A stretch of 64,000 nt of DNA from Microcoleus sp. FACHB-1515. GTDB taxonomy: Bacteria; Cyanobacteriota; Cyanobacteriia; Elainellales; Elainellaceae. The stretch lies in the NCBI RefSeq assembly GCF_014696105.1, contig NZ_JACJPO010000041.1:62001-126000 (forward strand), in the 5' to 3' direction. Positions 1 through 64,000 of the stretch are shown here, one piece after another. The notes below the pieces were generated by a model, which was not told the origin of the DNA, did no database searches, and saw only the letters and a program-made list of their open reading frames with translations. The translations under genes were made by a program, and so were the position numbers. How positions within the stretch are numbered: the stretch's first letter is position 1; each line of letters starts with the position of its first letter.

Positions 1-1
1 T

Positions 2-949
2 GTGGTCTTTGGCTGCTGGACTTCGGCTAGCCGTAAAGCGGTTCTGCCCGTGTTTGAATCGAAGCAGCACATGCTTTGGTATCCGGTTCAGTACGAAGGC
101 CAAGAATGTTCACAAAATATTTTCTACACGGGAGCCGCACCCAACCAGCAGATTGAACCCTCGGTCGATTGGCTGCTGGAAAATAAAGGCAAAGATTTCT
201 TCCTGGTCGGCTCGGACTACGTGTTTCCCCGCACCGCGAACACAATCATCAAGGCGCAGCTTGAGGCCAAAGGTGGCCGCACGGTCGGAGAAGACTATCT
301 GCCGCTGGGCAATACCGAGGTGACGCCGATCATCGCCAAGATTCGGCAGGCGTTGCCAAACGGCGGCGTGATCTACAACACGCTGAACGGCGACAGCAAC
401 GTGGCCTTCTTCAAGCAAATGCAGGGCGCAGGCTTGACCGTTGACAAATATCCGGTCATGTCCGTGAGCATTGCCGAGGAAGAAGTGCAGGCGATCGGCA
501 AGGAATATTTGCTCGGTCAGTTTGCCGCCTGGAACTATTTCATGACGGTGGAAACTCCGGCCAACACCCAGTTTGTCGAAGCGTTCAAGGCCGAATATGG
601 CGACAGCCGCGTCACCAACGACCCAATGGAAGCGGCCTACATCGCCGTTTATCTGTGGAAGCAGGCGGTTGAAAAAGCGGGATCGACCGACATTCCTGCG
701 GTTCGCACGGCGGCCTATGGTCAAACCCTGGATGCGCCGGAAGGCAAAGTGACGATGAACCCCAACCATCACCTGTCAAAAGTGGTGCGAATCGGGGAAG
801 TGCGCGACGACGGCTTGTTCAACATCACCTTTGAAACCGATGCCGCCGTTGCTCCGGTTCCCTGGAATCAGTTTGTCCCTGAAACGAAAGGCTTTAGCTG
901 CGACTGGACGAAGACGGGCGTAGACGATCCGGGCAAATTTAGGCTCTAG
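2..949 (+). CDS. urtA: Urea ABC transporter substrate-binding protein UrtA (5' truncated by window edge)
   Basis: C-terminal part of the periplasmic binding protein of the urea ABC transporter; 315 residues are visible, with the reading frame already open at base 2 and no signal peptide in view. The sequence has the type-I periplasmic fold of the Leu/Ile/Val-urea-amide family, for example a hinge strand (FFLVGSDYVFPRTAN) and a TNDPMEAAYIAVYLWKQAVEKAG helix region near the C-terminus. The assignment to UrtA rather than LivK or AmiC rests on the urtB, urtC, urtD and urtE genes that follow directly. In the known system the protein captures urea and hands it to UrtBC. Any promoter or NtcA site lies upstream of the window. 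Confidence 0.93.
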   Translation: MVFGCWTSASRKAVLPVFESKQHMLWYPVQYEGQECSQNIFYTGAAPNQQIEPSVDWLLENKGKDFFLVGSDYVFPRTANTIIKAQLEAKGGRTVGEDYLPLGNTEVTPIIAKIRQALPNGGVIYNTLNGDSNVAFFKQMQGAGLTVDKYPVMSVSIAEEEVQAIGKEYLLGQFAAWNYFMTVETPANTQFVEAFKAEYGDSRVTNDPMEAAYIAVYLWKQAVEKAGSTDIPAVRTAAYGQTLDAPEGKVTMNPNHHLSKVVRIGEVRDDGLFNITFETDAAVAPVPWNQFVPETKGFSCDWTKTGVDDPGKFRL

Positions 950-950
950 C

Positions 951-1042
951 CCCCTAAATCCCCCATTCATGGGGGACTTTGAGGTTGGTTGGTAGTTTCG
1001 GAAAGCACACAGGAGATAGCGATCGCGAATTTGCTATCTCCT
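951..1042 (+). repeat. Two hairpins in the urtA-urtB spacer
   Basis: Directly after the urtA stop is a C-run/G-run element in which CCCCCATTCATGGGGG (960-975) folds on itself. CCCCTAAATCCCCC-type elements recur between genes of many filamentous cyanobacteria. It is followed by a perfect 10-bp inverted repeat, AGGAGATAGC at 1011-1020 with GCTATCTCCT at 1033-1042, enclosing a 12-nt loop that holds a HIP1 core. Neither has a clear U-run, so they look more like processing or stability hairpins, or partial attenuators, than strong terminators. Confidence 0.7.
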
Positions 1043-1065
1043 TGCCAATTTTTGGGAAGAGAATC

Positions 1066-2223
1066 GTGATTACCATCCTGGACGGTTTATTTAACGGCAT
1101 TAGCATCGGCTCAATTTTGCTGCTGGCGGCATTGGGACTGGCGATCGTCTTTGGCTTGATGGGCGTGATCAACATGGCGCACGGCGAACTAATGATGCTG
1201 GGAGCCTACACGACCTATCTAGTGCAAAATGGCTTTCGCGCCTTGGGCGACGGCTGGTTTGAAGCCTACATTTTGGCGGCGCTGCCGATGGCCTTTCTGG
1301 TTGCTGCGCTGGCCGGAATTGTGCTAGAGCGCGGCGTGATTCGCTATCTCTATGGGCGACCGCTGGAAACGCTGCTGGCAACTTGGGGCGTCAGCTTGAT
1401 TTTGCAGCAGTTCGTTCGCAGCGTGAACTGGGTGATTGTGATCGGCTTGGTGCTGTTTTGCCTCTTGTTTTTCGGCGGCATGTGGCTGTTGCGCCGTCGG
1501 GCAGATTTTGAGCGCATCCGCCCGATCGCTCTGGCGATTTTGCTGCCGCTCTCACTGGCGATCGCCGGAATCGTCGGCAATTCGATCGGTCAGGCTCGCG
1601 GGCTGGCCGTGACGCAACCCTGGTTTGGAGCGCAAAACGTCGATGTGACGGCTCCGGCTTGGCTGCGCGGTGGCATTCCGATCGGAGCCTATCAGCTTTC
1701 CTCAGTGCGAATTTTCATTTTGCTGCTGACCGCTTTGTGCGTGGCGGGCGTCTACTTCTTTTTGCAAAAAACGCCTTGGGGCTTGCGGATTCGATCGGTG
1801 ACGCAAAACCGTAGCATGAGCGCTTGCCTTGGCATTCCCACGCAAAAAGTAGACGCGCTGACGTTTGCCCTCGGCTCAGGACTAGCCGGAATCGCCGGAT
1901 GTGCCGTCAGCCTGCTGGGATCGGTGGGTCCCAATACCGGACAAAACTACATCGTGAATACGTTCATGGTCGTGGTCGTTGGTGGCGTTGGCAAGCTGGT
2001 CGGCACGATCGTCGGGGCGATGGCGATCGGCATTGCGGAATATTTGATTGGGTCGGCCACCCTCGCGCTCGTCTTCGCGCCGTTGAAGCCTTTGGCCGAT
2101 TTCTTCACCACCTTTGGCACGACCAGCATGGCAAAAGTGCTGGTGTTTGCTTTGATCGTTGCATTTCTCCAGTTCCGACCGGGCGGCTTGTTCCCCCAGA
2201 AAGGACGTACTGTGGATGCTTAA
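1066..2223 (+). CDS. urtB: Urea ABC transporter permease UrtB
   Basis: Inner-membrane permease of the urea transporter, pairing with UrtC; 385 residues. The LivH-type hallmark GLMGVINMAHGELMMLGAY follows the first membrane helix, and a second conserved stretch (VGGVGKLVGTIVGA) lies near the end. Compared with LivH it has a long middle insertion (about residues 120-195) containing extra hydrophobic segments. I placed the start at GTG 1066, preceded by GGGAAGAGA, rather than at an upstream TTG (979), because the upstream extension would run through the spacer hairpins and lacks conserved character. It ends 3 nt before urtC. Confidence 0.92.
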   Translation: MITILDGLFNGISIGSILLLAALGLAIVFGLMGVINMAHGELMMLGAYTTYLVQNGFRALGDGWFEAYILAALPMAFLVAALAGIVLERGVIRYLYGRPLETLLATWGVSLILQQFVRSVNWVIVIGLVLFCLLFFGGMWLLRRRADFERIRPIALAILLPLSLAIAGIVGNSIGQARGLAVTQPWFGAQNVDVTAPAWLRGGIPIGAYQLSSVRIFILLLTALCVAGVYFFLQKTPWGLRIRSVTQNRSMSACLGIPTQKVDALTFALGSGLAGIAGCAVSLLGSVGPNTGQNYIVNTFMVVVVGGVGKLVGTIVGAMAIGIAEYLIGSATLALVFAPLKPLADFFTTFGTTSMAKVLVFALIVAFLQFRPGGLFPQKGRTVDA

Positions 2224-2226
2224 CTT

Positions 2227-3393
2227 ATGACTGTTCAACCTGCGATCGGCTCTCGTGCCGTCAACTGGACAAAATACAAGCCGCTGCTTGTGGAAGCCGC
2301 GATCGTGCTGGCGATCGTCCTCTTTCTGATTTTCGTGATTCCGCTGGTGATTTCGGGCTTTCGGCTGAATTTGCTGGGGCGATTTTTGGCGCTGGCGATC
2401 GTCGCTTTGGGCATTGATTTGATCTGGGGCTATACGGGACTGTTGAGCTTGGGGCACGGCGTATTCTTTGCGCTGGGCGGCTACGCGCTGGCGATGCACC
2501 TGAAGCTGCAATTTCCCCCGGATGCCACCAGCCAGCTACCCGAATTTATGTCGCTGTATGGCGTCACGGAACTGCCCTGGTTTTGGAAGCCGTTTTTCTC
2601 GTTTCCGTTTACGGCTGTGGCACTGCTGGCAATTCCGGCGATCGCAGCCGGACTGCTGGGCTACTTGGTTTTTCGCAACCGAATTCGCGGCGTTTACTTC
2701 TCGATCTTGACGCAGGCGATGACGATTATCTTCTTCAATCTGTTCAACGGCCAGCAGAAATTAATTAACGGCACGAACGGCCTGACCGACTTCAAGATGT
2801 TCTTTGGCGGCATGGTCGGCAGTGCGCGATCGCAATACTTCTTCTACATCTACACCGTTCTGTTTCTGGCGGTGGCCTATGTCGTCTGTCGCTGGCTAAC
2901 GAGTGGACGGTTTGGCCGCTTGCTGATGGCAATTCGCGATGACGAAAGCCGCGTCCGCTTTACGGGATACGACCCAACCGGATTCAAAGTTCTCGTGTTT
3001 GCCGTGTCGGGCGCACTGGCGGGACTCGCCGGAGCCTTGTTCACGCTGCAAACCGGAATCATTTCCCCGAAAGCGATGGATATTGCCTTCTCGATCGAAA
3101 TGGTGATCTGGGTGGCAGTCGGCGGACGCGCTTCTCTTGTGGGAGCCGTGCTAGGTGCGCTGGCCGTCAACCTGGCAAAAAGCCGACTGAGCGAGCAATT
3201 TCCGGATATTTGGCTGTTTTTCCAGGGCGCTTTGTTTCTGATTGTGGTGCTGGTGCTGCCGAACGGCATTGTCGGCTTGGTGCGATCGCAAGGCCGCGAA
3301 CTGTGGCGATCGATTCGAGGTCGCCGCCGTGTAACGACTTATCCCGGACTTGAAGATCCAGAGGTGGAATATGAGCAAAATTCTAGAGATTGA
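2227..3393 (+). CDS. urtC: Urea ABC transporter permease UrtC
   Basis: Second inner-membrane permease (388 residues, LivM family), about eight hydrophobic segments. Family-typical stretches are GIDLIWGYTGLLSLGHGVFFALGGY near the N-terminus, GRFGRLLMAIRDDESRVRFTGY in the cytoplasmic loop that contacts the ATPases, and VGGRASLVGAVLGA near the end. The 3' end overlaps the start of urtD by 23 nt, so the two are probably translationally coupled. Confidence 0.93.
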   Translation: MTVQPAIGSRAVNWTKYKPLLVEAAIVLAIVLFLIFVIPLVISGFRLNLLGRFLALAIVALGIDLIWGYTGLLSLGHGVFFALGGYALAMHLKLQFPPDATSQLPEFMSLYGVTELPWFWKPFFSFPFTAVALLAIPAIAAGLLGYLVFRNRIRGVYFSILTQAMTIIFFNLFNGQQKLINGTNGLTDFKMFFGGMVGSARSQYFFYIYTVLFLAVAYVVCRWLTSGRFGRLLMAIRDDESRVRFTGYDPTGFKVLVFAVSGALAGLAGALFTLQTGIISPKAMDIAFSIEMVIWVAVGGRASLVGAVLGALAVNLAKSRLSEQFPDIWLFFQGALFLIVVLVLPNGIVGLVRSQGRELWRSIRGRRRVTTYPGLEDPEVEYEQNSRD

Positions 3394-4156
3394 AGATGTC
3401 ACAGTCAGCTTCGACGGCTTCAAAGCGCTGAACCATCTCACCTTCAGCGTCGAAACAGGCGAATTGCGCGTGATCATTGGCCCCAACGGAGCCGGAAAAA
3501 CCACGTTCCTCGACGTGATTACAGGAAAGGTGAAGCCGACCGAGGGCAAAGTGCGATTTCAAGGCCGCGATTTGCGATCGCTCCCGGAACACAAACGCGC
3601 TCGACTCGGCATCGGTCGCAAATTCCAAACGCCGAGAGTTTACCTGAATCTGACGCCACGTGAAAATTTGGAACTGGCAGGCAATCGCACCAAAGACGTT
3701 TTTCCGACGCTGTTTCGTCCGACGCCTTCTGACGAAAAGCGATCGGTGAAAAGCCTGCTGGAGACGATCGATCTGACCATCAAAGCCGACATTCCTGCCG
3801 CCCTCTTGTCGCACGGCGAAAAGCAACGCCTCGAAATCGGAATGCTCGTTGCCCAATCGCCGGATCTGCTGCTGGTCGATGAACCTGTCGCCGGACTGAC
3901 CGACGAAGAAACCGAAAAGGTCGGAGATCTGTTGCTGGCACTCGCTGAAAGTCACACGATCGTCGTGATCGAACACGACATGGAGTTCGTTCGCCAGATT
4001 GCCAACAAAGTCACCGTCCTGCATCAGGGATCGGTGCTGTGTGAAGGCTCGATGGACGAGGTGCAGTCTGATCCCCGCGTCATCGAAGTTTATTTGGGAA
4101 CGCCAGAAGAAGACCACGATCCGACACCTACCAGCGTTCATGAGCCTGTGATCTGA
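3371..4156 (+). CDS. urtD: Urea ABC transporter ATP-binding protein UrtD
   Basis: Cytoplasmic ATPase subunit (261 residues) of the LivG class. Walker A GPNGAGKT lies at about residues 37-44, the signature is an LSHGE variant of LSGGQ, and Walker B is LLLVDEPVAG, followed by the switch His in EHDMEFVRQIA. LivG-type proteins often have LSHGE or LAYGE here, so the departure is normal. The ATG at 3371 has AGAGGTGG immediately upstream and sits inside the end of urtC. A TTG 21 nt upstream is less likely. Confidence 0.93.
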   Translation: MSKILEIEDVTVSFDGFKALNHLTFSVETGELRVIIGPNGAGKTTFLDVITGKVKPTEGKVRFQGRDLRSLPEHKRARLGIGRKFQTPRVYLNLTPRENLELAGNRTKDVFPTLFRPTPSDEKRSVKSLLETIDLTIKADIPAALLSHGEKQRLEIGMLVAQSPDLLLVDEPVAGLTDEETEKVGDLLLALAESHTIVVIEHDMEFVRQIANKVTVLHQGSVLCEGSMDEVQSDPRVIEVYLGTPEEDHDPTPTSVHEPVI

Positions 4157-4196
4157 AGCGATCGCAGCCAGCAACAGAATCTAGCCCTGAAGAAAA

Positions 4197-4943
4197 ATGA
4201 CTCAAACCCAAGCCGCCCCTCTCGAAGCGCGATCGACCCAGCCGATGCTGCAAGTATCCGGGCTGAACGTCTTCTACGGTGAAAGCCACATCTTACGCAA
4301 CGTCGATCTGACCGTGCCGCAAGGCCAAATGGTCTGTCTGATTGGGCGCAACGGCGTCGGCAAAACCACGCTGCTCAAAACGATCATGGGTCTGCTCAAC
4401 CCCCGCAGCGGCAGCATCGTCTTTGCCGGACAGTCGGTTTTGGGTCGATCGCCCGATCGCCGCGCCCGCATGGGAATCGGCTATGTCCCCCAAGGTCGCG
4501 AAGTGATCCCGCGCCTGACCGTGAAGGAAAATTTGCTGCTCGGACTCGAAGCCCGCACTCAAAGGACGCGATCGCAAGACATCCCGGAGGAAATCTTCGA
4601 TCTGTTCCCTGTCCTCAAATCAATGCTGTGGCGGATGGGCGGCGATCTTTCCGGCGGACAGCAGCAGCAGTTGGCGATCGCCCGTGCCCTGATGGGTCAG
4701 CCTCAACTTCTCGTCTTAGACGAACCGACTGAAGGCATTCAGCCCTCGATTATTCTGGACATCGAGGCCGCTGTGCGCCGCATCGTCGCCACAACCGGAA
4801 TTTCCGTGCTGCTAGTCGAGCAGCATTTGCACTTTGTCCGGCAGGCCGATCGCTACTACGCGATGCAAAAAGGCGGCATTGTGGCATCCGGTTCCACCAG
4901 CGAACTCAGCAACGAAGTGATTCAAAGGTTCTTGGCAGTCTAG
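4197..4943 (+). CDS. urtE: Urea ABC transporter ATP-binding protein UrtE
   Basis: Second ATPase subunit (248 residues), LivF class. Walker A is GRNGVGKT (50-57), the signature LSGGQQQQLAIARAL, and Walker B LLVLDEPTEGIQPS with switch His in VEQHLHF. It is separated from urtD by 40 nt and completes the urtABCDE set. Its stop overlaps the 3' end of the convergent desaturase/SDR gene by 4 nt, so no independent terminator can sit between the two genes. Confidence 0.94.
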   Translation: MTQTQAAPLEARSTQPMLQVSGLNVFYGESHILRNVDLTVPQGQMVCLIGRNGVGKTTLLKTIMGLLNPRSGSIVFAGQSVLGRSPDRRARMGIGYVPQGREVIPRLTVKENLLLGLEARTQRTRSQDIPEEIFDLFPVLKSMLWRMGGDLSGGQQQQLAIARALMGQPQLLVLDEPTEGIQPSIILDIEAAVRRIVATTGISVLLVEQHLHFVRQADRYYAMQKGGIVASGSTSELSNEVIQRFLAV

Positions 4944-6112
4944 CGGGAAAACAGGCGGAAGTAGAGCGATCGCAGCACTTCCTTAACCGGAAAGAAAATA
5001 TAAGTGAGCGGATTAATCGTCACAATAATGTCGCGAAAATCTCGTTTGGCTAAAGCGACGATCGCCCAAGCCACCCAGTCGGCTGACATCACACCGACCG
5101 GATTCAAATTACTTTTGAACGGACCTAAAATCAGCTTGCGAATGGTGAAAGGTGCATCGAGTCGGCGTAGCGTGATCAAATCACCGAGCGTTCGTTTTGA
5201 CAATTCATAGAGCGGACTCAAAGCTGGACTCACTTCTGCTTCCGAGGTGTTAATCCACAGTTCTTTGAGGGCGCGATCGCTCGACTTTTGCACGGTACTT
5301 AGAAACAGTTCAGCGAATCGCCAAGCGGAAAAAGTATTAATCTCAAACGATCGCGCAATCGCTTCGGGTGTGCGATCGCCATGAACATTAATGCCGTGAT
5401 TGATAATCAAAATATCGACTTTTTGGAGGCGATCGCGCAGTTTGGTTTCGGCTCCCGATTGCCAAACGATCACTTCAGCCGGAACGTCGAATTGGGCATC
5501 GGTTGCCGTTGTAATGGCGATCAGCTTTGCGCCTTGTTTTGCCAATTCAGACATGAGCGATCGCCCCATTGTGCCGGATGCGCCCGTGATGGCGATCGTT
5601 TTGCCTTTCAGCGATAAACTGGTTCCCAGCATTTTGTCTAGAAAAGTGTAGTGTCCGCAGAAATAAGCGTTTCCCTGGTCGAAATGATGCCGCCAATGAT
5701 AGGTGCGATTGACTGTCCAAACTGAAGGAATTTCAGTTAAGTCTCCGGGCTTGTGCGTCAAATCTGTTTCTAACAAAAAGCCTTGCGATCGCGCAATTGC
5801 CGTTGCCAGAAATCCGGCGGAATATAAGCAGCCGAACCACAATCCAGGTTGAGCAAATGCAAACGCGATCGCGCCTGTGAGTAACAGCATAGCAGTGGCT
5901 TCCGGCGTGTCGTTGTGCCACTGCGCTTTGCGATAGGCTTCTAAACTGACAATGGATAGATCGCGGCGATAGGCTTTGTGATGCAGCGTATGCGCCGCTT
6001 GTAAGGGCGACCAATAATGTCCGGCAACGTGATAAAGATCGCGGATTAACTCAGCGATTACGGTTGCTAAAACTGCCAGTAAGATTTGAATAAGAATTTG
6101 CTTAGAATCCAT
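4940..6112 (-). CDS. Fused fatty acid hydroxylase/sterol desaturase-like and short-chain dehydrogenase protein
   Basis: 390 residues with two parts. Residues 1-165 have N-terminal membrane helices and His clusters (H28/H32, H41/H44/H45, H139/H142/H143) as in the membrane di-iron hydroxylase/sterol desaturase superfamily, although the spacing is reduced. Residues 168-390 form an SDR: nucleotide-binding TGASGTMG (176-183), NHG (238-240) in place of NNAG, and catalytic YELSK (302-306) with Ser290. Cyanobacterial relatives are commonly annotated as bifunctional sterol desaturase/short-chain dehydrogenase. The substrate is unknown; a lipid or apolar molecule at the membrane is the likely type. It is convergent with urtE, and a 199-bp divergent spacer separates its 5' end from the S10 peptidase. 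Confidence 0.75.
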   Translation of the reverse strand: MDSKQILIQILLAVLATVIAELIRDLYHVAGHYWSPLQAAHTLHHKAYRRDLSIVSLEAYRKAQWHNDTPEATAMLLLTGAIAFAFAQPGLWFGCLYSAGFLATAIARSQGFLLETDLTHKPGDLTEIPSVWTVNRTYHWRHHFDQGNAYFCGHYTFLDKMLGTSLSLKGKTIAITGASGTMGRSLMSELAKQGAKLIAITTATDAQFDVPAEVIVWQSGAETKLRDRLQKVDILIINHGINVHGDRTPEAIARSFEINTFSAWRFAELFLSTVQKSSDRALKELWINTSEAEVSPALSPLYELSKRTLGDLITLRRLDAPFTIRKLILGPFKSNLNPVGVMSADWVAWAIVALAKRDFRDIIVTINPLTYIFFPVKEVLRSLYFRLFSR

Positions 6113-6311
6113 CTTTTAAACTGAATGCACCGAGGTTTTATCTAGAGCATTGAAATCGATCGCAATTTCTTCAATGCAATGCTTTACTTTTTGTAACCAT
6201 CTGATAGTGTAATCGCTCCAGTCGGCAAAAGGAAGTCTTCACAGCAAGTTCAACCGCAAAGCGCCACTGTTAGGATGAACGGAACTGGCGATCGCAACTG
6301 ATTTTCTCAAC

Positions 6312-7799
6312 ATGACCGACTCGAACTCGACTTTTACCCCGCGCAAATCCAGCACGACAGAGCATGTTCTGACGCTGCCGAACCAGCAACTTCGCTATCG
6401 AGCGATCGCCAGTTGGCAAACGCTGTATGAGCGCGAAAAGCCTGCTGCCGAAATGTTTCACGTCGCATATCTGGCCGAGTCGAGCGAGGTGCGTCCCCTG
6501 ACGGTTGTGGTGAATGGCGGCCCCGGTGCGGCTTCAGCCTATCTGCACATGGGCGCGATCGGCCCCCAGCGCATTCAGTTTGGCGAACAAGGTCGCCTGC
6601 CCAAGCCACCCGTGCGCCTGACGGACAATGCGGAAAGCTGGCTGAGCTTCAGCGATTTGGTGTTCATCGATCCGATCGGGACGGGCTTTAGCCGCAGCGT
6701 TCCGACCGAAAAAGCTGCTGAGAAATCCGGCGAGAAACCTGAAGGCGACACGGACGAACCAAAGGAAATTAAATTTTGGGAAGTGGAGCGCGATTTGAAT
6801 TCGATCGGAGAATTCATCCAGCGATTTCTGTCGCAGCACAAGCGCTGGCTGTCTCCGATTTTCATTGCGGGTGAAAGCTACGGCGGCTTTCGCGTCGCTC
6901 GGCTAGCTCGCAAACTGCAACAGGAATTTGGCGTTGGACTGTCCGGCTCAATCTTGATTTCGCCCGCCCTGGAATTTAGCCTGCTGGCAGGCAGCGACTA
7001 CAACGTCACGACTTGGGCGACGCTGTTGCCTTCGCTGGCGGCCTCAGCCGCACATCACGATCGCGCAACTTGGGCAGGCCAACCGGGAGACTTGCAGGCG
7101 CACCTCCAAGCCGCTGAACAGTTCGCCCACAAAACGCTGATTCCCCTGCTGGCGATCGGTGCGGCGTATCCCGAAGCCGATCGCCAGTTAGCTTACGAGC
7201 AGCTAGCGGGCTTAATTGGTTTGCCGTTGAGCGTGGTCAAACAGCAAGGCGGACGCATCAGCTTTGAGACATTTGCCAGAGAACTCTTGCGCGATCGCCA
7301 GCGAATTGTTGGCCTTTACGATGCGTCGATTATCGGAATCGATCCGTTTCCCGATCGACCTTTGTATGAAGGCAGCGATCCGACTTTGGACGGACTCGAT
7401 CGCTTATTTACCGGAGCAATTAACAGTCATCTGCGCGATACGTTGGGCGTGGAAACCGATTTGACCTACCATCTTTTGAATTTTGAAGTGTTCAAAGCCT
7501 GGAAGTTTGATATTAAAGGCGACTTCAAACAAGGCTTCGTTGGAGCGATCGATGATCTGCGCGTCGGCATGACCTTAAATCCCTTCATGCAGGTCTACAT
7601 CACGCACGGATTTTTTGATTTGGTCACACCTTATTTTTCCTCCAACTATTTAGCAAATCTAATGAAGCTCGATCCGGAAATTCGATCGAATCTCACTTTG
7701 AAACATTACCAAGGTGGTCACATGTTTTACGCTTGGGATGCATCGCGTCAAGAATGGTTTGGCGAAATGCAAAAGTTTTATCAAGGGGCGATCACCTAA
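6312..7799 (+). CDS. Peptidase S10 (serine carboxypeptidase-like)
   Basis: 495 residues, alpha/beta-hydrolase fold of the S10 family, which removes C-terminal residues from peptides. The oxyanion-hole motif VVNGGPGAAS is at about 65-75, and the nucleophile elbow GESYGG at 187-192 gives Ser189. The acid is probably Asp436 in THGFFDLVTPY and the base His470 in YQGGHMFY. No clear signal peptide is visible: the N-terminus is MTDSNSTFTPRKSS. Residues 133-155 are a low-complexity Lys/Glu insertion. The next gene starts 35 nt downstream, so they may be cotranscribed. Confidence 0.85.
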   Translation: MTDSNSTFTPRKSSTTEHVLTLPNQQLRYRAIASWQTLYEREKPAAEMFHVAYLAESSEVRPLTVVVNGGPGAASAYLHMGAIGPQRIQFGEQGRLPKPPVRLTDNAESWLSFSDLVFIDPIGTGFSRSVPTEKAAEKSGEKPEGDTDEPKEIKFWEVERDLNSIGEFIQRFLSQHKRWLSPIFIAGESYGGFRVARLARKLQQEFGVGLSGSILISPALEFSLLAGSDYNVTTWATLLPSLAASAAHHDRATWAGQPGDLQAHLQAAEQFAHKTLIPLLAIGAAYPEADRQLAYEQLAGLIGLPLSVVKQQGGRISFETFARELLRDRQRIVGLYDASIIGIDPFPDRPLYEGSDPTLDGLDRLFTGAINSHLRDTLGVETDLTYHLLNFEVFKAWKFDIKGDFKQGFVGAIDDLRVGMTLNPFMQVYITHGFFDLVTPYFSSNYLANLMKLDPEIRSNLTLKHYQGGHMFYAWDASRQEWFGEMQKFYQGAIT

Positions 7800-7834
7800 G
7801 TTTGATTTCGTCATTTCACTGAGGAACAAAAATC

Positions 7835-8755
7835 ATGCGCCTTTTCAATCGATCGCTTTTATTCGCATCGGTTTTGAGTGTATGGACAGTTTGGGATGGC
7901 GGAGCAGTTGCTCAAACGCCCACCGCTTCGGAGCAAGATTTGCAGCGCGAATTGCTTTTGCGAATGGTTGGAACGGATTCTGAAGTTGTGCTGGGGCGGT
8001 TGCCGTCTGATCTGCCGATCGATTTGCCGCTTCCAGATCAGGCTCGGATTATCGGCAGTATTGTTTCGACTGAAAGTCAAGAAAATTTTTCACTCTATGA
8101 TTATCTAATTTATTTAGATGTGCCGCGATCGCCTCAGCAAGCAAGAGATTTTTATCAAGAACAACTCAGCCGCGCTGGATGGAGAGAAGGCGAAGACTTC
8201 ACTAGTCCGGGATTTGTCTCGACGGAAATTGACGGATTTCCTTTCGGCATTCCTTCTACTTTCTGCAAAGACGATCAACTCATTCTTGTCTCGGTTAGAG
8301 CTTTGTCAAATAATCAGGCGGCAACAGTGAGTTTGCAACTGAAAAATACAGCGAATGAACCGTATTCCCCTTGCGATCGCCCCGAAGAAGTGACTATGCG
8401 AGATCCAGCAGCATCCATTCCGCTGCCAGAGTTGACCGCTCCACCCAACACTCAAGTTCGGGCAGCAGGCGGCGGCGGATCAGAGGACAATTGGAGTTCG
8501 ACTGCCAACATCGAAAGTTCGCTGACCGATCAAGCACTGGTGGCTCACTATGTTTCGCAGCTTGAGCAGGCAGGTTGGACGCAGCAAGCTAGCGACACCG
8601 CCGATGCAAGCGTTTGGAGTTTCTTGACGCTGCGAGATGACGAAGGACAGCCCTGGCAAGCATTTCTTTCGATCGCTCCTGCCAACGAACCCAATACCTA
8701 CACTGCCTCAATTATCGTCCTTGCGACCAACCCGACGCGCTCTGCTTTCTTCTAG
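7835..8755 (+). CDS. Exported protein of unknown function with an internal duplication
   Basis: 306 residues with an N-terminal signal peptide (hydrophobic core about 5-22, probable cleavage after AVAQ). Two related modules can be seen: one with SPQQARDFYQEQLSRAGW (about residues 97-115) and one with DQALVAHYVSQLEQAGW (about 232-249), each followed by beta-rich sequence. It is probably periplasmic or lumenal. ATG 7835 is preceded by GAGGAAC. I do not recognise a named family. Confidence 0.7.
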   Translation: MRLFNRSLLFASVLSVWTVWDGGAVAQTPTASEQDLQRELLLRMVGTDSEVVLGRLPSDLPIDLPLPDQARIIGSIVSTESQENFSLYDYLIYLDVPRSPQQARDFYQEQLSRAGWREGEDFTSPGFVSTEIDGFPFGIPSTFCKDDQLILVSVRALSNNQAATVSLQLKNTANEPYSPCDRPEEVTMRDPAASIPLPELTAPPNTQVRAAGGGGSEDNWSSTANIESSLTDQALVAHYVSQLEQAGWTQQASDTADASVWSFLTLRDDEGQPWQAFLSIAPANEPNTYTASIIVLATNPTRSAFF

Positions 8756-8872
8756 GAGCGTTGGTCGGAACGCGATCGCCCCACTTTCGCAAACGAGCGA
8801 TCGCCCAATCCTGATTACAATTGGAAAGGACGCTGAGATTGCGATCGCCCTGTCTTGTCGGAGGAAAGTTCT

Positions 8873-9184
8873 GTGAACGTTTTTGGAATTGGCTTGCCGG
8901 AAATGGCGCTGATTATGATCGTCGCGCTGCTTGTCTTTGGGCCAAAGAAGCTGCCCGAAATTGGTCGTAGCATGGGCAAAGCGATCAAAGGCTTCCAAGA
9001 CGCCTCCAAAGAATTTGAAACCGAGTTCAAGCGCGAAGCCGAACGAATCGAAAAGCCGACCACGACGACGATGCAGGCCAAGCTCGAAGAACCAGAACCA
9101 AAAGCGATCGCCTCTGGCGAATCGGCAGAATCAGAAACGCAAGACGCCGAAATCGTCGAAGAACCCTCGCAACAGCCCAGCTAG
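8873..9184 (+). CDS. tatA: Twin-arginine translocase subunit TatA/E
   Basis: 103 residues. The short N-terminal helix followed by the FGPKKLPEIGRSMGKAIKGF amphipathic segment is diagnostic of TatA/E/Hcf106 proteins, which build the pore for folded Tat substrates in plasma and thylakoid membranes. The acidic tail is Glu/Pro-rich. The start is GTG 8873 with an excellent GGAGG at 8860-8864; the open frame could begin earlier at TTG 8855, but that would overlap the ribosome site. pth begins 2 nt after the stop. A Tat-type substrate is encoded in this window (61087-62481). Confidence 0.93.
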   Translation: MNVFGIGLPEMALIMIVALLVFGPKKLPEIGRSMGKAIKGFQDASKEFETEFKREAERIEKPTTTTMQAKLEEPEPKAIASGESAESETQDAEIVEEPSQQPS

Positions 9185-9186
9185 TC

Positions 9187-9801
9187 ATGACGGAATCTGC
9201 GGCGATCGTCATTCCGCAACTGATCGTTGGTTTAGGCAATCCGGGCGCAAAATACGATCGCACTCGCCACAACATCGGCTTTGAGGCGATCGATCGGTTG
9301 GCGCGTACCTGGCAAATTTCGCTGAGCGAAAACCGCAAATTTCAAGGACTGTTTGGCGAAGGACACTTCGGAGCACAAAAAATTCGCCTGCTCAAGCCCA
9401 CAACCTACATGAACCTGTCCGGCCAATCGATCCGCGCCGTCCTCGACTGGTACAAACTCCCACCCGAATCCGTCCTCGTCATCTACGACGACATGGATTT
9501 GCCCGTCGGCAGACTGCGCCTGCGACTCTCCGGCTCAGCAGGCGGACAAAACGGCATGAAATCCGCCATTTCCCACCTCGGAACCCAAAACTTTCCCCGC
9601 CTCCGCATCGGCATCGGCAGCGCCGGACAAAAAGATGCTGTCGGCCACGTCCTCGGCCACTTCTCCCCCACCGAAGCCAAAATCATCACCGAAGTCCTCA
9701 ATCTCACCGTCAGCGCGATCGAACTCAGCCTCAAACAAGGCGTTTCCAAAGCGATGAGTTTGTACAACAATCGATCGATCGAGCTTCCGTCAACAGGTTA
9801 G
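9187..9801 (+). CDS. pth: Peptidyl-tRNA hydrolase
   Basis: 204 residues, Pth1 family, which recycles tRNA from peptidyl-tRNA dropped by stalled ribosomes. The signature VGLGNPGAKYDRTRHNIGF gives Asn18 and catalytic His28. KPTTYMNLSG and YDDMDLPVGRLRLR supply the other active-site Asn and Asp, and GGQNGMKS follows. It sits 2 nt after tatA and is probably cotranscribed with it. Confidence 0.96.
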   Translation: MTESAAIVIPQLIVGLGNPGAKYDRTRHNIGFEAIDRLARTWQISLSENRKFQGLFGEGHFGAQKIRLLKPTTYMNLSGQSIRAVLDWYKLPPESVLVIYDDMDLPVGRLRLRLSGSAGGQNGMKSAISHLGTQNFPRLRIGIGSAGQKDAVGHVLGHFSPTEAKIITEVLNLTVSAIELSLKQGVSKAMSLYNNRSIELPSTG

Positions 9802-9823
9802 GTCAGAAGGCAGGAGGTTCAGA

Positions 9824-9960
9824 AACGAGGGACGCGGCGGGTAAGCAGATGCGTAGCGCCACATTGACACCCACAGACATGCCCTTGCGTAGGGTGCAGG
9901 GAAATGCAATCTCCCTGCCGGGGTTGGAGGTGTGGAGGAGGGGCAGCGCCCCTAGCCTCC
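9824..9960 (-). repeat. Dispersed intergenic repeat, copy 1
   Basis: Read on the minus strand this element runs GGAGGCTAGGGGCGCTGCCC, CTCCTCCACACCTCCAACCCC, then an AGGG/CCCT section, ending near CCGCGTCCCTCG. It aligns along its length with a second copy at 43692-43826 in the opposite window orientation; the best block is a 19-nt identity, CAATGTGGCGCTACGCATC (complement of 9848-9866). An open frame runs through it, but its composition is that of the repeat, so I do not call a gene. It follows pth. Confidence 0.75.
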
Positions 9961-10024
9961 ACTGGCTCGGAAACCAAAAGCCATCAAAAAGGCAAAAAAT
10001 CCGTTTGCCTCCCAAAAGTCCAAC

Positions 10025-11959
10025 CTAGTGACAGCGTTTTTCCTGCTTCGGCAGCGGCGGCACATCCAACGCTGGATTCGCATCAAAAAAGCTGACAGGC
10101 TTGAGCATAAACCCCGAATAAGCCGTCGGCATCACAGGCCAATCCTCCGGACGCGGAATGTGATGATGCCCAAACGTGTACCAAACCACCAGATCGGTGT
10201 TGGCGATCGATCGATCCGCCTGCGTCCACAGAGGCAACCCCTCACCCCCCGGATGCTGATTCGGATAATCCCCCGCCGAATAGCGCTCATTCACAGCATA
10301 CGGCGTCACCCAAAGATGCTTCGTCATAAACCCCGCCCGCTTCAAAATCGGTGAATCCGGATGCGCGAACGGCAAGACATTTTCGCCCGGAACAATCTTG
10401 TAGCCTACTGCCTGACCCAACCGATTCTTCACATTCGGATTCACCACCTTCCAATAGCGAGCCGTCAGCGGATCGATCAGCCGTTGCGCCGCCTGCTCCG
10501 TTTCCAGCAGCGTCGGAACCGCATAAAACGCATTGCCATACGGATTTTCTGCCCCCATTGGTTCCGCTTCCGTATTCACTTCATAAACCGAATTTTCGCA
10601 GCCGTCCAAATCAAAATCCAGCCGCAAACTGAAGAAATGCTGATGATTAATTGCATTCACTTCCGGTGCAACCACCGTGCCGTATTTCGGCTGATCGGCC
10701 AGCGCACCAACCAGCAGAATTCCAGTCAGCTTGACTTCATATTGAATCGTGCCGTCCTGGTAGAAATACCAGAAGAAAGCGTATTCATAATTATCGACAG
10801 TCGCGATGAAGGAAAGGGCGAGACGACGCGATCGCCTCACTTCAACAGCATCCCGCCGCCAATCCGTGTGCTTCCACAACATGCCGAAATCTTCTTCATG
10901 CAGACAAACCGCATTTTTAATCGTAGAAACTTCGCCGCGACTGTTCGTCAAATGCGCGTCAAAATAGCGAATCTCACCCACACAATCGCAGCCATATTCC
11001 AGCGAATTCGCCAGCATTCCCACGCCATGCTCACCCACATCAAACGCATTTTTGCGATAGTGCTGCGGACGCGGATCGCCATACGGCACAACCATTTCAG
11101 CGAGCGAAACGCGATAGAGAATCGATCGCAGCCGTCCTTGATCCTCATAGCCAACCTGATAGAGAACCAGTCCTTCTCGCGGCGTAAACCCAATTCGCAT
11201 TCGCCATTTTTGCCAGCGAATTTCGTGACCATCGATCGAAAAGCTCACTCCTTCCGGCTGCGTAATTTGCAAAGGCTTGATATCCGATCGCAAACTTGGC
11301 TGAAACTGCGGTTCATACTCTCCAGTTTCCGGCGGAACCGGAACAATCCCCAAATCTTCAATTTGCACAACCTCCATTTTGTTGAGGTCAACCACTGGAA
11401 TTAAACCATCGATCGGACGTGCATAAAAATTGCTTTCCGGCGTCGATCGGACATAACACAAACAGCGCGACAATCGCACACCTTCTTCATCTTCGATGCC
11501 AAAATGCCCGATCGCCCAAGGATCAACCACGACCGATTCAAGCGTCAAATTACGCTTGGCAATGGCGGCTTGAAAATCCGGATGCGCCTTTACCGCCGCT
11601 TCGCATTCGGATAGCTCATCCGCCATAATATTCGGCTGAATATCAGGAACATGCTTCCAATCAATGACTGTTTGCTGAGTGAGCGACACGATCGCTTCAA
11701 AGGCTTCCCCGGTTTGATTGTTCAGCAAAATTAAGAAAGCTTGGCGATCGAATTGATCGCCAGATTGAAAGTTCAAAACGAACTCTTTCGGCGGTTCATG
11801 CAGCGTCACACAGGGGAAGCGAAACGTTTCACCCACATTCTGAGCCGTCCGAACGATCGCCACTGCCGCCGCCACTTCTTCGGATCCCAACGGCTCCAGC
11901 GGATGCTTCACTTCGGGCAGGTTCACCAGCTTCGTCGAAAAATTTTGTGTGACTGTCAT
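10025..11959 (-). CDS. Primary amine oxidase (copper/topaquinone)
   Basis: 644 residues, the size of bacterial copper amine oxidases, which oxidise primary amines such as tyramine or phenylethylamine to aldehyde, ammonia and H2O2. The cofactor motif NYEY places the topaquinone-forming Tyr at 391. The expected copper ligands are His439 and His441 (NHQHFF) and His600 in HHHIPRPEDWPVMP. The probable catalytic base is Asp307 in NAFDVGEHG. No signal peptide is seen, so it is probably cytoplasmic, unlike periplasmic E. coli TynA. It stands alone, divergent from the LtrA-family gene. Confidence 0.9.
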   Translation of the reverse strand: MTVTQNFSTKLVNLPEVKHPLEPLGSEEVAAAVAIVRTAQNVGETFRFPCVTLHEPPKEFVLNFQSGDQFDRQAFLILLNNQTGEAFEAIVSLTQQTVIDWKHVPDIQPNIMADELSECEAAVKAHPDFQAAIAKRNLTLESVVVDPWAIGHFGIEDEEGVRLSRCLCYVRSTPESNFYARPIDGLIPVVDLNKMEVVQIEDLGIVPVPPETGEYEPQFQPSLRSDIKPLQITQPEGVSFSIDGHEIRWQKWRMRIGFTPREGLVLYQVGYEDQGRLRSILYRVSLAEMVVPYGDPRPQHYRKNAFDVGEHGVGMLANSLEYGCDCVGEIRYFDAHLTNSRGEVSTIKNAVCLHEEDFGMLWKHTDWRRDAVEVRRSRRLALSFIATVDNYEYAFFWYFYQDGTIQYEVKLTGILLVGALADQPKYGTVVAPEVNAINHQHFFSLRLDFDLDGCENSVYEVNTEAEPMGAENPYGNAFYAVPTLLETEQAAQRLIDPLTARYWKVVNPNVKNRLGQAVGYKIVPGENVLPFAHPDSPILKRAGFMTKHLWVTPYAVNERYSAGDYPNQHPGGEGLPLWTQADRSIANTDLVVWYTFGHHHIPRPEDWPVMPTAYSGFMLKPVSFFDANPALDVPPLPKQEKRCH

Positions 11960-12109
11960 ACAAAATAAATGGAACAGATAAATTGAAGAGATTTGCTGTG
12001 TTCAGCGATCGCGCCTCTTTCTTCACAAGGCGGATTCTTTCACGCTACAGCCAGCAGGCAATTTTCGGCAAATGGGCAAGCGCCCGCTTCCACTTAGCAG
12101 TGCGACAAT

Positions 12110-12157
12110 CACTAAATCTTGATTGTTATCATTCACTAAATCTTGATTGTTATCATT
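12110..12157. repeat. Perfect 24-bp tandem duplication in the ltrA-like upstream region
   Basis: The unit CACTAAATCTTGATTGTTATCATT occupies 12110-12133 and again 12134-12157 with no mismatch, followed by another CAC. It ends only 18 nt before the start codon of the downstream gene, in the position of an operator or leader duplication. The core TGATTGTTATCATT loosely resembles Fur-family boxes, but the dyad is imperfect. Confidence 0.8.
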
Positions 12158-12175
12158 CACTGCGGAGTCAAGCCT

Positions 12176-13357
12176 ATGACTAGCTGGCTGCAACCGCCTC
12201 GGCTGCGGGTTGGCGAAGAAGCCCCCCGTCATGCGACCTGGCTAGAACTGTTTTATGACTTAGTGTTTGTCGTGGCCGTGTCGCAACTGGCGCACAACCT
12301 CAGCGACGACACGTCGATAGTGGGATTTGTCGGATTTGTTGCGCTATTTCTGCCCGTCTGGTGGACGTGGATTGGCGCAACGTTTTACGCCAATCGCTTC
12401 GACAGCGATGATATCAGCCGTCGTCTGCTGATGGGCATTCAGATGTTGACGATCGCCGCGCTTGCTGTCAACGTGCATCATGGACTCAGCGATACTTCCG
12501 TCGGGTTTGCCCTGTCATATGTGGCGGCTCGCATCGTGCTGATTGGCGAATATCTGCGGGCGGGTCGATCGATTCCCAGTGCTCGCGGCCTGACGACGCA
12601 CTTCGCGATCGGGTTTTCGATCGCCGCCGCTTTGTGGGTGATTTCCATTTTTGTGCCGATCCCAATTCGGTTTGGCCTGTGGGCGATCGCGCTGCTGATT
12701 GATTTTGCCACGCCGATCACCGCAGCCAGATATCAGCGAAATTTGCTGCCGGATTTGGAACATTTGCCGGAGCGATTTGGCCTGTTCACGATCATTGTGC
12801 TGGGCGAAGCGATCATCGCCGTTGTGAATGGCGTTTCAGAAATGGAGTGGGACGGCTGGAGCGAAATTACGGCAGCGTTGGGATTTGTCTGCGCGTTTTG
12901 CTTGTGGTGGATCTACTTTGAAAATGTTGGCAGTGCGGCACTGCGAGCAGCAGGTGAAACCGGACGCCTTCGCGTCTTTCAAGTGTGGCTCTTCGGCCAT
13001 TTGCCGCTTGTCATCGGACTGGCAGCGGCGGGAGTCGGCGTTGAGCATTTGATTTTGGCCGAGTCCAATGCACCGCTGTCCACGCTCGATCGCTGGCTGG
13101 TGTGCGGCTCACTCGCTTTGTGCTTCTTATCGCTAGCGCTGCTGCACCGTACAGGCGTGATTTTCTTTTGCAAATCGAGAACGCGCCATCGAATTGCGGC
13201 GGCGATCGTCCTGCTGGTTCTTGCCATTGCTGCTGTCAACTGGTCGCCAGTCGCGATCGCGCTGACGGTGGCGATCGTCTGCATCAGTCAAGTCGGACTC
13301 GATCTCTATCAAGGTCATCCCGCTGGCTGGCAAAAAGACGAATCACCGCTGGCCTAA
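12176..13357 (+). CDS. Low temperature requirement A (LtrA) family membrane protein
   Basis: 393 residues, about ten hydrophobic segments. The N-terminal stretch HATWLELFYDLVFVVAVSQLAHNL is the LtrA-family hallmark, and the mid-protein ERFGLFTIIVLGEAII motif recurs in the family. The original LtrA came from a Listeria growth-at-low-temperature screen; the biochemical role is unknown, so the gene symbol is left out. Start ATG 12176 is preceded by CGGAG. An in-frame ATG at 12143 lies inside the 24-bp repeat and is unlikely. Confidence 0.82.
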   Translation: MTSWLQPPRLRVGEEAPRHATWLELFYDLVFVVAVSQLAHNLSDDTSIVGFVGFVALFLPVWWTWIGATFYANRFDSDDISRRLLMGIQMLTIAALAVNVHHGLSDTSVGFALSYVAARIVLIGEYLRAGRSIPSARGLTTHFAIGFSIAAALWVISIFVPIPIRFGLWAIALLIDFATPITAARYQRNLLPDLEHLPERFGLFTIIVLGEAIIAVVNGVSEMEWDGWSEITAALGFVCAFCLWWIYFENVGSAALRAAGETGRLRVFQVWLFGHLPLVIGLAAAGVGVEHLILAESNAPLSTLDRWLVCGSLALCFLSLALLHRTGVIFFCKSRTRHRIAAAIVLLVLAIAAVNWSPVAIALTVAIVCISQVGLDLYQGHPAGWQKDESPLA

Positions 13358-13373
13358 CTTTGTGTTTGAAACT

Positions 13374-13406
13374 GCCGCCGTTCGCCCTGCACCAACGGCG
13401 GCTTTT
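13374..13406 (+). terminator. Rho-independent terminator after the LtrA-family gene
   Basis: GCCGCCGTT (13374-13382) pairs perfectly with AACGGCGGC (13394-13402) and is followed by TTTT. It lies 17 nt after the stop codon. Confidence 0.85.
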
Positions 13407-13452
13407 GTGAGGTTCGATACCGTTTCGGGACGGCACGATCGCACCAATCCGA

Positions 13453-13761
13453 TCAGCGCGAACTCACATCGTCCGACTGAAGCGGAATGCGCTTGGTCAA
13501 CATCCGCATGAACTCACCGGGATTTGGCGTCGGGATCAACGGTGTCCATTCGGCAGAGTGCGCGATGCTGGCGCAATGCAGCAGATGCACAAATCGATCC
13601 ACGACGGGACGCGACCCGACTGCCAACACGCGCAGCACTTCCGGGTCATTCACGGGCGGCAAAAACACGGGGCGCGGCGGTTCGGGTTCGATCGGCAAGA
13701 ACGGTTCCGGTAGCTCAAACGGTTCGATCGCGTCGTAGTCTCTGTAGTTTTCGTAAGTCAT
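13453..13761 (-). CDS. Small Pro/Glu-rich hypothetical protein
   Basis: 102 residues starting MTYENYRDYDAIEPFELPEP, with a proline/acidic-rich N-terminal third and a more ordered C-terminal part (VNDPEVLRVLAVGSRPVVDRFVHLLHCASI). It looks like a conserved small cyanobacterial protein but I cannot name a family. The open frame extends another 26 codons upstream; I chose ATG 13761 because the extension is basic and unlike the rest, with a weak AGAGAC ribosome site upstream. It converges with the LtrA-family gene. Confidence 0.55.
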   Translation of the reverse strand: MTYENYRDYDAIEPFELPEPFLPIEPEPPRPVFLPPVNDPEVLRVLAVGSRPVVDRFVHLLHCASIAHSAEWTPLIPTPNPGEFMRMLTKRIPLQSDDVSSR

Positions 13762-13839
13762 TCGATCGTCTCTACTAATGGGCACGTGAGAAACGCAGCG
13801 GCGGATCGCACCCATCCGCTGCACCCTGCCTCCATGCAC

Positions 13840-14121
13840 AACGAAGCCGCCTCACTGCGTACAGCAAGACGGCTAGCAGATACAATCGAAGCTAGCCTTC
13901 AAGCTGGCGAGATCAGTTTTGAGGGTTAGTTCCTTGGGTGTGTTGGTAGCACTCCCTTGGAACGCTTCGGCGCATCGGAAAAAGCGATAACTGAGGCTAC
14001 AACGTCTGGAGGATTTTTGCAAGAGGGGGCGATCGGGAACGGAGCAGCTTTGCTGGCCGCGCAGCTTGCAAAACGGTATCGAACTGGGTCAAAGACAATT
14101 AAGAAAAGACGAACATTTCGA
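13840..14121. other. Intergenic stretch with no supported gene
   Basis: Between the small Pro-rich gene and the tandem repeats there is no ORF with a good start and coding character. A 69-codon plus-strand frame (13957-14166, beginning at TTG) has a low-complexity Ala/Gly run (GAIGNGAALLAAQLAKRY). It could be a gene remnant, but nothing supports translation. Confidence 0.4.
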
Positions 14122-14245
14122 CCTAATCACCTCAAGCAGCATATTGTGCGGAAAGGTTCGGCCTAAACGCCAAACACGGATGTTATGCAGAATGATTCGG
14201 CCTAATCACCCGCTACGGGATGTTGTGTGGAAGCTTTCCACCTAA
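14122..14245 (+). repeat. Three degenerate ~40-bp tandem repeats beginning CCTAA
   Basis: Units begin CCTAAT at 14122, CCTAAA at 14162 and CCTAAT at 14201, with a fourth partial CCTAAT at 14241; periods are 40, 39 and 40. Each unit contains a TTRTGYRGAA-like block and most end in TTCGG; the last contains GTGGAAGCTTTCCAC, a small hairpin. They directly precede the AT-rich unknown gene. Confidence 0.75.
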
Positions 14246-14297
14246 TAATTGTTAGCTAGAAACCCAGGCTTTAGTTCTTCAACTTTCTTTATTAAAC

Positions 14298-15188
14298 ATG
14301 AAACCTGAAATAATAATCTCTGAAGATGAGCAAAAGTTACTTGAAGAATCACCTGAGGAACTTCTTGAAGATATTCGCAATGTTGTTAATACTTACACAA
14401 AAAACCGCCAGGATCGACTTCCCAAAATTACATCACTTGTTCAGCGTGAGTTAAAACTTCTTGACTTTGCATTTGCAAATGTCTTGACACTCTGGATAAT
14501 CTTCCATTCAAGGCAAAATGATGATATTCCTATGCTCTGGTTCAATGACAATAAGTTGACATCACTATGCTTTACAAGCTTGCTCCAAAATATAGCTGAT
14601 TCAATCAGTATTATTCGGAATTTAAGTGGTGCTGGGAATCATTCACGTTTGGTATTTAGATATTTGGTAGAGACGTTTGATCTCACTATTGCTTGTGCTG
14701 GTGATGAAGCTACTCTTATGGATTTTATAAAGTCATTTGATGCTAAAGAAGACACCTTGAAACACTGGCGGAAAAACCTTTCACCTGGACGAATACGAAA
14801 GACTCTTAGCAATATTGAGATGAACATGATCGGTGCTGAGCCTGAAATCGTCGCGCATCTACATGAGATGAGAAAAGATACTTATTCATGGCTGTCAAGG
14901 GCTGGACATGTCGATTTCATCGCGTACATCGGGGATTCAGTTACAGATAGCTACGTGGAGATGGCGACTGCAACCCTTCGCTCTTTGCTTCAATATTTAG
15001 CTTGTTCTCAAACATTTTTTGCTACTCTTCTAATAGGCAAACATCGGTGGTTTTCTGAGCTAGAAAACGATAATTACACTCCTGATGATGTGGAACGACA
15101 GCTTCTTGAGAAAAAATGTTTGATAAGAATAAAGCGTTTTGCAGATGACTACACCATATACAGACGTGAACAAGAAGACGTATTTTAA
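14298..15188 (+). CDS. AT-rich gene of unknown function, probably acquired
   Basis: 296 residues, soluble, largely helical, with an acidic start (SEDEQKLLEESPEELLEDI) and a middle section (LLQNIADSISIIRNLSGAG, then LVFRYLVETFDL) reminiscent of DUF5677-type proteins of unknown function; that resemblance is weak. Base composition and codon use (many AAA, TTT, ATA) differ sharply from the GC-rich neighbours. It is bracketed by the CCTAA tandem repeats upstream and an attC-like inverted repeat 35 nt downstream, an arrangement like a mobile gene cassette. No clear Shine-Dalgarno is seen. Confidence 0.65.
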   Translation: MKPEIIISEDEQKLLEESPEELLEDIRNVVNTYTKNRQDRLPKITSLVQRELKLLDFAFANVLTLWIIFHSRQNDDIPMLWFNDNKLTSLCFTSLLQNIADSISIIRNLSGAGNHSRLVFRYLVETFDLTIACAGDEATLMDFIKSFDAKEDTLKHWRKNLSPGRIRKTLSNIEMNMIGAEPEIVAHLHEMRKDTYSWLSRAGHVDFIAYIGDSVTDSYVEMATATLRSLLQYLACSQTFFATLLIGKHRWFSELENDNYTPDDVERQLLEKKCLIRIKRFADDYTIYRREQEDVF

Positions 15189-15222
15189 GAGCGTATTGAA
15201 GGGCAATCGGCGTGCCTCTCAG

Positions 15223-15305
15223 CTAACAACGCTGTTGCAGCGGATTGTTGGGTTCTGCTTGTAGGGGAGCAAGGTTGATCTGTAACCGTTGAACAGCAAC
15301 GTTAG
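15223..15305 (+). repeat. attC-like imperfect inverted repeat downstream of the AT-rich gene
   Basis: The 5' arm CTAACAACGCTGTTGCAGCGG (15223-15243) matches the complement of the 3' arm CCGTTGAACAGCAACGTTAG (15286-15305) with small bulges, around a 42-nt centre. The ends CTAAC and GTTAGG and the bulged arms resemble integron attC sites. The R'' consensus is not perfectly met, so I keep attC-like as an inference. Confidence 0.55.
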
Positions 15306-15403
15306 GTTTCCATTGATGAATGCCGAAATTTGCTGAGATATTCTTTTTTGTCATGTTTGATTAAAGTTCAGTTCCGCTACTGTGGCTGAAACTGTCCAAA
15401 CAA

Positions 15404-15440
15404 CAAAAATCGCTCGACCATCGTAAAGACGATCGAGCGA
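15404..15440 (-). terminator. Rho-independent terminator of sir
   Basis: On the minus strand TCGCTCG-ATCGT pairs with ACGAT-(GGT)-CGAGCGA around CTTT and is followed by TTTTTG. It lies about 25 nt beyond the sir stop codon. Confidence 0.8.
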
Positions 15441-15464
15441 AACAAAACGAATTCAACTTCAAAC

Positions 15465-17381
15465 CTACTCGATCGTATTCAGATAAGCTTCGATCGCTTT
15501 AGACGAAATTTCGCTCATGTGAACGCCTTTTTCTGTGGCGTGTTTCTTGAGGCGATCGTACACCTCATCGCGAATGCCGACCCGATATTTGCCGCGCACT
15601 TTGGCGGGTGTGGGCTGATAGGCAGCGGCATAGCGACGCAGGGCATCAAAGCCGACGCGATCGCAAAAATCACCGAAGCTTTCCGGCTCGACGCGCTCTT
15701 GCTTTTCCTGCTTGAAGTAGACAAACAGCGGCTCTAGGGCAGCTTCAAGATTGTCGATGTGCAGATTGTCGAGATACGGCTGAGCGAGGCGGGTTTGGTG
15801 CGGGTCGGCTCCCAGCCAGATCTGGTAGCTGCTGGGCGACTGACCGACAAAGCCAAGTTCTGCAAGATACGGACGAGCGCATCCGTTCGGGCATCCGGTC
15901 ATGCGGGTGACGAAATGTTCTTGCTCCAGTCCGACCTTGTCGAGCAGGGCGCGGATGCGATCGAGAATTCCCGGCATCGCCCGCTCCGATTCGGTGACGG
16001 CAAGGCCGCAGGTCGGCAGGGCGGGGCAGGCCATCGAATAGCGGACGAGGGGATCGATCGCCGTTTCCATTTTGATGCCGCAGCGATCGAGAATCGCCTG
16101 AATGTCCGGCTGAAGTTCCGGATCGATATCGTAGAAAACCAGGTTGTGATTGGCAGTCAGGCGAATCGGCAGCGCATATTCTTCTTCGATTTCGCGCAGA
16201 GCGGTTTTCAGCTTCAGCGTTTCTGTATCGTGGATGCGACCGTTTTCGATCGAAATGCCCAGAAACAGTTGACCATCGCCTTGATCGTGCCAGCCCAAGA
16301 AATCTTTGTACTTCCAGTCGGGTAAGGGATGGAACGGCTGAAACGATTTGCCCCAAAAGCTTTCGACAACGCTGCGGAATTTTTCGACGCCCCAATCGTT
16401 GATCAGATATTTCATGCGGGCGTGGCGGCGGTTGACGCGATCGCCATAGTCGCGCTGCGTGGCAACGATCGCCTTCATCACGTCGTAGATGTCATCTTTT
16501 TCGACGTAGCCAATTTCGTCGGCAATTCGCGCAAAGGTTTCTTCTTTGTTGTGCGTCCGTCCCAAGCCGCCGCCTGCGTAGACGTTGAAGCCTTGCAGTT
16601 CGCCTTGGTCGTTGGTGATCACGACGAGCGAGACATCTTGCGAGAACAGATCGATCGAGTTGTCGCCCGGAACCGTGATGGCGCACTTGAATTTGCGCGG
16701 CATGTAGTACGTGCCGTAGATCGGCTCTTCGCCTTCGTGGAAGACTGTGCCGTTGCCGTTGCGACTCAGCGCGGCTTGAATTTCAGGATTGGGTTCTCCG
16801 GTAATTGCCCGTTCGCCGTCCAGCCAAATTTCGTAGTAGGCTCCGGTGCGAGGCATCAACAGATCCGCGATGTTGTCCGCATATTCACGGGCGATCACGT
16901 ATTCGGGCTTGTCTTTGTACGGTGCGGGCGGAGCCATGACGTTGCGGTTGAGGTCGCCACATGCGCCCAAAGTCGAACCCATGTTGCGAACGATCGTGGC
17001 GATCGCTGCCTTCAGATTCTTCTTCAAAATGCCGTGAATTTGAAAGCCCTGACGAGTCGTGACGCGCAAGGTGTGATTGCCAAACGAATCGCTCATCTCG
17101 TCCATCGCCAGATAAAGCTGCGGCGGAATGAAGCCGCCTGCGTTGCGCGTCCGCAGCATGAACTGGTAGTCTTTCTCCTGCCCCTTGATGCGGTTGTCGC
17201 GGTTGTCTTGCTGGTAGGAGCCGTGAAACTTGAGGATCTGAATGCCTTCTTCGGTGAAGTGCGTGGTGTCTTGCAGAATTTCGGTAGCGACAGGTTCGCG
17301 CAAGGCGTGACTACGCTCTTTGATGCCTTCCATTTTGGAAGACTTTTGCACGGGCGAAACGGGAGTGGGAGTGTTGACCAT
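15465..17381 (-). CDS. sir: Ferredoxin-sulfite reductase
   Basis: 638 residues. It reduces sulfite to sulfide with electrons from ferredoxin, using siroheme and a [4Fe-4S] cluster. The four cluster Cys are C452 and C458 in [12 protein letters not shown] and C497 and C501 in [11 protein letters not shown]. The N-terminal region ([30 protein letters not shown]) is typical of plant and cyanobacterial Sir rather than nitrite reductase. The catalytic core ends near residue 585. The remaining ~45 residues ([19 protein letters not shown], then a second helix) resemble a ribbon-helix-helix DNA-binding unit. It stands alone with its own terminator. Confidence 0.93.
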
Positions 17382-17621
17382 TGCGGCGATAAAGCGAATT
17401 CAAAGGCGAGATTACTACAATAATCCGATCGACATTAGGGAGAATTGTCAGTATCGATCTTAGCATCGCATCGATCGACTCGTGAGCAAGCAAATATCAC
17501 GAAAGATTTCAGATCTTCACAAGTTCAATTGCCAAAGATTTCCAGCTTGCGACTGATGCGACCGCCTGCTGTTTTCGCGTTCGATCGCACTACGTTCCGT
17601 TCTTTTCATCGCTTTACGGTT

Positions 17622-18188
17622 ATGAACCGCTCTGCAAAACTGGCTGGATTTGTCGGCGCGATCGGCCTACTCGGATTTTTGCCGTTCATCGTTCTTTCGC
17701 AAACGTCATTTTTGCGGCCTCAAGAACCTCAAGCAAATACTCCGGTCATCACGCCAGAGGAGCATACTGAACTCAAACAGCAGATCGCCCAATCGACTGA
17801 ACTGAATTTGCGTGTCAGCTTGAGTCAGCGCGAAGTCGGACTCTATCGCGGCGATCGCTTGATGAAAACTTATCCGATTGCGATCGGTCAACAGGGCTGG
17901 GAAACACCAACCGGAACATTTGAAGTGATGCAGATGATTCAAAACCCCATTTGGATTCACCCCATGACCGATGAACAAATCGGCGCAGACGATCCAAATA
18001 ACCCACTCGGGGATCACTGGATCGGCTTTTGGACAGACGGCAGAAATTCGATCGGCTTTCACGGCACATCAAACCCAGATTCAGTCGGGGCGGCAACTTC
18101 GCACGGCTGTTTGCGTATGTTCAATCCAGATATTGAAGAACTGTTTGCAATCGTTCAACCCGGAATGAAGGTGACGGTGACGCGATAG
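17622..18188 (+). CDS. L,D-transpeptidase (YkuD domain)
   Basis: 188 residues with an N-terminal membrane anchor or signal (LAGFVGAIGLLGFLPFIVL). The YkuD domain spans roughly 60-188, with SHGCLRM carrying catalytic His161 and Cys163 and upstream IGFHGTSNPDSVG. Such enzymes make 3-3 peptide crosslinks or attach proteins to peptidoglycan in the periplasm. The frame is open 59 codons further upstream, but ATG 17622 starts the hydrophobic segment. The divergent spacer with sir probably holds both promoters. Confidence 0.85.
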   Translation: MNRSAKLAGFVGAIGLLGFLPFIVLSQTSFLRPQEPQANTPVITPEEHTELKQQIAQSTELNLRVSLSQREVGLYRGDRLMKTYPIAIGQQGWETPTGTFEVMQMIQNPIWIHPMTDEQIGADDPNNPLGDHWIGFWTDGRNSIGFHGTSNPDSVGAATSHGCLRMFNPDIEELFAIVQPGMKVTVTR

Positions 18189-18393
18189 TTTTCATACAGA
18201 TGGGAGAGCACACCTCTACCTGCTAAATCGATCGATCTCGCACTCCAGGCAGATAAACGATCGCAGAAATACTTATTACAGTGCATAGATAGTCGCTGTG
18301 CAACGACATCAGCGTGAGTCATAAGATTCTAAGTTTATCTTTCGCTTTATTTCTTAATTTTCTAGCTCGTATTCAACGCATGGAGGGAACGAA

Positions 18394-19506
18394 ATGAACA
18401 CGAATCGTCAATCAAACAAGCGCTGGATGATCGCGATCGGCGCATCCGGAATTGCCGGATTTTTATGCGCTCCGCTGGCGCTTTATCTAGCCGCCAATCC
18501 TAATGCAATTAGCGAACAATTCGTCGATCGGGCAGAAGCTCAATCCACAGGCGGGTCGGTGGGCGGTTCGTCCAGTGGCTCAGCGGGTGGAACCACAAGC
18601 GGCGCAACGGGCGGAACCACAGGTAGCACAACAAGTGGAACTACAGGTGGAACCACGAGCGGAACCACAACCGGAACCACAGGTGCAACGACAACGGGCG
18701 GTTCCGTTGGCGGGCAAACCACAGGCGGCAGCACTACAGGCACCGGAAACACAGGGACAACGAACGGCACAACGACGACAGGCGGCAGTCAACCGTTGCA
18801 GCAGCCCAATCAGCCCGTCGGCGGCACAATCAACAGTGCGCCTCCGCTGTTGAACAGCCCCAGCACTACGGGAAATCCCGGAACGCAAACGAATACACCG
18901 GGCAGTACAACAGGCACAACTGGCACAACTGGCACAACTGGAAGTACAGGCACCACCAATAATCCAATTTCTCCGGCTGGAACCTCTAACTTCAACAACG
19001 GCACCAGCAACAACAGCTCGAACATTGGTACACCTCGCACAGGCGCAACCGGAAGCACAAGCACCCCCAACAACAGCGTCGTCAACGGTCGAGTTGTGAA
19101 CGGACAAACCACCGGACAAACAGGCACACAGGGCACGCTGTCGAATAACCTTGGCGTTGCAGGCGGTGGCGGAAACGCAGGTCGCGCTGCAACTCCCACT
19201 GTTGTCAGTCCTGGAGTTGCTGGCTCGCGCACAACCGCTCAAGCAGCCGGAACAGGTGCAGGCATTGCTCAAGCTCCCGCCACCACTGCCACAGGCACAA
19301 CCGGAGGCACAGCCGGAACGGGCGTCACTGGAACGACGACAGGCACAACTGGTGGAACAACTGGCGGGACAACTGGTGGTGCAACCGGAACTACCACATT
19401 CCCCACACCTGCTAACACCACTGGACAAACAGGCGGCACAACCTTCGACCAGACCACAACCACCACAAGCGTTCAAAACGGGCAGGCGGTTCGGGCACTC
19501 TGGTAG
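18394..19506 (+). CDS. Exported Gly/Thr-rich low-complexity protein
   Basis: 370 residues. A signal anchor (WMIAIGASGIAGFLCAPLALYL, about 11-32) is followed by some 325 residues made almost only of Gly, Thr, Ser, Asn and Ala in GTTGG/TTGTTG patterns, ending NGQAVRALW. A strong GGAGG (TGGAGGGAACGAA) precedes ATG 18394. It is probably a cell-surface or matrix protein; no enzymatic motif is present. Glycosylation on Thr/Ser is possible but only an inference. The simple repeats also keep long antisense frames open. Confidence 0.7.
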   Translation: MNTNRQSNKRWMIAIGASGIAGFLCAPLALYLAANPNAISEQFVDRAEAQSTGGSVGGSSSGSAGGTTSGATGGTTGSTTSGTTGGTTSGTTTGTTGATTTGGSVGGQTTGGSTTGTGNTGTTNGTTTTGGSQPLQQPNQPVGGTINSAPPLLNSPSTTGNPGTQTNTPGSTTGTTGTTGTTGSTGTTNNPISPAGTSNFNNGTSNNSSNIGTPRTGATGSTSTPNNSVVNGRVVNGQTTGQTGTQGTLSNNLGVAGGGGNAGRAATPTVVSPGVAGSRTTAQAAGTGAGIAQAPATTATGTTGGTAGTGVTGTTTGTTGGTTGGTTGGATGTTTFPTPANTTGQTGGTTFDQTTTTTSVQNGQAVRALW

Positions 19507-19636
19507 CGATCGAGGATCAGGGGTTAAGGCGTTGGAGGTGCTTTACCGAACTTCCCACCCCTGATTCCTCATTCTGAGTTACAGGTTTACTGGTAGGATG
19601 CAAGGCGTAGTGTAATCCACCCGACCTTCGCCTGCC

Positions 19637-20362
19637 GTGCCTAGAACTGTTATTGCCGGGAACTGGAAAATGTATAAAACTCAGGCGGAAACGCTGACGT
19701 TTCTGCATGGGTTAATGCCGCTGGTTGAGAAAATTCCAGAAGACCGGGAGCTTGTGATCTGTCCGACATTTACTTCGATCGCTGCGCTGTCAAAATCTTT
19801 ACACGGCAGTCGCATTCGTGTCGGCGCACAAAATATCCACTGGGAAGCCGCAGGCGCATACACAGGTGAAATTTCCGGCGACATGCTGCTGGAGTTGGGC
19901 GTGCGCTACGTCATCGTCGGCCACAGTGAACGCCGCGAATATTTTGGCGAAACAGATGCGAGCGTCAATCTGCGGCTGAAGGCCGCCCAGAAATACGGTA
20001 TCACCCCAATCCTTTGCGTTGGGGAAAATCGCCAGCAGCGCGTGAATGGCGAAACCGAAGCCATTATCTTTAAGCAGCTTGAGCAGGATTTGCAGGATGT
20101 CAATCAGCGCGATCTCGTGATTGCGTATGAACCAATTTGGGCGATCGGCACGGGCGACACCTGCGAATCGATCGAGGCCAATCGCGTCATCGGCTTGATC
20201 CGCAGCCGCCTCGACAATCTGGATGTTCCAATTCAGTACGGCGGTTCCGTCAAGCCCAACAACATCGATGAAATTATGGCGCAGCCGGAGATCAACGGCG
20301 CACTGGTCGGTGGAGCCAGCCTGGTTCCAGAAGATTTCGCTCGAATTGCGGCGTTTAAGTAG
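19637..20362 (+). CDS. tpiA: Triosephosphate isomerase
   Basis: 241 residues, the usual length for cyanobacteria. It interconverts dihydroxyacetone phosphate and glyceraldehyde 3-phosphate in glycolysis and the Calvin cycle. Catalytic residues are visible: Lys11 in AGNWKMYK, His96 in [11 protein letters not shown] and Glu165 in [11 protein letters not shown]. The phosphate-gripping end [10 protein letters not shown] and GALVGGAS is intact. The start is GTG 19637, fixed by the homologous N-terminus [10 protein letters not shown]. Confidence 0.97.
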
Positions 20363-20487
20363 GTTGGCGATCGCGTCTGCTCAAGTTGAAGTTTCAATCA
20401 GCGTTGAGCGATTGCACTGATGCAGTCGTCACACTTCCCGTTGCAGTGGCTATAAAGTATGGGAAGACCGCTCGCAATCGATCCGCT

Positions 20488-21795
20488 ATGCAACCAGAAT
20501 TCGATCGCCGCCGCGCCCAACTGATGGCAAAAATCGGCAAAGGTACGGCCATTTTTCGCAGCGCACCGCAAGCCGTGATGCACAACGATGTCGAATACAA
20601 CTTTCGGCAAGACAGCGACTTTTTTTACCTGACTGGATTTAATGAGCCGGAAGCCGTTGCCGTGCTTGCCCCGCATCACGAAGAACATCGATTTATTCTC
20701 TTCGTGCAGCCAAAAGATCCCGATCGCGAAACCTGGACGGGCTATCGCGTCGGCGTCGAAGCGGCCAAAGAGCAGTTCGGCGCAGATGTCGTCTATTCGA
20801 TCGCGGAACTGGACGAAAAACTGCCGCAGTATCTGGAAAAATCCGATCGCATCTACTACCGTTTGGGACGCGATCGAACGTTCAACGACAAAGTTCTCAA
20901 ACACTGGCAGCAGTTAATTCGCACCTATCCCAAACGGGGAACCGGGCCAGTGGCGATCGAAGATCCGGCAACGACGCTGCATCCGCTGCGGCTGATCAAA
21001 AGCGATGCGGAAATCGAATTGATGCGAAAAGCCGCGACCATTTCGGCAGAAGCGCACAATCGCGCTCGCGAGTTTGCTCGTCCGGGCTGCTTCGAGTATC
21101 AGGTGCAGGCCGAGATCGAGCATGTGTTTCGGATGCGTGGCGCGATCGGCGTAGCTTATCCGTCGATCGTTGCGTCGGGTGGCAATGCCTGCGTCCTGCA
21201 CTACACCGAAAATACGCGCCAGATGCAGGACGGCGACTTGCTGCTAATCGATGCAGGTTGCTCTTACAACTATTACAACGGCGACATTACGCGCACGTTT
21301 CCGATTAACGGTCAGTTTTCGCCAGAGCAAAAAGCGCTGTATGAAATTGTCCTGGAGGCACAGCTACAGGCGATCGCGCAAGTTCATCCCGGCAATCCCT
21401 ATAGTCAAATTCACGAAACGGCGGTGCGCGTGATTGTCGAGGGTTTGCTGGATTTGGGGTTGTTGCAGGGCGATCGCGACGAAATCATCAAAGAAGAAAA
21501 ATACAAGCCGTTCTACATGCACAAAACCGGACACTGGCTCGGCCTGGACGTGCATGATGTCGGCGTCTATCAGCATGGCGAAACGTCGCACACGCTGGAA
21601 CCCGGACAGGTGACGACCGTAGAACCGGGGATTTACATTGCCCCGACGATCAAGCCTGTGGAAGGCCAGCCCGAAGTTGATCCGCGCTGGCATGGCATCG
21701 GCATTCGGATCGAGGACGATGTGCTGGTGACGGCGGCAGGCCACGAGATTCTAACCTCGGACGTGCCAAAGTCTGTTGCTGAACTAGAGCGCTAA
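20488..21795 (+). CDS. pepP: Xaa-Pro aminopeptidase (M24B)
   Basis: 435 residues, cleaving N-terminal residues that precede proline. The N-terminal PepP domain (about 1-150) includes QDSDFFYLTGFNEPEAVAVL, and the pita-bread domain follows. Metal ligands are recognisable: Asp in LLIDAGCSYNYYNGD, Asp in DITRTFPING, His in HKTGHWLGLDVHDVG, and Glu in VEPGIY and RIEDDV. I chose ATG 20488 because homologs begin MQ-E--RRR-LM-KIG; the open frame extends to TTG 20386. Cytoplasmic. Confidence 0.92.
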   Translation: MQPEFDRRRAQLMAKIGKGTAIFRSAPQAVMHNDVEYNFRQDSDFFYLTGFNEPEAVAVLAPHHEEHRFILFVQPKDPDRETWTGYRVGVEAAKEQFGADVVYSIAELDEKLPQYLEKSDRIYYRLGRDRTFNDKVLKHWQQLIRTYPKRGTGPVAIEDPATTLHPLRLIKSDAEIELMRKAATISAEAHNRAREFARPGCFEYQVQAEIEHVFRMRGAIGVAYPSIVASGGNACVLHYTENTRQMQDGDLLLIDAGCSYNYYNGDITRTFPINGQFSPEQKALYEIVLEAQLQAIAQVHPGNPYSQIHETAVRVIVEGLLDLGLLQGDRDEIIKEEKYKPFYMHKTGHWLGLDVHDVGVYQHGETSHTLEPGQVTTVEPGIYIAPTIKPVEGQPEVDPRWHGIGIRIEDDVLVTAAGHEILTSDVPKSVAELER

Positions 21796-21817
21796 GCGTG
21801 ATTCGAGGAGGCTGCAA

Positions 21818-22375
21818 ATGATTCAAACACCCACGCTGACGATCGAGGAATTTCTCACCAGGCCGGAAACCAAACCTGCCAGCGAATACATCGACGGTCA
21901 AATTGTTCAAAAGCCAATGCCGCAGGGAAAACACAGCGCGATTCAAACGGAATTAGCAGCGGCAATTAATGCCGCTCTTAGGCGACAGCAAACGGCTCGC
22001 GCTTTCTCAGAGCTTCGCTGTACGTTTGGTGGGCGATCGATCGTCCCTGACATCTCAGTTTTTACCTGGAATCGCATTTTTCGAGACGAAGATGGCAGCG
22101 TTGCAAATGCTTTTTCGATCGCACCCGACTGGTCGATCGAAATTCTCTCGCCCGATCAAAGCCAAACCAAAGTGACGAAAAACATTCTGCACTGCTTGAA
22201 GCATCAAACTCAAATGGGCTGGCTGATTGATCCCGTTGAGCAGTCAGTTTTTGTTTATCGAAGCGATCGAGCAACGGAGGTTTTCGATCAGCCTGAAGCC
22301 CAATTACCCACACCCGAATTTGCCAAAGATTTCAGCCTGACTGTAGAAGCGTTGTTCGGCTGGCTACAAGACTGA
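21818..22375 (+). CDS. Uma2 family protein (DUF820, PD-(D/E)XK fold)
   Basis: 185 residues, of a family greatly expanded in cyanobacteria and predicted to have a restriction-endonuclease fold. The candidate active-site elements are Asp in VPDISVF and Glu in SIEILSPDQS, with a following Lys. Start ATG 21818 is preceded by GAGGAGG. It lies 22 nt after pepP and may be cotranscribed. The cellular role of Uma2 proteins is not established. Confidence 0.85.
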   Translation: MIQTPTLTIEEFLTRPETKPASEYIDGQIVQKPMPQGKHSAIQTELAAAINAALRRQQTARAFSELRCTFGGRSIVPDISVFTWNRIFRDEDGSVANAFSIAPDWSIEILSPDQSQTKVTKNILHCLKHQTQMGWLIDPVEQSVFVYRSDRATEVFDQPEAQLPTPEFAKDFSLTVEALFGWLQD

Positions 22376-22399
22376 AGAATTAGCCTAAAGGCGGCGCGG

Positions 22400-24232
22400 C
22401 TATCGATAGCCTGCGGCTTGCAGCGAGAACAGACGGGCATAGCGTCCTTCGGCTTTGAGCAGTTGTTCGTGCGTGCCCTGTTCGATCGATTCGCCGTTCG
22501 CCAAAACCATAATTTGGTCGGCCATGCGGACGGTCGAAAAGCGGTGCGAAATGAGGATCGCCATTTGATTTTGCGTCACGGCGCGGAACTGCTCAAAGAT
22601 TTGCACTTCCGCTTCGGCATCAACGGCAGAAGTCGGCTCATCGAGAATCAAAATGTCGGCACTCGATCGCATAAACGCCCGTGAAAGCGCGATTTTTTGC
22701 CACTGTCCGCCCGACAGTTCGCGGCCTTTTTGGAACCAGCGGCCAAGCTGCGTGTGATAGCCTTCCGGCAGTTCTTCGATGAACGATCGCGCCGTGCCTT
22801 TGATCGCGGCATCCTGCCAGCGGTTTTCGTCGTCAATGTGGCGGACATCCCCGATGCCGACATTTTCCCCGACGATGAACTGATAGCGAGCGAAGTTTTG
22901 AAAGATCACGCCGATGCGTCGTTGCAGCGTGTCGAGATCCCACTCCTCTAAGTTGCGTCCGTCCAGCAGAATCCGTCCCGAATCTGGACTGTAAAGGCGC
23001 GTCAGCAGCTTGATCAGCGTCGTTTTTCCCGATCCGTTTTCGCCCACGATCGCCAGTTTTTCACCCGGACGCAGATGCAGCGACACGTTTTTCAAGGCGG
23101 GTCGATCGCTGCCCGGATAGGTGAAGCTGACCGACTCAAACCGCAGGCCATCGCTCGGATCGTGTCCCCATTTGGCGTATCCGGTTGGTTCAGGGACTTC
23201 CTGTTCTAGATATTCGTACAGCGTTGAAAGGTAAAGGCTATCTTCATACATGCCGCCGATCGACGTGAGCAAACCGGAAAACGTCGATTGTCCCTGCCGA
23301 AACACAACCAGATACATCGTCAAATCGCCCAGCGTAATGCGTCCCGCGATCGCTTCGACCACAATCCAAACATATGCGCCGTAAAAGGCGATCGTGCTGA
23401 GCAGACCGAGGCCATAGCTCCAGATTGTGCGGCGGATGGCGAGGTTGCGGTCTTCTGAATAGAGGCGATTGAAAATGTTGCGGTAGCGATCGAGCAGCAT
23501 CGAGCCAAGCTGATACAGCTTCACTTCCATGACAGAATTTTCGTTGCCCAGCAGCCATTCGAGATACTGCTGCTGCCGCGCTTCTGGCGCTCTCCAGCGA
23601 AACAAACGGAACGCTTCGCCCGCAAATTTCGTTTCGGCCACAAATGCGGGAATCGCCGCAATCACCAGAATCAGCACTGCCCAAACGGAAAAATTCAGCA
23701 GCAAGCCGCCGAATGTAATCAGCGATAGCGTACTTTGAACGAGGCCAAAGGTGCGAGTCACCAAGCTCAGCGGTCGGCTGGATGCTTCCCGTCTGGCTCT
23801 GGTCATTTTGTCGTAGAATTCCGAGTCTTCAAAGAAAGCCAAACTCAGCGTTAAGGCTTTCGCCAAAATCAAAACATTCACCTTGTAGCCCAGCAGCATT
23901 CGCAGCATCGACTGACCCAAAGACAAGCCTTGATTTGCGCCGGACTGCAAGGCCACCAGTACCCCTTCGATCGCCAAATATCCCAACGCAGACCAGCGAT
24001 CGCTCACCGTTCCCGACTGCGCCGCCACAACGACGCCATCGACAATCAGCTTGCCGACATACGCGATCGCCGCAGGCAGCAAGCCGCCGATTAGCGTGAG
24101 AACGGCAATCAAAACGGTGAGCAGGCGATCGGTTTCCCACACGAGGGCGATCGCTCGACCGCAATATTGAAAAATTGAAAGAAATTGTTGAAGTTTACGA
24201 GGCTGAGAAGCTTGAGCAGAATCGATCGTCAT
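22400..24232 (-). CDS. ABC transporter, fused permease and ATPase (exporter type)
   Basis: 610 residues: an N-terminal region with about six membrane helices (30-330), then a nucleotide-binding domain with Walker A GENGSGKTT, signature LSGGQWQK and Walker B ILILDEPTSA. It is a half-transporter that would work as a homodimer. The substrate cannot be inferred; relatives of this shape move lipids, peptides or drugs. The frame is open 7 codons upstream (TTG 24253), but ATG 24232 (MTIDSAQASQ) is preferred. It converges with the Uma2 gene and has no obvious operon partner. Confidence 0.88.
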   Translation of the reverse strand: MTIDSAQASQPRKLQQFLSIFQYCGRAIALVWETDRLLTVLIAVLTLIGGLLPAAIAYVGKLIVDGVVVAAQSGTVSDRWSALGYLAIEGVLVALQSGANQGLSLGQSMLRMLLGYKVNVLILAKALTLSLAFFEDSEFYDKMTRARREASSRPLSLVTRTFGLVQSTLSLITFGGLLLNFSVWAVLILVIAAIPAFVAETKFAGEAFRLFRWRAPEARQQQYLEWLLGNENSVMEVKLYQLGSMLLDRYRNIFNRLYSEDRNLAIRRTIWSYGLGLLSTIAFYGAYVWIVVEAIAGRITLGDLTMYLVVFRQGQSTFSGLLTSIGGMYEDSLYLSTLYEYLEQEVPEPTGYAKWGHDPSDGLRFESVSFTYPGSDRPALKNVSLHLRPGEKLAIVGENGSGKTTLIKLLTRLYSPDSGRILLDGRNLEEWDLDTLQRRIGVIFQNFARYQFIVGENVGIGDVRHIDDENRWQDAAIKGTARSFIEELPEGYHTQLGRWFQKGRELSGGQWQKIALSRAFMRSSADILILDEPTSAVDAEAEVQIFEQFRAVTQNQMAILISHRFSTVRMADQIMVLANGESIEQGTHEQLLKAEGRYARLFSLQAAGYR

Positions 24233-24495
24233 ATGTCTACAATAGCGTGCCAATTGATGCCCGGAATGCGATCGAACCTGTCGAAAAAGCTGAGATCAAA
24301 CGGCGATTGGAAAGTTGAAAAATCAGGCGATCGCTGCAATTGATTTCAGCTTCAAATCAAAATTCTCCGCATCATTTACTTTCTGCGTCTCTTGACAGAC
24401 CGGATGTAATTTCAAGCTCGTCCTTCTTGAAGAGGTGCAAGTAAAACCGCGACGGTTACTATCGAAGCAAATGTTTGGGAAGGAGCAAGTTAACA

Positions 24496-25380
24496 ATGAG
24501 CGAAGAAAACAAAGAAAAAGGCTTTGGATTTACTGACCCGACCGATTCCAATCCCGACCCGATTACGGGTGAACCGGGCGCACATCCGGTTGGAACAGGC
24601 ATTGGGGCAGCAGGCGCAGGCGCAGCAGGCGCGGCGATCGGCGGCGTGGTCGGTGGCCCGATTGGAGCAGTGGTCGGTGCAGCGATCGGCAGCGTGGTCG
24701 GCGGTTTGGTCGGCAAAGGCGCGGCTGAAGCCGTAAACCCCACGCAGGAAGATGAATATTGGCGATCGAACCATACGAGCCGCAGCTACGTCGAGAAAGA
24801 CCGCACCTATGACGATTACGCTCCAGCCTACAAAGCGGGCTACGAAGGCTTTGGACGCTATGGCGACAGCGAAAAAACTTTTGAAGAAGTTGAGCCAGAT
24901 CTCAAGCGCGACTACGAAGCCACGCACGCCACAGCGGGAACCGCAATGCCCTGGGAAAAAGCTCGCGAAGCCAGCCGTGATGCTTACATGCGCTTGTATG
25001 AAGAGCGGATTGTTGCCAACAAAACTCGCCAAAAAGCAGGTGAAGTGGCGATCGGCAAGCATGTCGAAACTGAAACGGCACATGTCGCAGTTCCCGTTGA
25101 GAAAGAGCGCGTTGTGATTGAGCGCGTGCAGCCGACTGAGACGCGCGTTGCGGCTGATGCCGACTTTGGAACCAACCAAGTCGCTCGTGTCGAAGTGTAT
25201 GAAGAAGCGGCTGATATTCAGAAGGAAGCGTTTGTGCGCGAAGAAGTGCGCGTCCGCAAAGAAGTCGATCGCGAAACGGTCGAAGCCGAAGAAACGATTC
25301 GTCGCGAAGAACTCGACATCGACACGCAGGGCAATCCGGTTGTCAACCGCACGATCGACGGACAAACCGATCGCATCTAG
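24496..25380 (+). CDS. Glycine-zipper plus YsnF/AvaK (DUF2382) stress protein
   Basis: 294 residues. Residues 33-82 form a Gly/Ala zipper (GAAGAGAAGAAIGGVVGGPIG, with further GxxxG repeats) that could insert in or pack on membranes. The central part is charged and Tyr-rich. The C-terminal third (VPVEKERVVIERVQPTETR and EAFVREEVRVRKEVDRETVE) is the DUF2382 domain seen in Bacillus YsnF and Anabaena AvaK, proteins linked to stress or akinetes. Start ATG 24496 has GGAAGGAG upstream. Confidence 0.85.
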   Translation: MSEENKEKGFGFTDPTDSNPDPITGEPGAHPVGTGIGAAGAGAAGAAIGGVVGGPIGAVVGAAIGSVVGGLVGKGAAEAVNPTQEDEYWRSNHTSRSYVEKDRTYDDYAPAYKAGYEGFGRYGDSEKTFEEVEPDLKRDYEATHATAGTAMPWEKAREASRDAYMRLYEERIVANKTRQKAGEVAIGKHVETETAHVAVPVEKERVVIERVQPTETRVAADADFGTNQVARVEVYEEAADIQKEAFVREEVRVRKEVDRETVEAEETIRREELDIDTQGNPVVNRTIDGQTDRI

Positions 25381-25404
25381 CGTCTAGCACTCGTTTACTT
25401 CTCA

Positions 25405-25433
25405 AGGTGGTCTGCACAACAGGCCGCCTTTTT
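25405..25433 (+). terminator. Rho-independent terminator after the DUF2382 gene
   Basis: AGGTGGTCTG pairs with CAGGCCGCCT, allowing two G-U pairs, around CACAA, followed by TTTT. It lies 24 nt after the stop codon. Confidence 0.8.
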
Positions 25434-25514
25434 GCGTTTCTATGGTTGATTTGCGATCGCCCTTTAGAATGAGGACAATAGCAGAAATTTACCTGAATCT
25501 TCTCGATCGCGCCT

Positions 25515-28500
25515 GTGGACGAACTCTTAAACCCTGTCGCTTGCCAGCTCGATCGCTCAATCTTGGCTGTTCCAAAAACTGCAATGGTCATGCAGCGGGC
25601 GGACGGCTCGATCGAAGCGTGTAACGCTAGTGCCGAGACGATTTTGGGCTGGACGCTAAAGCAAATGCAGGGCTGGAGTTCGATCGATTTTTCCACACAG
25701 GCCATTCATCCCAATGGAGCGCCCTTTCCCGGTGAAACGCATCCGGCAATGGAAACGCTGCGGACGGGCTTGCCCTGTCAAAATGTGATGATGGGGCTGT
25801 ATCGACCAGACGGTGGCTTGGTCTGGCTGCTGATCGATTCGCAACCGCTGTTTCAACGGACAGCCCGGACTCGCCCGGATGCCGTAATCGTCACGTTTGC
25901 CGATGTGACTCAGCAGATTCAGGCAAATGCAGCCCAACTCGTCACGATGCAAGGAAACCAGCCGATGCTCGAATCGCTGCGGCAAAATCAGCAGTTCACC
26001 GACCATCTGATCAATACGATTCCCGGTGTTTTGCATTTGATTGATGTGATGACGGGGCAAACGCTGTATGTCAGCGAGCAGGCGAGAAATTTGCTCGGCT
26101 ATGCACCCGAACAAGTAATGGAGCCGGGTTTTATGGCGCGGGTGATGCACCCAGATGATCGCGCTCGTTTACCTCAGCATTTCGATCGCCTTCAGGCTGC
26201 GCCGGATAATCTGCTGGTGTCGATCGAATATCGAATGCGGCACGCGAATGGCGAATGGCGGTGGTTTTCCAGCCAAGATCGCGTGTTTACTCGCACGCCA
26301 GATGGAAAAGTGCAGCAGGTGTTGGGGATCTCGCAGGATATTAGCGATCGAAAACAATCTGAATTCGATTTGCAGCGCAGTGAAATTACTGCACAACAGC
26401 AGCTTGCCGAACTGGAATTTATTTATGCAACTGCACCGATCGGCTTGTGCTTTCTCGACACGAATTTTCGCTTTGTACGCATCAACGATCATCTCGCGGA
26501 AATCAACGGTCTGCCTGCGGCTGAGCATATTGGACGGACAATCCGCGAGATCATTCCCGAAATGGCCGACCAGCTTGAACCGCTGTATCGTCAGGTGCTG
26601 GAAACGGGCAAACCGATTCTCAATCTGGAAGTGAGCGGCACCAATCGCGCTCAGCCCGGCGTGCTGCGCGACTGGCTGGTGAGCTACTATCCAATGCAGC
26701 AAGGCGATCGCGCCATTGGCATCAACGTGATGGTGCAGGAAATTACCGATCGCCGCCGCAATCAAGAAGCGTTGCGTCAGCGCGAACAGCGGCTCAGCAT
26801 CGCCACTAGCGCGGCAGGACTGGGCATTTTTGATTGGGACATGGTCAATGACATCGTGGTTTGGGAAAACCAGCGGATGTATGAAATTTTCGGTCAGCCG
26901 CCGGACGATCTCGCGCCGAGCAAAGCAGAATTTTTCAGCAGAATTATTCACCCGGACGATCGCGCCACCTTCGAGCAGGATATCGCCGCTGGCTTGCAAT
27001 CTGGCACTGGCTTTCATACGGTCTATCGCATTTGCCGTCCAGATGGAGAATGGCGCTGGATCGAGGCGAACGGCCAGTTTACGCTGGCTCCAGACCAAAC
27101 GCCCGTCCGAATGCTTGGCGTGGTGCGCGACATTACGCATCGCAAGCAGGCCGAAATCGCGCTGCAAGAAAGCGAACGCCGCTTTCGGGTGCTGGCTGAC
27201 AGCGCCCCCACTTTAATCTGGGTGAACAACACAGGCGGTGGCTGCGAATATGTTAACCGCCAATATCTAGAGTTTTTTGACAAAACGCTGGCAGAAGTTC
27301 AAGGATTTGGCTGGACGCTGAATTTGCATCCAGACGATGAGGAAGCGTATGTGTCGGCTTATCTGGCTGCCCTGCGCGATCGATTGCCGTTTCAAGCGCA
27401 AACGCGAGTCAAACGTGCTGACGGGCAATATCGCTGGATCGAATCTTACGCCTTGCCGCGCTTTGATGAATCTGGCGAATTTTTAGGCTATTCCGGCATC
27501 AGCTTTGACATTAGCGATCGCAAACAAATCGAAATTGCGCTGCACCAAAGCAACGCCATTCTCAACACGATTAACGAGTCCACCACAACGCTGATCTATG
27601 TCAAAGATTGCGACGGGCGAATGCTGCTGGCAAACTCTGCCGCGATCGCGGCGATCGGCAAGCCGGAAGCAGACGTGATCGGCAAAACCGCGCTGGAGTT
27701 TTGCCAGCCTCGCGAAGCTGCCGAGCAAATCATGGCAAACGATCGCTTGATAATAGACAGCGGCGAAACCCTTCAGTTTGAGGAAATTCTGGAAATGTCC
27801 GATCGCCGCACCGTCTATCTCTCGGTGAAATCGCCGTATCGCGACGAGCAGGGCAATGTGATCGGGCTGATTGGCATTTCGACGGATATTAGCGATCGCA
27901 AACAGGCCGAAGCGGATTTACGCAATAGCGAAGCTCGCTACCGAATTTTGGCCGAAGCGATTCCGCAATTTGTGTTTGTGACGACGCCCGACGGTCAAAA
28001 CGAATATGTCAACCAGCAGTTTTGCCGCTATACCGGACTGGATCAGGAACAACTATTGGGATCGGGCTGGCTGGCGATCGTCCATCCCGACGACCTCGAA
28101 ACGGCGTACAAGCGCTGGTTCACTGCTGTACAAACGGGCAGCTTCTACGAAGTGGAATATCGCTTTCGCAGCGCCGAGGGGCAATATCGCTGGTTTCTTG
28201 GACAGGGCATTCCGCTCAAAGATGACCAAGGCTGCGTTGTCAAGTGGTTTGGAACCTGCACGGACATTCACGAGCAAAAGCAAATTGAAGTGGAGCGATC
28301 GCGCCTGCTTGCCCAAGAGCAAGCCGCTCGTGAACAAGCCGAGACCGCCAACCGCATCAAAGACGAATTTCTTGCCATTCTGTCACACGAGCTTCGCACG
28401 CCGCTCAACCCGATTTTGGGCTGGTCAAAGCTGCTGCAAACGCGCTCCTTTGCGCCAGACAAGCGCAACGCCGCCCTCGCCACGATCGAGCGCAACGCGC

Positions 28501-29480
28501 AGCTTCAGGTGCAGCTCATCGACGATTTGCTGGATGTTTCGCGAATAATTCGCGGCAAGCTGACGCTAAATCTCGATTCGGTTTCTTTGACCGAAGTCAT
28601 TCAGTCGGCGCTCGAAACCGTCCGCCTCGCCGCCGAAGCGAAGGCGATCGCGATCGACACCGATTTCGATCCGCAGGTCGGCACTGTCCTGGGTGATGCT
28701 GGCCGACTTCAGCAAATTGTCTGGAACCTACTGTCCAACGCGATTAAGTTCACGCCCAACGGCGGACGAGTGCAAGTGCAATTGGAAGTGGTGGCGATCG
28801 AAAAATCCGATTCGGCACACGCTGCACCGACCGCCCGCCTCACCATCTCCGACACTGGCAAAGGCATCTCGCCTAACTTCTTGCCTTATATCTTCGAGGC
28901 ATTTCGGCAGCAGGACGGCTCGACAACGCGCAAGTTTGGCGGGTTGGGGCTGGGGTTGGCGATCGTGCGGCAGCTAGTGGAACTGCACGGCGGCACGATT
29001 ACGGCGGAAAGTGCAGGCGAGGGGCAGGGCGCGACCTTTACCGTTGAGTTGCCCCTGATGCCGATCGCGCAGCCGATCGTGCCGCTGCTGGAAAATGCGA
29101 TCGCAGATTTGCAGGGAATTCGCGTTCTGGCGGTTGATGATGAACTCGATTCGCTCGAAATTCTCACGGTTTTGCTGGAGCAGGAAGGCGCGATTGTAAC
29201 CGCAGTGGATTCGACAGCGCAGGCGATCGAAGCGTTGCAGCACGATCGATTTGATCTGCTGGTGAGCGATATTGGTATGCCTGAAGCAGATGGCTATGTG
29301 TTGATCGCGCAAGTTCGCGCCTTGCAGTCTGAGGCGGCAAAGATTCCGGCGATCGCGCTGACGGCTTATGCCAGCGAGGGCGATCAGCAGCAGATGTTGG
29401 CAGCAGGCTATCAGCGACATTTGGCAAAGCCGATCGATCCGGATTTGCTGACCGGGGCGATCGCGCAGTTGGTGGGATGA
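25515..29480 (+). CDS. Multi-PAS hybrid sensor histidine kinase
   Basis: 1321 residues, no membrane helix, so a soluble cytoplasmic sensor. Seven PAS-like units begin near residues 20, 157, 292, 422, 552, 676 and 802; several have clear PAC ends such as the DISDRKQ repeats. The HisKA domain holds His958 in FLAILSHELRTPLNPILGW. The HATPase has NLLSNAIKFTPNGG, DTGKGI and GGLGLGLAIV. A C-terminal receiver (about 1201-1321) has acidic VDDE and phospho-acceptor Asp1252 in VSDIGMP, with Lys in LAKPID. No phytochrome GAF-Cys is seen. The likely start is GTG 25515. No output partner is adjacent. Confidence 0.92.
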   Translation: MDELLNPVACQLDRSILAVPKTAMVMQRADGSIEACNASAETILGWTLKQMQGWSSIDFSTQAIHPNGAPFPGETHPAMETLRTGLPCQNVMMGLYRPDGGLVWLLIDSQPLFQRTARTRPDAVIVTFADVTQQIQANAAQLVTMQGNQPMLESLRQNQQFTDHLINTIPGVLHLIDVMTGQTLYVSEQARNLLGYAPEQVMEPGFMARVMHPDDRARLPQHFDRLQAAPDNLLVSIEYRMRHANGEWRWFSSQDRVFTRTPDGKVQQVLGISQDISDRKQSEFDLQRSEITAQQQLAELEFIYATAPIGLCFLDTNFRFVRINDHLAEINGLPAAEHIGRTIREIIPEMADQLEPLYRQVLETGKPILNLEVSGTNRAQPGVLRDWLVSYYPMQQGDRAIGINVMVQEITDRRRNQEALRQREQRLSIATSAAGLGIFDWDMVNDIVVWENQRMYEIFGQPPDDLAPSKAEFFSRIIHPDDRATFEQDIAAGLQSGTGFHTVYRICRPDGEWRWIEANGQFTLAPDQTPVRMLGVVRDITHRKQAEIALQESERRFRVLADSAPTLIWVNNTGGGCEYVNRQYLEFFDKTLAEVQGFGWTLNLHPDDEEAYVSAYLAALRDRLPFQAQTRVKRADGQYRWIESYALPRFDESGEFLGYSGISFDISDRKQIEIALHQSNAILNTINESTTTLIYVKDCDGRMLLANSAAIAAIGKPEADVIGKTALEFCQPREAAEQIMANDRLIIDSGETLQFEEILEMSDRRTVYLSVKSPYRDEQGNVIGLIGISTDISDRKQAEADLRNSEARYRILAEAIPQFVFVTTPDGQNEYVNQQFCRYTGLDQEQLLGSGWLAIVHPDDLETAYKRWFTAVQTGSFYEVEYRFRSAEGQYRWFLGQGIPLKDDQGCVVKWFGTCTDIHEQKQIEVERSRLLAQEQAAREQAETANRIKDEFLAILSHELRTPLNPILGWSKLLQTRSFAPDKRNAALATIERNAQLQVQLIDDLLDVSRIIRGKLTLNLDSVSLTEVIQSALETVRLAAEAKAIAIDTDFDPQVGTVLGDAGRLQQIVWNLLSNAIKFTPNGGRVQVQLEVVAIEKSDSAHAAPTARLTISDTGKGISPNFLPYIFEAFRQQDGSTTRKFGGLGLGLAIVRQLVELHGGTITAESAGEGQGATFTVELPLMPIAQPIVPLLENAIADLQGIRVLAVDDELDSLEILTVLLEQEGAIVTAVDSTAQAIEALQHDRFDLLVSDIGMPEADGYVLIAQVRALQSEAAKIPAIALTAYASEGDQQQMLAAGYQRHLAKPIDPDLLTGAIAQLVG

Positions 29481-29519
29481 ATTGTCGAGACACTGCACCC
29501 GCGATCGCCGCTAGCAGAA

Positions 29520-29801
29520 CTACTCGATCGCCAAATAGCGAATCAGCGTCGAGATCACATCACCCGGAGCAGGCGCAACCTTAAACGGTTCACCCAGCGG
29601 CAGCGGTAGCGCCCAGTCGCGCAGGTCGGCATAGCGCAAAATCTCTAGCGTTTGCTGCGTGATCTGGACGGCTTCCGGTGAACCGATCAGGAGATGCTTG
29701 ATCGGGTGGCGACGGTCATCTCGAAACCGCACCGCAGACGGAATTTGGATCAGCGGTCGGCTGTCACGTCGATCGCGACGCGACAAATTGTCGTTATTCA
29801 T
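29520..29801 (-). CDS. Small conserved hypothetical protein with a long structured leader
   Basis: 93 residues, basic N-terminus (SRRDRRDSRP) and a folded-looking C-terminal part (ITQQTLEILRYADLRDWALPLPLGEP). I cannot name a family. ATG 29801 is preceded by AAGGAAAACC. A good sigma-70 type promoter sits about 230 nt upstream, so the transcript has an unusually long leader. It converges with the hybrid kinase, 39 nt apart. Confidence 0.6.
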   Translation of the reverse strand: MNNDNLSRRDRRDSRPLIQIPSAVRFRDDRRHPIKHLLIGSPEAVQITQQTLEILRYADLRDWALPLPLGEPFKVAPAPGDVISTLIRYLAIE

Positions 29802-29844
29802 GAGGTTTTCCTTGAATTTGGGTAGGAAAGCCCTCAGCCCAGCC

Positions 29845-29899
29845 GCCCCAAAATGTCAAAACAGAACAATCGGGGCGGCCAGGAGGGTAAAATCTCCAT
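29845..29899 (-). other. Inverted repeat in the leader of the 93-residue gene
   Basis: GCCGCCCC and GGGGCGGC (in the minus-strand transcript, around a loop of some 20 nt) can form a GC-rich stem 50-100 nt before the start codon. There is no U-run following, so it is not a classic terminator. Confidence 0.6.
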
Positions 29900-30033
29900 A
29901 GCCTGCTCAGACTGGGGTAATCAGTTTGACGGGTTAGCGGCTTGAAGTCTGTTCGTACCAGCTTCAAGTCGCGACGGCTAGGCCGTAGGCGTTTTCGGAC
30001 TTGAACTGCTGCGAATTGCAGCATTAGGGAACG

Positions 30034-30062
30034 ACATTACAGCATTTGCAAAGCGCAGTCAA
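30034..30062 (-). promoter_or_regulatory. Sigma-70-like promoter for the 93-residue gene
   Basis: On the minus strand TTGACT (30062-30057) and TAATGT (30039-30034) are separated by 17 nt, close to the -35/-10 consensus. The transcript would then contain a small hairpin, GCTGC-AATTC-GCAGC, within its first 30 nt. No other start codon with a ribosome site lies between here and 29801. Confidence 0.6.
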
Positions 30063-30073
30063 GAGGCGATCGC

Positions 30074-30844
30074 TTAAGCACTCGTTTTGACCGCTTCTTG
30101 CGGCGATCGCTTCTCGCGAATTGCACTTCTCACTTCGCTCGCAAGCTGATTCGCGACTTCCGTATGCGAATGCCAGTTTTGTGAAGGCATCGTTTGCCGG
30201 AAAGACTGATAGTATTCTTTGCGCGATTCTTCAAACAAAAAGCGCAGTTCCGCGATCGGTTCGTTGTGGTGATCCACCCGCAAATCAAGGTGCGGATAAA
30301 TGTCGTGATGCATCACGTAAAGCGCAGCAGATTGACGACCGCGCTTGTCGCCGCCAGCCGCTTCTCCGGCTTCCAGCGATCGCAACAGTCGCTCACAAAA
30401 CTCGACGCCTTCATGTTCCTGATAGGCATCCGCCATCGCAACTAAAACTTGTTCGCCCACGAGCATATTGCCCGCCACTGAGAAGCCAGAAAAGGTGAGA
30501 TGTCCCGCCCAGCCGACGCAGTTTTGTCCTGTCCAAGCAGCGGTGTGGCCGTGATGATCGACGAGGTGAAGCTGGCGATCGTGTCGCTGCGGATCATCTC
30601 TGAGCAGCAGGTGAATGATGTCTTCAACTGAAAGCTCGTCGATCGTGCCCTCGTCGATCGATCGCTGTTCCAATAGCTGCAAACCGTGAATTCCCAGCAG
30701 CGGATTGGTTTGCCCCTGCGTGGCGATCGCGCCGAATCCGGCTTTCGCGTGGGGAACCATTGCACCCACTGCAAGATGCTTGGTGGAAACAGCAATTCCG
30801 GTTTTTTGGGTTTCGGCATCCCAGGCGACGATCGAGAAAGTCAT
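30074..30844 (-). CDS. DUF1028 domain protein (Ntn-hydrolase-like)
   Basis: 256 residues. The N-terminus TFSIVAWDAETQKTGIAVSTKHLAVGAMVPHA and GFGAIATQGQTNPLLG is the DUF1028 signature; the fold belongs to the Ntn-hydrolase superfamily and members are putative peptidases or amidohydrolases with unproven substrates. A second conserved part is GNMLVGEQVLVAMADAYQ. It is divergent from asnB with a 186-bp spacer. Confidence 0.85.
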   Translation of the reverse strand: MTFSIVAWDAETQKTGIAVSTKHLAVGAMVPHAKAGFGAIATQGQTNPLLGIHGLQLLEQRSIDEGTIDELSVEDIIHLLLRDDPQRHDRQLHLVDHHGHTAAWTGQNCVGWAGHLTFSGFSVAGNMLVGEQVLVAMADAYQEHEGVEFCERLLRSLEAGEAAGGDKRGRQSAALYVMHHDIYPHLDLRVDHHNEPIAELRFLFEESRKEYYQSFRQTMPSQNWHSHTEVANQLASEVRSAIREKRSPQEAVKTSA

Positions 30845-31030
30845 AATCTTTCCTGCAATTTCTTAATATTTCGTACCAATAGCACCAGACGGCGATCGCA
30901 AAATGTGTAGCCCTTGACGCTTTGCCATCTTTTTCGGCGCAGCGGCTCAATTGTCTTCCTTGCGACAAATGCAACAGAACCGTAGATCTACGATTCTGGT
31001 TTACTATTCCTTAACCATTTCCAAAACTCT

Positions 31031-33061
31031 ATGTGCGGTATTGCTGGCGTCATGAATCACGACCCCTCACGTCCAGTCGATCCTGAAGTGCTGCTGGCGA
31101 TGGCGGCGATTCAGTCGCACCGGGGGCCAGATGGCTGCGGCATGAAGGTGATGGACGATCGCGGAGTTGGATTTGGTCATGCCCGCCTCGCAATTATCGA
31201 CCTCAACCCCGAACGCGGACGCCAGCCGTTTCTGTCTGCCGATCGCCAAGTGATGATCGCCCACAACGGCGAATTCTATGACTACCAGCGCATCCGCGCC
31301 GACCTCACTTCACGCGGCTACCGCTTCCAAACGAAAAGCGACACCGAACTGCTGATCCACCTGAGCGATCGATTTGGCTTAGAAGGCGCAATGCCGCATC
31401 TGCGCGGCGATTTTGCCTTCGCGATGTACGAGCGGTCGAGCGATCGGATGACCTTGGTGCGCGATCGATTTGGCGTCAAGCCGCTGTTCTGGACGATGAC
31501 GCCGGAAGGCTTGGTGTTCGGGTCGGAAATCAAAGTGCTGTTCGCTCATCCTGCCGTCCAGCGACGCATTTCATCCGAGGGACTGTATCACCAGCTAATG
31601 CAGCTCATGGTTCCCGGAACGACGGCATTTGAAGGAATTCACGCGGTTTTGCCCGGACAGATGGTGATCGTCGATCGCCGCGATGGACGCCTTCACGTCC
31701 GCACGCAGATGTATTGGGATCTCAACTTTCCTCGACTGGAGGAGCGCGAAACGCTCGAAGACGAATACTACATCGAAGAACTGCGCCGCTACTTCATCAA
31801 CGCGATTCAACTGAAGTTGGAAGCGGATGTTCCGGTCGCCTGCTATTTGTCCGGCGGGATTGATTCCTGCTCAATTTTGGGGATCGCGGCGGCTTGTCGG
31901 CAAGCTCCGATTAAGACTTTTACGATCGGATTTGACGACCAAGATTATGACGAAACGGCGATCGCTCGCGAAATGGCGGAGGCGGTTGGAGCCGATCAGG
32001 ACGTGATTTCGATTCGCGGCGGCCAGCTTTATGAGCAGTTTGCCCGCACGATTTGGCACACCGAACGCAGCATCTACAACACCTTCACCATCTCAAAGCT
32101 TTTACTCAGCGAGCATGTCCACAAAGCCGGATTCCGCGTCGTCCTTACAGGCGAAGGCTCAGACGAACTGTTCGCCGGATATCCGCAACTGCGGCTCGAC
32201 ATGATTCGGCACGGCATGAAAGACGCCACGCCCGAAGAACGCGCCGACCTCGAAGCATGGCTGCAAGCAAGCAACCGCATCTTTCAAGGCAACCTGCTCG
32301 CCGCCAATCCGATCGATGATCCCGCCCTCGCGGATGTCGTTGGCTTCACGCCCAGCAGTTTGCAATCTTGGCTGACCGCTGCCGCCTCCGTCCCCCCGCT
32401 GCTGCATCCCGACCATCGCGCTAAGACGCAAAACTATTCGCCCGGAAGTGCCGTTGCCGCGACGCTCGATCGCGCCCAACTCGAAGGTCGTCACGCCCTC
32501 GATAAGGCGCAATATGTCTGGATCAAAACGCAGTTTGAGTCGCAAGTCCTCGGCTGGGCGGGCGATCGCGTCGATATGGCAAACTCGATGGAAGCCCGTC
32601 CCCCCTTCCTCGATCACCATCTGGCCGAATTTGCCGTGACGCTGCCGCCCTTAATGCGCTTTCGCAACCGTCGCGATAAGTACGTTCTGCGTGAAGCGAT
32701 GCGCGGCGTTCTACCCGAAACGCTCTACAACCGCCAAAAATTCGCATTCATGGCTCCCCCCGCCCACACCGATCGCCTCAAGCAAGCCGCCATGCTCAAT
32801 CTTGCCAACGAGTATCTGTCGGAAAGTGCGATCGCATCTGCCGGACTGCTCGACGCCCAAGCCGTTGCCCAAATCCTCCAGCAGCACAGCGACAGCAACA
32901 CGTCGAATAGCGATCGCACCCGCCTCGATGCGATCATCAACCATCTGCTCAGTGTTCAGATGATGCACCAGCAGTTTGTCGCGGCTGATTTACCGAAACT
33001 GGGGCGCGATCGAGCGAGGGAATTGGGGTGGAAGGCTGAGCCTGTGTTGGTGAGTGTGTGA
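31031..33061 (+). CDS. asnB: Asparagine synthetase (glutamine-hydrolysing)
   Basis: 676 residues. The N-terminal class-II glutaminase domain begins MCGIAGV with nucleophile Cys2; HNGEFYDY and RDRFGVKPLFW follow. The C-terminal synthetase has the PP-loop CYLSGGIDS at 271-279 and GEGSDELFAGYP. It is longer than E. coli AsnB (about 554), like the longer bacterial AsnB group, whose members also include amidotransferases acting on other substrates. Start ATG 31031 must leave Cys2 N-terminal after Met removal. Confidence 0.88.
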   Translation: MCGIAGVMNHDPSRPVDPEVLLAMAAIQSHRGPDGCGMKVMDDRGVGFGHARLAIIDLNPERGRQPFLSADRQVMIAHNGEFYDYQRIRADLTSRGYRFQTKSDTELLIHLSDRFGLEGAMPHLRGDFAFAMYERSSDRMTLVRDRFGVKPLFWTMTPEGLVFGSEIKVLFAHPAVQRRISSEGLYHQLMQLMVPGTTAFEGIHAVLPGQMVIVDRRDGRLHVRTQMYWDLNFPRLEERETLEDEYYIEELRRYFINAIQLKLEADVPVACYLSGGIDSCSILGIAAACRQAPIKTFTIGFDDQDYDETAIAREMAEAVGADQDVISIRGGQLYEQFARTIWHTERSIYNTFTISKLLLSEHVHKAGFRVVLTGEGSDELFAGYPQLRLDMIRHGMKDATPEERADLEAWLQASNRIFQGNLLAANPIDDPALADVVGFTPSSLQSWLTAAASVPPLLHPDHRAKTQNYSPGSAVAATLDRAQLEGRHALDKAQYVWIKTQFESQVLGWAGDRVDMANSMEARPPFLDHHLAEFAVTLPPLMRFRNRRDKYVLREAMRGVLPETLYNRQKFAFMAPPAHTDRLKQAAMLNLANEYLSESAIASAGLLDAQAVAQILQQHSDSNTSNSDRTRLDAIINHLLSVQMMHQQFVAADLPKLGRDRARELGWKAEPVLVSV

Positions 33062-33130
33062 GGGTGGGGGGCGATCGTAAGTATTTAGCTATATTTCACA
33101 TTCCATCTCTTTGATGCTCTACTGTATTCA

Positions 33131-34042
33131 CTAGGCTGCTGCAACGTTTTTAATAACTGACCAAATCCAGCTTCTCATGATGCGAAGTTGAGTGTCTAAA
33201 GCAATTTCTTGAAATGAATAGTTTGTGTGTCCTGTCTGCTTAAAGACTCGGTTGCACTGGTCAATCTCAGCAAGGGAAGCTTGGCCTAGAGCAGGGCAAA
33301 CTGCCAAAGGCATTTCTGAGACTCCAACATATTTTGGCTGAAATCGATGCGTTACAAAAGCAAGTGAATTGTCAGCATAAGAATCACTTAAGCTCGTGCG
33401 TTCAGGGATATCTAGCTCAAAAAAACCTGGAGACAGAGCTTTCTTGGAAAGTCCAGTTGGGTCTTGAGAAAGTAACGGAATCCAATTTGGTGTTGTAGCG
33501 GTAACCTGATTGGCAACTTTGTTTACCCAGCTCACATTAGAAGCGCTGCTTACATAAAAAAATAATCCTGGACTAATACAATGAGCAGAATGCAAAGAGA
33601 AATAGGCATCAACTCGATCGAACTGCTCAATCCACCGCCGAATTGCTACACACTCAGGGTAGGTATCTGTTGTGAAATGTCCCTCTAAATCGCGTTGATG
33701 ATTAAGATTCAGTAGCTCTTGTAAATTTACAGTTTCAGATAATTGACTGACGTTCCGAAACAGAAAATCTGGATCGGCTACAGGAACAATACGAAATCGA
33801 ACTGTTGACGGCAAATTACGAACAAGCGTTTGAAGAATTGATAGGGCAGTTAGTGACCCAATCATTTCATCGGCGTGAAGCCCAGCCACAATCACCACTG
33901 TACGATTTGCCTGTTCACTTCCTGCTGTGACTCCATAAATCGATCGACCCTCACCCGATATACCAATCTCCTCAACAGAAGCTCTTAAAGTTTTCGTCGC
34001 TTGAATTAATGTATCAATTTGTTTTAGATCAATCCAATTCAT
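33131..34042 (-). CDS. M14-type zinc carboxypeptidase-like protein
   Basis: 303 residues. Zinc-site motif HADE (AGLHADEMIGS, about residues 76-79) and a downstream His in SLHSAH fit the M14 / succinylglutamate desuccinylase-like group; the catalytic Glu could be in GFFELDIPE. The N-terminal EIGISGEGRSIYGVTAGS also fits M14 enzymes. No signal peptide. The gene is AT-richer than its neighbours and may be a later arrival. It converges with asnB. Confidence 0.65.
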   Translation of the reverse strand: MNWIDLKQIDTLIQATKTLRASVEEIGISGEGRSIYGVTAGSEQANRTVVIVAGLHADEMIGSLTALSILQTLVRNLPSTVRFRIVPVADPDFLFRNVSQLSETVNLQELLNLNHQRDLEGHFTTDTYPECVAIRRWIEQFDRVDAYFSLHSAHCISPGLFFYVSSASNVSWVNKVANQVTATTPNWIPLLSQDPTGLSKKALSPGFFELDIPERTSLSDSYADNSLAFVTHRFQPKYVGVSEMPLAVCPALGQASLAEIDQCNRVFKQTGHTNYSFQEIALDTQLRIMRSWIWSVIKNVAAA

Positions 34043-34099
34043 GATACCAACTCATAAATTCTTCCCTTTTGCGTTATAACAAACACTTTGTAGAAATGC

Positions 34100-34128
34100 A
34101 AAAAAAGAGGGGCACGATCGCCCCCCTC
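34100..34128 (-). terminator. Rho-independent terminator of the 55-residue membrane protein gene
   Basis: On the minus strand GAGGGG pairs with CCCCTC around a short HIP1-containing loop, followed by TTTTTTT. It lies about 25 nt past the stop codon at 34150. Confidence 0.88.
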
Positions 34129-34149
34129 CAAAACGCATTTTCAACTCAA

Positions 34150-34317
34150 TTAACGAGCGACGTTGTAATACGACTGAACGGCCAACAGCACGATCGTCAG
34201 CGTTCCGATTACAATTCCGGCGATATAGAGAACCGAGGGCTTTTTGGGCGTTGGGGTTTCGCTGTCGCGCTGCACTCCGGTCGGGACGAGATTTTCAGAA
34301 TCTTTGGTTTCTGCCAT
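34150..34317 (-). CDS. Small single-pass membrane protein
   Basis: 55 residues, MAETKDSENLVPTG at the N-terminus, a Pro/Lys-rich linker, one membrane helix (VLYIAGIVIGTLTIVLLAV) and the short tail QSYYNVAR. GAGG (34326-34329, minus strand) lies 8 nt before the ATG, and a strong terminator follows, so this looks like a real short transcription unit. The shape recalls small accessory subunits of membrane complexes, but I cannot assign it. Confidence 0.7.
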   Translation of the reverse strand: MAETKDSENLVPTGVQRDSETPTPKKPSVLYIAGIVIGTLTIVLLAVQSYYNVAR

Positions 34318-34478
34318 GATATTTTCCTCAAATTGAAATTGCTTTATTGGCTATGATGCGCTGTCGAGTTCGATCGAAACATCTAGCTTGTGAAGTAGGC
34401 GTGAATCGAGAAAAGGTTAACTTTAGCCTGAATCCCCAACCCCTGCTGTACCCTAGAAGGGTTGAGCCGGAAAGTGGA

Positions 34479-35798
34479 ATGGTGGATGCGACGATCGCGC
34501 AAGCTCACAGCCTGAAGCAAGCGCTGCTCGATTTTGTGATGGATGCCGAAGACGACTTGGCACAAGCCCTTGAAACTTATGCTGCCGATCGCACCCGTGC
34601 CCAAAAAAGCACGATTCCCCAAGCTTTGATTGTCGATGCGTTTTTGACGGAGGGGCGCGTCGGTGGGCAAACGCCGATCGATTTGTTTTTGGCAGCGCAT
34701 CCAGATTTGTCCCAGAGCGATCGCACCTTGGTCGAAAGCTGGAAGCGCAGCTTCACCGGACTGTTTGCCGTTGAGGAGATTTTGCCGGACGGCTTTGAGT
34801 GGGTGAACTGGCTCACCAACAAGCACTACATCGTGAAGCCTGCCAGCGACAAAGACGCCAGCGATCTCGCACGGCTGAAGCCCGGAGAAATTGTGTTAAC
34901 TCGGATTGCACCCGTCGGGAACGAGTGGATGCTGTCGGCTCCCGTCACCTTCCTAGGCAAGTTGGGCAAGCCCAAGCTGGCAGTGGCGATCGGCAACTTC
35001 CGCGACGCGCACAAAGCTTCGCTCTACAGCGATGCGCCCGAACTGCTGGAGCAGGCGTGGCAGTCGGTGGTGAAGTATCACGATGCGTTTTTGGAGTTTT
35101 TTGGCAGCGATCGAGTCGCGATGTCCGGTTACGAACTGAATAAGAAAATGACGGAGTTCAGCAGTTTGCTTTCAAAGCGGCAACTCGCGGAAGCGGGAAT
35201 CGATGAGTCAAAATCGATCGCTGACCTGGTGGCCGAAACTGACATGAGCGAGGAAGAACTGGCCGAAGCTGCGAAAGAAGCCGGAGTCGATGCTGCTGTC
35301 ATGAAGCAAGCCCTCAAAAATCCCCAAGCTGCTGCGAAAATGATGGCTCCGCAAGTGCAACTTCCCGACGCGATCAAAAAGGCGGAATCCGTCACGGTGT
35401 TGGCCGATCCGCGCTGGGGACAAATGCTGCTACCGCTGCACGATCGCTTCAAAGCCGTTCTGCAAGCGGACGACTGGCGCAGCGTTGAGGGATCGGAGAA
35501 GCTGGTGCGCCACTACCTCACCGATCCCAGCATCAACTATTTTGTTTGGCAGCAGTTAGCTCAGGAATATCCGCAGGCGATCGAGCGCGTTCTGCAAGAT
35601 TTCCTCAACCGTCCCGACTTTCAGATTGCCGACCTCGCAGCGGTTTTGGCGGAACAGGGCAAAGCGATCGAGCCAGAACTGCCAGAGATCGCCAGCGTCC
35701 CGATTCATCTGCACACTTTGTTTGAGGACGCGATCGCAGAAGTCAACAAGTCAAAACCAAAGGCAAAGAAGGCGCAAAAAACCGGATTTGGTCGCTAG
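34479..35798 (+). CDS. Conserved hypothetical protein, soluble
   Basis: 439 residues, mostly helical and acidic, no signal peptide or membrane helix. Notable segments are FEWVNWLTNKHYIVKP followed by a beta-like region LKPGEIVLTRIAPVGNEWMLSAPVTFLG, and an acidic helix AETDMSEEELAEAAKEAGVD. The tail is Lys-rich (SKPKAKKAQKTGFGR). It resembles a cyanobacterial family of unknown function. ATG 34479 is chosen over an open frame starting 44 codons earlier, which is basic and reads through the promoter-like region. Confidence 0.65.
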   Translation: MVDATIAQAHSLKQALLDFVMDAEDDLAQALETYAADRTRAQKSTIPQALIVDAFLTEGRVGGQTPIDLFLAAHPDLSQSDRTLVESWKRSFTGLFAVEEILPDGFEWVNWLTNKHYIVKPASDKDASDLARLKPGEIVLTRIAPVGNEWMLSAPVTFLGKLGKPKLAVAIGNFRDAHKASLYSDAPELLEQAWQSVVKYHDAFLEFFGSDRVAMSGYELNKKMTEFSSLLSKRQLAEAGIDESKSIADLVAETDMSEEELAEAAKEAGVDAAVMKQALKNPQAAAKMMAPQVQLPDAIKKAESVTVLADPRWGQMLLPLHDRFKAVLQADDWRSVEGSEKLVRHYLTDPSINYFVWQQLAQEYPQAIERVLQDFLNRPDFQIADLAAVLAEQGKAIEPELPEIASVPIHLHTLFEDAIAEVNKSKPKAKKAQKTGFGR

Positions 35799-35812
35799 TT
35801 CACGCGATCGAA

Positions 35813-36478
35813 CTACTGTCTATACCACGCTTGTCGCCACTGCTTCATCTGATCGATTTCGCGCTGCTGGCTGTCGATAATCGATTGCGAAAGCGTTTTG
35901 ATTTCAGGGCGATCGCTATTTTGCAGAGCTTGATTTGCCATGTCGATCGCCCCTTCGTGATGTGGAATCATCGCGTTAATAAACCGCAAATCAAACTGAT
36001 CGTCGGCAGCACCGAGATCGACATCCATCATCATGTTCGATCGCATTTCTTCTGACATTGGCATGTCGTGATTCATCTGTTCGTGATACATCACTGGCTC
36101 AGCAGGGGCATCGGGATACCACGATTGTCGCCAGGATTTGAGTTCAGAAATTTCGCGTTCTTGCGCGTCAATAATTTGTTGAGCTAGCTGCTTGATTTCC
36201 GATCGATTCGATTTTTGCAGTGCTTCTTGCGCCATCACCACTGCGCCTTCATGATGGGGAATCATGCCGTCAATAAAACGCAGATCAAACGTTTCATTTT
36301 TCGGTCCCAAATTCATGTTCATCGAATGATCCACGCCGTGCATCGCACCGTGATCCATTTCTGGCGTTGAATTTTGGGCAGTCTCAGCAGTTGGGGAATG
36401 AGCGGATTGATGAGAACAAGCGGCCAGCGCCAGTGTTCCCGTCAGAAGAATTGCCAGTAAAGGATTTTTCAGCTTCAT
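35813..36478 (-). CDS. Lipoprotein with two DUF305 domains
   Basis: 221 residues. The signal and lipobox LALAAC (Cys21) suggest a periplasmic lipoprotein. Two DUF305 units follow, each with an MIPHHEGA motif (FIDGMIPHHEGAVVMA and FINAMIPHHEGAIDMA) and an end like REI--LKSWRQSWY. The linkers are Met/His-rich (MDHGAMHGVDHSMNMN; YHEQMNHDMPMSEEM), a metal-binding look; some DUF305 proteins bind copper, which is the favoured guess. ATG 36478 starts the signal peptide. Confidence 0.85.
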   Translation of the reverse strand: MKLKNPLLAILLTGTLALAACSHQSAHSPTAETAQNSTPEMDHGAMHGVDHSMNMNLGPKNETFDLRFIDGMIPHHEGAVVMAQEALQKSNRSEIKQLAQQIIDAQEREISELKSWRQSWYPDAPAEPVMYHEQMNHDMPMSEEMRSNMMMDVDLGAADDQFDLRFINAMIPHHEGAIDMANQALQNSDRPEIKTLSQSIIDSQQREIDQMKQWRQAWYRQ

Positions 36479-36651
36479 GGTTTTTGTCTGCTGTGCTACT
36501 TTATTCAATGCTAAATGCTCTAGTAGACTGGAGAGTCAAGCTTGTTGAACTGTACCAGTCGGGAATTCGGAATTGGGGAAGCGATCGTTTCTAGGGTTTG
36601 ATCGATCGCTGAAATTGAGAGAATTAGGATTATCTTTCACGCGAAAGCAGA

Positions 36652-37233
36652 ATGCAACCTTACCTTGAAGTGAGCAAGATAATTGATTGGCAAAATCCAA
36701 CGATTTTGGAACTGGCTCGATCGATCGCTAGCCCGCATCAAAATTTATTGGCGATCGCGAAAGCTTGCTTTGAATGGGTGAGAGATGAAATTCGCCACAG
36801 CTACGACGATTCGCTGAATCCAGTCACTTGTGCCGCTTCTGACGTGCTGAAGCACAAAACCGGATTTTGCTATGCCAAAAGTCATTTGCTGGCGGCATTG
36901 CTCAGAGCGAATCAAATTCCCGCTGGCTTTTGCTATCAGCGGTTGTGGGCGGATGAAACGGGTACAAAGTTTTGCCTGCACGGTTTTAACGCGATCTATT
37001 TGAATGAATTTGGCTGGTATCGCGTCGATGCGAGAGGCAATCGCGCCGACCTCCACACGCACTTTTCGCCGCCCCATGAGCAGCTTGCCTACCGCGCCGA
37101 CCAGCCTGGAGAAGTTGACTTTCCTGAAATTTTTGCTCAACCGCTGGCGATCGTCGTGAACGCTTTGCAAATGCATCAAACTCTAGAAGCGATTTTGCAG
37201 AACTTACCCGATCGATCGCCAGCGAATTGCTAA
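36652..37233 (+). CDS. Transglutaminase-like protein
   Basis: 193 residues, transglutaminase-like fold with an apparent Cys-His-Asp triad: Cys73 in KTGFCYAKS, His110 in CLHGFNAIYL and Asp126 in YRVDARGN. Bacterial members are mostly cysteine proteases or amidases with unknown substrates. No signal peptide. The 3' end overlaps the convergent dcd gene by 4 nt. Confidence 0.85.
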   Translation: MQPYLEVSKIIDWQNPTILELARSIASPHQNLLAIAKACFEWVRDEIRHSYDDSLNPVTCAASDVLKHKTGFCYAKSHLLAALLRANQIPAGFCYQRLWADETGTKFCLHGFNAIYLNEFGWYRVDARGNRADLHTHFSPPHEQLAYRADQPGEVDFPEIFAQPLAIVVNALQMHQTLEAILQNLPDRSPANC

Positions 37234-37814
37234 ATCCGAGCCAGCGTTACGGCTTGCGGCTGATCTTGATATTTGCCAGCGCGATCGGCGTAGGTGATTT
37301 GGCAGGGTTCGCCTTCCAGGAAAAGTAGCTGCACGACGCCTTCGTTAGCATAGATGCGGCAGTCGGCGCTCGATGCGTTGCTGAATTCCAGGGTGATGTA
37401 GCCTTCCCAACTCGATTCGATCGGCGTGATGTTGGCGATGATGCCACAGCGAGCCAGCGTCGATTTGCCTAAGCAAATGGCGGTGACGTTGCTGGGCATG
37501 GCGACGCGCTCGCGGCTGACACCGAGTCCGTAGGCGTTGGCGGGAATGACGAAATATCTGGAGCCGTCTTCGTCAATGTGCAGATCGGCTTTTTCGAGGT
37601 TCTTGGGGTTGAAGCGCTTCGGGTCTACGATCGTGCCGGGAATGTGCCGAAACACGCGAAAATCCAGTTCGCTCAAAGACAAATCGTAGCCGTATGAACT
37701 GAGGCCGTAGCTAATCACGCGGCGATCGTCAATTTGGCGAATCAGCGATCGCTCAAACGGCACGATCATGCCGCGTTCGGCCTGTTCAATAATCCATCGA
37801 TCGTTTTTGAGCAT
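37230..37814 (-). CDS. dcd: dCTP deaminase
   Basis: 194 residues. It deaminates dCTP to dUTP, supplying dUMP for thymidylate synthesis. Family motifs include SYGLSSYGYDLSL near residue 35, CLGKSTLARCGI, and the catalytic Glu region TPIESSWEGYITLEFSN. It overlaps the transglutaminase gene tail-to-tail by 4 nt, so neither has a separate terminator between them. Confidence 0.93.
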   Translation of the reverse strand: MLKNDRWIIEQAERGMIVPFERSLIRQIDDRRVISYGLSSYGYDLSLSELDFRVFRHIPGTIVDPKRFNPKNLEKADLHIDEDGSRYFVIPANAYGLGVSRERVAMPSNVTAICLGKSTLARCGIIANITPIESSWEGYITLEFSNASSADCRIYANEGVVQLLFLEGEPCQITYADRAGKYQDQPQAVTLARI

Positions 37815-37935
37815 AACATCCTCTTAGCTATCTAGCGTCGCGAAAGTTCAGGAGAATACTTTAACCGCTACCCGTAGAAAGATCTAGTCAAAGATCCTCT
37901 TTCCATTAAAGCAAACTCGCCAGATGCAGTCTGAG

Positions 37936-39045
37936 TCAGTCAGGATACCAAATCGCCTCGATCGCCTCCGCCTGCTCGATCGCCTGCGCTCGATCGCCAC
38001 TGCCGAGCAAAACCGTGACGTGACCGAGTTTGCGACCGGGGCGCGATTCCTTGCCGTACCAGTGGACGAAGGTTTGCGGACGTTCGGCAAGTCGATCGCG
38101 CACATCTGCGTAGTTCGATCGCGACGACTCGTAACCGAGCAAATTCACCATCACGGCTCCGGCGGATTTCATCGCAGTTGAACCGAGCGGCAGACCGCAA
38201 ACCGCTCTTAGCTGCTGCTCAAACTGCGAAGTTTCGCAAGCTTCGATCGAAAAGTGGCCGGAATTGTGCGTGCGCGGCGCGACTTCGTTGACCAAAACCT
38301 GATGATCGGAAGTCAGAAATAGCTCGATGCCAAAAATTCCGACCGCTTGCAGGGACGTGACGAACTGACGGGCGATCGCTTCTACGGCTTGCTGAATTTC
38401 GATCGACAAATCATTCGTCACCAAAACGCGCCGACACACTTGATCGTGCTGCTGCGTTTCGACAACCGGATAGGTGACGATTTCGCCTTGTTGCGATCGC
38501 GCCACCATCACGGCCAACTCGCGCTCAAACGGCACAAATTCTTCCAGAAGCGGCTGCTTGAGATTTGGGAATGCGGCGTCGGGCGATCGCAAAATAAACG
38601 TTCCCTGTCCGTCGTAGCCGTGTCGTCTCGCTTTGAGAACCACCGGAAAGCCAAATTGACTCAGTGCGGCTGAATCAGTCAATTCGATCGCCGCAAATCT
38701 GGGAACGGGTGAGCCAATAGTTTGAAAAAACTGTCGCTGATCGTATTTGTCGAGGAGCGGTTCAAGAACGCTTAGCTGGGGAAAGAATTGAACGCCTGTT
38801 TGCGCGATCGATCGCAGCCCTTCCAAATCAACAAATTCGTTTTCAAACGTGATCACGTCACAGCGATCGCTGAGTGCTGCCGTTGCTTGGGCATCGTCGA
38901 TCGCCGCCAAAATCACGTCGTCCGCGATGCCGACAGCCGGATCGTCGGGCTTAGGCGTTTGCACGATCAGTTGGAGGTGGAGCGATCGCGCTGCCGTCGC
39001 CATCATCCAGGCCAATTGTCCGCCACCAATCACACCGACGCGCAT
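37936..39045 (-). CDS. purK: N5-carboxyaminoimidazole ribonucleotide synthase PurK
   Basis: 369 residues, ATP-grasp enzyme that carboxylates AIR with bicarbonate in purine synthesis. The N-terminus RVGVIGGGQLAWMMATAA is typical, with GFPVVLKARRHGYDGQGT in the ATP-grasp core and NEVAPRTHNSGHFSIEAC near the active site. Its ATG overlaps the stop of the upstream pentapeptide gene (TGATG), implying translational coupling. purE is not in the window. Confidence 0.94.
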   Translation of the reverse strand: MRVGVIGGGQLAWMMATAARSLHLQLIVQTPKPDDPAVGIADDVILAAIDDAQATAALSDRCDVITFENEFVDLEGLRSIAQTGVQFFPQLSVLEPLLDKYDQRQFFQTIGSPVPRFAAIELTDSAALSQFGFPVVLKARRHGYDGQGTFILRSPDAAFPNLKQPLLEEFVPFERELAVMVARSQQGEIVTYPVVETQQHDQVCRRVLVTNDLSIEIQQAVEAIARQFVTSLQAVGIFGIELFLTSDHQVLVNEVAPRTHNSGHFSIEACETSQFEQQLRAVCGLPLGSTAMKSAGAVMVNLLGYESSRSNYADVRDRLAERPQTFVHWYGKESRPGRKLGHVTVLLGSGDRAQAIEQAEAIEAIWYPD

Positions 39046-39530
39046 CAGCGACAGCCCAACGATTCGCGAGTGTCTACTTGCGTTTTGGCGTTTGTGCCGT
39101 CTGCTCTGGCACAGAGTTCTTTCACCTGAGCGCTATCGAGAATTGCCTCAGTGAAGTCGGCTCCGGTGATGTTGGTGTCCACGAAGGTCGATCGCAGCAA
39201 AATCGCTTCGGTGAAGTTGGCATCGCTGAGATCGGAACCGTCAAACTTGGCTTGGTCGGCCAGCGCGTTCGTGAAATCTGCACCGTGTAGATCGGCCAGC
39301 GTCAAAACGGAGGCGCTAAAAACCGCGCCGCGCACATCGGCATCGCGAAAGTTTGCTCCTTCCAGATTGGCGTTGGAAAATTCTGAGCCTTGCAGTTCTT
39401 GCCCGGAAAAATCGTGGCCTTTGAGTTCCGCATTGCTAAACGACATTGGCATTGTCCAGTCTGCCAAGGCAGGCAAACTCCAGCAGGTGATGCACAGCAG
39501 CAAAATCGTAGCCAACCAGCGAATGATCAT
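39045..39530 (-). CDS. Exported pentapeptide-repeat protein
   Basis: 161 residues with a signal peptide (LATILLLCITCWSLPALA) and then A(N/D)LxG/F-type pentapeptides from about residue 32 to 140 (for example NANLEGANFRDADVRGAVF). These form a right-handed square beta-helix; cyanobacteria place several in the periplasm or thylakoid lumen. Function is unknown. It is the first gene of a pair with purK, sharing one base. Confidence 0.85.
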   Translation of the reverse strand: MIIRWLATILLLCITCWSLPALADWTMPMSFSNAELKGHDFSGQELQGSEFSNANLEGANFRDADVRGAVFSASVLTLADLHGADFTNALADQAKFDGSDLSDANFTEAILLRSTFVDTNITGADFTEAILDSAQVKELCARADGTNAKTQVDTRESLGCR

Positions 39531-39652
39531 GACAAGATGCGGGCGTGTTTTTTCTATCTTGACAGGATCAGGGCATTTCGTTGACCCGATCGGCTCGATC
39601 GCCCTTCGATTCGCTTGAAAAAAATTGCTTTTTCTGACTCGACAAAACGGCT

Positions 39653-40270
39653 CTAATGCCCGAATTTAATACATTCTAGAAGCTTTCCCCCCCCCTCAAA
39701 ATTTTGGGATTGGGAGGATTGCGGATGCTGGAGAAGCATCTGCTGAAGCTGCCGATAGCGAGCTTGAAGCATGATGAATTGTGCGCCAAGATCGATAAAT
39801 TTCGATCGATCACACTGCGGTTTCTGGCTGCTCGGTTTAAAGCCTGAATGGGTCAAATCGGGTTTGGCAGAGTGGCGATCGATTTCTCTAAGCAAAATCG
39901 CGAGCACTCGACTACTCAGGCTTTTAAGCAGTTGCAAGTCTTGGGCAAGCTGCTTGGCTTCAGGCAGAGCAAGCAGGTGAGGATCAGCCAGGACATCTGC
40001 AATCCGCTGAAACAAAAGAGAGGTTGGGTCTTGAGCAAGCGGCGATTTGGCGCTTGCTAGCAGTTCTTGGTTGAGTAGATTAAGTTCTTGGTTGGCGATG
40101 GCTAATTCTTGCTCAAATGCTTGCAGTTCAAGGTCTTTGGCGGCAAGCTCTGCGGAAAGCATGGCAATTTGTTCGCACAGCAGAGCGTTCTCGTCTTGCA
40201 GCCGGATGCTCGCCTGAAGGTTTGGGCTGGATGCAGCTTGGCTCAATCTGTCTCGTGGCTCGCTTGCCAT
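39653..40270 (-). CDS. Coiled-coil hypothetical protein
   Basis: 205 residues, soluble. Residues 20-70 form a long Glu/Leu/Gln-rich coiled coil (EQIAMLSAELAAKDLELQAF), followed by a second helical part (EAKQLAQDLQLLKSLSSRVLAILLREIDRH) and a Gln-rich tail. No family is recognised. A similar coiled-coil style is seen in the partial gene at the window's right end, but the two do not align clearly. Confidence 0.55.
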   Translation of the reverse strand: MASEPRDRLSQAASSPNLQASIRLQDENALLCEQIAMLSAELAAKDLELQAFEQELAIANQELNLLNQELLASAKSPLAQDPTSLLFQRIADVLADPHLLALPEAKQLAQDLQLLKSLSSRVLAILLREIDRHSAKPDLTHSGFKPSSQKPQCDRSKFIDLGAQFIMLQARYRQLQQMLLQHPQSSQSQNFEGGGKLLECIKFGH

Positions 40271-40362
40271 GATTTTGGCCTTGATTTTTAGTTCTTTTCG
40301 GCACAGTTTGGCACATCTTAGATTCGCTCGCCTCTATCTCCAGTCGATCGATCACAGCCCCT

Positions 40363-40402
40363 AAAAAATGTTGCCCCCGCTGGATCATTCCAGCGAAGGC
40401 AA
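40363..40402 (-). terminator. Rho-independent terminator of the 108-residue gene
   Basis: On the minus strand TTGCC-TT-CGCTGGA pairs with TCCAGCG-GG-GGCAA around ATGA, followed by a run of T (CATTTTTTAG). It lies about 40 nt past the stop at 40440. Confidence 0.8.
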
Positions 40403-40439
40403 AGGCTGCTTTTGGCGCGGCGATCGGTTGAGCAATCCC

Positions 40440-40766
40440 CTAGCGCATTACTTGATACTGGCTGCGGCGAATTCTCGGCATTTTCGGCTGATCGAACTCG
40501 GTGTGGCCGTAGTGACGCTGTTCAAGCCAGGTGAGCACGTCAGATTCGCTCAGGTGGTGAACCGATCGACCCGATGTCGGATCATAACCGTTCCACCAGG
40601 TTTGGCCGCTGGCATCGATCGACTGCCACAAGCGCGGTTCGGTTGAGCCTTTCAGGTCAGCAACCACCGCCTGCCAAAATTCCTGAATTTTCTGCTTTAG
40701 GCTTTTTCTTGGCGGCGTAATCAGTTCGAGTTCCTGATATTCCTTCCAATTCATTGAAGATTTCAT
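40440..40766 (-). CDS. Hypothetical protein, 108 residues
   Basis: Starts MKSSMNWKEYQELELITPPRK, with a middle FWQAVVADLKGSTEPRLWQSIDASGQTWW and an end LTWLEQRHYGH. It is Trp-rich and apparently soluble; no family recognised. GAGG lies 9 nt before ATG 40766, which I prefer to a start six codons further upstream. Its own terminator follows. Divergent from the LysR gene. Confidence 0.6.
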   Translation of the reverse strand: MKSSMNWKEYQELELITPPRKSLKQKIQEFWQAVVADLKGSTEPRLWQSIDASGQTWWNGYDPTSGRSVHHLSESDVLTWLEQRHYGHTEFDQPKMPRIRRSQYQVMR

Positions 40767-40970
40767 ATGCGTTTCCTCAGCCAATTTGTCATTTTTAATA
40801 CATTTTTATTCTATTTTCTCTGTTAAAGAAAAACCAGCTTAAACTTGAATCGCTGACATGAGGAACATCGATAGATCAATCGATCGGAATCTGCCTGAAG
40901 CGAGAGACAAATTTTGTGTCAGTCAGAGCAAAACGGTTGACAATAGACTTTTATTGCTATCAAGAGAACT

Positions 40971-41897
40971 GTGAGCCGCGCTAGCGACAGCCTGCGAACC
41001 AATCGCCAACTGAAGCTTTCTCAACTCCGCATTTTGGTGGCGGTGGCAAATGCGGGCAACTTCAGCGAAGCCGCCCTCAATCTGCAAATGTCGCAGTCTG
41101 CCGTCAGTCACGCGATCGCCACGCTGGAAGATCAGCTTGGCGTGATTTTGCTGTCGCGCGGACGGTATGGAGCGCGGTTGACTCCCACTGGCGATCGCAT
41201 CGTCACCCATGCTCGCGAAATCGTGCAGCGGATCGAGTCAATTCAGTATGAGGCCGATCTTGCGAAAGGACTCGAAGGCGGACAGGTACGAATCTGCACG
41301 TTTCGCAGCGTGGCGGCGCGGTTGATGCCGCAGGTGATCGCTCGGTTTCATCAGCGGTTTCCCTCGATCGCGGTCAGCCTCAGCGAACGCGAAGACTATC
41401 CGCATGTCGAGCAGGCGTTGCGCGAAGGTCAGGCGGACATCGGCTTCACGTATCTGCCTGCGAGTGAGGAATTCACCACCTGGGAACTGCTGCGCGATGA
41501 GTTTGTTGCTCTGCTGCCGCCGAACTTTCGGCCTGCCAAACCGCAGCTAAGCTGGGCGGAACTGGCTGCCCAATCGTTCATTTTGCCGCCGGACGACGTG
41601 ATGATGATGAGCGTCCGGCAGCACTGCCTCGCACATGGCTATCCGCTGAAGGTGGCGTATGAAATGGATACGGATGCCACGATCGTCAGCCTTGTCGCTC
41701 AAGGGTTGGGCGCAACCATTTTGCCGCGCTTGGCGGCGGCTCCAATTCCCGCCAACCTACAGGTTTTTAGCTTGCCAAAACCGCTATTTCGCGTGATTGG
41801 CATCGCAGTTTTAGCGGATGCGCTGCATGTTCCGGCTGTGTTTGCGTTTTTGGATGTGCTGAAGGAAGAAGCCCGATCGCTCTCGAAATCGCTCTGA
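40971..41897 (+). CDS. LysR-family transcriptional regulator
   Basis: 308 residues. The N-terminal winged HTH (about 16-75) reads LSQLRILVAVANAGNFSEAALNLQMSQSAVSHAIATLE, followed by a periplasmic-binding-like effector domain. It starts at GTG 40971; TTGACA (40937-40942) lies 28 nt before the start. Its regulon is not evident; it converges with guaD, 10 nt apart, so the usual divergent-target logic would point instead at the 108-residue gene at 40440. Confidence 0.9.
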   Translation: MSRASDSLRTNRQLKLSQLRILVAVANAGNFSEAALNLQMSQSAVSHAIATLEDQLGVILLSRGRYGARLTPTGDRIVTHAREIVQRIESIQYEADLAKGLEGGQVRICTFRSVAARLMPQVIARFHQRFPSIAVSLSEREDYPHVEQALREGQADIGFTYLPASEEFTTWELLRDEFVALLPPNFRPAKPQLSWAELAAQSFILPPDDVMMMSVRQHCLAHGYPLKVAYEMDTDATIVSLVAQGLGATILPRLAAAPIPANLQVFSLPKPLFRVIGIAVLADALHVPAVFAFLDVLKEEARSLSKSL

Positions 41898-41907
41898 TTA
41901 CAGTCGC

Positions 41908-43233
41908 TCAGGCTTGGCCGTAAGCCAATTCACCCAGAATGTAGGTGGCGTGAACGGCGCGATCGTCTCCCATGATCATCAGGCTAAAGATTCGGTCAGC
42001 CAGTTCTTCGATCGAATCTGGCAAAGTTTCAGGGTTTCGTAAGGCCATGATGGGAGTCGATCGCAAATTCAGCACCACAAAATCCGCTTCTTTTCCTACA
42101 TCAAAATTGCCGATCTTATCTTCTAATCGCAGCGCTTTTGCCCCGCCCAATGTTATCAGAAATAATGCTTGAAATGGCGACAATTTCTGTCGTCGAAGCT
42201 GCACAACTTTATAAGCTTCATTCAGCGTTTGCAGCATCGAGAAACTTGTGCCGCCGCCGACATCGGTTCCCATGCCAACTTTGACCGGAGAATGAATGGA
42301 TTTTGCTCGTTCCAGGTTGAATAAACCGCTTCCCAAAAATAAATTGGAAGTGGGGCAAAAGGCGATCGCGCTCTCTGCTTCTGACAAGCGCTGAAATTCC
42401 GTTTCGGTTAAGTGAATGCCGTGCGCGAAGATCGAGCGATTGGTGACGAGATGAGCGCGATCGTAAGCATCTAAATATCCATCAGCCTGCGGAAACAGTT
42501 CTTTTACCCAGGCGATTTCATTGACATCTTCGGAAAGATGAGTGTGCAGATAAACATCGGGATATTCTGACAGCAATTTTCCGGCAAGCTGCAATTGTTC
42601 ATCGGTTGAAGTTGGCGCAAATCTTGGAGTAACGGCATAGCGCAGTCGATTTTTGTGATGCCATTTTTCGATCAGTTGCTTGCTTTCTTGATAAGACGAT
42701 TCGGCGGTGTCTGTGAGGAAGTCGGGCGCGTTGCGATCCATCATCACTTTGCCTGCAATCATGCACAGATTGAGGCGATCGGCTTCTTCAAAAAAAGCAT
42801 CGACCGATTCTGGAAATACCGCTGCAAACACCAAAGCTGTTGTTGTTCCATTCCGCAAAAGCTCTTGCAAAAATATTGAGGCAACTTTTTTTGCATAGGC
42901 TTTGTCTTGAAATTTGCGCTCGGTTGGAAAAGTGAATTTGTTCAACCATTCCAAAAGCTGTTTGCCGTAGGCGGCGATCATTTCGGTTTGCGGAAAGTGG
43001 ATATGCGTGTCGATAAACCCTGGCAGGATCAGCAGGCCAGTGTAGTCGGTTGTTGGAATATTTGGGTATTTCGATCGCAACTTCTCATAATTTCCCAACT
43101 CCTTAACTTTGCCCGCTTCAATGACTAACAACCCATCTGCAAAATAGCGGACGCTTTGCGCTTCGTCGGTAAAAAATGGATCGTCCGTGAAGTCGAGAAA
43201 TGCAGCGCGGAATGCTTTGGCTGAGGAAGACGG
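41908..43233 (-). CDS. guaD: Guanine deaminase
   Basis: 441 residues, amidohydrolase superfamily, converting guanine to xanthine and ammonia in purine salvage or catabolism. Zinc ligands are His78 and His80 in GFIDTHIHFPQ, a His in YLHTHLSEDVNEI, a His in FAHGIHLTETE and Asp in GMGTDVGGGTSFSML. PQTEMIAAYG and the N-terminal RAAFLDF are typical of GuaD. ATG 43233 is preferred over GTG 43263; neither has a clear Shine-Dalgarno. Confidence 0.92.
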   Translation of the reverse strand, partial: PSSSAKAFRAAFLDFTDDPFFTDEAQSVRYFADGLLVIEAGKVKELGNYEKLRSKYPNIPTTDYTGLLILPGFIDTHIHFPQTEMIAAYGKQLLEWLNKFTFPTERKFQDKAYAKKVASIFLQELLRNGTTTALVFAAVFPESVDAFFEEADRLNLCMIAGKVMMDRNAPDFLTDTAESSYQESKQLIEKWHHKNRLRYAVTPRFAPTSTDEQLQLAGKLLSEYPDVYLHTHLSEDVNEIAWVKELFPQADGYLDAYDRAHLVTNRSIFAHGIHLTETEFQRLSEAESAIAFCPTSNLFLGSGLFNLERAKSIHSPVKVGMGTDVGGGTSFSMLQTLNEAYKVVQLRRQKLSPFQALFLITLGGAKALRLEDKIGNFDVGKEADFVVLNLRSTPIMALRNPETLPDSIEELADRIFSLMIMGDDRAVHATYILGELAYGQA

Positions 43234-43300
43234 CATAAGTTGGCAGTTCGATCGATCGCTCACAATTTTAAGCAGATCTGGCGCGATCGATTCTGTTCAT

Positions 43301-43627
43301 TCAGGGCGAAAGTGGTGGGGGAAATTGGATTAGGTCGATCGCGGTTCCGTGTCCGATCGGCAAGGCGACTTCGAGGTTTTCGTTGGGGCGGGCGATGATG
43401 TGATGAGATAGGATTTCGCCGCCGTTAACCGTCGTGATGGCGTTGAGTCCCGCTGCGATCGCAGTTTGGACTTCGGCAACGTTGCCGCGAATGATTACAG
43501 TGATGCGCCCCAGGTCGGTGTTTTCGTAGCCGACGAGGGTGACTTGGGCAGCTTTGCACATGGCGTCGCCTGCTTCGATCGCGGCGGGAATGCCTGCGGT
43601 TTCAATCATGCCAATTGCGATCGCCAT
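43301..43627 (-). CDS. Carboxysome shell protein, CcmK type, with altered pore loop
   Basis: 108 residues, single BMC domain. The N-terminus MAIAIGMIETAGIPAAIEAGDAM and VTLVGYENTDLGRITVIIRG are characteristic of beta-carboxysome hexamers. It is not next to a ccmKLMN cluster in this window, so it is a satellite copy of the CcmK3-6 sort. The pore loop, KIGSGR in CcmK1/2 (residues 36-41), is here NTDLGR: Lys36 is lost and Asp38 introduced. ATG 43627 is preferred over a frame extending 27 codons upstream. Confidence 0.87.
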   Translation of the reverse strand: MAIAIGMIETAGIPAAIEAGDAMCKAAQVTLVGYENTDLGRITVIIRGNVAEVQTAIAAGLNAITTVNGGEILSHHIIARPNENLEVALPIGHGTAIDLIQFPPPLSP

Positions 43628-43691
43628 ACTGTCTGTCTCCAATAGCTTTTCGGACGGTTGATTACTTGCTATTTTCGATCCGCCGACCCTT

Positions 43692-43826
43692 GGAGACAGG
43701 GGTTTCACCCCTTCTCCAAACCTCTAACCCCACCAAAGGGTTCCACCCTCTGGACTCCCAAAGGTCATATCTGTAGGCTGCAATGTGGCGCTACGCATCG
43801 GTATGCCGACCGCGACCCTCGTGTTG
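43692..43826 (+). repeat. Dispersed intergenic repeat, copy 2
   Basis: Homologous to copy 1 at 9824-9960 (other strand). It reads GGAGACAGGGGTTTCACCCC, TTCTCCAAACCTCTAACCCC, an AAGGGTTCCACCCT section, then CAATGTGGCGCTACGCATC (43781-43799) identical to copy 1, and ends near CGCGACCCTCGTG. It fills the spacer between the CcmK-type gene and the GH116 gene. Confidence 0.75.
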
Positions 43827-43859
43827 CCCGCTCCCCTTTCATTCCTCATCCTTAATCCT

Positions 43860-46277
43860 TCATCCCTTCACAAGCAAAATTCCCCAAATTGCCATCGCCC
43901 TTAGATAGTGGCTCGCCCGAAACGTTCCGGCTGCGGTGATCGCTTCGGGGGTGCGGAACTGGAGGCCGTTTTCGTAGATTTGGTGGACGACGGCTGAGGT
44001 GAGGCGCATGGCTTCCTCATGCATGTCCATCTGGTGGAGGAAGGCAGCAAGACCGAAGTTGATGCCTGTCCAGACTTCGAGCGGGTGGGTGTCGTTGGGG
44101 TTGAGCGGGGTTCCGTCGGGGCGGAGGCCGTTGGCTGCGCCGAATTTGCCGTCGTGGAAGTTGAGGAAGCAGGCTTCGTAAATGGTTTTGAGGCTCGATC
44201 GCGCCTGTTCTGGAGGCACAATGTCCCCTAGTCCCAGCAGTCGCGCATAAAATTGGCCGCAAAGCTGGTCGGCCATGACGACATCGGAACCGCTGCCCGT
44301 GTCGAGTCGGTAGTATTGACCGTTCCACAAGGTTGCGTAGACAAGTTGAGATTGGGCGAGCCAAGCTTGGTAGGTGGCGATCGCTTCCCGCAAATATTCA
44401 AGCGATGCTTTGTACTGAGACGGAACTGCGGAAAAATTCGCCAGCAGAATTTTTCCGATCGCGATCGCCGCTTCCAGCGCTGCCAGCCACAAGCCGCCGC
44501 AGTAGGCGCTCACGCCTTGCAGTCGCCAGTCGTCAAAGGTTTGGTCGGGTGCGCCGGAATTCTCTGGGATGCCGTCGTTGTCGTAGTCAAAGGTTTTGAG
44601 ATAGGCAAGCGTTCGGGCGATCGCTTCCCAGCATTCCGCCAAAAATTCGATGTCCGTTCCGCCCGTCAACACAAAATCGCGATACACCTGCAAAACAAAA
44701 TCGCTGCCCAAGTCTTTCCACTGGTTGCAGTCCTGGTAGCTGGTGTAGTTGGTTTGCTCCCAGGGATGTTCGTTCGGTGCGCCCAAGTCGTGCGGCGTGG
44801 CGTCTTTTGCTTTTCGCAGCGCGTGCGGACTTTCCATTTTCTGCACGAAGTAGTAGCCAATGACGCGAGTGCGATCGTCCGACTGCGGAATGGCGCGGGC
44901 AAACGATCGCAATACGGCTTTGTCGAGTTCCGGCCACAGCATCAGCAGCGCAAACGACCCATACAGCCGCACATCCAGGCTTTCATACCAGCGGTAGTCA
45001 ATGCACTCTAGCACGGCAAACTGCCCGAACCGATCGCGATCGCTGGCCGCACTCCACAAGGTTCCGCCCTGCGTCAGGTCATAAAGCTCGTTGAACAAGG
45101 CCATCTTGAACCAGTCGGGCAAGTCAGCGCGATCGCAAATTGGCTGCTGCCAATCGCAAATCTGCTGCCGCCAGTTTTGATAGTGGTCGAGTCCAGCTTG
45201 CGCGATCGCCCAGGCATTTTTGCCGCTGCGTCCAAAAAAATCGGTGTAGCGCCGGAAATACTCAACGCCTGCGGCAAATTCAGTGACGGGAAAATCCCAC
45301 GCCAGCACAAACGGAATCGATCGCACTTCACCCGGAGTTAAGGTGATGCGGACGGCGATCGCCGCTCCAATCTGTTCTCCTTGCGCCGCCGCCGTTTCAT
45401 CGGCATGGTTCGCCAGCGCTCCATCTTGCGCGAAAGTTTGCCACAAATCGCTGCCGTCCCCTGCCGGATTCCAGCGCGTGTGATAGAAAAGCTCGGCATT
45501 TGCAGCTTGAGCGGCGATCGCCCACTGTCCATCGCCTTCCGCCGCAGTTTCAAAGCTGCCATCGAGAACGCAGCCAATGCGATCGCCCGCTTTCAACAAT
45601 CGATTCAAGTTCCCCGCACTTTCGCGGATGCGCGGCTGATATTCATAAACCGGACTGCCATCATCCCGCATCTTCACGTCGGGCGACTTGAGCGTGTTGG
45701 TGAACCAGCCAACCATGTTTTGCCAGGAAAGCAAGATGCTCAGCGTGATCGGGCGATCGCTTGGATTTTCAATTGTCCAGTTGAAGAGGGCGATCGGATA
45801 GCTTGCCTCTTGATAGTTGTGCGCCCAAATTGGCGAAAACTGCTCGCAAATTAAATTCGCCGCCAATCCATTTTTATAGACAAACCAGCTACGCGGATAC
45901 AAAGCGTGATAGCTGCCGCTGTCGGCTGTCCCGACTGCCGAATCCCACTGCCACGCGCCCAAACTGCCATCTGTCGCAGGCTCCGTACACAAGGCAAATG
46001 CTCGCCCCGTTTCACCTTCCACCTGCTCAAACACGCTGAACTGGCAGGCAGGCATCGACTCGAACCAGTGTTCGCCGCCGTCGATGTGCCACAGATTAAA
46101 GTCGCCTCGGTGCGATCGCCCAACACAGCCCGCCCCAAAGCCGCCCAAGGGCATTCCGTGCCAGGGGCCATCGTCGAGATTGCTGGCATAGCGAACGGTG
46201 TAGGGCTTTTCCCAGCCTTGGCCGATCGATCGCGTCCAGGCAGCAGCAGGAATTTCCGGGCGGGCAGAATTTTTCAT
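43860..46277 (-). CDS. GH116-family glycosidase (GBA2-like, DUF608)
   Basis: 805 residues, the length of bacterial GH116 enzymes, which cleave beta-glucosides or related substrates. The N-terminal region has GMPLGGFGAGCVGRSHRGDFNLWHI, conserved in glucosylceramidase-2 relatives. In the C-terminal catalytic domain the expected nucleophile is Glu397 (FNELYDLTQGGTLW) and the acid/base Asp578 (APDQTFDDW). No signal peptide. A glucosylated lipid or polysaccharide is a possible substrate; the sequence does not say which. Confidence 0.85.
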   Translation of the reverse strand: MKNSARPEIPAAAWTRSIGQGWEKPYTVRYASNLDDGPWHGMPLGGFGAGCVGRSHRGDFNLWHIDGGEHWFESMPACQFSVFEQVEGETGRAFALCTEPATDGSLGAWQWDSAVGTADSGSYHALYPRSWFVYKNGLAANLICEQFSPIWAHNYQEASYPIALFNWTIENPSDRPITLSILLSWQNMVGWFTNTLKSPDVKMRDDGSPVYEYQPRIRESAGNLNRLLKAGDRIGCVLDGSFETAAEGDGQWAIAAQAANAELFYHTRWNPAGDGSDLWQTFAQDGALANHADETAAAQGEQIGAAIAVRITLTPGEVRSIPFVLAWDFPVTEFAAGVEYFRRYTDFFGRSGKNAWAIAQAGLDHYQNWRQQICDWQQPICDRADLPDWFKMALFNELYDLTQGGTLWSAASDRDRFGQFAVLECIDYRWYESLDVRLYGSFALLMLWPELDKAVLRSFARAIPQSDDRTRVIGYYFVQKMESPHALRKAKDATPHDLGAPNEHPWEQTNYTSYQDCNQWKDLGSDFVLQVYRDFVLTGGTDIEFLAECWEAIARTLAYLKTFDYDNDGIPENSGAPDQTFDDWRLQGVSAYCGGLWLAALEAAIAIGKILLANFSAVPSQYKASLEYLREAIATYQAWLAQSQLVYATLWNGQYYRLDTGSGSDVVMADQLCGQFYARLLGLGDIVPPEQARSSLKTIYEACFLNFHDGKFGAANGLRPDGTPLNPNDTHPLEVWTGINFGLAAFLHQMDMHEEAMRLTSAVVHQIYENGLQFRTPEAITAAGTFRASHYLRAMAIWGILLVKG

Positions 46278-46682
46278 CTCCCGATTCTACAGCGTGGCGA
46301 TCGATTTGCTGCGATGACTGTTTGTCAACGGCAAAAACACTGAGCATTATTTGCGACAAGGGGTTTTACCCCTCAGTTTGGTGCTTTAGTGCTTTGATTA
46401 ATCGTCAGTAGAGGACGCGATCGAGCAGGTTGAAGTAGTGAAACTACTGAATAGTAATTATACAGGTTGACAAATTTAATTTTTTTCGCAGGCTCAATTT
46501 TATGAAGCGTTGATTAAGAACCACCGGAAGAGCGATTTTTTATATGAGGATTTACTGAGCGTTTCACTTTTCTCCCGGAAATTTTTTATGCTTCTTTTCA
46601 GTGAAATCCCGCGATCGTTGATGCTTTCGGTTTGTTTCTGATAGTCGATTCACAATTTTTGGTGCGTGGAGGCACTGAAGCT
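46278..46682. other. Intergenic region upstream of the RTX protein gene
   Basis: About 400 bp without a coding frame. It contains a small hairpin AGGGGTTTTACCCCT near 46358-46372 and an AT-rich section with TTGACA at about 46468, without a convincing -10 at the right distance. The ribosome site GGAGG at 46668-46672 sets the downstream start. Confidence 0.5.
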
Positions 46683-49085
46683 ATGTCATCTACACTCGTT
46701 TTGATTGACGCCGCGATTGATCAGGTCGCCCTGCTTGCCAGTAGCGTTAGTCGTGATGCAACGATCGTCGTTCTCGATTCGCAACAGGACGGTGTTGCCC
46801 AAATCAGCGCAGTTCTCGCTGCCCAAGCGTCGATCGAGGCGGTTCATCTGTTTTCACACGGCGCACCCGGCACGCTTCAGCTTGGCGCCACCACGCTCAA
46901 CCTTGACTCACTCGCCGCCTACGACCTCGCGCCTTGGCAGCAAGCCCTGCGCCACGCCAACCTGCTCATCTACGGCTGTCGCGTTGCCTCAGGCGCGGTA
47001 GGCGATCGCTTCTTGCAGGAATTACATCAGCGCACCAGAGCAAACATTGCCGCAACTGCCACGACAACGGGAAGTGCAGCGCAGGGCGGCGATTGGAATT
47101 TGGAATGGCGCATCGGGGCGATCGAACCCGTGCCCATTCTGCATCCGGACGTGATGGCGCAGTACGATTCAACGCTGCAAATTCGCTCCAACCTGCTTTA
47201 CGGCGTTTCGGAAGGCGAACTCTACGAAATCACCTTAGCCACCGGCAATGTGCGCGTTGTCAGCGATCTAAGCTTCCAAACCTTTGCGATCGCTCGCGAT
47301 TCGCGCACAGGCAACCTGTACTACATCGAAAATGGCGTTGGCACAGGCAGCGGCACACCGATCGCCTTTTTTAATCCCACTACCGAGGAAAACACGGTAA
47401 CTCCCAACACAACAGGCGTTTCCGAACAGTTCGTCAAGCTGGCGCAGCAGGCGGGCAGCGGCACGCTCTTTGCAATGACGAGTTCAACCGCCAATCTCTA
47501 CCAGATCACCCTGAATGGCGACATTCCCAGCGGAGCAGTTGATTTGGGGCAGGTTCGTCTCGCAGATGGCAGCATTTTGCCGTTTGGCGGTGGTGATGTT
47601 GCCTTTGACCCCGACAATGCCAATCGACTGTTTGCGATCGTCACTCGACCTGACGACCTGGAAAATCGCTATGAGCTATACACGATCGACGTAACAACCC
47701 TGACGGCCACACTGGTTGGAAACGTGCGGGATCAAAACGGCACAACGTTGAGCGATGTTGGATCGGGTTCGCTTGCTTTTGGACAAGATGGCGACCTCTA
47801 TCTAACTTCCCAGTCCGATGCAAACGGCAACGCCTCGTCAAGTAACCGTTTGTTTCGCGTCAACCAAAATACGGGCGTTGTGATCAGCAGCACTCCGATT
47901 CAAGCCAACATTCAATTCAACGATTTCGCCACGCTGCCCATCACCCTCGACCCCGAAATTGAAGATCCCGATGATCCCGACGCGGAGGGGTGCGTTCCCG
48001 GTATCAATCGGCGTGGCAACAACCGCAACAACCGCTTGCTGGGTGACAACAACATCAACCGCCTGTTTGGGCGCGACGGAAACGACTTGCTGCGCGGCTT
48101 TGACTGTCCTGACCTGCTCAGCGGCGGACGTGGACGCGACCTGATTCGCGGCGGTAACGCGGGTGATCAGCTTCAGGGCAACCAGGACAACGATCGACTC
48201 AACGGCGGACGCGGCAACGATCGACTCAACGGCGGCTTGGGCAACGATACAATGCTGGGCGGCAGAGGAACAGATTCACTGCGCGGCGGCAACGGCAACG
48301 ATCGCATGTTTGGCGGCACAGGCAACGATCGTATGCTGGGCAATCAGGGCGACGACTTCATGGAAGGCGGCGCAGAAGATGATGTCCTAATTGGTCGACT
48401 CAATCGCGATACGCTGCGTGGTCAGGGCGGCAACGATCGACTGCGCGGCAACCTGGGCGACGATCGACTCAGCGGCGGCGCGGGCGATGACTTGCTCGAT
48501 GGCGGACGCGGCGAAGACATCATGGAAGGCGGCAGCGGCGACGATCAGTTGTTTGGCAGGCTGAACAATGATGTGATGAGCGGCGGCGACGGCAACGATT
48601 TTCTCAACGGTCAGGCCAACAGCGACGAAGTGCGCGGCGGAGCCGGGCGCGATCGCTTGATCGGCAGAGGCGGCGCAGATCTGCTCGTCGGCGGCGCTCA
48701 AGCAGACGTACTCAACGGCGGCCAAGGGTTTGATCGCATGTTTGGCGGCGCAGGCAACGATCGCATCATTGGCGGACGACGTGCCGATCGCATTAGCACA
48801 GGACGCGGCAGCGATATTGTGGAATATCGCGCCATCGGAGATGGCGGCGATCGCATCTTCGACTTTTCCACCGCTGTCGATCAAATCGACCTCAGCCGCA
48901 TCTTTGCAGGCAGCGGCTACGGCAGCAATCGCCCGTTCCGCCAATATGTCAGCATCGAGCAAACCGGACTCGATACGACCATTTCGATCGACACCAATGG
49001 CGATCAACGCGGTGGCTTTGAGTCATTCATCACGCTCTCTGGCATTCGTGCCAATACGGTCGTGCGCCGCAATTTCGTGGTGTAG
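46683..49085 (+). CDS. DUF4347 and RTX-repeat protein, probable type I secretion substrate
   Basis: 800 residues. Residues 1-155 are a DUF4347 domain (LVLIDAAIDQVALLAS, VHLFSHGAPGTLQLG, LLIYGCRVASGAVGDRFL). Residues 160-430 are beta-rich and propeller-like (YGVSEGELYEITLATGNVR). From about 440 to 735 there are many Ca-binding nonapeptides of the GGxGNDxLxG kind. The C-terminal part (VDQIDLSRIF to the end) has the sort of beta-rich tail expected for a T1SS signal, and there is no N-terminal signal peptide. Asp-rich repeat turns carry the HIP1-like GCGATCGC often. No transporter gene is adjacent. Confidence 0.85.
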   Translation: MSSTLVLIDAAIDQVALLASSVSRDATIVVLDSQQDGVAQISAVLAAQASIEAVHLFSHGAPGTLQLGATTLNLDSLAAYDLAPWQQALRHANLLIYGCRVASGAVGDRFLQELHQRTRANIAATATTTGSAAQGGDWNLEWRIGAIEPVPILHPDVMAQYDSTLQIRSNLLYGVSEGELYEITLATGNVRVVSDLSFQTFAIARDSRTGNLYYIENGVGTGSGTPIAFFNPTTEENTVTPNTTGVSEQFVKLAQQAGSGTLFAMTSSTANLYQITLNGDIPSGAVDLGQVRLADGSILPFGGGDVAFDPDNANRLFAIVTRPDDLENRYELYTIDVTTLTATLVGNVRDQNGTTLSDVGSGSLAFGQDGDLYLTSQSDANGNASSSNRLFRVNQNTGVVISSTPIQANIQFNDFATLPITLDPEIEDPDDPDAEGCVPGINRRGNNRNNRLLGDNNINRLFGRDGNDLLRGFDCPDLLSGGRGRDLIRGGNAGDQLQGNQDNDRLNGGRGNDRLNGGLGNDTMLGGRGTDSLRGGNGNDRMFGGTGNDRMLGNQGDDFMEGGAEDDVLIGRLNRDTLRGQGGNDRLRGNLGDDRLSGGAGDDLLDGGRGEDIMEGGSGDDQLFGRLNNDVMSGGDGNDFLNGQANSDEVRGGAGRDRLIGRGGADLLVGGAQADVLNGGQGFDRMFGGAGNDRIIGGRRADRISTGRGSDIVEYRAIGDGGDRIFDFSTAVDQIDLSRIFAGSGYGSNRPFRQYVSIEQTGLDTTISIDTNGDQRGGFESFITLSGIRANTVVRRNFVV

Positions 49086-49172
49086 TATCTGTCGGGCGAT
49101 CGCGTCAATTCTCAGCAAGCGGCAGGCGTTCCGCTACGATGATGAAGTTGAATCGATCGCCCATTCCCATTC

Positions 49173-51476
49173 ATGTCTGCCAACGCTCCTTTTTCCCCGC
49201 AAGAAATCGCCGCCGAAGGCATCAAGCCCGACGAATACGAAGAGATTGTGCAGCGGCTCGGACGCCACCCCAACCAAGCTGAATTGGGCATGTTTGGCGT
49301 CATGTGGTCGGAACACTGCTGCTACAAGAATTCGCGTCCTTTGCTGAAGCAGTTTCCCACAGAGGGCGATCGCATTCTCGTTGGCCCCGGTGAAAATGCG
49401 GGCGTAGTGGACATGGGGGACGGACTGCAACTCGCCTTCAAAATCGAATCGCACAATCACCCTTCTGCCGTCGAACCGTTTCAAGGAGCAGCCACCGGAG
49501 TAGGCGGCATTCTGCGTGACATTTTCACAATGGGCGCAAGGCCGATCGCCATCCTCAACTCGCTCCGCTTTGGCAATCTCGACGATGCCCGCACCAAGCG
49601 ATTGTTTTCCGGCGTCGTTTCAGGCATCAGTCACTATGGCAATTGCGTTGGCGTTCCAACAGTCGGCGGCGAAGTATATTTCGATCGCGCCTACGCCGGA
49701 AATCCGCTCGTGAACGCAATGGCGATCGGGCTGATGGAAACACCAGAAATCGTCAAATCGGGCGCATCTGGCATCGGCAATCCGGTTCTTTACGTTGGCT
49801 CCACAACCGGACGCGACGGGATGGGCGGCGCAAGTTTTGCCAGCGCAGAATTAAGTGATGCTTCACTGGACGATCGCCCCGCTGTCCAAGTTGGCGATCC
49901 GTTCCTGGAAAAATCCTTGATCGAAGCTTGCCTTGAAGCCTTCAAAACCGGAGCAGTCGTTGCCGCTCAGGATATGGGCGCAGCCGGAATTACCTGCTCT
50001 ACTTCTGAAATGGCGGCAAAAGGCAATGTGGGAATTGAACTCGATCTCGATCGCATTCCCGTTCGCGAAAGCGGCATGGTTCCCTATGAATACTTGCTGT
50101 CGGAATCGCAAGAGCGGATGCTGTTTGTGGCCGAAAAAGGACGGGAATCAGAACTGATCGAAATCTTTGAGCGTTGGGGACTTCATGCCGTTGTTGCGGG
50201 TGAAGTTATTCCAGAATCGATCGTGAGAATCTTATTTAAGGGTGTAATTGCTGCTGAAATTCCCGCAACTGCACTGGCTGACAACACACCGATTTATCAC
50301 CGCGAATTGCTTCAAGAACCACCTGAGTATGCTCGTCAGGCTTGGCAGTGGACAGAAGCCGACTTGCCCGACTGTGACCTAACAGGCATTCGATCGAAAT
50401 CTTGGACAGATGTTCTGTTGACCCTGCTGGATTTGCCCTCGATCGCTTCAAAACGCTGGGTCTACCGACAGTACGATCATCAAGTTCAAAACAACACAAT
50501 TTTGCTTCCGGGTGGTGCGGATGCCGCGATCGTGCGGTTGCGACCCGTGAATGCAAATCCGGCTGATTCCATCAGAGGCGTTGCGGCAACGGTTGATTGC
50601 AACTCGCGCTATGTCTATCTCAATCCGTATGAAGGGGCAAAAGCTGCGGTGGCGGAAGCTGCCCGTAACCTGTCCTGTGTCGGAGCGGAACCGCTAGCCG
50701 TAACGGACAACCTCAACTTTGGCAGTCCCGAAAAGGCGATCGGCTATTGGCAGCTAGCCGAAGCTTGTCGTGGATTGGCTGAAGCCTGCCGCGAGTTCGC
50801 TACGCCTGTCACAGGCGGAAATGTCTCGCTTTATAACGAAACGCTTGATTCCGCAGGCAATCCGCAGCCGATCTATCCAACTCCGGTGGTCGGCATGGTC
50901 GGGCTGGTGGCAGATATTCGGCAGGCCTGCGGTCAAGGCTGGCAGTCTGAATCCGACTTGATCTATCTGCTCGGTCAAAATACAGCGACGCTGGGTGCGT
51001 CTGAGTATCTAGCTGCAATACACGACACGATCGCCGGACAGCCCCCGACCGTCAATTTTGAGGCAGAACGGCGTGTTCAGTCTGCCTGTCGAGTTGGCAT
51101 TCAGCGCGGCTGGGTGCGATCGGCTCACGATTGTGCGGAAGGCGGCTTGGCCGTTGCTCTAGCGGAAGCTTGCATCAGCGGCAATCTGGGAGCCGAAATT
51201 CAAATTCCGCTTTCAGGTCGCGCCGATACCGTTTTGTTTGGCGAAGGTGGAGCGCGAATTTTGGTTTCGATCGCTTCCTCCCATCAAGTCGATTGGGAAA
51301 CCTTCTTGCGCGAGCAGTTGGACCAGAACTGGCAGCAGCTTGGACGGGTGAGCAGTTCGGTTTTGCGCGTTGCCACAGATGATGCAGATTTGTTAATCGA
51401 CGCTAGCCTAGAGGTAATGCAATGCTGGCAGGTTGCGATCGATCGGCGGATGAGCGCCGAGCCGAATCCGGTTTGA
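49173..51476 (+). CDS. purL: Phosphoribosylformylglycinamidine synthase subunit PurL
   Basis: 767 residues, the small PurL type that needs PurQ and PurS. It makes FGAM from FGAR with ATP and glutamine-derived ammonia. Recognisable parts are [44 protein letters not shown] near the ATP site and [17 protein letters not shown]. purS and purQ are not in this window. purF follows after about 136 bp, a common order. Confidence 0.95.
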
Positions 51477-51612
51477 TTTTTCTGCGCTGCTTCGAGCCGT
51501 TCAAGATAAGATCATTACGAAAGCTTAATCTGTTCTTACAAAACATTAAGTCCCAGGGTCGGTTTGTTGCTGCCCCGCTCACTCATTTCTTCTCTCCTTG
51601 ATCCCAAGTCGC

Positions 51613-53115
51613 ATGATGCCTAACCACCTCGATCGCTCTGGTGACGCTGTTCGGCCTGCTGGTGACATCGCAAGACCCGACAAACCCGAAGAAGCCTGCG
51701 GCGTCTTTGGCATTTATGCTCCGGGCGAAGATGTTGCCAAGCTCACCTATTTTGGACTCTACGCGCTTCAGCATCGCGGTCAGGAATCCGCAGGCATCGC
51801 AACGTTTGAGGGAAACACCGTCCACCTGCACAAAAACATGGGCTTGGTGTCGCAAGTGTTTGACGAAACGATTCTCAGTGAGCTTGTCGGCAATCAGGCT
51901 GTCGGCCACACGCGCTACTCGACAACCGGATCAAGCCGCGTCGTCAATGCACAGCCTGCGGTCGTTGAAACGCGATTGGGATCGATCGCCCTTGCCCACA
52001 ACGGCAACCTCGTCAACACAGGCATTCTGCACGAGGAACTGCTGCGATCGAACGTGCAGCTTGTCACCACGACTGATTCTGAGATGATTGCGTATGCCGT
52101 CGCTGAAGCCATCAACGCCGGAGAAGACTGGCTCAGCGGTGCAATCACTGCCTTCAAACGCTGCGAAGGTGCATTCAGCCTCGTAATCGGCACGCCCGAC
52201 GGCATCATGGGAACTCGCGACCCAAACGGCATTCGTCCCTTGGTGATCGGCACGCTGGAAGCAACCGAAACCACGCCGATTCGCTACGTCCTCGCCTCAG
52301 AAACCTGTGCGCTTGACATCATTGGCGCGGACTATCTGCGCGACGTGCAGCCCGGAGAACTCGTTTGGATCACCGAAGAAGGCATCGCGTCCTATCACTG
52401 GGCAACGCAGGCCAAGCGCAAACTTTGCGTGTTCGAGATGATCTACTTTGCTCGACCCGACAGCGTCATGAACGAGGAAAGCTTGTATAGCTATCGGATG
52501 CGGATCGGACGGACGCTGGCGATCGAATCTCCTGCCGATGTTGATTTGGTGATGGGCGTTCCCGATTCCGGAATTCCCGCCGCGATCGGCTTTTCGCAGC
52601 AGTCGGGCATTTCCTACGCCGAAGGCTTAATCAAAAATCGCTACGTTGGCCGCACGTTCATTCAGCCCACGCAGCACATGCGCGAAGCGGGAATTCGCAT
52701 GAAGCTCAATCCGCTCAAAGATGTCCTAGTGGGCAAGCGGATTTTAATTGTGGATGATTCGATCGTGCGCGGAACGACCAGCCGCAAGATCGTCAAAGCC
52801 TTGCGCGATGCCGGAGCGACAGAGGTTCACATGCGGATTTCCTCCCCGCCCGTCACGCATCCCTGCTTCTACGGCATCGACACGGACAGCCAAGACCAAC
52901 TGATTGCGGCGACCAAATCGGTTGAGGAAATTGCCGCTCAAATCGGCGTCGATTCGCTGGCCTACCTCAGTTGGGATGGAATGCTGGAAGCGACCGGAGA
53001 AGCCAAAGACACCTTCTGTTCTGCCTGCTTTACGGGAAACTACCCGGTTCCGGTTCCCGAACAGGTGAAGCGATCGAAGCTCCTGCTGGAAAAATCCACG
53101 CCCGTCAGCGTCTAG
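51613..53115 (+). CDS. purF: Amidophosphoribosyltransferase PurF
   Basis: 500 residues. It makes 5-phosphoribosylamine, the first committed step of purine synthesis. Nucleophile Cys29 lies in EEACGVFGIYAPGE after a propeptide of 28 residues, to be removed on maturation. The phosphoribosyltransferase loop is RILIVDDSIVRGTTSRKIV. The FeS-type Cys residues are in the C-terminal part (HPCFYG and FCSACFTG). I chose ATG 51613 of two adjacent ATGs; the open frame starts at TTG 51598. Confidence 0.95.
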   Translation: MMPNHLDRSGDAVRPAGDIARPDKPEEACGVFGIYAPGEDVAKLTYFGLYALQHRGQESAGIATFEGNTVHLHKNMGLVSQVFDETILSELVGNQAVGHTRYSTTGSSRVVNAQPAVVETRLGSIALAHNGNLVNTGILHEELLRSNVQLVTTTDSEMIAYAVAEAINAGEDWLSGAITAFKRCEGAFSLVIGTPDGIMGTRDPNGIRPLVIGTLEATETTPIRYVLASETCALDIIGADYLRDVQPGELVWITEEGIASYHWATQAKRKLCVFEMIYFARPDSVMNEESLYSYRMRIGRTLAIESPADVDLVMGVPDSGIPAAIGFSQQSGISYAEGLIKNRYVGRTFIQPTQHMREAGIRMKLNPLKDVLVGKRILIVDDSIVRGTTSRKIVKALRDAGATEVHMRISSPPVTHPCFYGIDTDSQDQLIAATKSVEEIAAQIGVDSLAYLSWDGMLEATGEAKDTFCSACFTGNYPVPVPEQVKRSKLLLEKSTPVSV

Positions 53116-53123
53116 TCAATTTT

Positions 53124-53161
53124 CAAAAGCTGCCTGTCGCATTCCGGATGGGCAGCTTTTG
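53124..53161. terminator. Bidirectional terminator between purF and the HtrA-like gene
   Basis: CAAAAGCTGCC (53124-53134) pairs perfectly with GGCAGCTTTTG (53151-53161); the A-run on one side and T-run on the other allow termination in both directions. It fits the convergent arrangement of the two genes. Confidence 0.88.
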
Positions 53162-53167
53162 GGACAA

Positions 53168-54208
53168 TCAGCGCGGATTCGATTCGCTCGGCACGATCGC
53201 CAAGCTCAACTTCTCGCTCGATCGCAGCACAGTCAACTCGGTTCGCACACCGACTTTCTCATCGGTCAAGGCTTTGTGCAAATCATCGATGCTGGCGATC
53301 GCTTGATTCCCAAAGCCAACGATCACGTCGCGCTCTTGCAGTCCGGCAAGCTGGGCAGGGCTTCCGGGTTCGATCGAGATCACCAAAATGCCGCTGGCAA
53401 CCGGAAGGCTGTAAAAGTTTTGCACTCGTTTTGGCAGCGGAACCGTTTGCCCGCCAATGCCAACAAAGCTGCGCCGCACCCGCCCATCTCGCAGTAAGGC
53501 GCTAATCACAAACTTGGCCGTGTTAATCGGAATCGCGAAGCAAATGCCTTGCGCGGACAGAATCACAGCGGTATTCACGCCGATCACTTCACCCCGCGAG
53601 GACACCAAGGGGCCACCCGAATTTCCGGGATTTAAGGCCGCATCGGTTTGAATGATGCTGTCGATCAAGCGGCCAGACTTGGCGCGAAACGATCGCCCCA
53701 CCGCGCTGATCACGCCTGCCGTCACGGTTGCCTGAAAGCCGTAGGGATTGCCGATCGCGATCGCCATTTGTCCGGCTTTGAGCGCGTCAGAATCGCCGAG
53801 CTTTGCCACCGTTAAGTCGGCTGCCTGAATCCGAATCACAGCCAAATCTGTATCGGGATCATCACCGATCAGTTGTGCCTGCACGCGCCGCCCGTCCGAA
53901 AGCGTCACCTCGATTTGGCTGGCGTTGTGGACAACGTGGCTGTTGGTGAGAATGTAGCCGTCTGGCGTGAAGATGAAGCCCGACCCGTTACCGCCGACTT
54001 CTTGCGAACCGCGCGATGTCCGGCGCGTTTGCTTGACATCAATGTTGACGACAGCGGCTCCAACGCGATCGACCGCTTGCGTGACTGCCTGCGAATATGC
54101 ATCAAGCAGCAGTTTATCGTTGGGAACAGCCGCATCATTGGGAACAGGTTGAAGCGAGCGTCCGACTTTTGGCAGGCTGTTGTCTGAAACAAGTTGAAGT
54201 TGCACCAT
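53168..54208 (-). CDS. HtrA/DegP-like serine protease with PDZ domain, no signal peptide
   Basis: 346 residues, S1C protease. The catalytic triad is His91 in LTNSHVVH, Asp121 in DPDTDLAVIRI and Ser197 in GNSGGPL; a PDZ domain occupies about 250-340 (GILVISIEPGSPAQLAGL). Unlike most bacterial HtrA proteins the N-terminus (MVQLQLVSDNSLPKVG) has no signal or membrane anchor, so the protein is probably cytoplasmic. Start ATG at 54208 has AGGAGC upstream. Confidence 0.87.
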   Translation of the reverse strand: MVQLQLVSDNSLPKVGRSLQPVPNDAAVPNDKLLLDAYSQAVTQAVDRVGAAVVNIDVKQTRRTSRGSQEVGGNGSGFIFTPDGYILTNSHVVHNASQIEVTLSDGRRVQAQLIGDDPDTDLAVIRIQAADLTVAKLGDSDALKAGQMAIAIGNPYGFQATVTAGVISAVGRSFRAKSGRLIDSIIQTDAALNPGNSGGPLVSSRGEVIGVNTAVILSAQGICFAIPINTAKFVISALLRDGRVRRSFVGIGGQTVPLPKRVQNFYSLPVASGILVISIEPGSPAQLAGLQERDVIVGFGNQAIASIDDLHKALTDEKVGVRTELTVLRSSEKLSLAIVPSESNPR

Positions 54209-54357
54209 GACGCTGCTCCTGAAGGCTAGTTTCTGTATGATGGCGCAGCGCAAATCGAATCGACAACTTAAGCCTATCGGTCGAATTTTTTCACTAAAAA
54301 TTTTTCTAAGCTAATGAACAATTGCAGCTTGATTTAATCAGCAAAAGGAGAAAATTC

Positions 54358-54558
54358 ATGAGCAGCGGTCACGCCAGCCACAAAGGAAAATCGGTGAAGC
54401 CCAACACTAACATGAACGGTGAAATTGACGCCGATCCCAACATTCCCCAGGACATTCCGACCGAAGAAGGCTATCCGTTTGACGATCGCGGTGATGCCAA
54501 GCCAGAAGCGGTTGAACGTCCCAGCAATCCTTCTGCTTCTCAGCACGACGATCGCTAA
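54358..54558 (+). CDS. Small hydrophilic protein, 66 residues
   Basis: Low-hydrophobicity, Pro/Asp/Gly-rich sequence (GKSVKPNTNMNGEIDADPNI, then PFDDRGDAKPEA) that looks disordered. AAGGAG (54345-54350) precedes ATG 54358 at good spacing, which is the main support. Function unknown; such hydrophilic proteins are often stress-related, but nothing here proves it. Confidence 0.6.
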   Translation: MSSGHASHKGKSVKPNTNMNGEIDADPNIPQDIPTEEGYPFDDRGDAKPEAVERPSNPSASQHDDR

Positions 54559-54573
54559 ATTGTAATGGCAGGA

Positions 54574-54750
54574 TTAGGAAGAATCCTTTTCCTGCCGTTT
54601 CAAAACATAAGGAAGTGAAGTGCCAAAACAAGCCGCCGCAATCACCAAAAAAACAACACCCGGAAAAAACGGCACCACAATTCCGACAGCACCCAGCACC
54701 AGACAAATCATTCCCGCAACAATGCGGGCGGCATAGCGAGTTGAAAGCAT
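54574..54750 (-). CDS. Small membrane protein, PGPGW/DUF454-like
   Basis: 58 residues, two hydrophobic segments (IVAGMICLVLGAVGIVVPFFPGVVFLVIAAACFG) with the Pro-Gly turn typical of PGPGW-type small membrane proteins, and a charged tail (LKRQEKDSS). No clear Shine-Dalgarno before ATG 54750; the open frame continues 41 codons upstream, but that part is unrelated in composition. Lies just downstream of ictB on the same strand and could be cotranscribed. Confidence 0.55.
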   Translation of the reverse strand: MLSTRYAARIVAGMICLVLGAVGIVVPFFPGVVFLVIAAACFGTSLPYVLKRQEKDSS

Positions 54751-54808
54751 CGAATTGAAGTTAGAAAATTTCAAGAAAATTCCAGATCGTTGCGATCGAC
54801 TCGCGCAA

Positions 54809-56203
54809 TTATTTCTCGATCGATCCACTTTCGACTGCCAAATCTTTTGGTACAGGCTGATAGAAACTGGCAATTAAAGCGACCATCAGCCACCAGAGCG
54901 TGCTGACTTGCGGACGATACCAAACCGTATCCACCAATCCGTGCGCCAGCATTCCAACCATCGTGGCGATCGCGGCCATCAGCCAAAAGCCCGCTGCATT
55001 TCTCGCGGTTCGCAAGCGCTGAAGCTGCACCCAGCCTTGATTAAACGTCACCAGCAGCAGCCACAGGAAACAGGTGAAGCCGATGATCCCGGTTTCCACC
55101 AAGACTTCCAGCAAGATCGAGTAGGCACTGAGGGCGCTAAATCCGGTGCGCTGATAGCGCGGATAGACTCGGTTGAACGCGCTGTTGCCCGGACCAATGC
55201 CGATAATTGGGCGATCGCGAATCATCTTGACCACGCCTGACCAAACGTTGATGCGATAGTTGTTGCTGCTGTCTTCCCGTCCGACAAAGATGCTGGCAAC
55301 GCGATCGCGCAGCGGTTCCACCGTCGCCACCGCCAGTACGACAACAGCAGCCGACATACCTAATACGATCGGCAGTGCCAGCCTGCGCCACAATCGCGGC
55401 AGATACACGCTGAACCAGTGAACCAGCAGCATCATTCCCACAAAGCTTGCCACCACAAAGCCAATCCAGCCGCCGCGACTAAATGTGAGAACCAGACAGG
55501 CTGCATTCGTCACGGTCAGCAGCAAGGCCATTGCTTTTGCCGTCCAGCGTCTCCAGGCAAAAATCGCCGCTCCGCTGAAGACAACGGCAGGCAGCAAATA
55601 AGCAGCTAGCAAATTGGGATTGCCCAAAAAGCTGTAAACGCGAGTTGTGCCTGCCAGCGTCGATTCGGCATCCACCCAGGTTGCCAGCGCATCTGCGCCA
55701 AAAAACCACTGCCGCAGTCCAAACACGCTGACAAAAACCGCCACCAGCAAATAGACAAGGATGAGGATCGATCGCAACCGGGGCGATCGCAACACCCGCA
55801 CCGCCAACGCAAACATCAGCAAATACAGCGTCAGCCTGCCGCAGCCGATCAGCGCCGCCGATTTCACCGGAGAAAGCGCAGTCGCAGCAATGGAGATGCC
55901 CCAATACAGCAAGACAACTAGGTGAATCGGCGTGAAGCCGATGCGCTTGTCGTCGCTGAGGGTCAAGAGCAGCCAGTAGCCGCCGCAGGCAATTAGCAGT
56001 ACACCAATCAGCGCAGTGGAAACAAACGGCGCGAACGCAAACACCAAGATCAGCAAAATGCCGCCGATCGCGTCCGCTCGCTGCATCAGCCAGCTCGATC
56101 GTCGCCACGATTGCAGCAGTCCGATCCATGCTTGCACGTAGCTCGCCTTGCTCCACTGGGAAAGCGGCAGGTTCATCAGGGTGATCTGTTGCCAGGGATT
56201 CAT
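54809..56203 (-). CDS. ictB: IctB-family membrane protein (O-antigen ligase superfamily)
   Basis: 464 residues, about ten membrane helices. IctB was linked to inorganic carbon accumulation in Synechococcus, though the family resembles Wzy/WaaL O-antigen ligases. Typical parts are FGLRQWFFGADALATWVDAES, RVYSFLGNPNLLAAYLLP, TFSRGGWIGFV and the long loop IGIGPGNSAFNRVYPRYQRTGFSALSAYS. Start ATG 56203 (MNPWQQITLM); the later ATG MNLPLSQWSK is possible. Confidence 0.87.
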   Translation of the reverse strand: MNPWQQITLMNLPLSQWSKASYVQAWIGLLQSWRRSSWLMQRADAIGGILLILVFAFAPFVSTALIGVLLIACGGYWLLLTLSDDKRIGFTPIHLVVLLYWGISIAATALSPVKSAALIGCGRLTLYLLMFALAVRVLRSPRLRSILILVYLLVAVFVSVFGLRQWFFGADALATWVDAESTLAGTTRVYSFLGNPNLLAAYLLPAVVFSGAAIFAWRRWTAKAMALLLTVTNAACLVLTFSRGGWIGFVVASFVGMMLLVHWFSVYLPRLWRRLALPIVLGMSAAVVVLAVATVEPLRDRVASIFVGREDSSNNYRINVWSGVVKMIRDRPIIGIGPGNSAFNRVYPRYQRTGFSALSAYSILLEVLVETGIIGFTCFLWLLLVTFNQGWVQLQRLRTARNAAGFWLMAAIATMVGMLAHGLVDTVWYRPQVSTLWWLMVALIASFYQPVPKDLAVESGSIEK

Positions 56204-56383
56204 ACACAGACTCGATCTTCTCCGCCATTATCCTTAAAAACCGACCAGAAAGTCGGATTAGGTAAATCGATCGCTCAGTTCAGAGCAGGAGAATTTGACA
56301 GCTATTTAACGATTTCTAAAGAAAAATCAAAAAGTTTGAAAAATTTAAGATTTTCTTTGGGATCATTAGTTCTGTCAGTAAGG

Positions 56384-56401
56384 TTACGCAATGTTGCGTA
56401 A
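56384..56401. promoter_or_regulatory. Near-palindrome TTACGCAA-TG-TTGCGTAA
   Basis: An 18-bp site with perfect 8-bp arms around TG, in the 443-bp spacer between ictB and the small exported protein. It has the size and symmetry of a dimeric repressor operator; no factor can be named. Nothing else in this spacer looks coding. Confidence 0.5.
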
Positions 56402-56527
56402 TTGTTGCCGATCGCTAAAGGCAGTTGCTGGATGCGAGATTATTGATTCTTCCTGCTATTTTTCTCTAGCAGCGCCGAAATTCGCGGCAGAACGAGTGAG
56501 ATAGTAACCTGATGGGGCAAACCCATC

Positions 56528-56555
56528 TTGACAACCATAGATCTACGGATAGATT
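56528..56555 (+). promoter_or_regulatory. Putative promoter of the small exported protein
   Basis: TTGACA (56528-56533) and TAGATT (56550-56555), 16 nt apart, lie about 90 nt before the downstream start codon. Confidence 0.45.
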
Positions 56556-56646
56556 TTGCTAAGTTGTAGGGTTCTGGCTTTTTTTGAGTAGATCCACTAG
56601 GATCTCTGCCAGTCACTCGCTTTTGTTGCCATTCAGGTTGCTCACA

Positions 56647-56835
56647 ATGGGACTTGTCTATCGATTTGCCACACTGCTAATTTTTCCGCTGCTGATTGGT
56701 TCAACGGTTTGGACTGCTCCATCCGCAGCCTCACAACCTTCAACTGTGTCCGATGCGAACAGAACTGCAAACCAACCGTATCAGCCGCCAGACAACGGCG
56801 GGCCAGATGGCACGATTGGCTCAGGAACCCGATAG
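56647..56835 (+). CDS. Small exported protein ending PPDNGGPDGTIGSGTR
   Basis: 62 residues. A signal peptide (LVYRFATLLIFPLLIGSTVW, cleavage near SAAS) leaves a mature peptide of some 35 residues ending in PPDNGGPDGTIGSGTR. Short PPxxGxPxxTxGxGTR motifs also occur at the start of larger exported cyanobacterial proteins (DUF928 type), so this may be a stand-alone or truncated version. ATG 56647 is chosen because it starts the signal. Confidence 0.55.
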   Translation: MGLVYRFATLLIFPLLIGSTVWTAPSAASQPSTVSDANRTANQPYQPPDNGGPDGTIGSGTR

Positions 56836-56876
56836 CACACTCGCCTTTGGCGATCGAATTCACCCAGCTTCAATCG

Positions 56877-57011
56877 ATGAATCAGCGTCCGCAGAATCCC
56901 GATAAAAATGTTGAGAAGAACACGATCAAAGTGGAGGCTGGAACGCTCACGGCGATCGTATTTTTTCTGCTGCTGCTGCCGCTGCTGCTAGCTGGATTCT
57001 TTTTCCAATAG
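56877..57011 (+). CDS. Small single-pass membrane protein, 44 residues
   Basis: MNQRPQNPDKNVEKNTIKVE followed by one membrane helix (AIVFFLLLLPLLLAGFFFQ) ending at the C-terminus. No strong Shine-Dalgarno is seen. The clean hydrophilic-then-helix layout suggests a real C-tail-anchored peptide. Confidence 0.45.
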   Translation: MNQRPQNPDKNVEKNTIKVEAGTLTAIVFFLLLLPLLLAGFFFQ

Positions 57012-57142
57012 CGGTGCGTCGTTCTTTTTCACGTTGTCCGGCGCTTTGGGCAGCACGCCAGATCAAAAACTGTCAGGGCGCGATCGAACAATTGAAAGCG
57101 ACTTCTGTACTGTAGAAGGCATCGGCTTCCCTGGTGATTTCT

Positions 57143-58546
57143 ATGCCTACCGAAAAGTTTCGTCGCCAGTTGCGGCAAGAATCCGAGCAGTGGTGGAAAG
57201 ACGGCTTCATTGACGCCGCACTCTACGAAAAACTGGCGCAGCGCTATCAGTTCGATCGCCTTGAACAAGACGCCAGCCACCGCTTCATTGCGATTCTGAT
57301 GGGCTTGGGCGCAATTTTGTTAGGACTCGGTGCAATTACGTTCGTCGCAGCCAACTGGACAGCTTGGCCGCGATCGACCCGCGTTGCTCTCTTGCTGGCC
57401 TGCTTTGTCGGCGTCAATGCCGCTGGCTTTTACCTGTGGCGACGACCTGCCACAGAGCGATTAGGACACGGACTGCTGCTGTGTGGTGCGCTGCTGCTCG
57501 GCGCAAACATGGGTTTGATGTCGCAGATGTTCAACCAGAACGGCGAACTGTATGAACTGCTGTTGATCTGGGGCTTGGGCGTGGCGGCAATGGCCTTTAG
57601 TTTGCGGCTCACGTCGCTGGGCGTGCTGTCGCTAATCTTGGTGGGGCAGGGTTATTGGAGCGGGTGGATCACCGGGTCAACCTGGCGAGAATTTGGCTTC
57701 ACCGATTTGATTGTGCAGCATCTGCCGATCGTCCTGGCCGTCGTTTTTGTCCCGCTGGCCTACTGGTGTCGATCGCGCATTCTGTTTGGCCTCACCGCCA
57801 CAATTTGGGCAGTGGCGATCGTGTTTAATCTCAAGCCGTTTTCGGGATGGAGCAGCAGTTTACCTTCGGCAGGCTGGATGGCGGCGATCGCTTTTGTCCT
57901 GCCGCCTGCCTTGCTGTGGAGCTACTACGACTTTCGCAAGCCTGCGCCCAATCGTCCGCATCCGTCCGCGTTCACCTTGCTGGCTCGCGGCTTGGCGATC
58001 GTGTTTCTGGCCGTTTGCTTCTATTGCTTCTCGTTCAAGTTTCTTTGGGATTCGCCCACCTGGATGCAAGATCCGACTCGCATCTGGAACTGGACACCGC
58101 TAATCGACGCCGTATTGTTCAGCATCATTGCAGGATTAGGCTGGATTCAGATGCGGCCTCGCTGGTCGCAGTGGCGATCGCAAATCCGCTCGATCAACAG
58201 CGTCACCATTGCGATTATGCTGCTTGCAACTGCGCTGATGCTGATTGCCTATCACTCGATCGATCTGGTCGGCGCGATCGGATTCAACGTTTTGCTGTTT
58301 GGCTTGTCGATCGCGCTGGTGCGAGACGGCTTAGCGCTGGGCGATCGGCAAACCTTTTGGGGCGGAATGGTGCTGCTGGTCTTGGGCATCACGACGCGAA
58401 TGCTCGAATACAATACCGGACTTTTGCTGAAGTCGATCGTGTTCATCCTTTGCGGAATTGGCGTCATTGCTGCCGGATTGTGGTTTGAGCGATCGACCAA
58501 ATCCACAGCGCGATCGCTTCACTCTGCACAGGAGAACTTGTCATGA
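57143..58546 (+). CDS. DUF2157 membrane protein
   Basis: 467 residues. A cytoplasmic N-terminal part (FRRQLRQESEQWWKDGFID) is followed by at least ten membrane helices; FIAILMGLGAILLGLGAITFVAANW is the DUF2157 hallmark. Function is unknown. ATG 57143 (MPTEKFRRQL) is preferred over the earlier GTG. It overlaps the next gene by 4 nt (ATGA). Confidence 0.85.
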   Translation: MPTEKFRRQLRQESEQWWKDGFIDAALYEKLAQRYQFDRLEQDASHRFIAILMGLGAILLGLGAITFVAANWTAWPRSTRVALLLACFVGVNAAGFYLWRRPATERLGHGLLLCGALLLGANMGLMSQMFNQNGELYELLLIWGLGVAAMAFSLRLTSLGVLSLILVGQGYWSGWITGSTWREFGFTDLIVQHLPIVLAVVFVPLAYWCRSRILFGLTATIWAVAIVFNLKPFSGWSSSLPSAGWMAAIAFVLPPALLWSYYDFRKPAPNRPHPSAFTLLARGLAIVFLAVCFYCFSFKFLWDSPTWMQDPTRIWNWTPLIDAVLFSIIAGLGWIQMRPRWSQWRSQIRSINSVTIAIMLLATALMLIAYHSIDLVGAIGFNVLLFGLSIALVRDGLALGDRQTFWGGMVLLVLGITTRMLEYNTGLLLKSIVFILCGIGVIAAGLWFERSTKSTARSLHSAQENLS

Positions 58547-59160
58547 CACATTCCTTCCAGCCCGACGTTGCTCAAACCGAATCGCCGCAGCTTCAGCCGA
58601 TCGCGCCAGCTAAGCGGCTTCCGGGTTGGCGACTGTGGGTTCCGCTGCTGATTCAGGTCGGCCTGATTGCCTTTGTGCCTGCCCAAGATGCCTACACCTA
58701 CGCCACAGGCAGACTGATCACGCTCCAAACCATGCCTGTCGATCCTTACGATCCGCTGCGCGGCTATTCGCAAACGTTGGGCTACGAAATTAGCGACATC
58801 AATCGGCTACGCAAACTTCCAGGCGGCGATCGATTTGATCGTGCGATCGAAGGCGCATTCTACATCGTTCTGCAACAGCCCACCGCGAACACGACACCGC
58901 CCGCCCCCTGGCAACCCGTCCGCCTGACGAGCGATCGCCCCACCGATTTGAATTCGACGCAAATCGCGTTGCGGGGTCGCTACGATCGCGGCCAAATCAC
59001 CTACGGCGTAGAGCGTTTCTACATGCCCGAAGACCAGCGCAACCAAATCAATGAAGGCTTTACGCGCGGAGGTCAAACGGTCACACAAGCCAAGGTGGAC
59101 GATCGCGGCAATGCAGTTTTAGTGAATTTGTGGCTGGGCGATCGTGCCTTGCAGTTTTGA
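58543..59160 (+). CDS. GDYXXLXY-type membrane-anchored protein
   Basis: 205 residues with one N-terminal membrane helix (LWVPLLIQVGLIAFVPAQDAY) and a periplasmic domain. The motif DPYDPLRGYSQTLGYEIS corresponds to the GDYXXLXY signature. Proteins of this kind are regularly encoded with DUF2157 partners, as here with a 4-nt overlap, so the two probably form a complex. Function unknown. Confidence 0.82.
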   Translation: MTHSFQPDVAQTESPQLQPIAPAKRLPGWRLWVPLLIQVGLIAFVPAQDAYTYATGRLITLQTMPVDPYDPLRGYSQTLGYEISDINRLRKLPGGDRFDRAIEGAFYIVLQQPTANTTPPAPWQPVRLTSDRPTDLNSTQIALRGRYDRGQITYGVERFYMPEDQRNQINEGFTRGGQTVTQAKVDDRGNAVLVNLWLGDRALQF

Positions 59161-59210
59161 TCGCGAGTCGGGACAGTGCTGCGCTGCCCCGACTTCAGGG
59201 ATGGGTGCTG

Positions 59211-59867
59211 TTACGCTCGCAGTTCGCTGCCGACTGGGGAGACGATCGCGCCTTCTTCGGGATGCGTTTGACAGGGAATGCCCAAAACGGGGCAGGGCAA
59301 CGAAGCAAGCTGACTGACCAGCGGATGCCGAGCCGAATTGCAGCCGAGCAGCAGCAAGTCAGCGTCCTCCGCTGCAATCACCTGACGCAGTTGTTCAGCC
59401 GGATCGCCAAATCGCAAATGAGCTTCTAGCGAACCGCGCCATTCTTCCGCCATGCAGCGAGCCTGCCAGAGGACGTAATCCGCATGGTCAAACGGGTCGA
59501 TCGCCTGAAAATTCGGAATCACGCAGTCCGATTCGACAAAGCGCGGCAGGCAAGCGGTTAGATCGGAAGCGGCAGTCGATCGACCACTGAGGCTGGGAAA
59601 CGTCGAGCGGCTGGGGCGATCGAGGACATAGACGACATGCACCGTGACTTGCTTTTGGGTTGCCAAGCGAGTTTGATGCGCGATCCACAGCGTCATGTCG
59701 AGCGCGGTTTGGCTGTTGCAAGAGCCGTTGTAGCCGACGACAAAGCTGACGGTTTTGCGCGATTTTGTTGATTTGGAGCGCGGTTCCGGGACAAGAACCA
59801 TCTGCTCAATCAGGTCTTGGCGACCGATCGCGCTTTGCAGGCGAGCCAAAATCGGTTTAATCTGCAC
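59211..59867 (-). CDS. Universal stress protein (UspA family), riboswitch-led
   Basis: 218 residues, cytoplasmic. The alpha/beta Usp fold begins at KTVSFVVGYNGSCNSQTALDMTLWIAHQT and ends with the nucleotide-binding type stretch DADLLLLGCNSARHPLVSQLASLPCPVLGIP. The loop is modified (LLLGCNSARHP rather than GxRGxS), so ATP binding is uncertain. GTG 59867 has GAGAGG upstream; the frame remains open to 59987, but the extra part has no coding look. The 5' leader contains a cyclic-di-AMP riboswitch-like structure. Confidence 0.8.
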   Translation of the reverse strand: MQIKPILARLQSAIGRQDLIEQMVLVPEPRSKSTKSRKTVSFVVGYNGSCNSQTALDMTLWIAHQTRLATQKQVTVHVVYVLDRPSRSTFPSLSGRSTAASDLTACLPRFVESDCVIPNFQAIDPFDHADYVLWQARCMAEEWRGSLEAHLRFGDPAEQLRQVIAAEDADLLLLGCNSARHPLVSQLASLPCPVLGIPCQTHPEEGAIVSPVGSELRA

Positions 59868-59925
59868 GGCTTTTTTCCTCTCTAAGCGGGGAGTCGAACG
59901 AAGTTGAAATGGGGTAAGGGCACAA

Positions 59926-59971
59926 CGCTTTGAGCGGACTGCAACAATCGGACTGCAACAATCGCAAAGCG
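59926..59971 (-). other. Tandem 14-bp repeat inside an inverted repeat, usp leader
   Basis: GGACTGCAACAATC occurs at 59936-59949 and again at 59950-59963 without mismatch (plus-strand reading). The pair is bracketed by CGCTTTG (59926-59932) and its complement CAAAGCG (59965-59971), giving a possible hairpin with a large loop. It lies between the riboswitch and the start codon, where an expression platform would be. Confidence 0.6.
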
Positions 59972-60019
59972 GAAATACTAGTACCAATCAGGAGACTTCA
60001 GCGTGCAAACTGCGGACGC

Positions 60020-60160
60020 TTAGGAGGCTCCTTCCATTGCCGACGGAGTTAGCTGACGGGCGAAGACTGGAAGGTGTCTTTCTCAGTCGAGATTAGCCCC
60101 AAAACGTGGTTCCTCCGCTTCATCAAGTCAAGAAGTGACTGAATGTGAATTAGGCTTACC
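60020..60160 (-). ncRNA. ydaO/yuaA-type (cyclic di-AMP) riboswitch upstream of the universal stress protein
   Basis: On the minus strand, in order: AGCCTAATT, GCGGAGGAACCA (60118-60107), GGGGCTAATC (60100-60091), then GCCCGTCAGCTAAC and CCGTCGGC (60061-60039), ending in AATGGAAGGAG. This matches the order and sequence of the Bacillus ydaO aptamer (CGGGGGACCCA, GGGGUGAAUC, CCCGUCAGCUAACCUCGUAAGC). The 3' end lies about 155 nt before the stress-protein start. Ligand assignment to c-di-AMP follows from the family. Confidence 0.88.
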
Positions 60161-60239
60161 CGTGAATGAATCACATTCGCTATCATCGCCTAGATTTCTA
60201 GCAGATGTAATCTATCTCGCTAAAGATTCATAAATGAAA

Positions 60240-61070
60240 TCAATCTTCACGATCGAAGTGTTGCTCCAGAAAGTCGAGCGCATGATTTCGCAATTCGTAA
60301 TATTCGGAAGATTCCCGTAGCCGATGGCGATCGCGCGGATGCTCAAACGGAATCGTCATGATTTCTCCAATTTGGGCGGCAGGCCCATTCGTCATCAGAA
60401 CGATGCGATCGCTCATAAAAATTGCTTCGTCCACATCATGGGTAATCATCATCACCGCCTGACGTTGACTTTCCCAAATTTTCAACACTTGCTCTTGCAG
60501 CATTCCTCTGGTTAGCGCATCGAGTGCGCCAAACGGCTCATCCATCAGTAGCATTTTGGGACGAGTTGCAAGGGCGCGAGCAATGCCAACGCGCTGCTTC
60601 ATGCCGCCAGAAATTTCATCGGGATATTTATCAGCAGCGGGAATCAAATTCACCATGCTCAGATGTTCATTGACGATGCGCTTCTTTTGCTGAACAGACG
60701 CATCTTTGAGCACCTCATCAACTGCAAGTCGGACATTTTCACGCACGGTCAGCCAAGGCAATAGTGAATAGTGCTGAAACACCATCATTCGATCGGCTCC
60801 GGGTTTGCGAATTTCGCGCCCTTCAAGCTGAACGGTTCCACTTGTTGCTTTTTCCAGTCCGGCTACAATCTTCAACAGCGTTGATTTGCCGCAGCCAGAG
60901 TGACCAATGACCGAGATAAATTCATTTTCTGCGATCGATAAATCAATGCCATCTAGCACAACAAATTCGCTGCCATCTGGTCGCTTATAGGATTTCCGCA
61001 GGTTTTCAATCTTCAGAAATTCAGCGCGATCGATCGAAGATTGATCCGGCGATTGAATGGGTTTAATCAT
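60240..61070 (-). CDS. ABC transporter ATP-binding protein (NrtD/SsuB/TauB type)
   Basis: 276 residues. Walker A GHSGCGKST (56-64), Q-loop VFQHYSLLPWLT, signature ISGGMKQRVGIARAL, Walker B LLMDEPFGALD and switch His in MMITHDVDEA place it with nitrate, sulfonate and taurine importers. GGAGAAGC precedes ATG 61070. The third gene of the riboswitch-led operon. Confidence 0.9.
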   Translation of the reverse strand: MIKPIQSPDQSSIDRAEFLKIENLRKSYKRPDGSEFVVLDGIDLSIAENEFISVIGHSGCGKSTLLKIVAGLEKATSGTVQLEGREIRKPGADRMMVFQHYSLLPWLTVRENVRLAVDEVLKDASVQQKKRIVNEHLSMVNLIPAADKYPDEISGGMKQRVGIARALATRPKMLLMDEPFGALDALTRGMLQEQVLKIWESQRQAVMMITHDVDEAIFMSDRIVLMTNGPAAQIGEIMTIPFEHPRDRHRLRESSEYYELRNHALDFLEQHFDRED

Positions 61071-61086
61071 GGATTGCTTCTCCAAA

Positions 61087-62481
61087 CTAAGATAAACAAA
61101 TTTGAGTGGGGGCGTTGGCGCGAATCGCAAATCGATTCAGGTAGCCGATCGGATCGCTAGGGTCGAATGGTTGGCGATCGATGAACGCCTCGGCAGGTTC
61201 AACTTTGTAATCTTCAGCCGGACATGCAATTCCCATTTCGCCTGCAATGTCGCGATATAAATCAGTTTTCCAAGCTTGTCTAGCAAGTTCTTCGGCATTC
61301 GTTGGAAGTTCGGAAATTTGTCCCCAGCGCGTTGCTTGCGTCATTAGCCAAAGGCTGTGCGACTGCCACAAAAAGGTGGAATGATTGCCAGAAATTCGCC
61401 GCAAATCTTCTGGTAAGTCAAAAAACAAAGTCGTTTCTTCGGACTTCACAAGGCGCGGCTGATTGTCGAAGCCACCATAATTGTAGTTGCCGACGATCGC
61501 CGCTTCAGTCAATTTTGGTTTTGCTCCGGTGTACGATCGCGCTGAGATAATTTCGGCGACTTCTTGACGGTTTTCGGGTTTGCTGCAATACTGACACGCT
61601 TCGATCATTGCCTTGACGAGCGATCGATAGGTTTTGGGATTTTCATCAATGAAAGATTGCATCACTCCAAGCAGGCGATCGGGGTGTCCGTGCCAAATTT
61701 CGTGGCCTTGAGCAAAGGTAAATCCCACCCCTTCATTACCGGAAATCGCCCTGGTATTCCAAGGTTCGGCCACCATGTAAGCCTGCATTGCGCCAATGCG
61801 AATATTCACCAACATCTGCGGCGGCGGAATAATAATGACGCGGAATTCTTCAAACGGATTCACGCCCGCTGCTGCCGATAGATTGCGAACAAAGTATTCA
61901 TAAATGGCGGAACTCAGGACAACTGCCCAAACTCGCTGATCGGAAGGAATGTTCTCAAAATAGTTGCGAAAATCACGGCCAAATGCTTCGAGATCGCCGT
62001 TATATTCGCGCCAAGGCCGCAAGCCCGATTCCCACATGGCGCGATTCATCGTGATCGCGTTGCCGTGTCGGTGAATGGTCATTGCGGCACACAGCGGCGC
62101 GTGTCTGGCTCCTTCCGCGCCGATGCGGGCGTTTGTCACCGCTCCTGAGACGACCGGAGAAGCATCGAGCCGTCCAAAAATAATGCCGTCGCGAGAATTT
62201 GCCCAGCTTGCTTCACGACTGAGGCGGACGTTGAGGCCGTATTTGCGAAAGAAGCCTTTTTCCCAGGCGATCGCAAACGGCGCACAGTCGTTCACGGGCA
62301 CATAGCCGATCGTCAAGTTCGGCTTTTCCAAACTGGCCGGATTCACGATCGGCTCAGTGTCCTGTGCGGTTTCAGATAGCGTTTTCGGGGCGCGGCTGGC
62401 ATCGATCGCGCATCCGGCCAGCGAAAAGCCAGCGGCAGCGGTTCCGGCGCGATGCAGAAATTGGCGTCGGTTAATAAACAT
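61087..62481 (-). CDS. ABC transporter substrate-binding lipoprotein, NrtA/CmpA family
   Basis: 464 residues. The twin-arginine signal INRRQFLHRAG is followed by a lipobox (SLAGC, Cys24), so it is exported folded and lipid-anchored. The mature part starts NLTIGYVPVNDCAPFAIAWEKGFFRKYGL and has the NrtA/CmpA fold (nitrate and bicarbonate). The ligand cannot be told by eye. ATG 62481 begins the signal; the open frame reaches 62601, overlapping the permease, but that extension is not supported. Second gene of the operon. Confidence 0.87.
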   Translation of the reverse strand: MFINRRQFLHRAGTAAAGFSLAGCAIDASRAPKTLSETAQDTEPIVNPASLEKPNLTIGYVPVNDCAPFAIAWEKGFFRKYGLNVRLSREASWANSRDGIIFGRLDASPVVSGAVTNARIGAEGARHAPLCAAMTIHRHGNAITMNRAMWESGLRPWREYNGDLEAFGRDFRNYFENIPSDQRVWAVVLSSAIYEYFVRNLSAAAGVNPFEEFRVIIIPPPQMLVNIRIGAMQAYMVAEPWNTRAISGNEGVGFTFAQGHEIWHGHPDRLLGVMQSFIDENPKTYRSLVKAMIEACQYCSKPENRQEVAEIISARSYTGAKPKLTEAAIVGNYNYGGFDNQPRLVKSEETTLFFDLPEDLRRISGNHSTFLWQSHSLWLMTQATRWGQISELPTNAEELARQAWKTDLYRDIAGEMGIACPAEDYKVEPAEAFIDRQPFDPSDPIGYLNRFAIRANAPTQICLS

Positions 62482-62518
62482 GGCGATCGCAAATCCTTGA
62501 TGAATTTGAAGAAGATTT

Positions 62519-63364
62519 TCAGGTCGATTTGACTGGACGGCGGGTGACAAGTCGCTGGATTTGACCGATCGCAAAATCCAGCACCAGTCCAGTAATTCCA
62601 ATAATCAGCACGGCCAGCATCACCGAACTAAGATTCAAGCGGCTCCATTCATCCCAAACAAAAAAGCCGATGCCCACGCCGCCCGTCAGCATTTCGACCG
62701 CGACGATCACCAGCCACGCGATCCCCAGACTGATTCGCAGCCCGGTGAAGATGTAGGGCAGGCTGGCAGGCCAAATGATTTTGGTAATCTGTCTCCAGCG
62801 CGGCATTTCCAGCACTCGCGCCACGTCGAGATAGTCTTGCGAGACGCTGGAGACGCCCAAGGCGGTATTGATGATCGTCGGCCACAAAGACGTGATGAAG
62901 ATGACAAAGATCGCGGATGGGTCAGCCAGGTTGAAGATCGACAGGGCGATCGGCAACCAGGCTAGGGGCGAAACCGGACGAAAAATTTGAATAATCGGAT
63001 TGAGGGCGAGCATCGCCTGCCGCGACATGCCGATCAAAAATCCGAGCGGAATCGCCACGAGTGCGCCCAGTCCAAAGCCGATCAAAACGCGCCGCAAACT
63101 TGCCATCAGCAGCCAGCCGAGTCCGAAATCTCCGGGGCCACGTCGATAGAACGGATGCAGAATGTAGTCAAGATTCGCCTGCAACGCTTCGATCGGCGTC
63201 GGCAGCAGTTGGCTGTTGAACGTGGCGACAAACCACCACAGCAGCAAAATTCCGACAAACCCCAGCAAGGGCAGCAAAATCGTGTCTCGTATCAAAACTG
63301 GACTAACTCGTTTCCAAGTCGCCTGTGCCGCAACTGCGATCGCGGCAATATTCAACTGAACCAT
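62519..63364 (-). CDS. ABC transporter permease, NrtB family
   Basis: 281 residues, about six membrane helices. The cytoplasmic coupling motif DYLDVARVLEMPRWRQITKIIWPASLPYIFTGL is the EAA loop of the nitrate/sulfonate class. It is the first gene after the riboswitch; ATG 63364 (MVQLNIAAIA) is used, with an alternative TTG 27 nt upstream. It matches a single NrtB-like permease that would form a homodimer. Confidence 0.9.
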   Translation of the reverse strand: MVQLNIAAIAVAAQATWKRVSPVLIRDTILLPLLGFVGILLLWWFVATFNSQLLPTPIEALQANLDYILHPFYRRGPGDFGLGWLLMASLRRVLIGFGLGALVAIPLGFLIGMSRQAMLALNPIIQIFRPVSPLAWLPIALSIFNLADPSAIFVIFITSLWPTIINTALGVSSVSQDYLDVARVLEMPRWRQITKIIWPASLPYIFTGLRISLGIAWLVIVAVEMLTGGVGIGFFVWDEWSRLNLSSVMLAVLIIGITGLVLDFAIGQIQRLVTRRPVKST

Positions 63365-63469
63365 ACGCTTTGTGTCCCAGAATCTAGTCAAGTAGGCATC
63401 AGCAAATCGAACTCACACCAACCGAAGAGGCTGCCGAGTCCAGGACATTCAAAATGCTGGCTCTTACAG

Positions 63470-63610
63470 TCTTCTTCCAATGCCGACGAAGTTAGCTGAC
63501 GGGCTAGAGTTGAAAGATCCTCTCCGCTTTCGTTTCGATCTCGAAAGGGTTAGCCCCCAAAATGGTTCCTCCGCTTTAGCTTTGCCAAGAAAAGCTAAAT
63601 TAGGCTGACA
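63470..63610 (-). ncRNA. ydaO/yuaA-type (cyclic di-AMP) riboswitch upstream of the NrtA-type transporter operon
   Basis: Minus strand, in order: CAGCCTAATT, GCGGAGGAACCA (63574-63563), GGGGGCTAACCC (63558-63547), then GCCCGTCAGCTAAC and TCGTCGGC (63504-63482), then AATTGGAAGAAG-like. The blocks match those of the second riboswitch at 60020-60160 and the ydaO consensus. The 3' end lies about 105 nt before the permease start. Confidence 0.88.
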
Positions 63611-63691
63611 GACGATCGATTTTTCATTGCCGATAATTTAACATCGAGTTTCACCGTAAGCAACTCCACTGGTAGATAGAAATTCTTTGAT

Positions 63692-64000
63692 TCATTCCCC
63701 CAAAAACGATCGATGATGCGATTCTTCCTGCTCGATCGCTGCAATTAACCGAAGAAACTGCGATCGCAATGCTTGAATTTGTGGCGCGATCGTCTGCGGA
63801 CAAGTTTGACTGAGTTCTTCAATTTGCTGCTGAAGCATTACAATCTGCTGATTTTTCTGAGCGATGCGATCGCGCTGTTCTGCCACTTCGATCGCGTGCA
63901 GCGCCGCCCGAATCAAGCGATCGTAATGCGGCAAACTCAGATCGACAATTTGTGCAGATTCGATCGTTTTACCCAGTCGTCCTTGCTTTTGCTGCGGCGC
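63692..64000 (-). CDS. Partial coiled-coil hypothetical protein (5' end beyond the window)
   Basis: The last 102 residues of a protein whose frame runs to the window edge. It reads GKTIESAQIVDLSLPHYDRL, then a long helical, Gln/Glu-rich part (NQQIVMLQQQIEELSQTCPQ) to the end HRSFLGE. Coiled coil is likely. No family is recognised. The riboswitch lies just downstream of its stop codon. Confidence 0.55.
   Translation of the reverse strand, partial: APQQKQGRLGKTIESAQIVDLSLPHYDRLIRAALHAIEVAEQRDRIAQKNQQIVMLQQQIEELSQTCPQTIAPQIQALRSQFLRLIAAIEQEESHHRSFLGE

Follow-up and report, generated by a model that had tools for sequence, protein, structure and literature searches.

Integrons are usually described as one attI site beside the integrase gene intI, followed by one array of gene cassettes of which the first are best expressed. 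The occurrence of integrons and attC sites in Cyanobacteria is already known, as far as the available parts of two studies go (PMC8618304, PMC8352920), and attI is called poorly described outside class 1 integrons in the accessible portion of a third (PMC9024848). According to the same portion, a sedentary chromosomal integron typically has one attI near its integrase (PMC9024848). The system presented here resembles such integrons in its attI, attC and cassette and in the divergent intI of relatives, but it comprises many attI sites, nearly all of them without intI. At the locus studied, no intI stands beside attI as it does in a complete integron. CALINs are similar as well, since they contain attC without intI. 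In contrast, a full attI precedes the cassette here, and only one attC was found in the 64-kb window, i.e., in the whole stretch of DNA that was analyzed, while the default setting of IntegronFinder 2 calls a CALIN from two attCs or more (PMC9024848, available portion).

Among systems with additional recombination sites, a Shewanella prophage with two attIs likewise has a second attI heading an intI-less array (PMC9892861, in the sections available). However, that is one extra attI in one prophage, whereas up to about 14 chromosomal docks were found here, and the docks occur class-wide. Cassettes of the delta-attI type and attG sites are comparable because IntI likewise uses sites other than the attI beside intI (PMC12901181, partial text). 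In the systems covered by that text, either fragments of attI take the place of attC or a divergent genomic site is targeted, while here full multi-unit attIs lie upstream of cassettes. A report of many attI sites per genome was not found in the open-licence PMC literature, insofar as its texts were available, the two-attI Shewanella prophage being the nearest case. We read the window locus, with a probability of roughly 80%, as a cassette whose single gene is AT-rich and which occupies an attI without an intI of its own, one of about 14 attI places of the host genome, with docks served in trans.

The cassette gene and its attC site

The window corresponds to positions 62001-126000 of contig C36 in a host genome of 5.79 Mb and 96 contigs. 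Judging by its ferredoxin-type sulphite reductase and its many GCGATCGC motifs, we take the host to be a cyanobacterium. The features of the locus are listed in Table 1.

Table 1. Features at the cassette locus (positions refer to the window)
Feature	Position	Strand	Remarks
LtrA-family gene	12143-13357		left neighbour of the cassette locus
Platform DNA upstream of attI	13436-14116		common to C13, C32 and C42 of the host genome
Small divergent gene where intI would stand	13453-13761	minus	paralogues at 4 attI loci and elsewhere
attI (three palindromic units and terminal half unit)	14117-14255	+	exchange point between 14251 and 14252
attI palindromic units	14117-14153, 14157-14192, 14196-14232	+	37, 36 and 37 bp
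Gene cassette, G/TT to G/TT	14252-15301	+	bounds from attI core and attC R' box
Cassette gene, AT-rich orphan	14298-15188	+	296 aa, GC 0.383
attC	15221-15307	+	model R1, 70.5 bits, E 9.1e-16 genome-wide
Terminator-like hairpin of sulphite reductase gene	15410-15440	minus	
Sulphite reductase gene (sir)	15465-17381	minus	right neighbour of the cassette locus

An earlier note on this DNA had described the gene as far richer in A+T than its neighbours. This was confirmed: the GC content of 0.383 stands against 0.562 and 0.557 in the neighbouring genes and 0.536 in the window, and among 1263 windows of the same size only one is as AT-rich, which overlaps the gene itself. The bounds of the cassette follow from the G/TT in the attI core and the G/TT in the attC R' box (the slash marks the point of exchange) and are backed by junctions at other loci. 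Nothing in Rfam matched the region. The cassette protein gave a single chance-like match below the cut-off in Pfam, no match in NCBIfam and PADLOC, and a match of chance level only among PDB sequences. No relatives turned up in scans of genomes and viral contigs or in phages, and one distant relative, without annotation, is encoded on a Mesorhizobium plasmid (34% over 161 aa). The single-sequence fold reached a mean pLDDT of 38.6, too low to be of use, and sigma-70 promoter matches at the locus were no commoner than chance. When ten other cassette proteins of the host genome were scanned against Pfam, the matches included a D12 DNA methyltransferase, two PIN domains and GNAT, SMI1/KNR4, CHAT, DUF4365 and HAD domains; one protein had no Pfam match and one an HNH match just below the cut-off. 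From this company one might guess at a role of the window gene in defence or stress. In the C32 cassette (L064 4936-5967), a methyltransferase-like ORF is oriented against the cassette direction.

Downstream of the gene, the imperfect inverted repeat that the earlier note had pointed out is real and was delimited as given in Table 1. The consensus boxes of attC are GTTRRRY for R' and RYYYAAC for its partner; the R' box of the window site, GTTAGGT, fits this consensus, and its R'' box, AGCTAAC, fits save one base. A covariance model (R1) was trained on 22 attC sites near intact intI genes of relatives, the window site being excluded. Integron integrases in relatives were found with the NCBIfam model TIGR02249, which 124 of 388 same-class genomes matched above its cut-off. 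In the training alignment 87.2% of the cells are paired, 16 of the 22 pairs changed on both sides, and on four of five measures none of 500 shuffles showed covariation as high. Under R1 the window site matches over its full length with 70.5 bits (E 3.6e-17 over 230 kb), has 21 of the 22 modelled pairs in standard form and carries extra bases on the L'' arm, as do the attC sites of relatives. Throughout the host genome R1 found 19 attCs on 14 contigs, including the window site (the other 18 at E < 1e-4).

Simpler approaches gave less. A first strict scan for the R'' motif missed the window attC, and a tolerant version, weak by itself, found it. The score of 9.8 in a simple box scan is insufficient alone, since 2 of 50 shuffled windows reach it, and the bottom strand, folded freely as DNA, did not reach significance (z -1.62), since 12 of 200 shuffles did as well. 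The weight of the identification rests on R1, on the basis of which we consider the site a genuine attC and the attC-like cassette reading of the earlier note well founded. The array next to intI in genome G159 contains a site (L044:16178-16264) that, judged by eye, closely resembles the window attC along its length.

The gene was absent from all 97 other genomes searched, and 12 relatives showed no attC around sir, with flanks of up to 1.5 kb covered. In the sister species G001, homology past sir ends at window position 15401, just outside the cassette unit, and gives way to other sequence. The unit as a whole thus varies at this position. The earlier note had set a mobile insert against the same gene and flanks in all relatives, and the outcome favours the former. 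It had also proposed to look for an empty site in sister strains: sir of G001 has no adjoining attC, and the empty site itself was searched there and not found.

The upstream repeats and their counterparts in relatives

The three units of about 40 bp noticed earlier upstream of the gene are likewise real. They follow each other with a period of 39-40 bp and are completed by a half unit, which ends in CCTAATAATTGTTAG and has the core CCTAATAATTG/TTAG. The exchange point within this core was placed by comparison with junctions at other docks, as G/TTA junctions were seen at homologous docks rather than at the window dock itself. With this leader as BLAST query, 7 more places turned up in the host genome. 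A profile built from five leaders was then run against relatives, where its matches lie between the attC array and an intact intI of divergent orientation. At L039, for example, intI (9740-10675, minus strand) is followed by the leader (10871-10922) and by attCs from 11515 onward. The same order was found at L051, L042, L050, L049 and L037, while L030 has intI and leader; at E <= 0.1 the profile did not match L034, L035, L036, L038, L040, L041, L043-L047, L052 and L053. Furthermore, a model of the attI end (R2) matches beside the intI of genomes G009, G010 and G030. In the host genome, contig C53 shows attC, leader and then a 103-position intI fragment with a stop, in the order of the relatives. 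The place between intI and the first cassette, where attI is expected, is thus taken by the leader in relatives and at C53, while the window locus has no intI.

A reading of the upstream units as decayed attCs was given up when such units turned up beside intI. In the partial texts available, the attI end of the Shewanella system, CTAATAAAATGTT (PMC9892861), and the end of attI2, AATAAAATGTTRRRY (PMC12901181), look like the end of the window attI. Judged by position and sequence in relatives, the upstream repeats are attI, and the window locus is, on the same grounds, a one-gene cassette within an intI-less attI platform. The earlier note had thought of a lone cassette of the CALIN kind. A cassette and attC without integrase are indeed present, but the CALIN label is incomplete for a locus with a full attI upstream and one attC: since the upstream repeats are a full attI, we see an integron platform that lacks intI, and not a stray cluster of attCs. 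The other suggestion of that note, a repeat-guided insertion, was a good guess, as the repeats are the integration site.

Exchange points and integrase remnants

At other docks of the same kind, alignments of junctions break exactly at G/TTA, both in attI and in attC. L124 of the sister species and L141 of the host represent one intI-less dock, whose 87.2% identity runs for 961 bp and stops at the attI end, where different inserts begin. The L141 insert begins with GTTATGCC, and the same sequence follows an attC in L125 of G001 with an identical break. Conversely, one cassette (94.8% over 1182 bp) lies behind two clearly different attIs in these two species (L123 and L097), its homology beginning at TTGTTAGACAGC. 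In the closed genome G009, a segment beginning with GTTAGCCCTCAGCGCC follows attI at L132, L129 and L130, which comprise two attI types, and also follows two different attCs, at L133 and L130. These junctions are, as far as alignments can tell, the kind of joints made by IntI recombination, and we take them to show that docks now without intI were used in the past. Compared with each other, they suggest that docks swapped genes at one exact point.

Some further observations were made at these loci. L123 (3163-4391) and L097 (123-1354) have the same cassette gene (about 95%) with two different attC bodies, homology fading just past the R'' box; a cassette gene may here have changed its attC. 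In L130 the GTTAGCCCTCAGCGCC segment (7599-8053) is a short unit, about 0.3 kb long, that precedes the first attC. L127 (9641-12663) and L096 (4536-1430) share the right flank past attC between two species, while the left flank and the attI type differ, suggesting a rearrangement between docks.

As the earlier note had observed, no integrase is visible: the 64-kb window contains none, and the host genome has intI fragments only. An intact intI was not found in the data of the host genome or of its sister species G001 (assembly 82% complete). Among the closed genomes of relatives, G009 has a single match to the integron integrase model, and tblastn places intI at one of five attI loci read there, while the DNA behind intI is common to all five. 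In G003, closed as well, two loci (L139 7573-7904 and L140 2377-2118) carry an identical, internally deleted intI, in which residues 1-33 are joined to 236 onward; the two copies share 93.6% identity over 977 bp. More matches to the end part of intI occur elsewhere in that genome. G206, another closed genome, has an intact intI with an attI beside it, and 5' stubs of intI at a distance of about 0.2 kb from further attIs. In the host genome, C36, C32 and C13 have 742-781 bp upstream of attI in common (76-83% identity), the platform DNA of C42 aligns with this block, and a stretch of 608 bp behind intI is common to C53 and C63, the latter without an intI piece. Given this shared DNA behind or upstream of attI together with the intI remnants, the platforms thus probably multiplied by duplication and lost intI.

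The four attI loci of the same type as the window locus have a small divergent gene next to attI. Its start was set at an ATG by choice, the longest ORF extending to 13839, and its family has 13 matches in the host genome including the window copy, most of them away from attI. By eye, a small ORF of similar appearance was seen behind what is left of intI in C53, G001 and G003. Insertion of the whole platform in the manner of a defined transposon was also considered, but no terminal inverted repeat was seen by eye at the left edge of the C36/C32/C13/C42 block.

Could the docks be decayed integrons only? In this scenario, complete integrons, cassettes included, were first duplicated or taken up; intI then decayed, and the leftover attIs were never loaded in trans. 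The intI fragments, the internally deleted copies of G003 and the 5' stubs beside attIs all fit to it, as do the upstream DNA common among docks and the host without an intact intI; moreover, the exchanges may predate each loss of intI. However, decay alone would have to account for an orthologous intI-less dock (L124/L141) with different inserts in two species of one genus and a break at the attI core, and for the same G009 segment after different attIs and attCs. We therefore consider it unlikely, albeit not far-fetched. Most likely, the many dispersed attI docks belong to one integron and depend on a single integrase that serves them in trans; in the host, that integrase is dead or absent.

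Distribution of the docks and implications

Model R2 was trained on 10 sites of the host and 6 of relatives; since host sites were included, their scores are partly given by construction. With R2, about 14 attI places were found in the host genome (best match per place, E <= 0.005). Thirteen have at least 1 kb of downstream sequence, and in 11 of them a same-strand attC lies no more than 3 kb away. The two testable attIs with no attC downstream are on C31 and, as the second one, on C61. The 7 leader places obtained by BLAST only are less biased: one runs off its contig, and five of the other six have a same-strand attC within 3 kb, against about 0.5% expected by chance for each place. In addition, 20 attI loci were fetched regardless of attC, six from G001 and the others from G009, G024 (leaving out its intI locus), G003 and one host place. 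At least 1 kb of downstream sequence was available for 19 of them. L129, L132, L136 and L141 were without attC, and one further locus has its attC at 6.8 kb. In the opposite direction, 6 of the 19 host attCs have no recognised attI in the fetched surroundings (three on C76, one each on C72, C40 and C16), so some cassettes sit elsewhere. One small contig of G001 (L142 1590-3318) carries three consecutive attCs, with no attI match in the stretch read.

Beyond the host, R2 matched 153 of 291 same-class genomes at E <= 1e-4, with at least two matches in 116 and at least four in 69, counts that are somewhat high because palindromes can match on both strands; an attC beside the match was looked for at the host loci and the fetched loci of relatives. 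Within the host family, 35 of 36 genomes have attI matches and all 36 have attC. Such abundance, together with the palindromic and tandem nature of the units, might point to a general intergenic repeat family that lies near cassettes and intI by chance. Yet the association with attC is strand-specific: among the 19 fetched loci, attC follows within 5 kb on the same strand in 14 and on the opposite strand in only one. The units also keep a constant place between intI and cassettes, and their terminal core coincides with the exchange point, which makes a chance neighbourhood very improbable. Least credible of all is that IntI put the cassette into an unspecific, attG-like GTT site with the repeats being incidental: such insertions are known (PMC12901181, PMC12444791, in their available parts) and the host attCs without recognised attI would suit them, but the window target, rather than being unlike attI and attC, is a multi-unit element that the docks share in conserved form and that relatives carry next to intact intI.

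Returning to the docks served in trans, IntI from one intact locus would recombine the folded single strand of attC with a double-stranded attI, and several dispersed docks would be served by that IntI, the palindromic units being putative extra IntI-binding sites. Docks would arise by duplication of attI-intI segments and loss of intI, and would multiply with the deleted intI like internally deleted transposons. Because the host intI is present as fragments only, the window cassette can probably no longer be moved, unless IntI comes in from elsewhere. Likewise, any activity in trans in the host would belong to the past, as neither the host assembly nor that of the sister species holds an intact intI. 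For the Cyanobacteria as a whole, we cautiously lean towards a distributed integron, i.e., one integrase, many chromosomal attI docks and non-autonomous attI platforms with deleted intI. Each dock would have flanking DNA of its own and hold a single cassette or a few of them; with many docks, many cassettes would therefore be in first position at once.

The present data provide an attI model for a bacterial class. With its single intI and five or more attI loci, the closed genome G009 allows capture in trans to be tested directly. If true, the proposed system would explain integrase-less cassettes that current software labels as CALINs or, if they have a single attC, drops by default, and a chromosome with many docks would store and express its cassettes in a different way.
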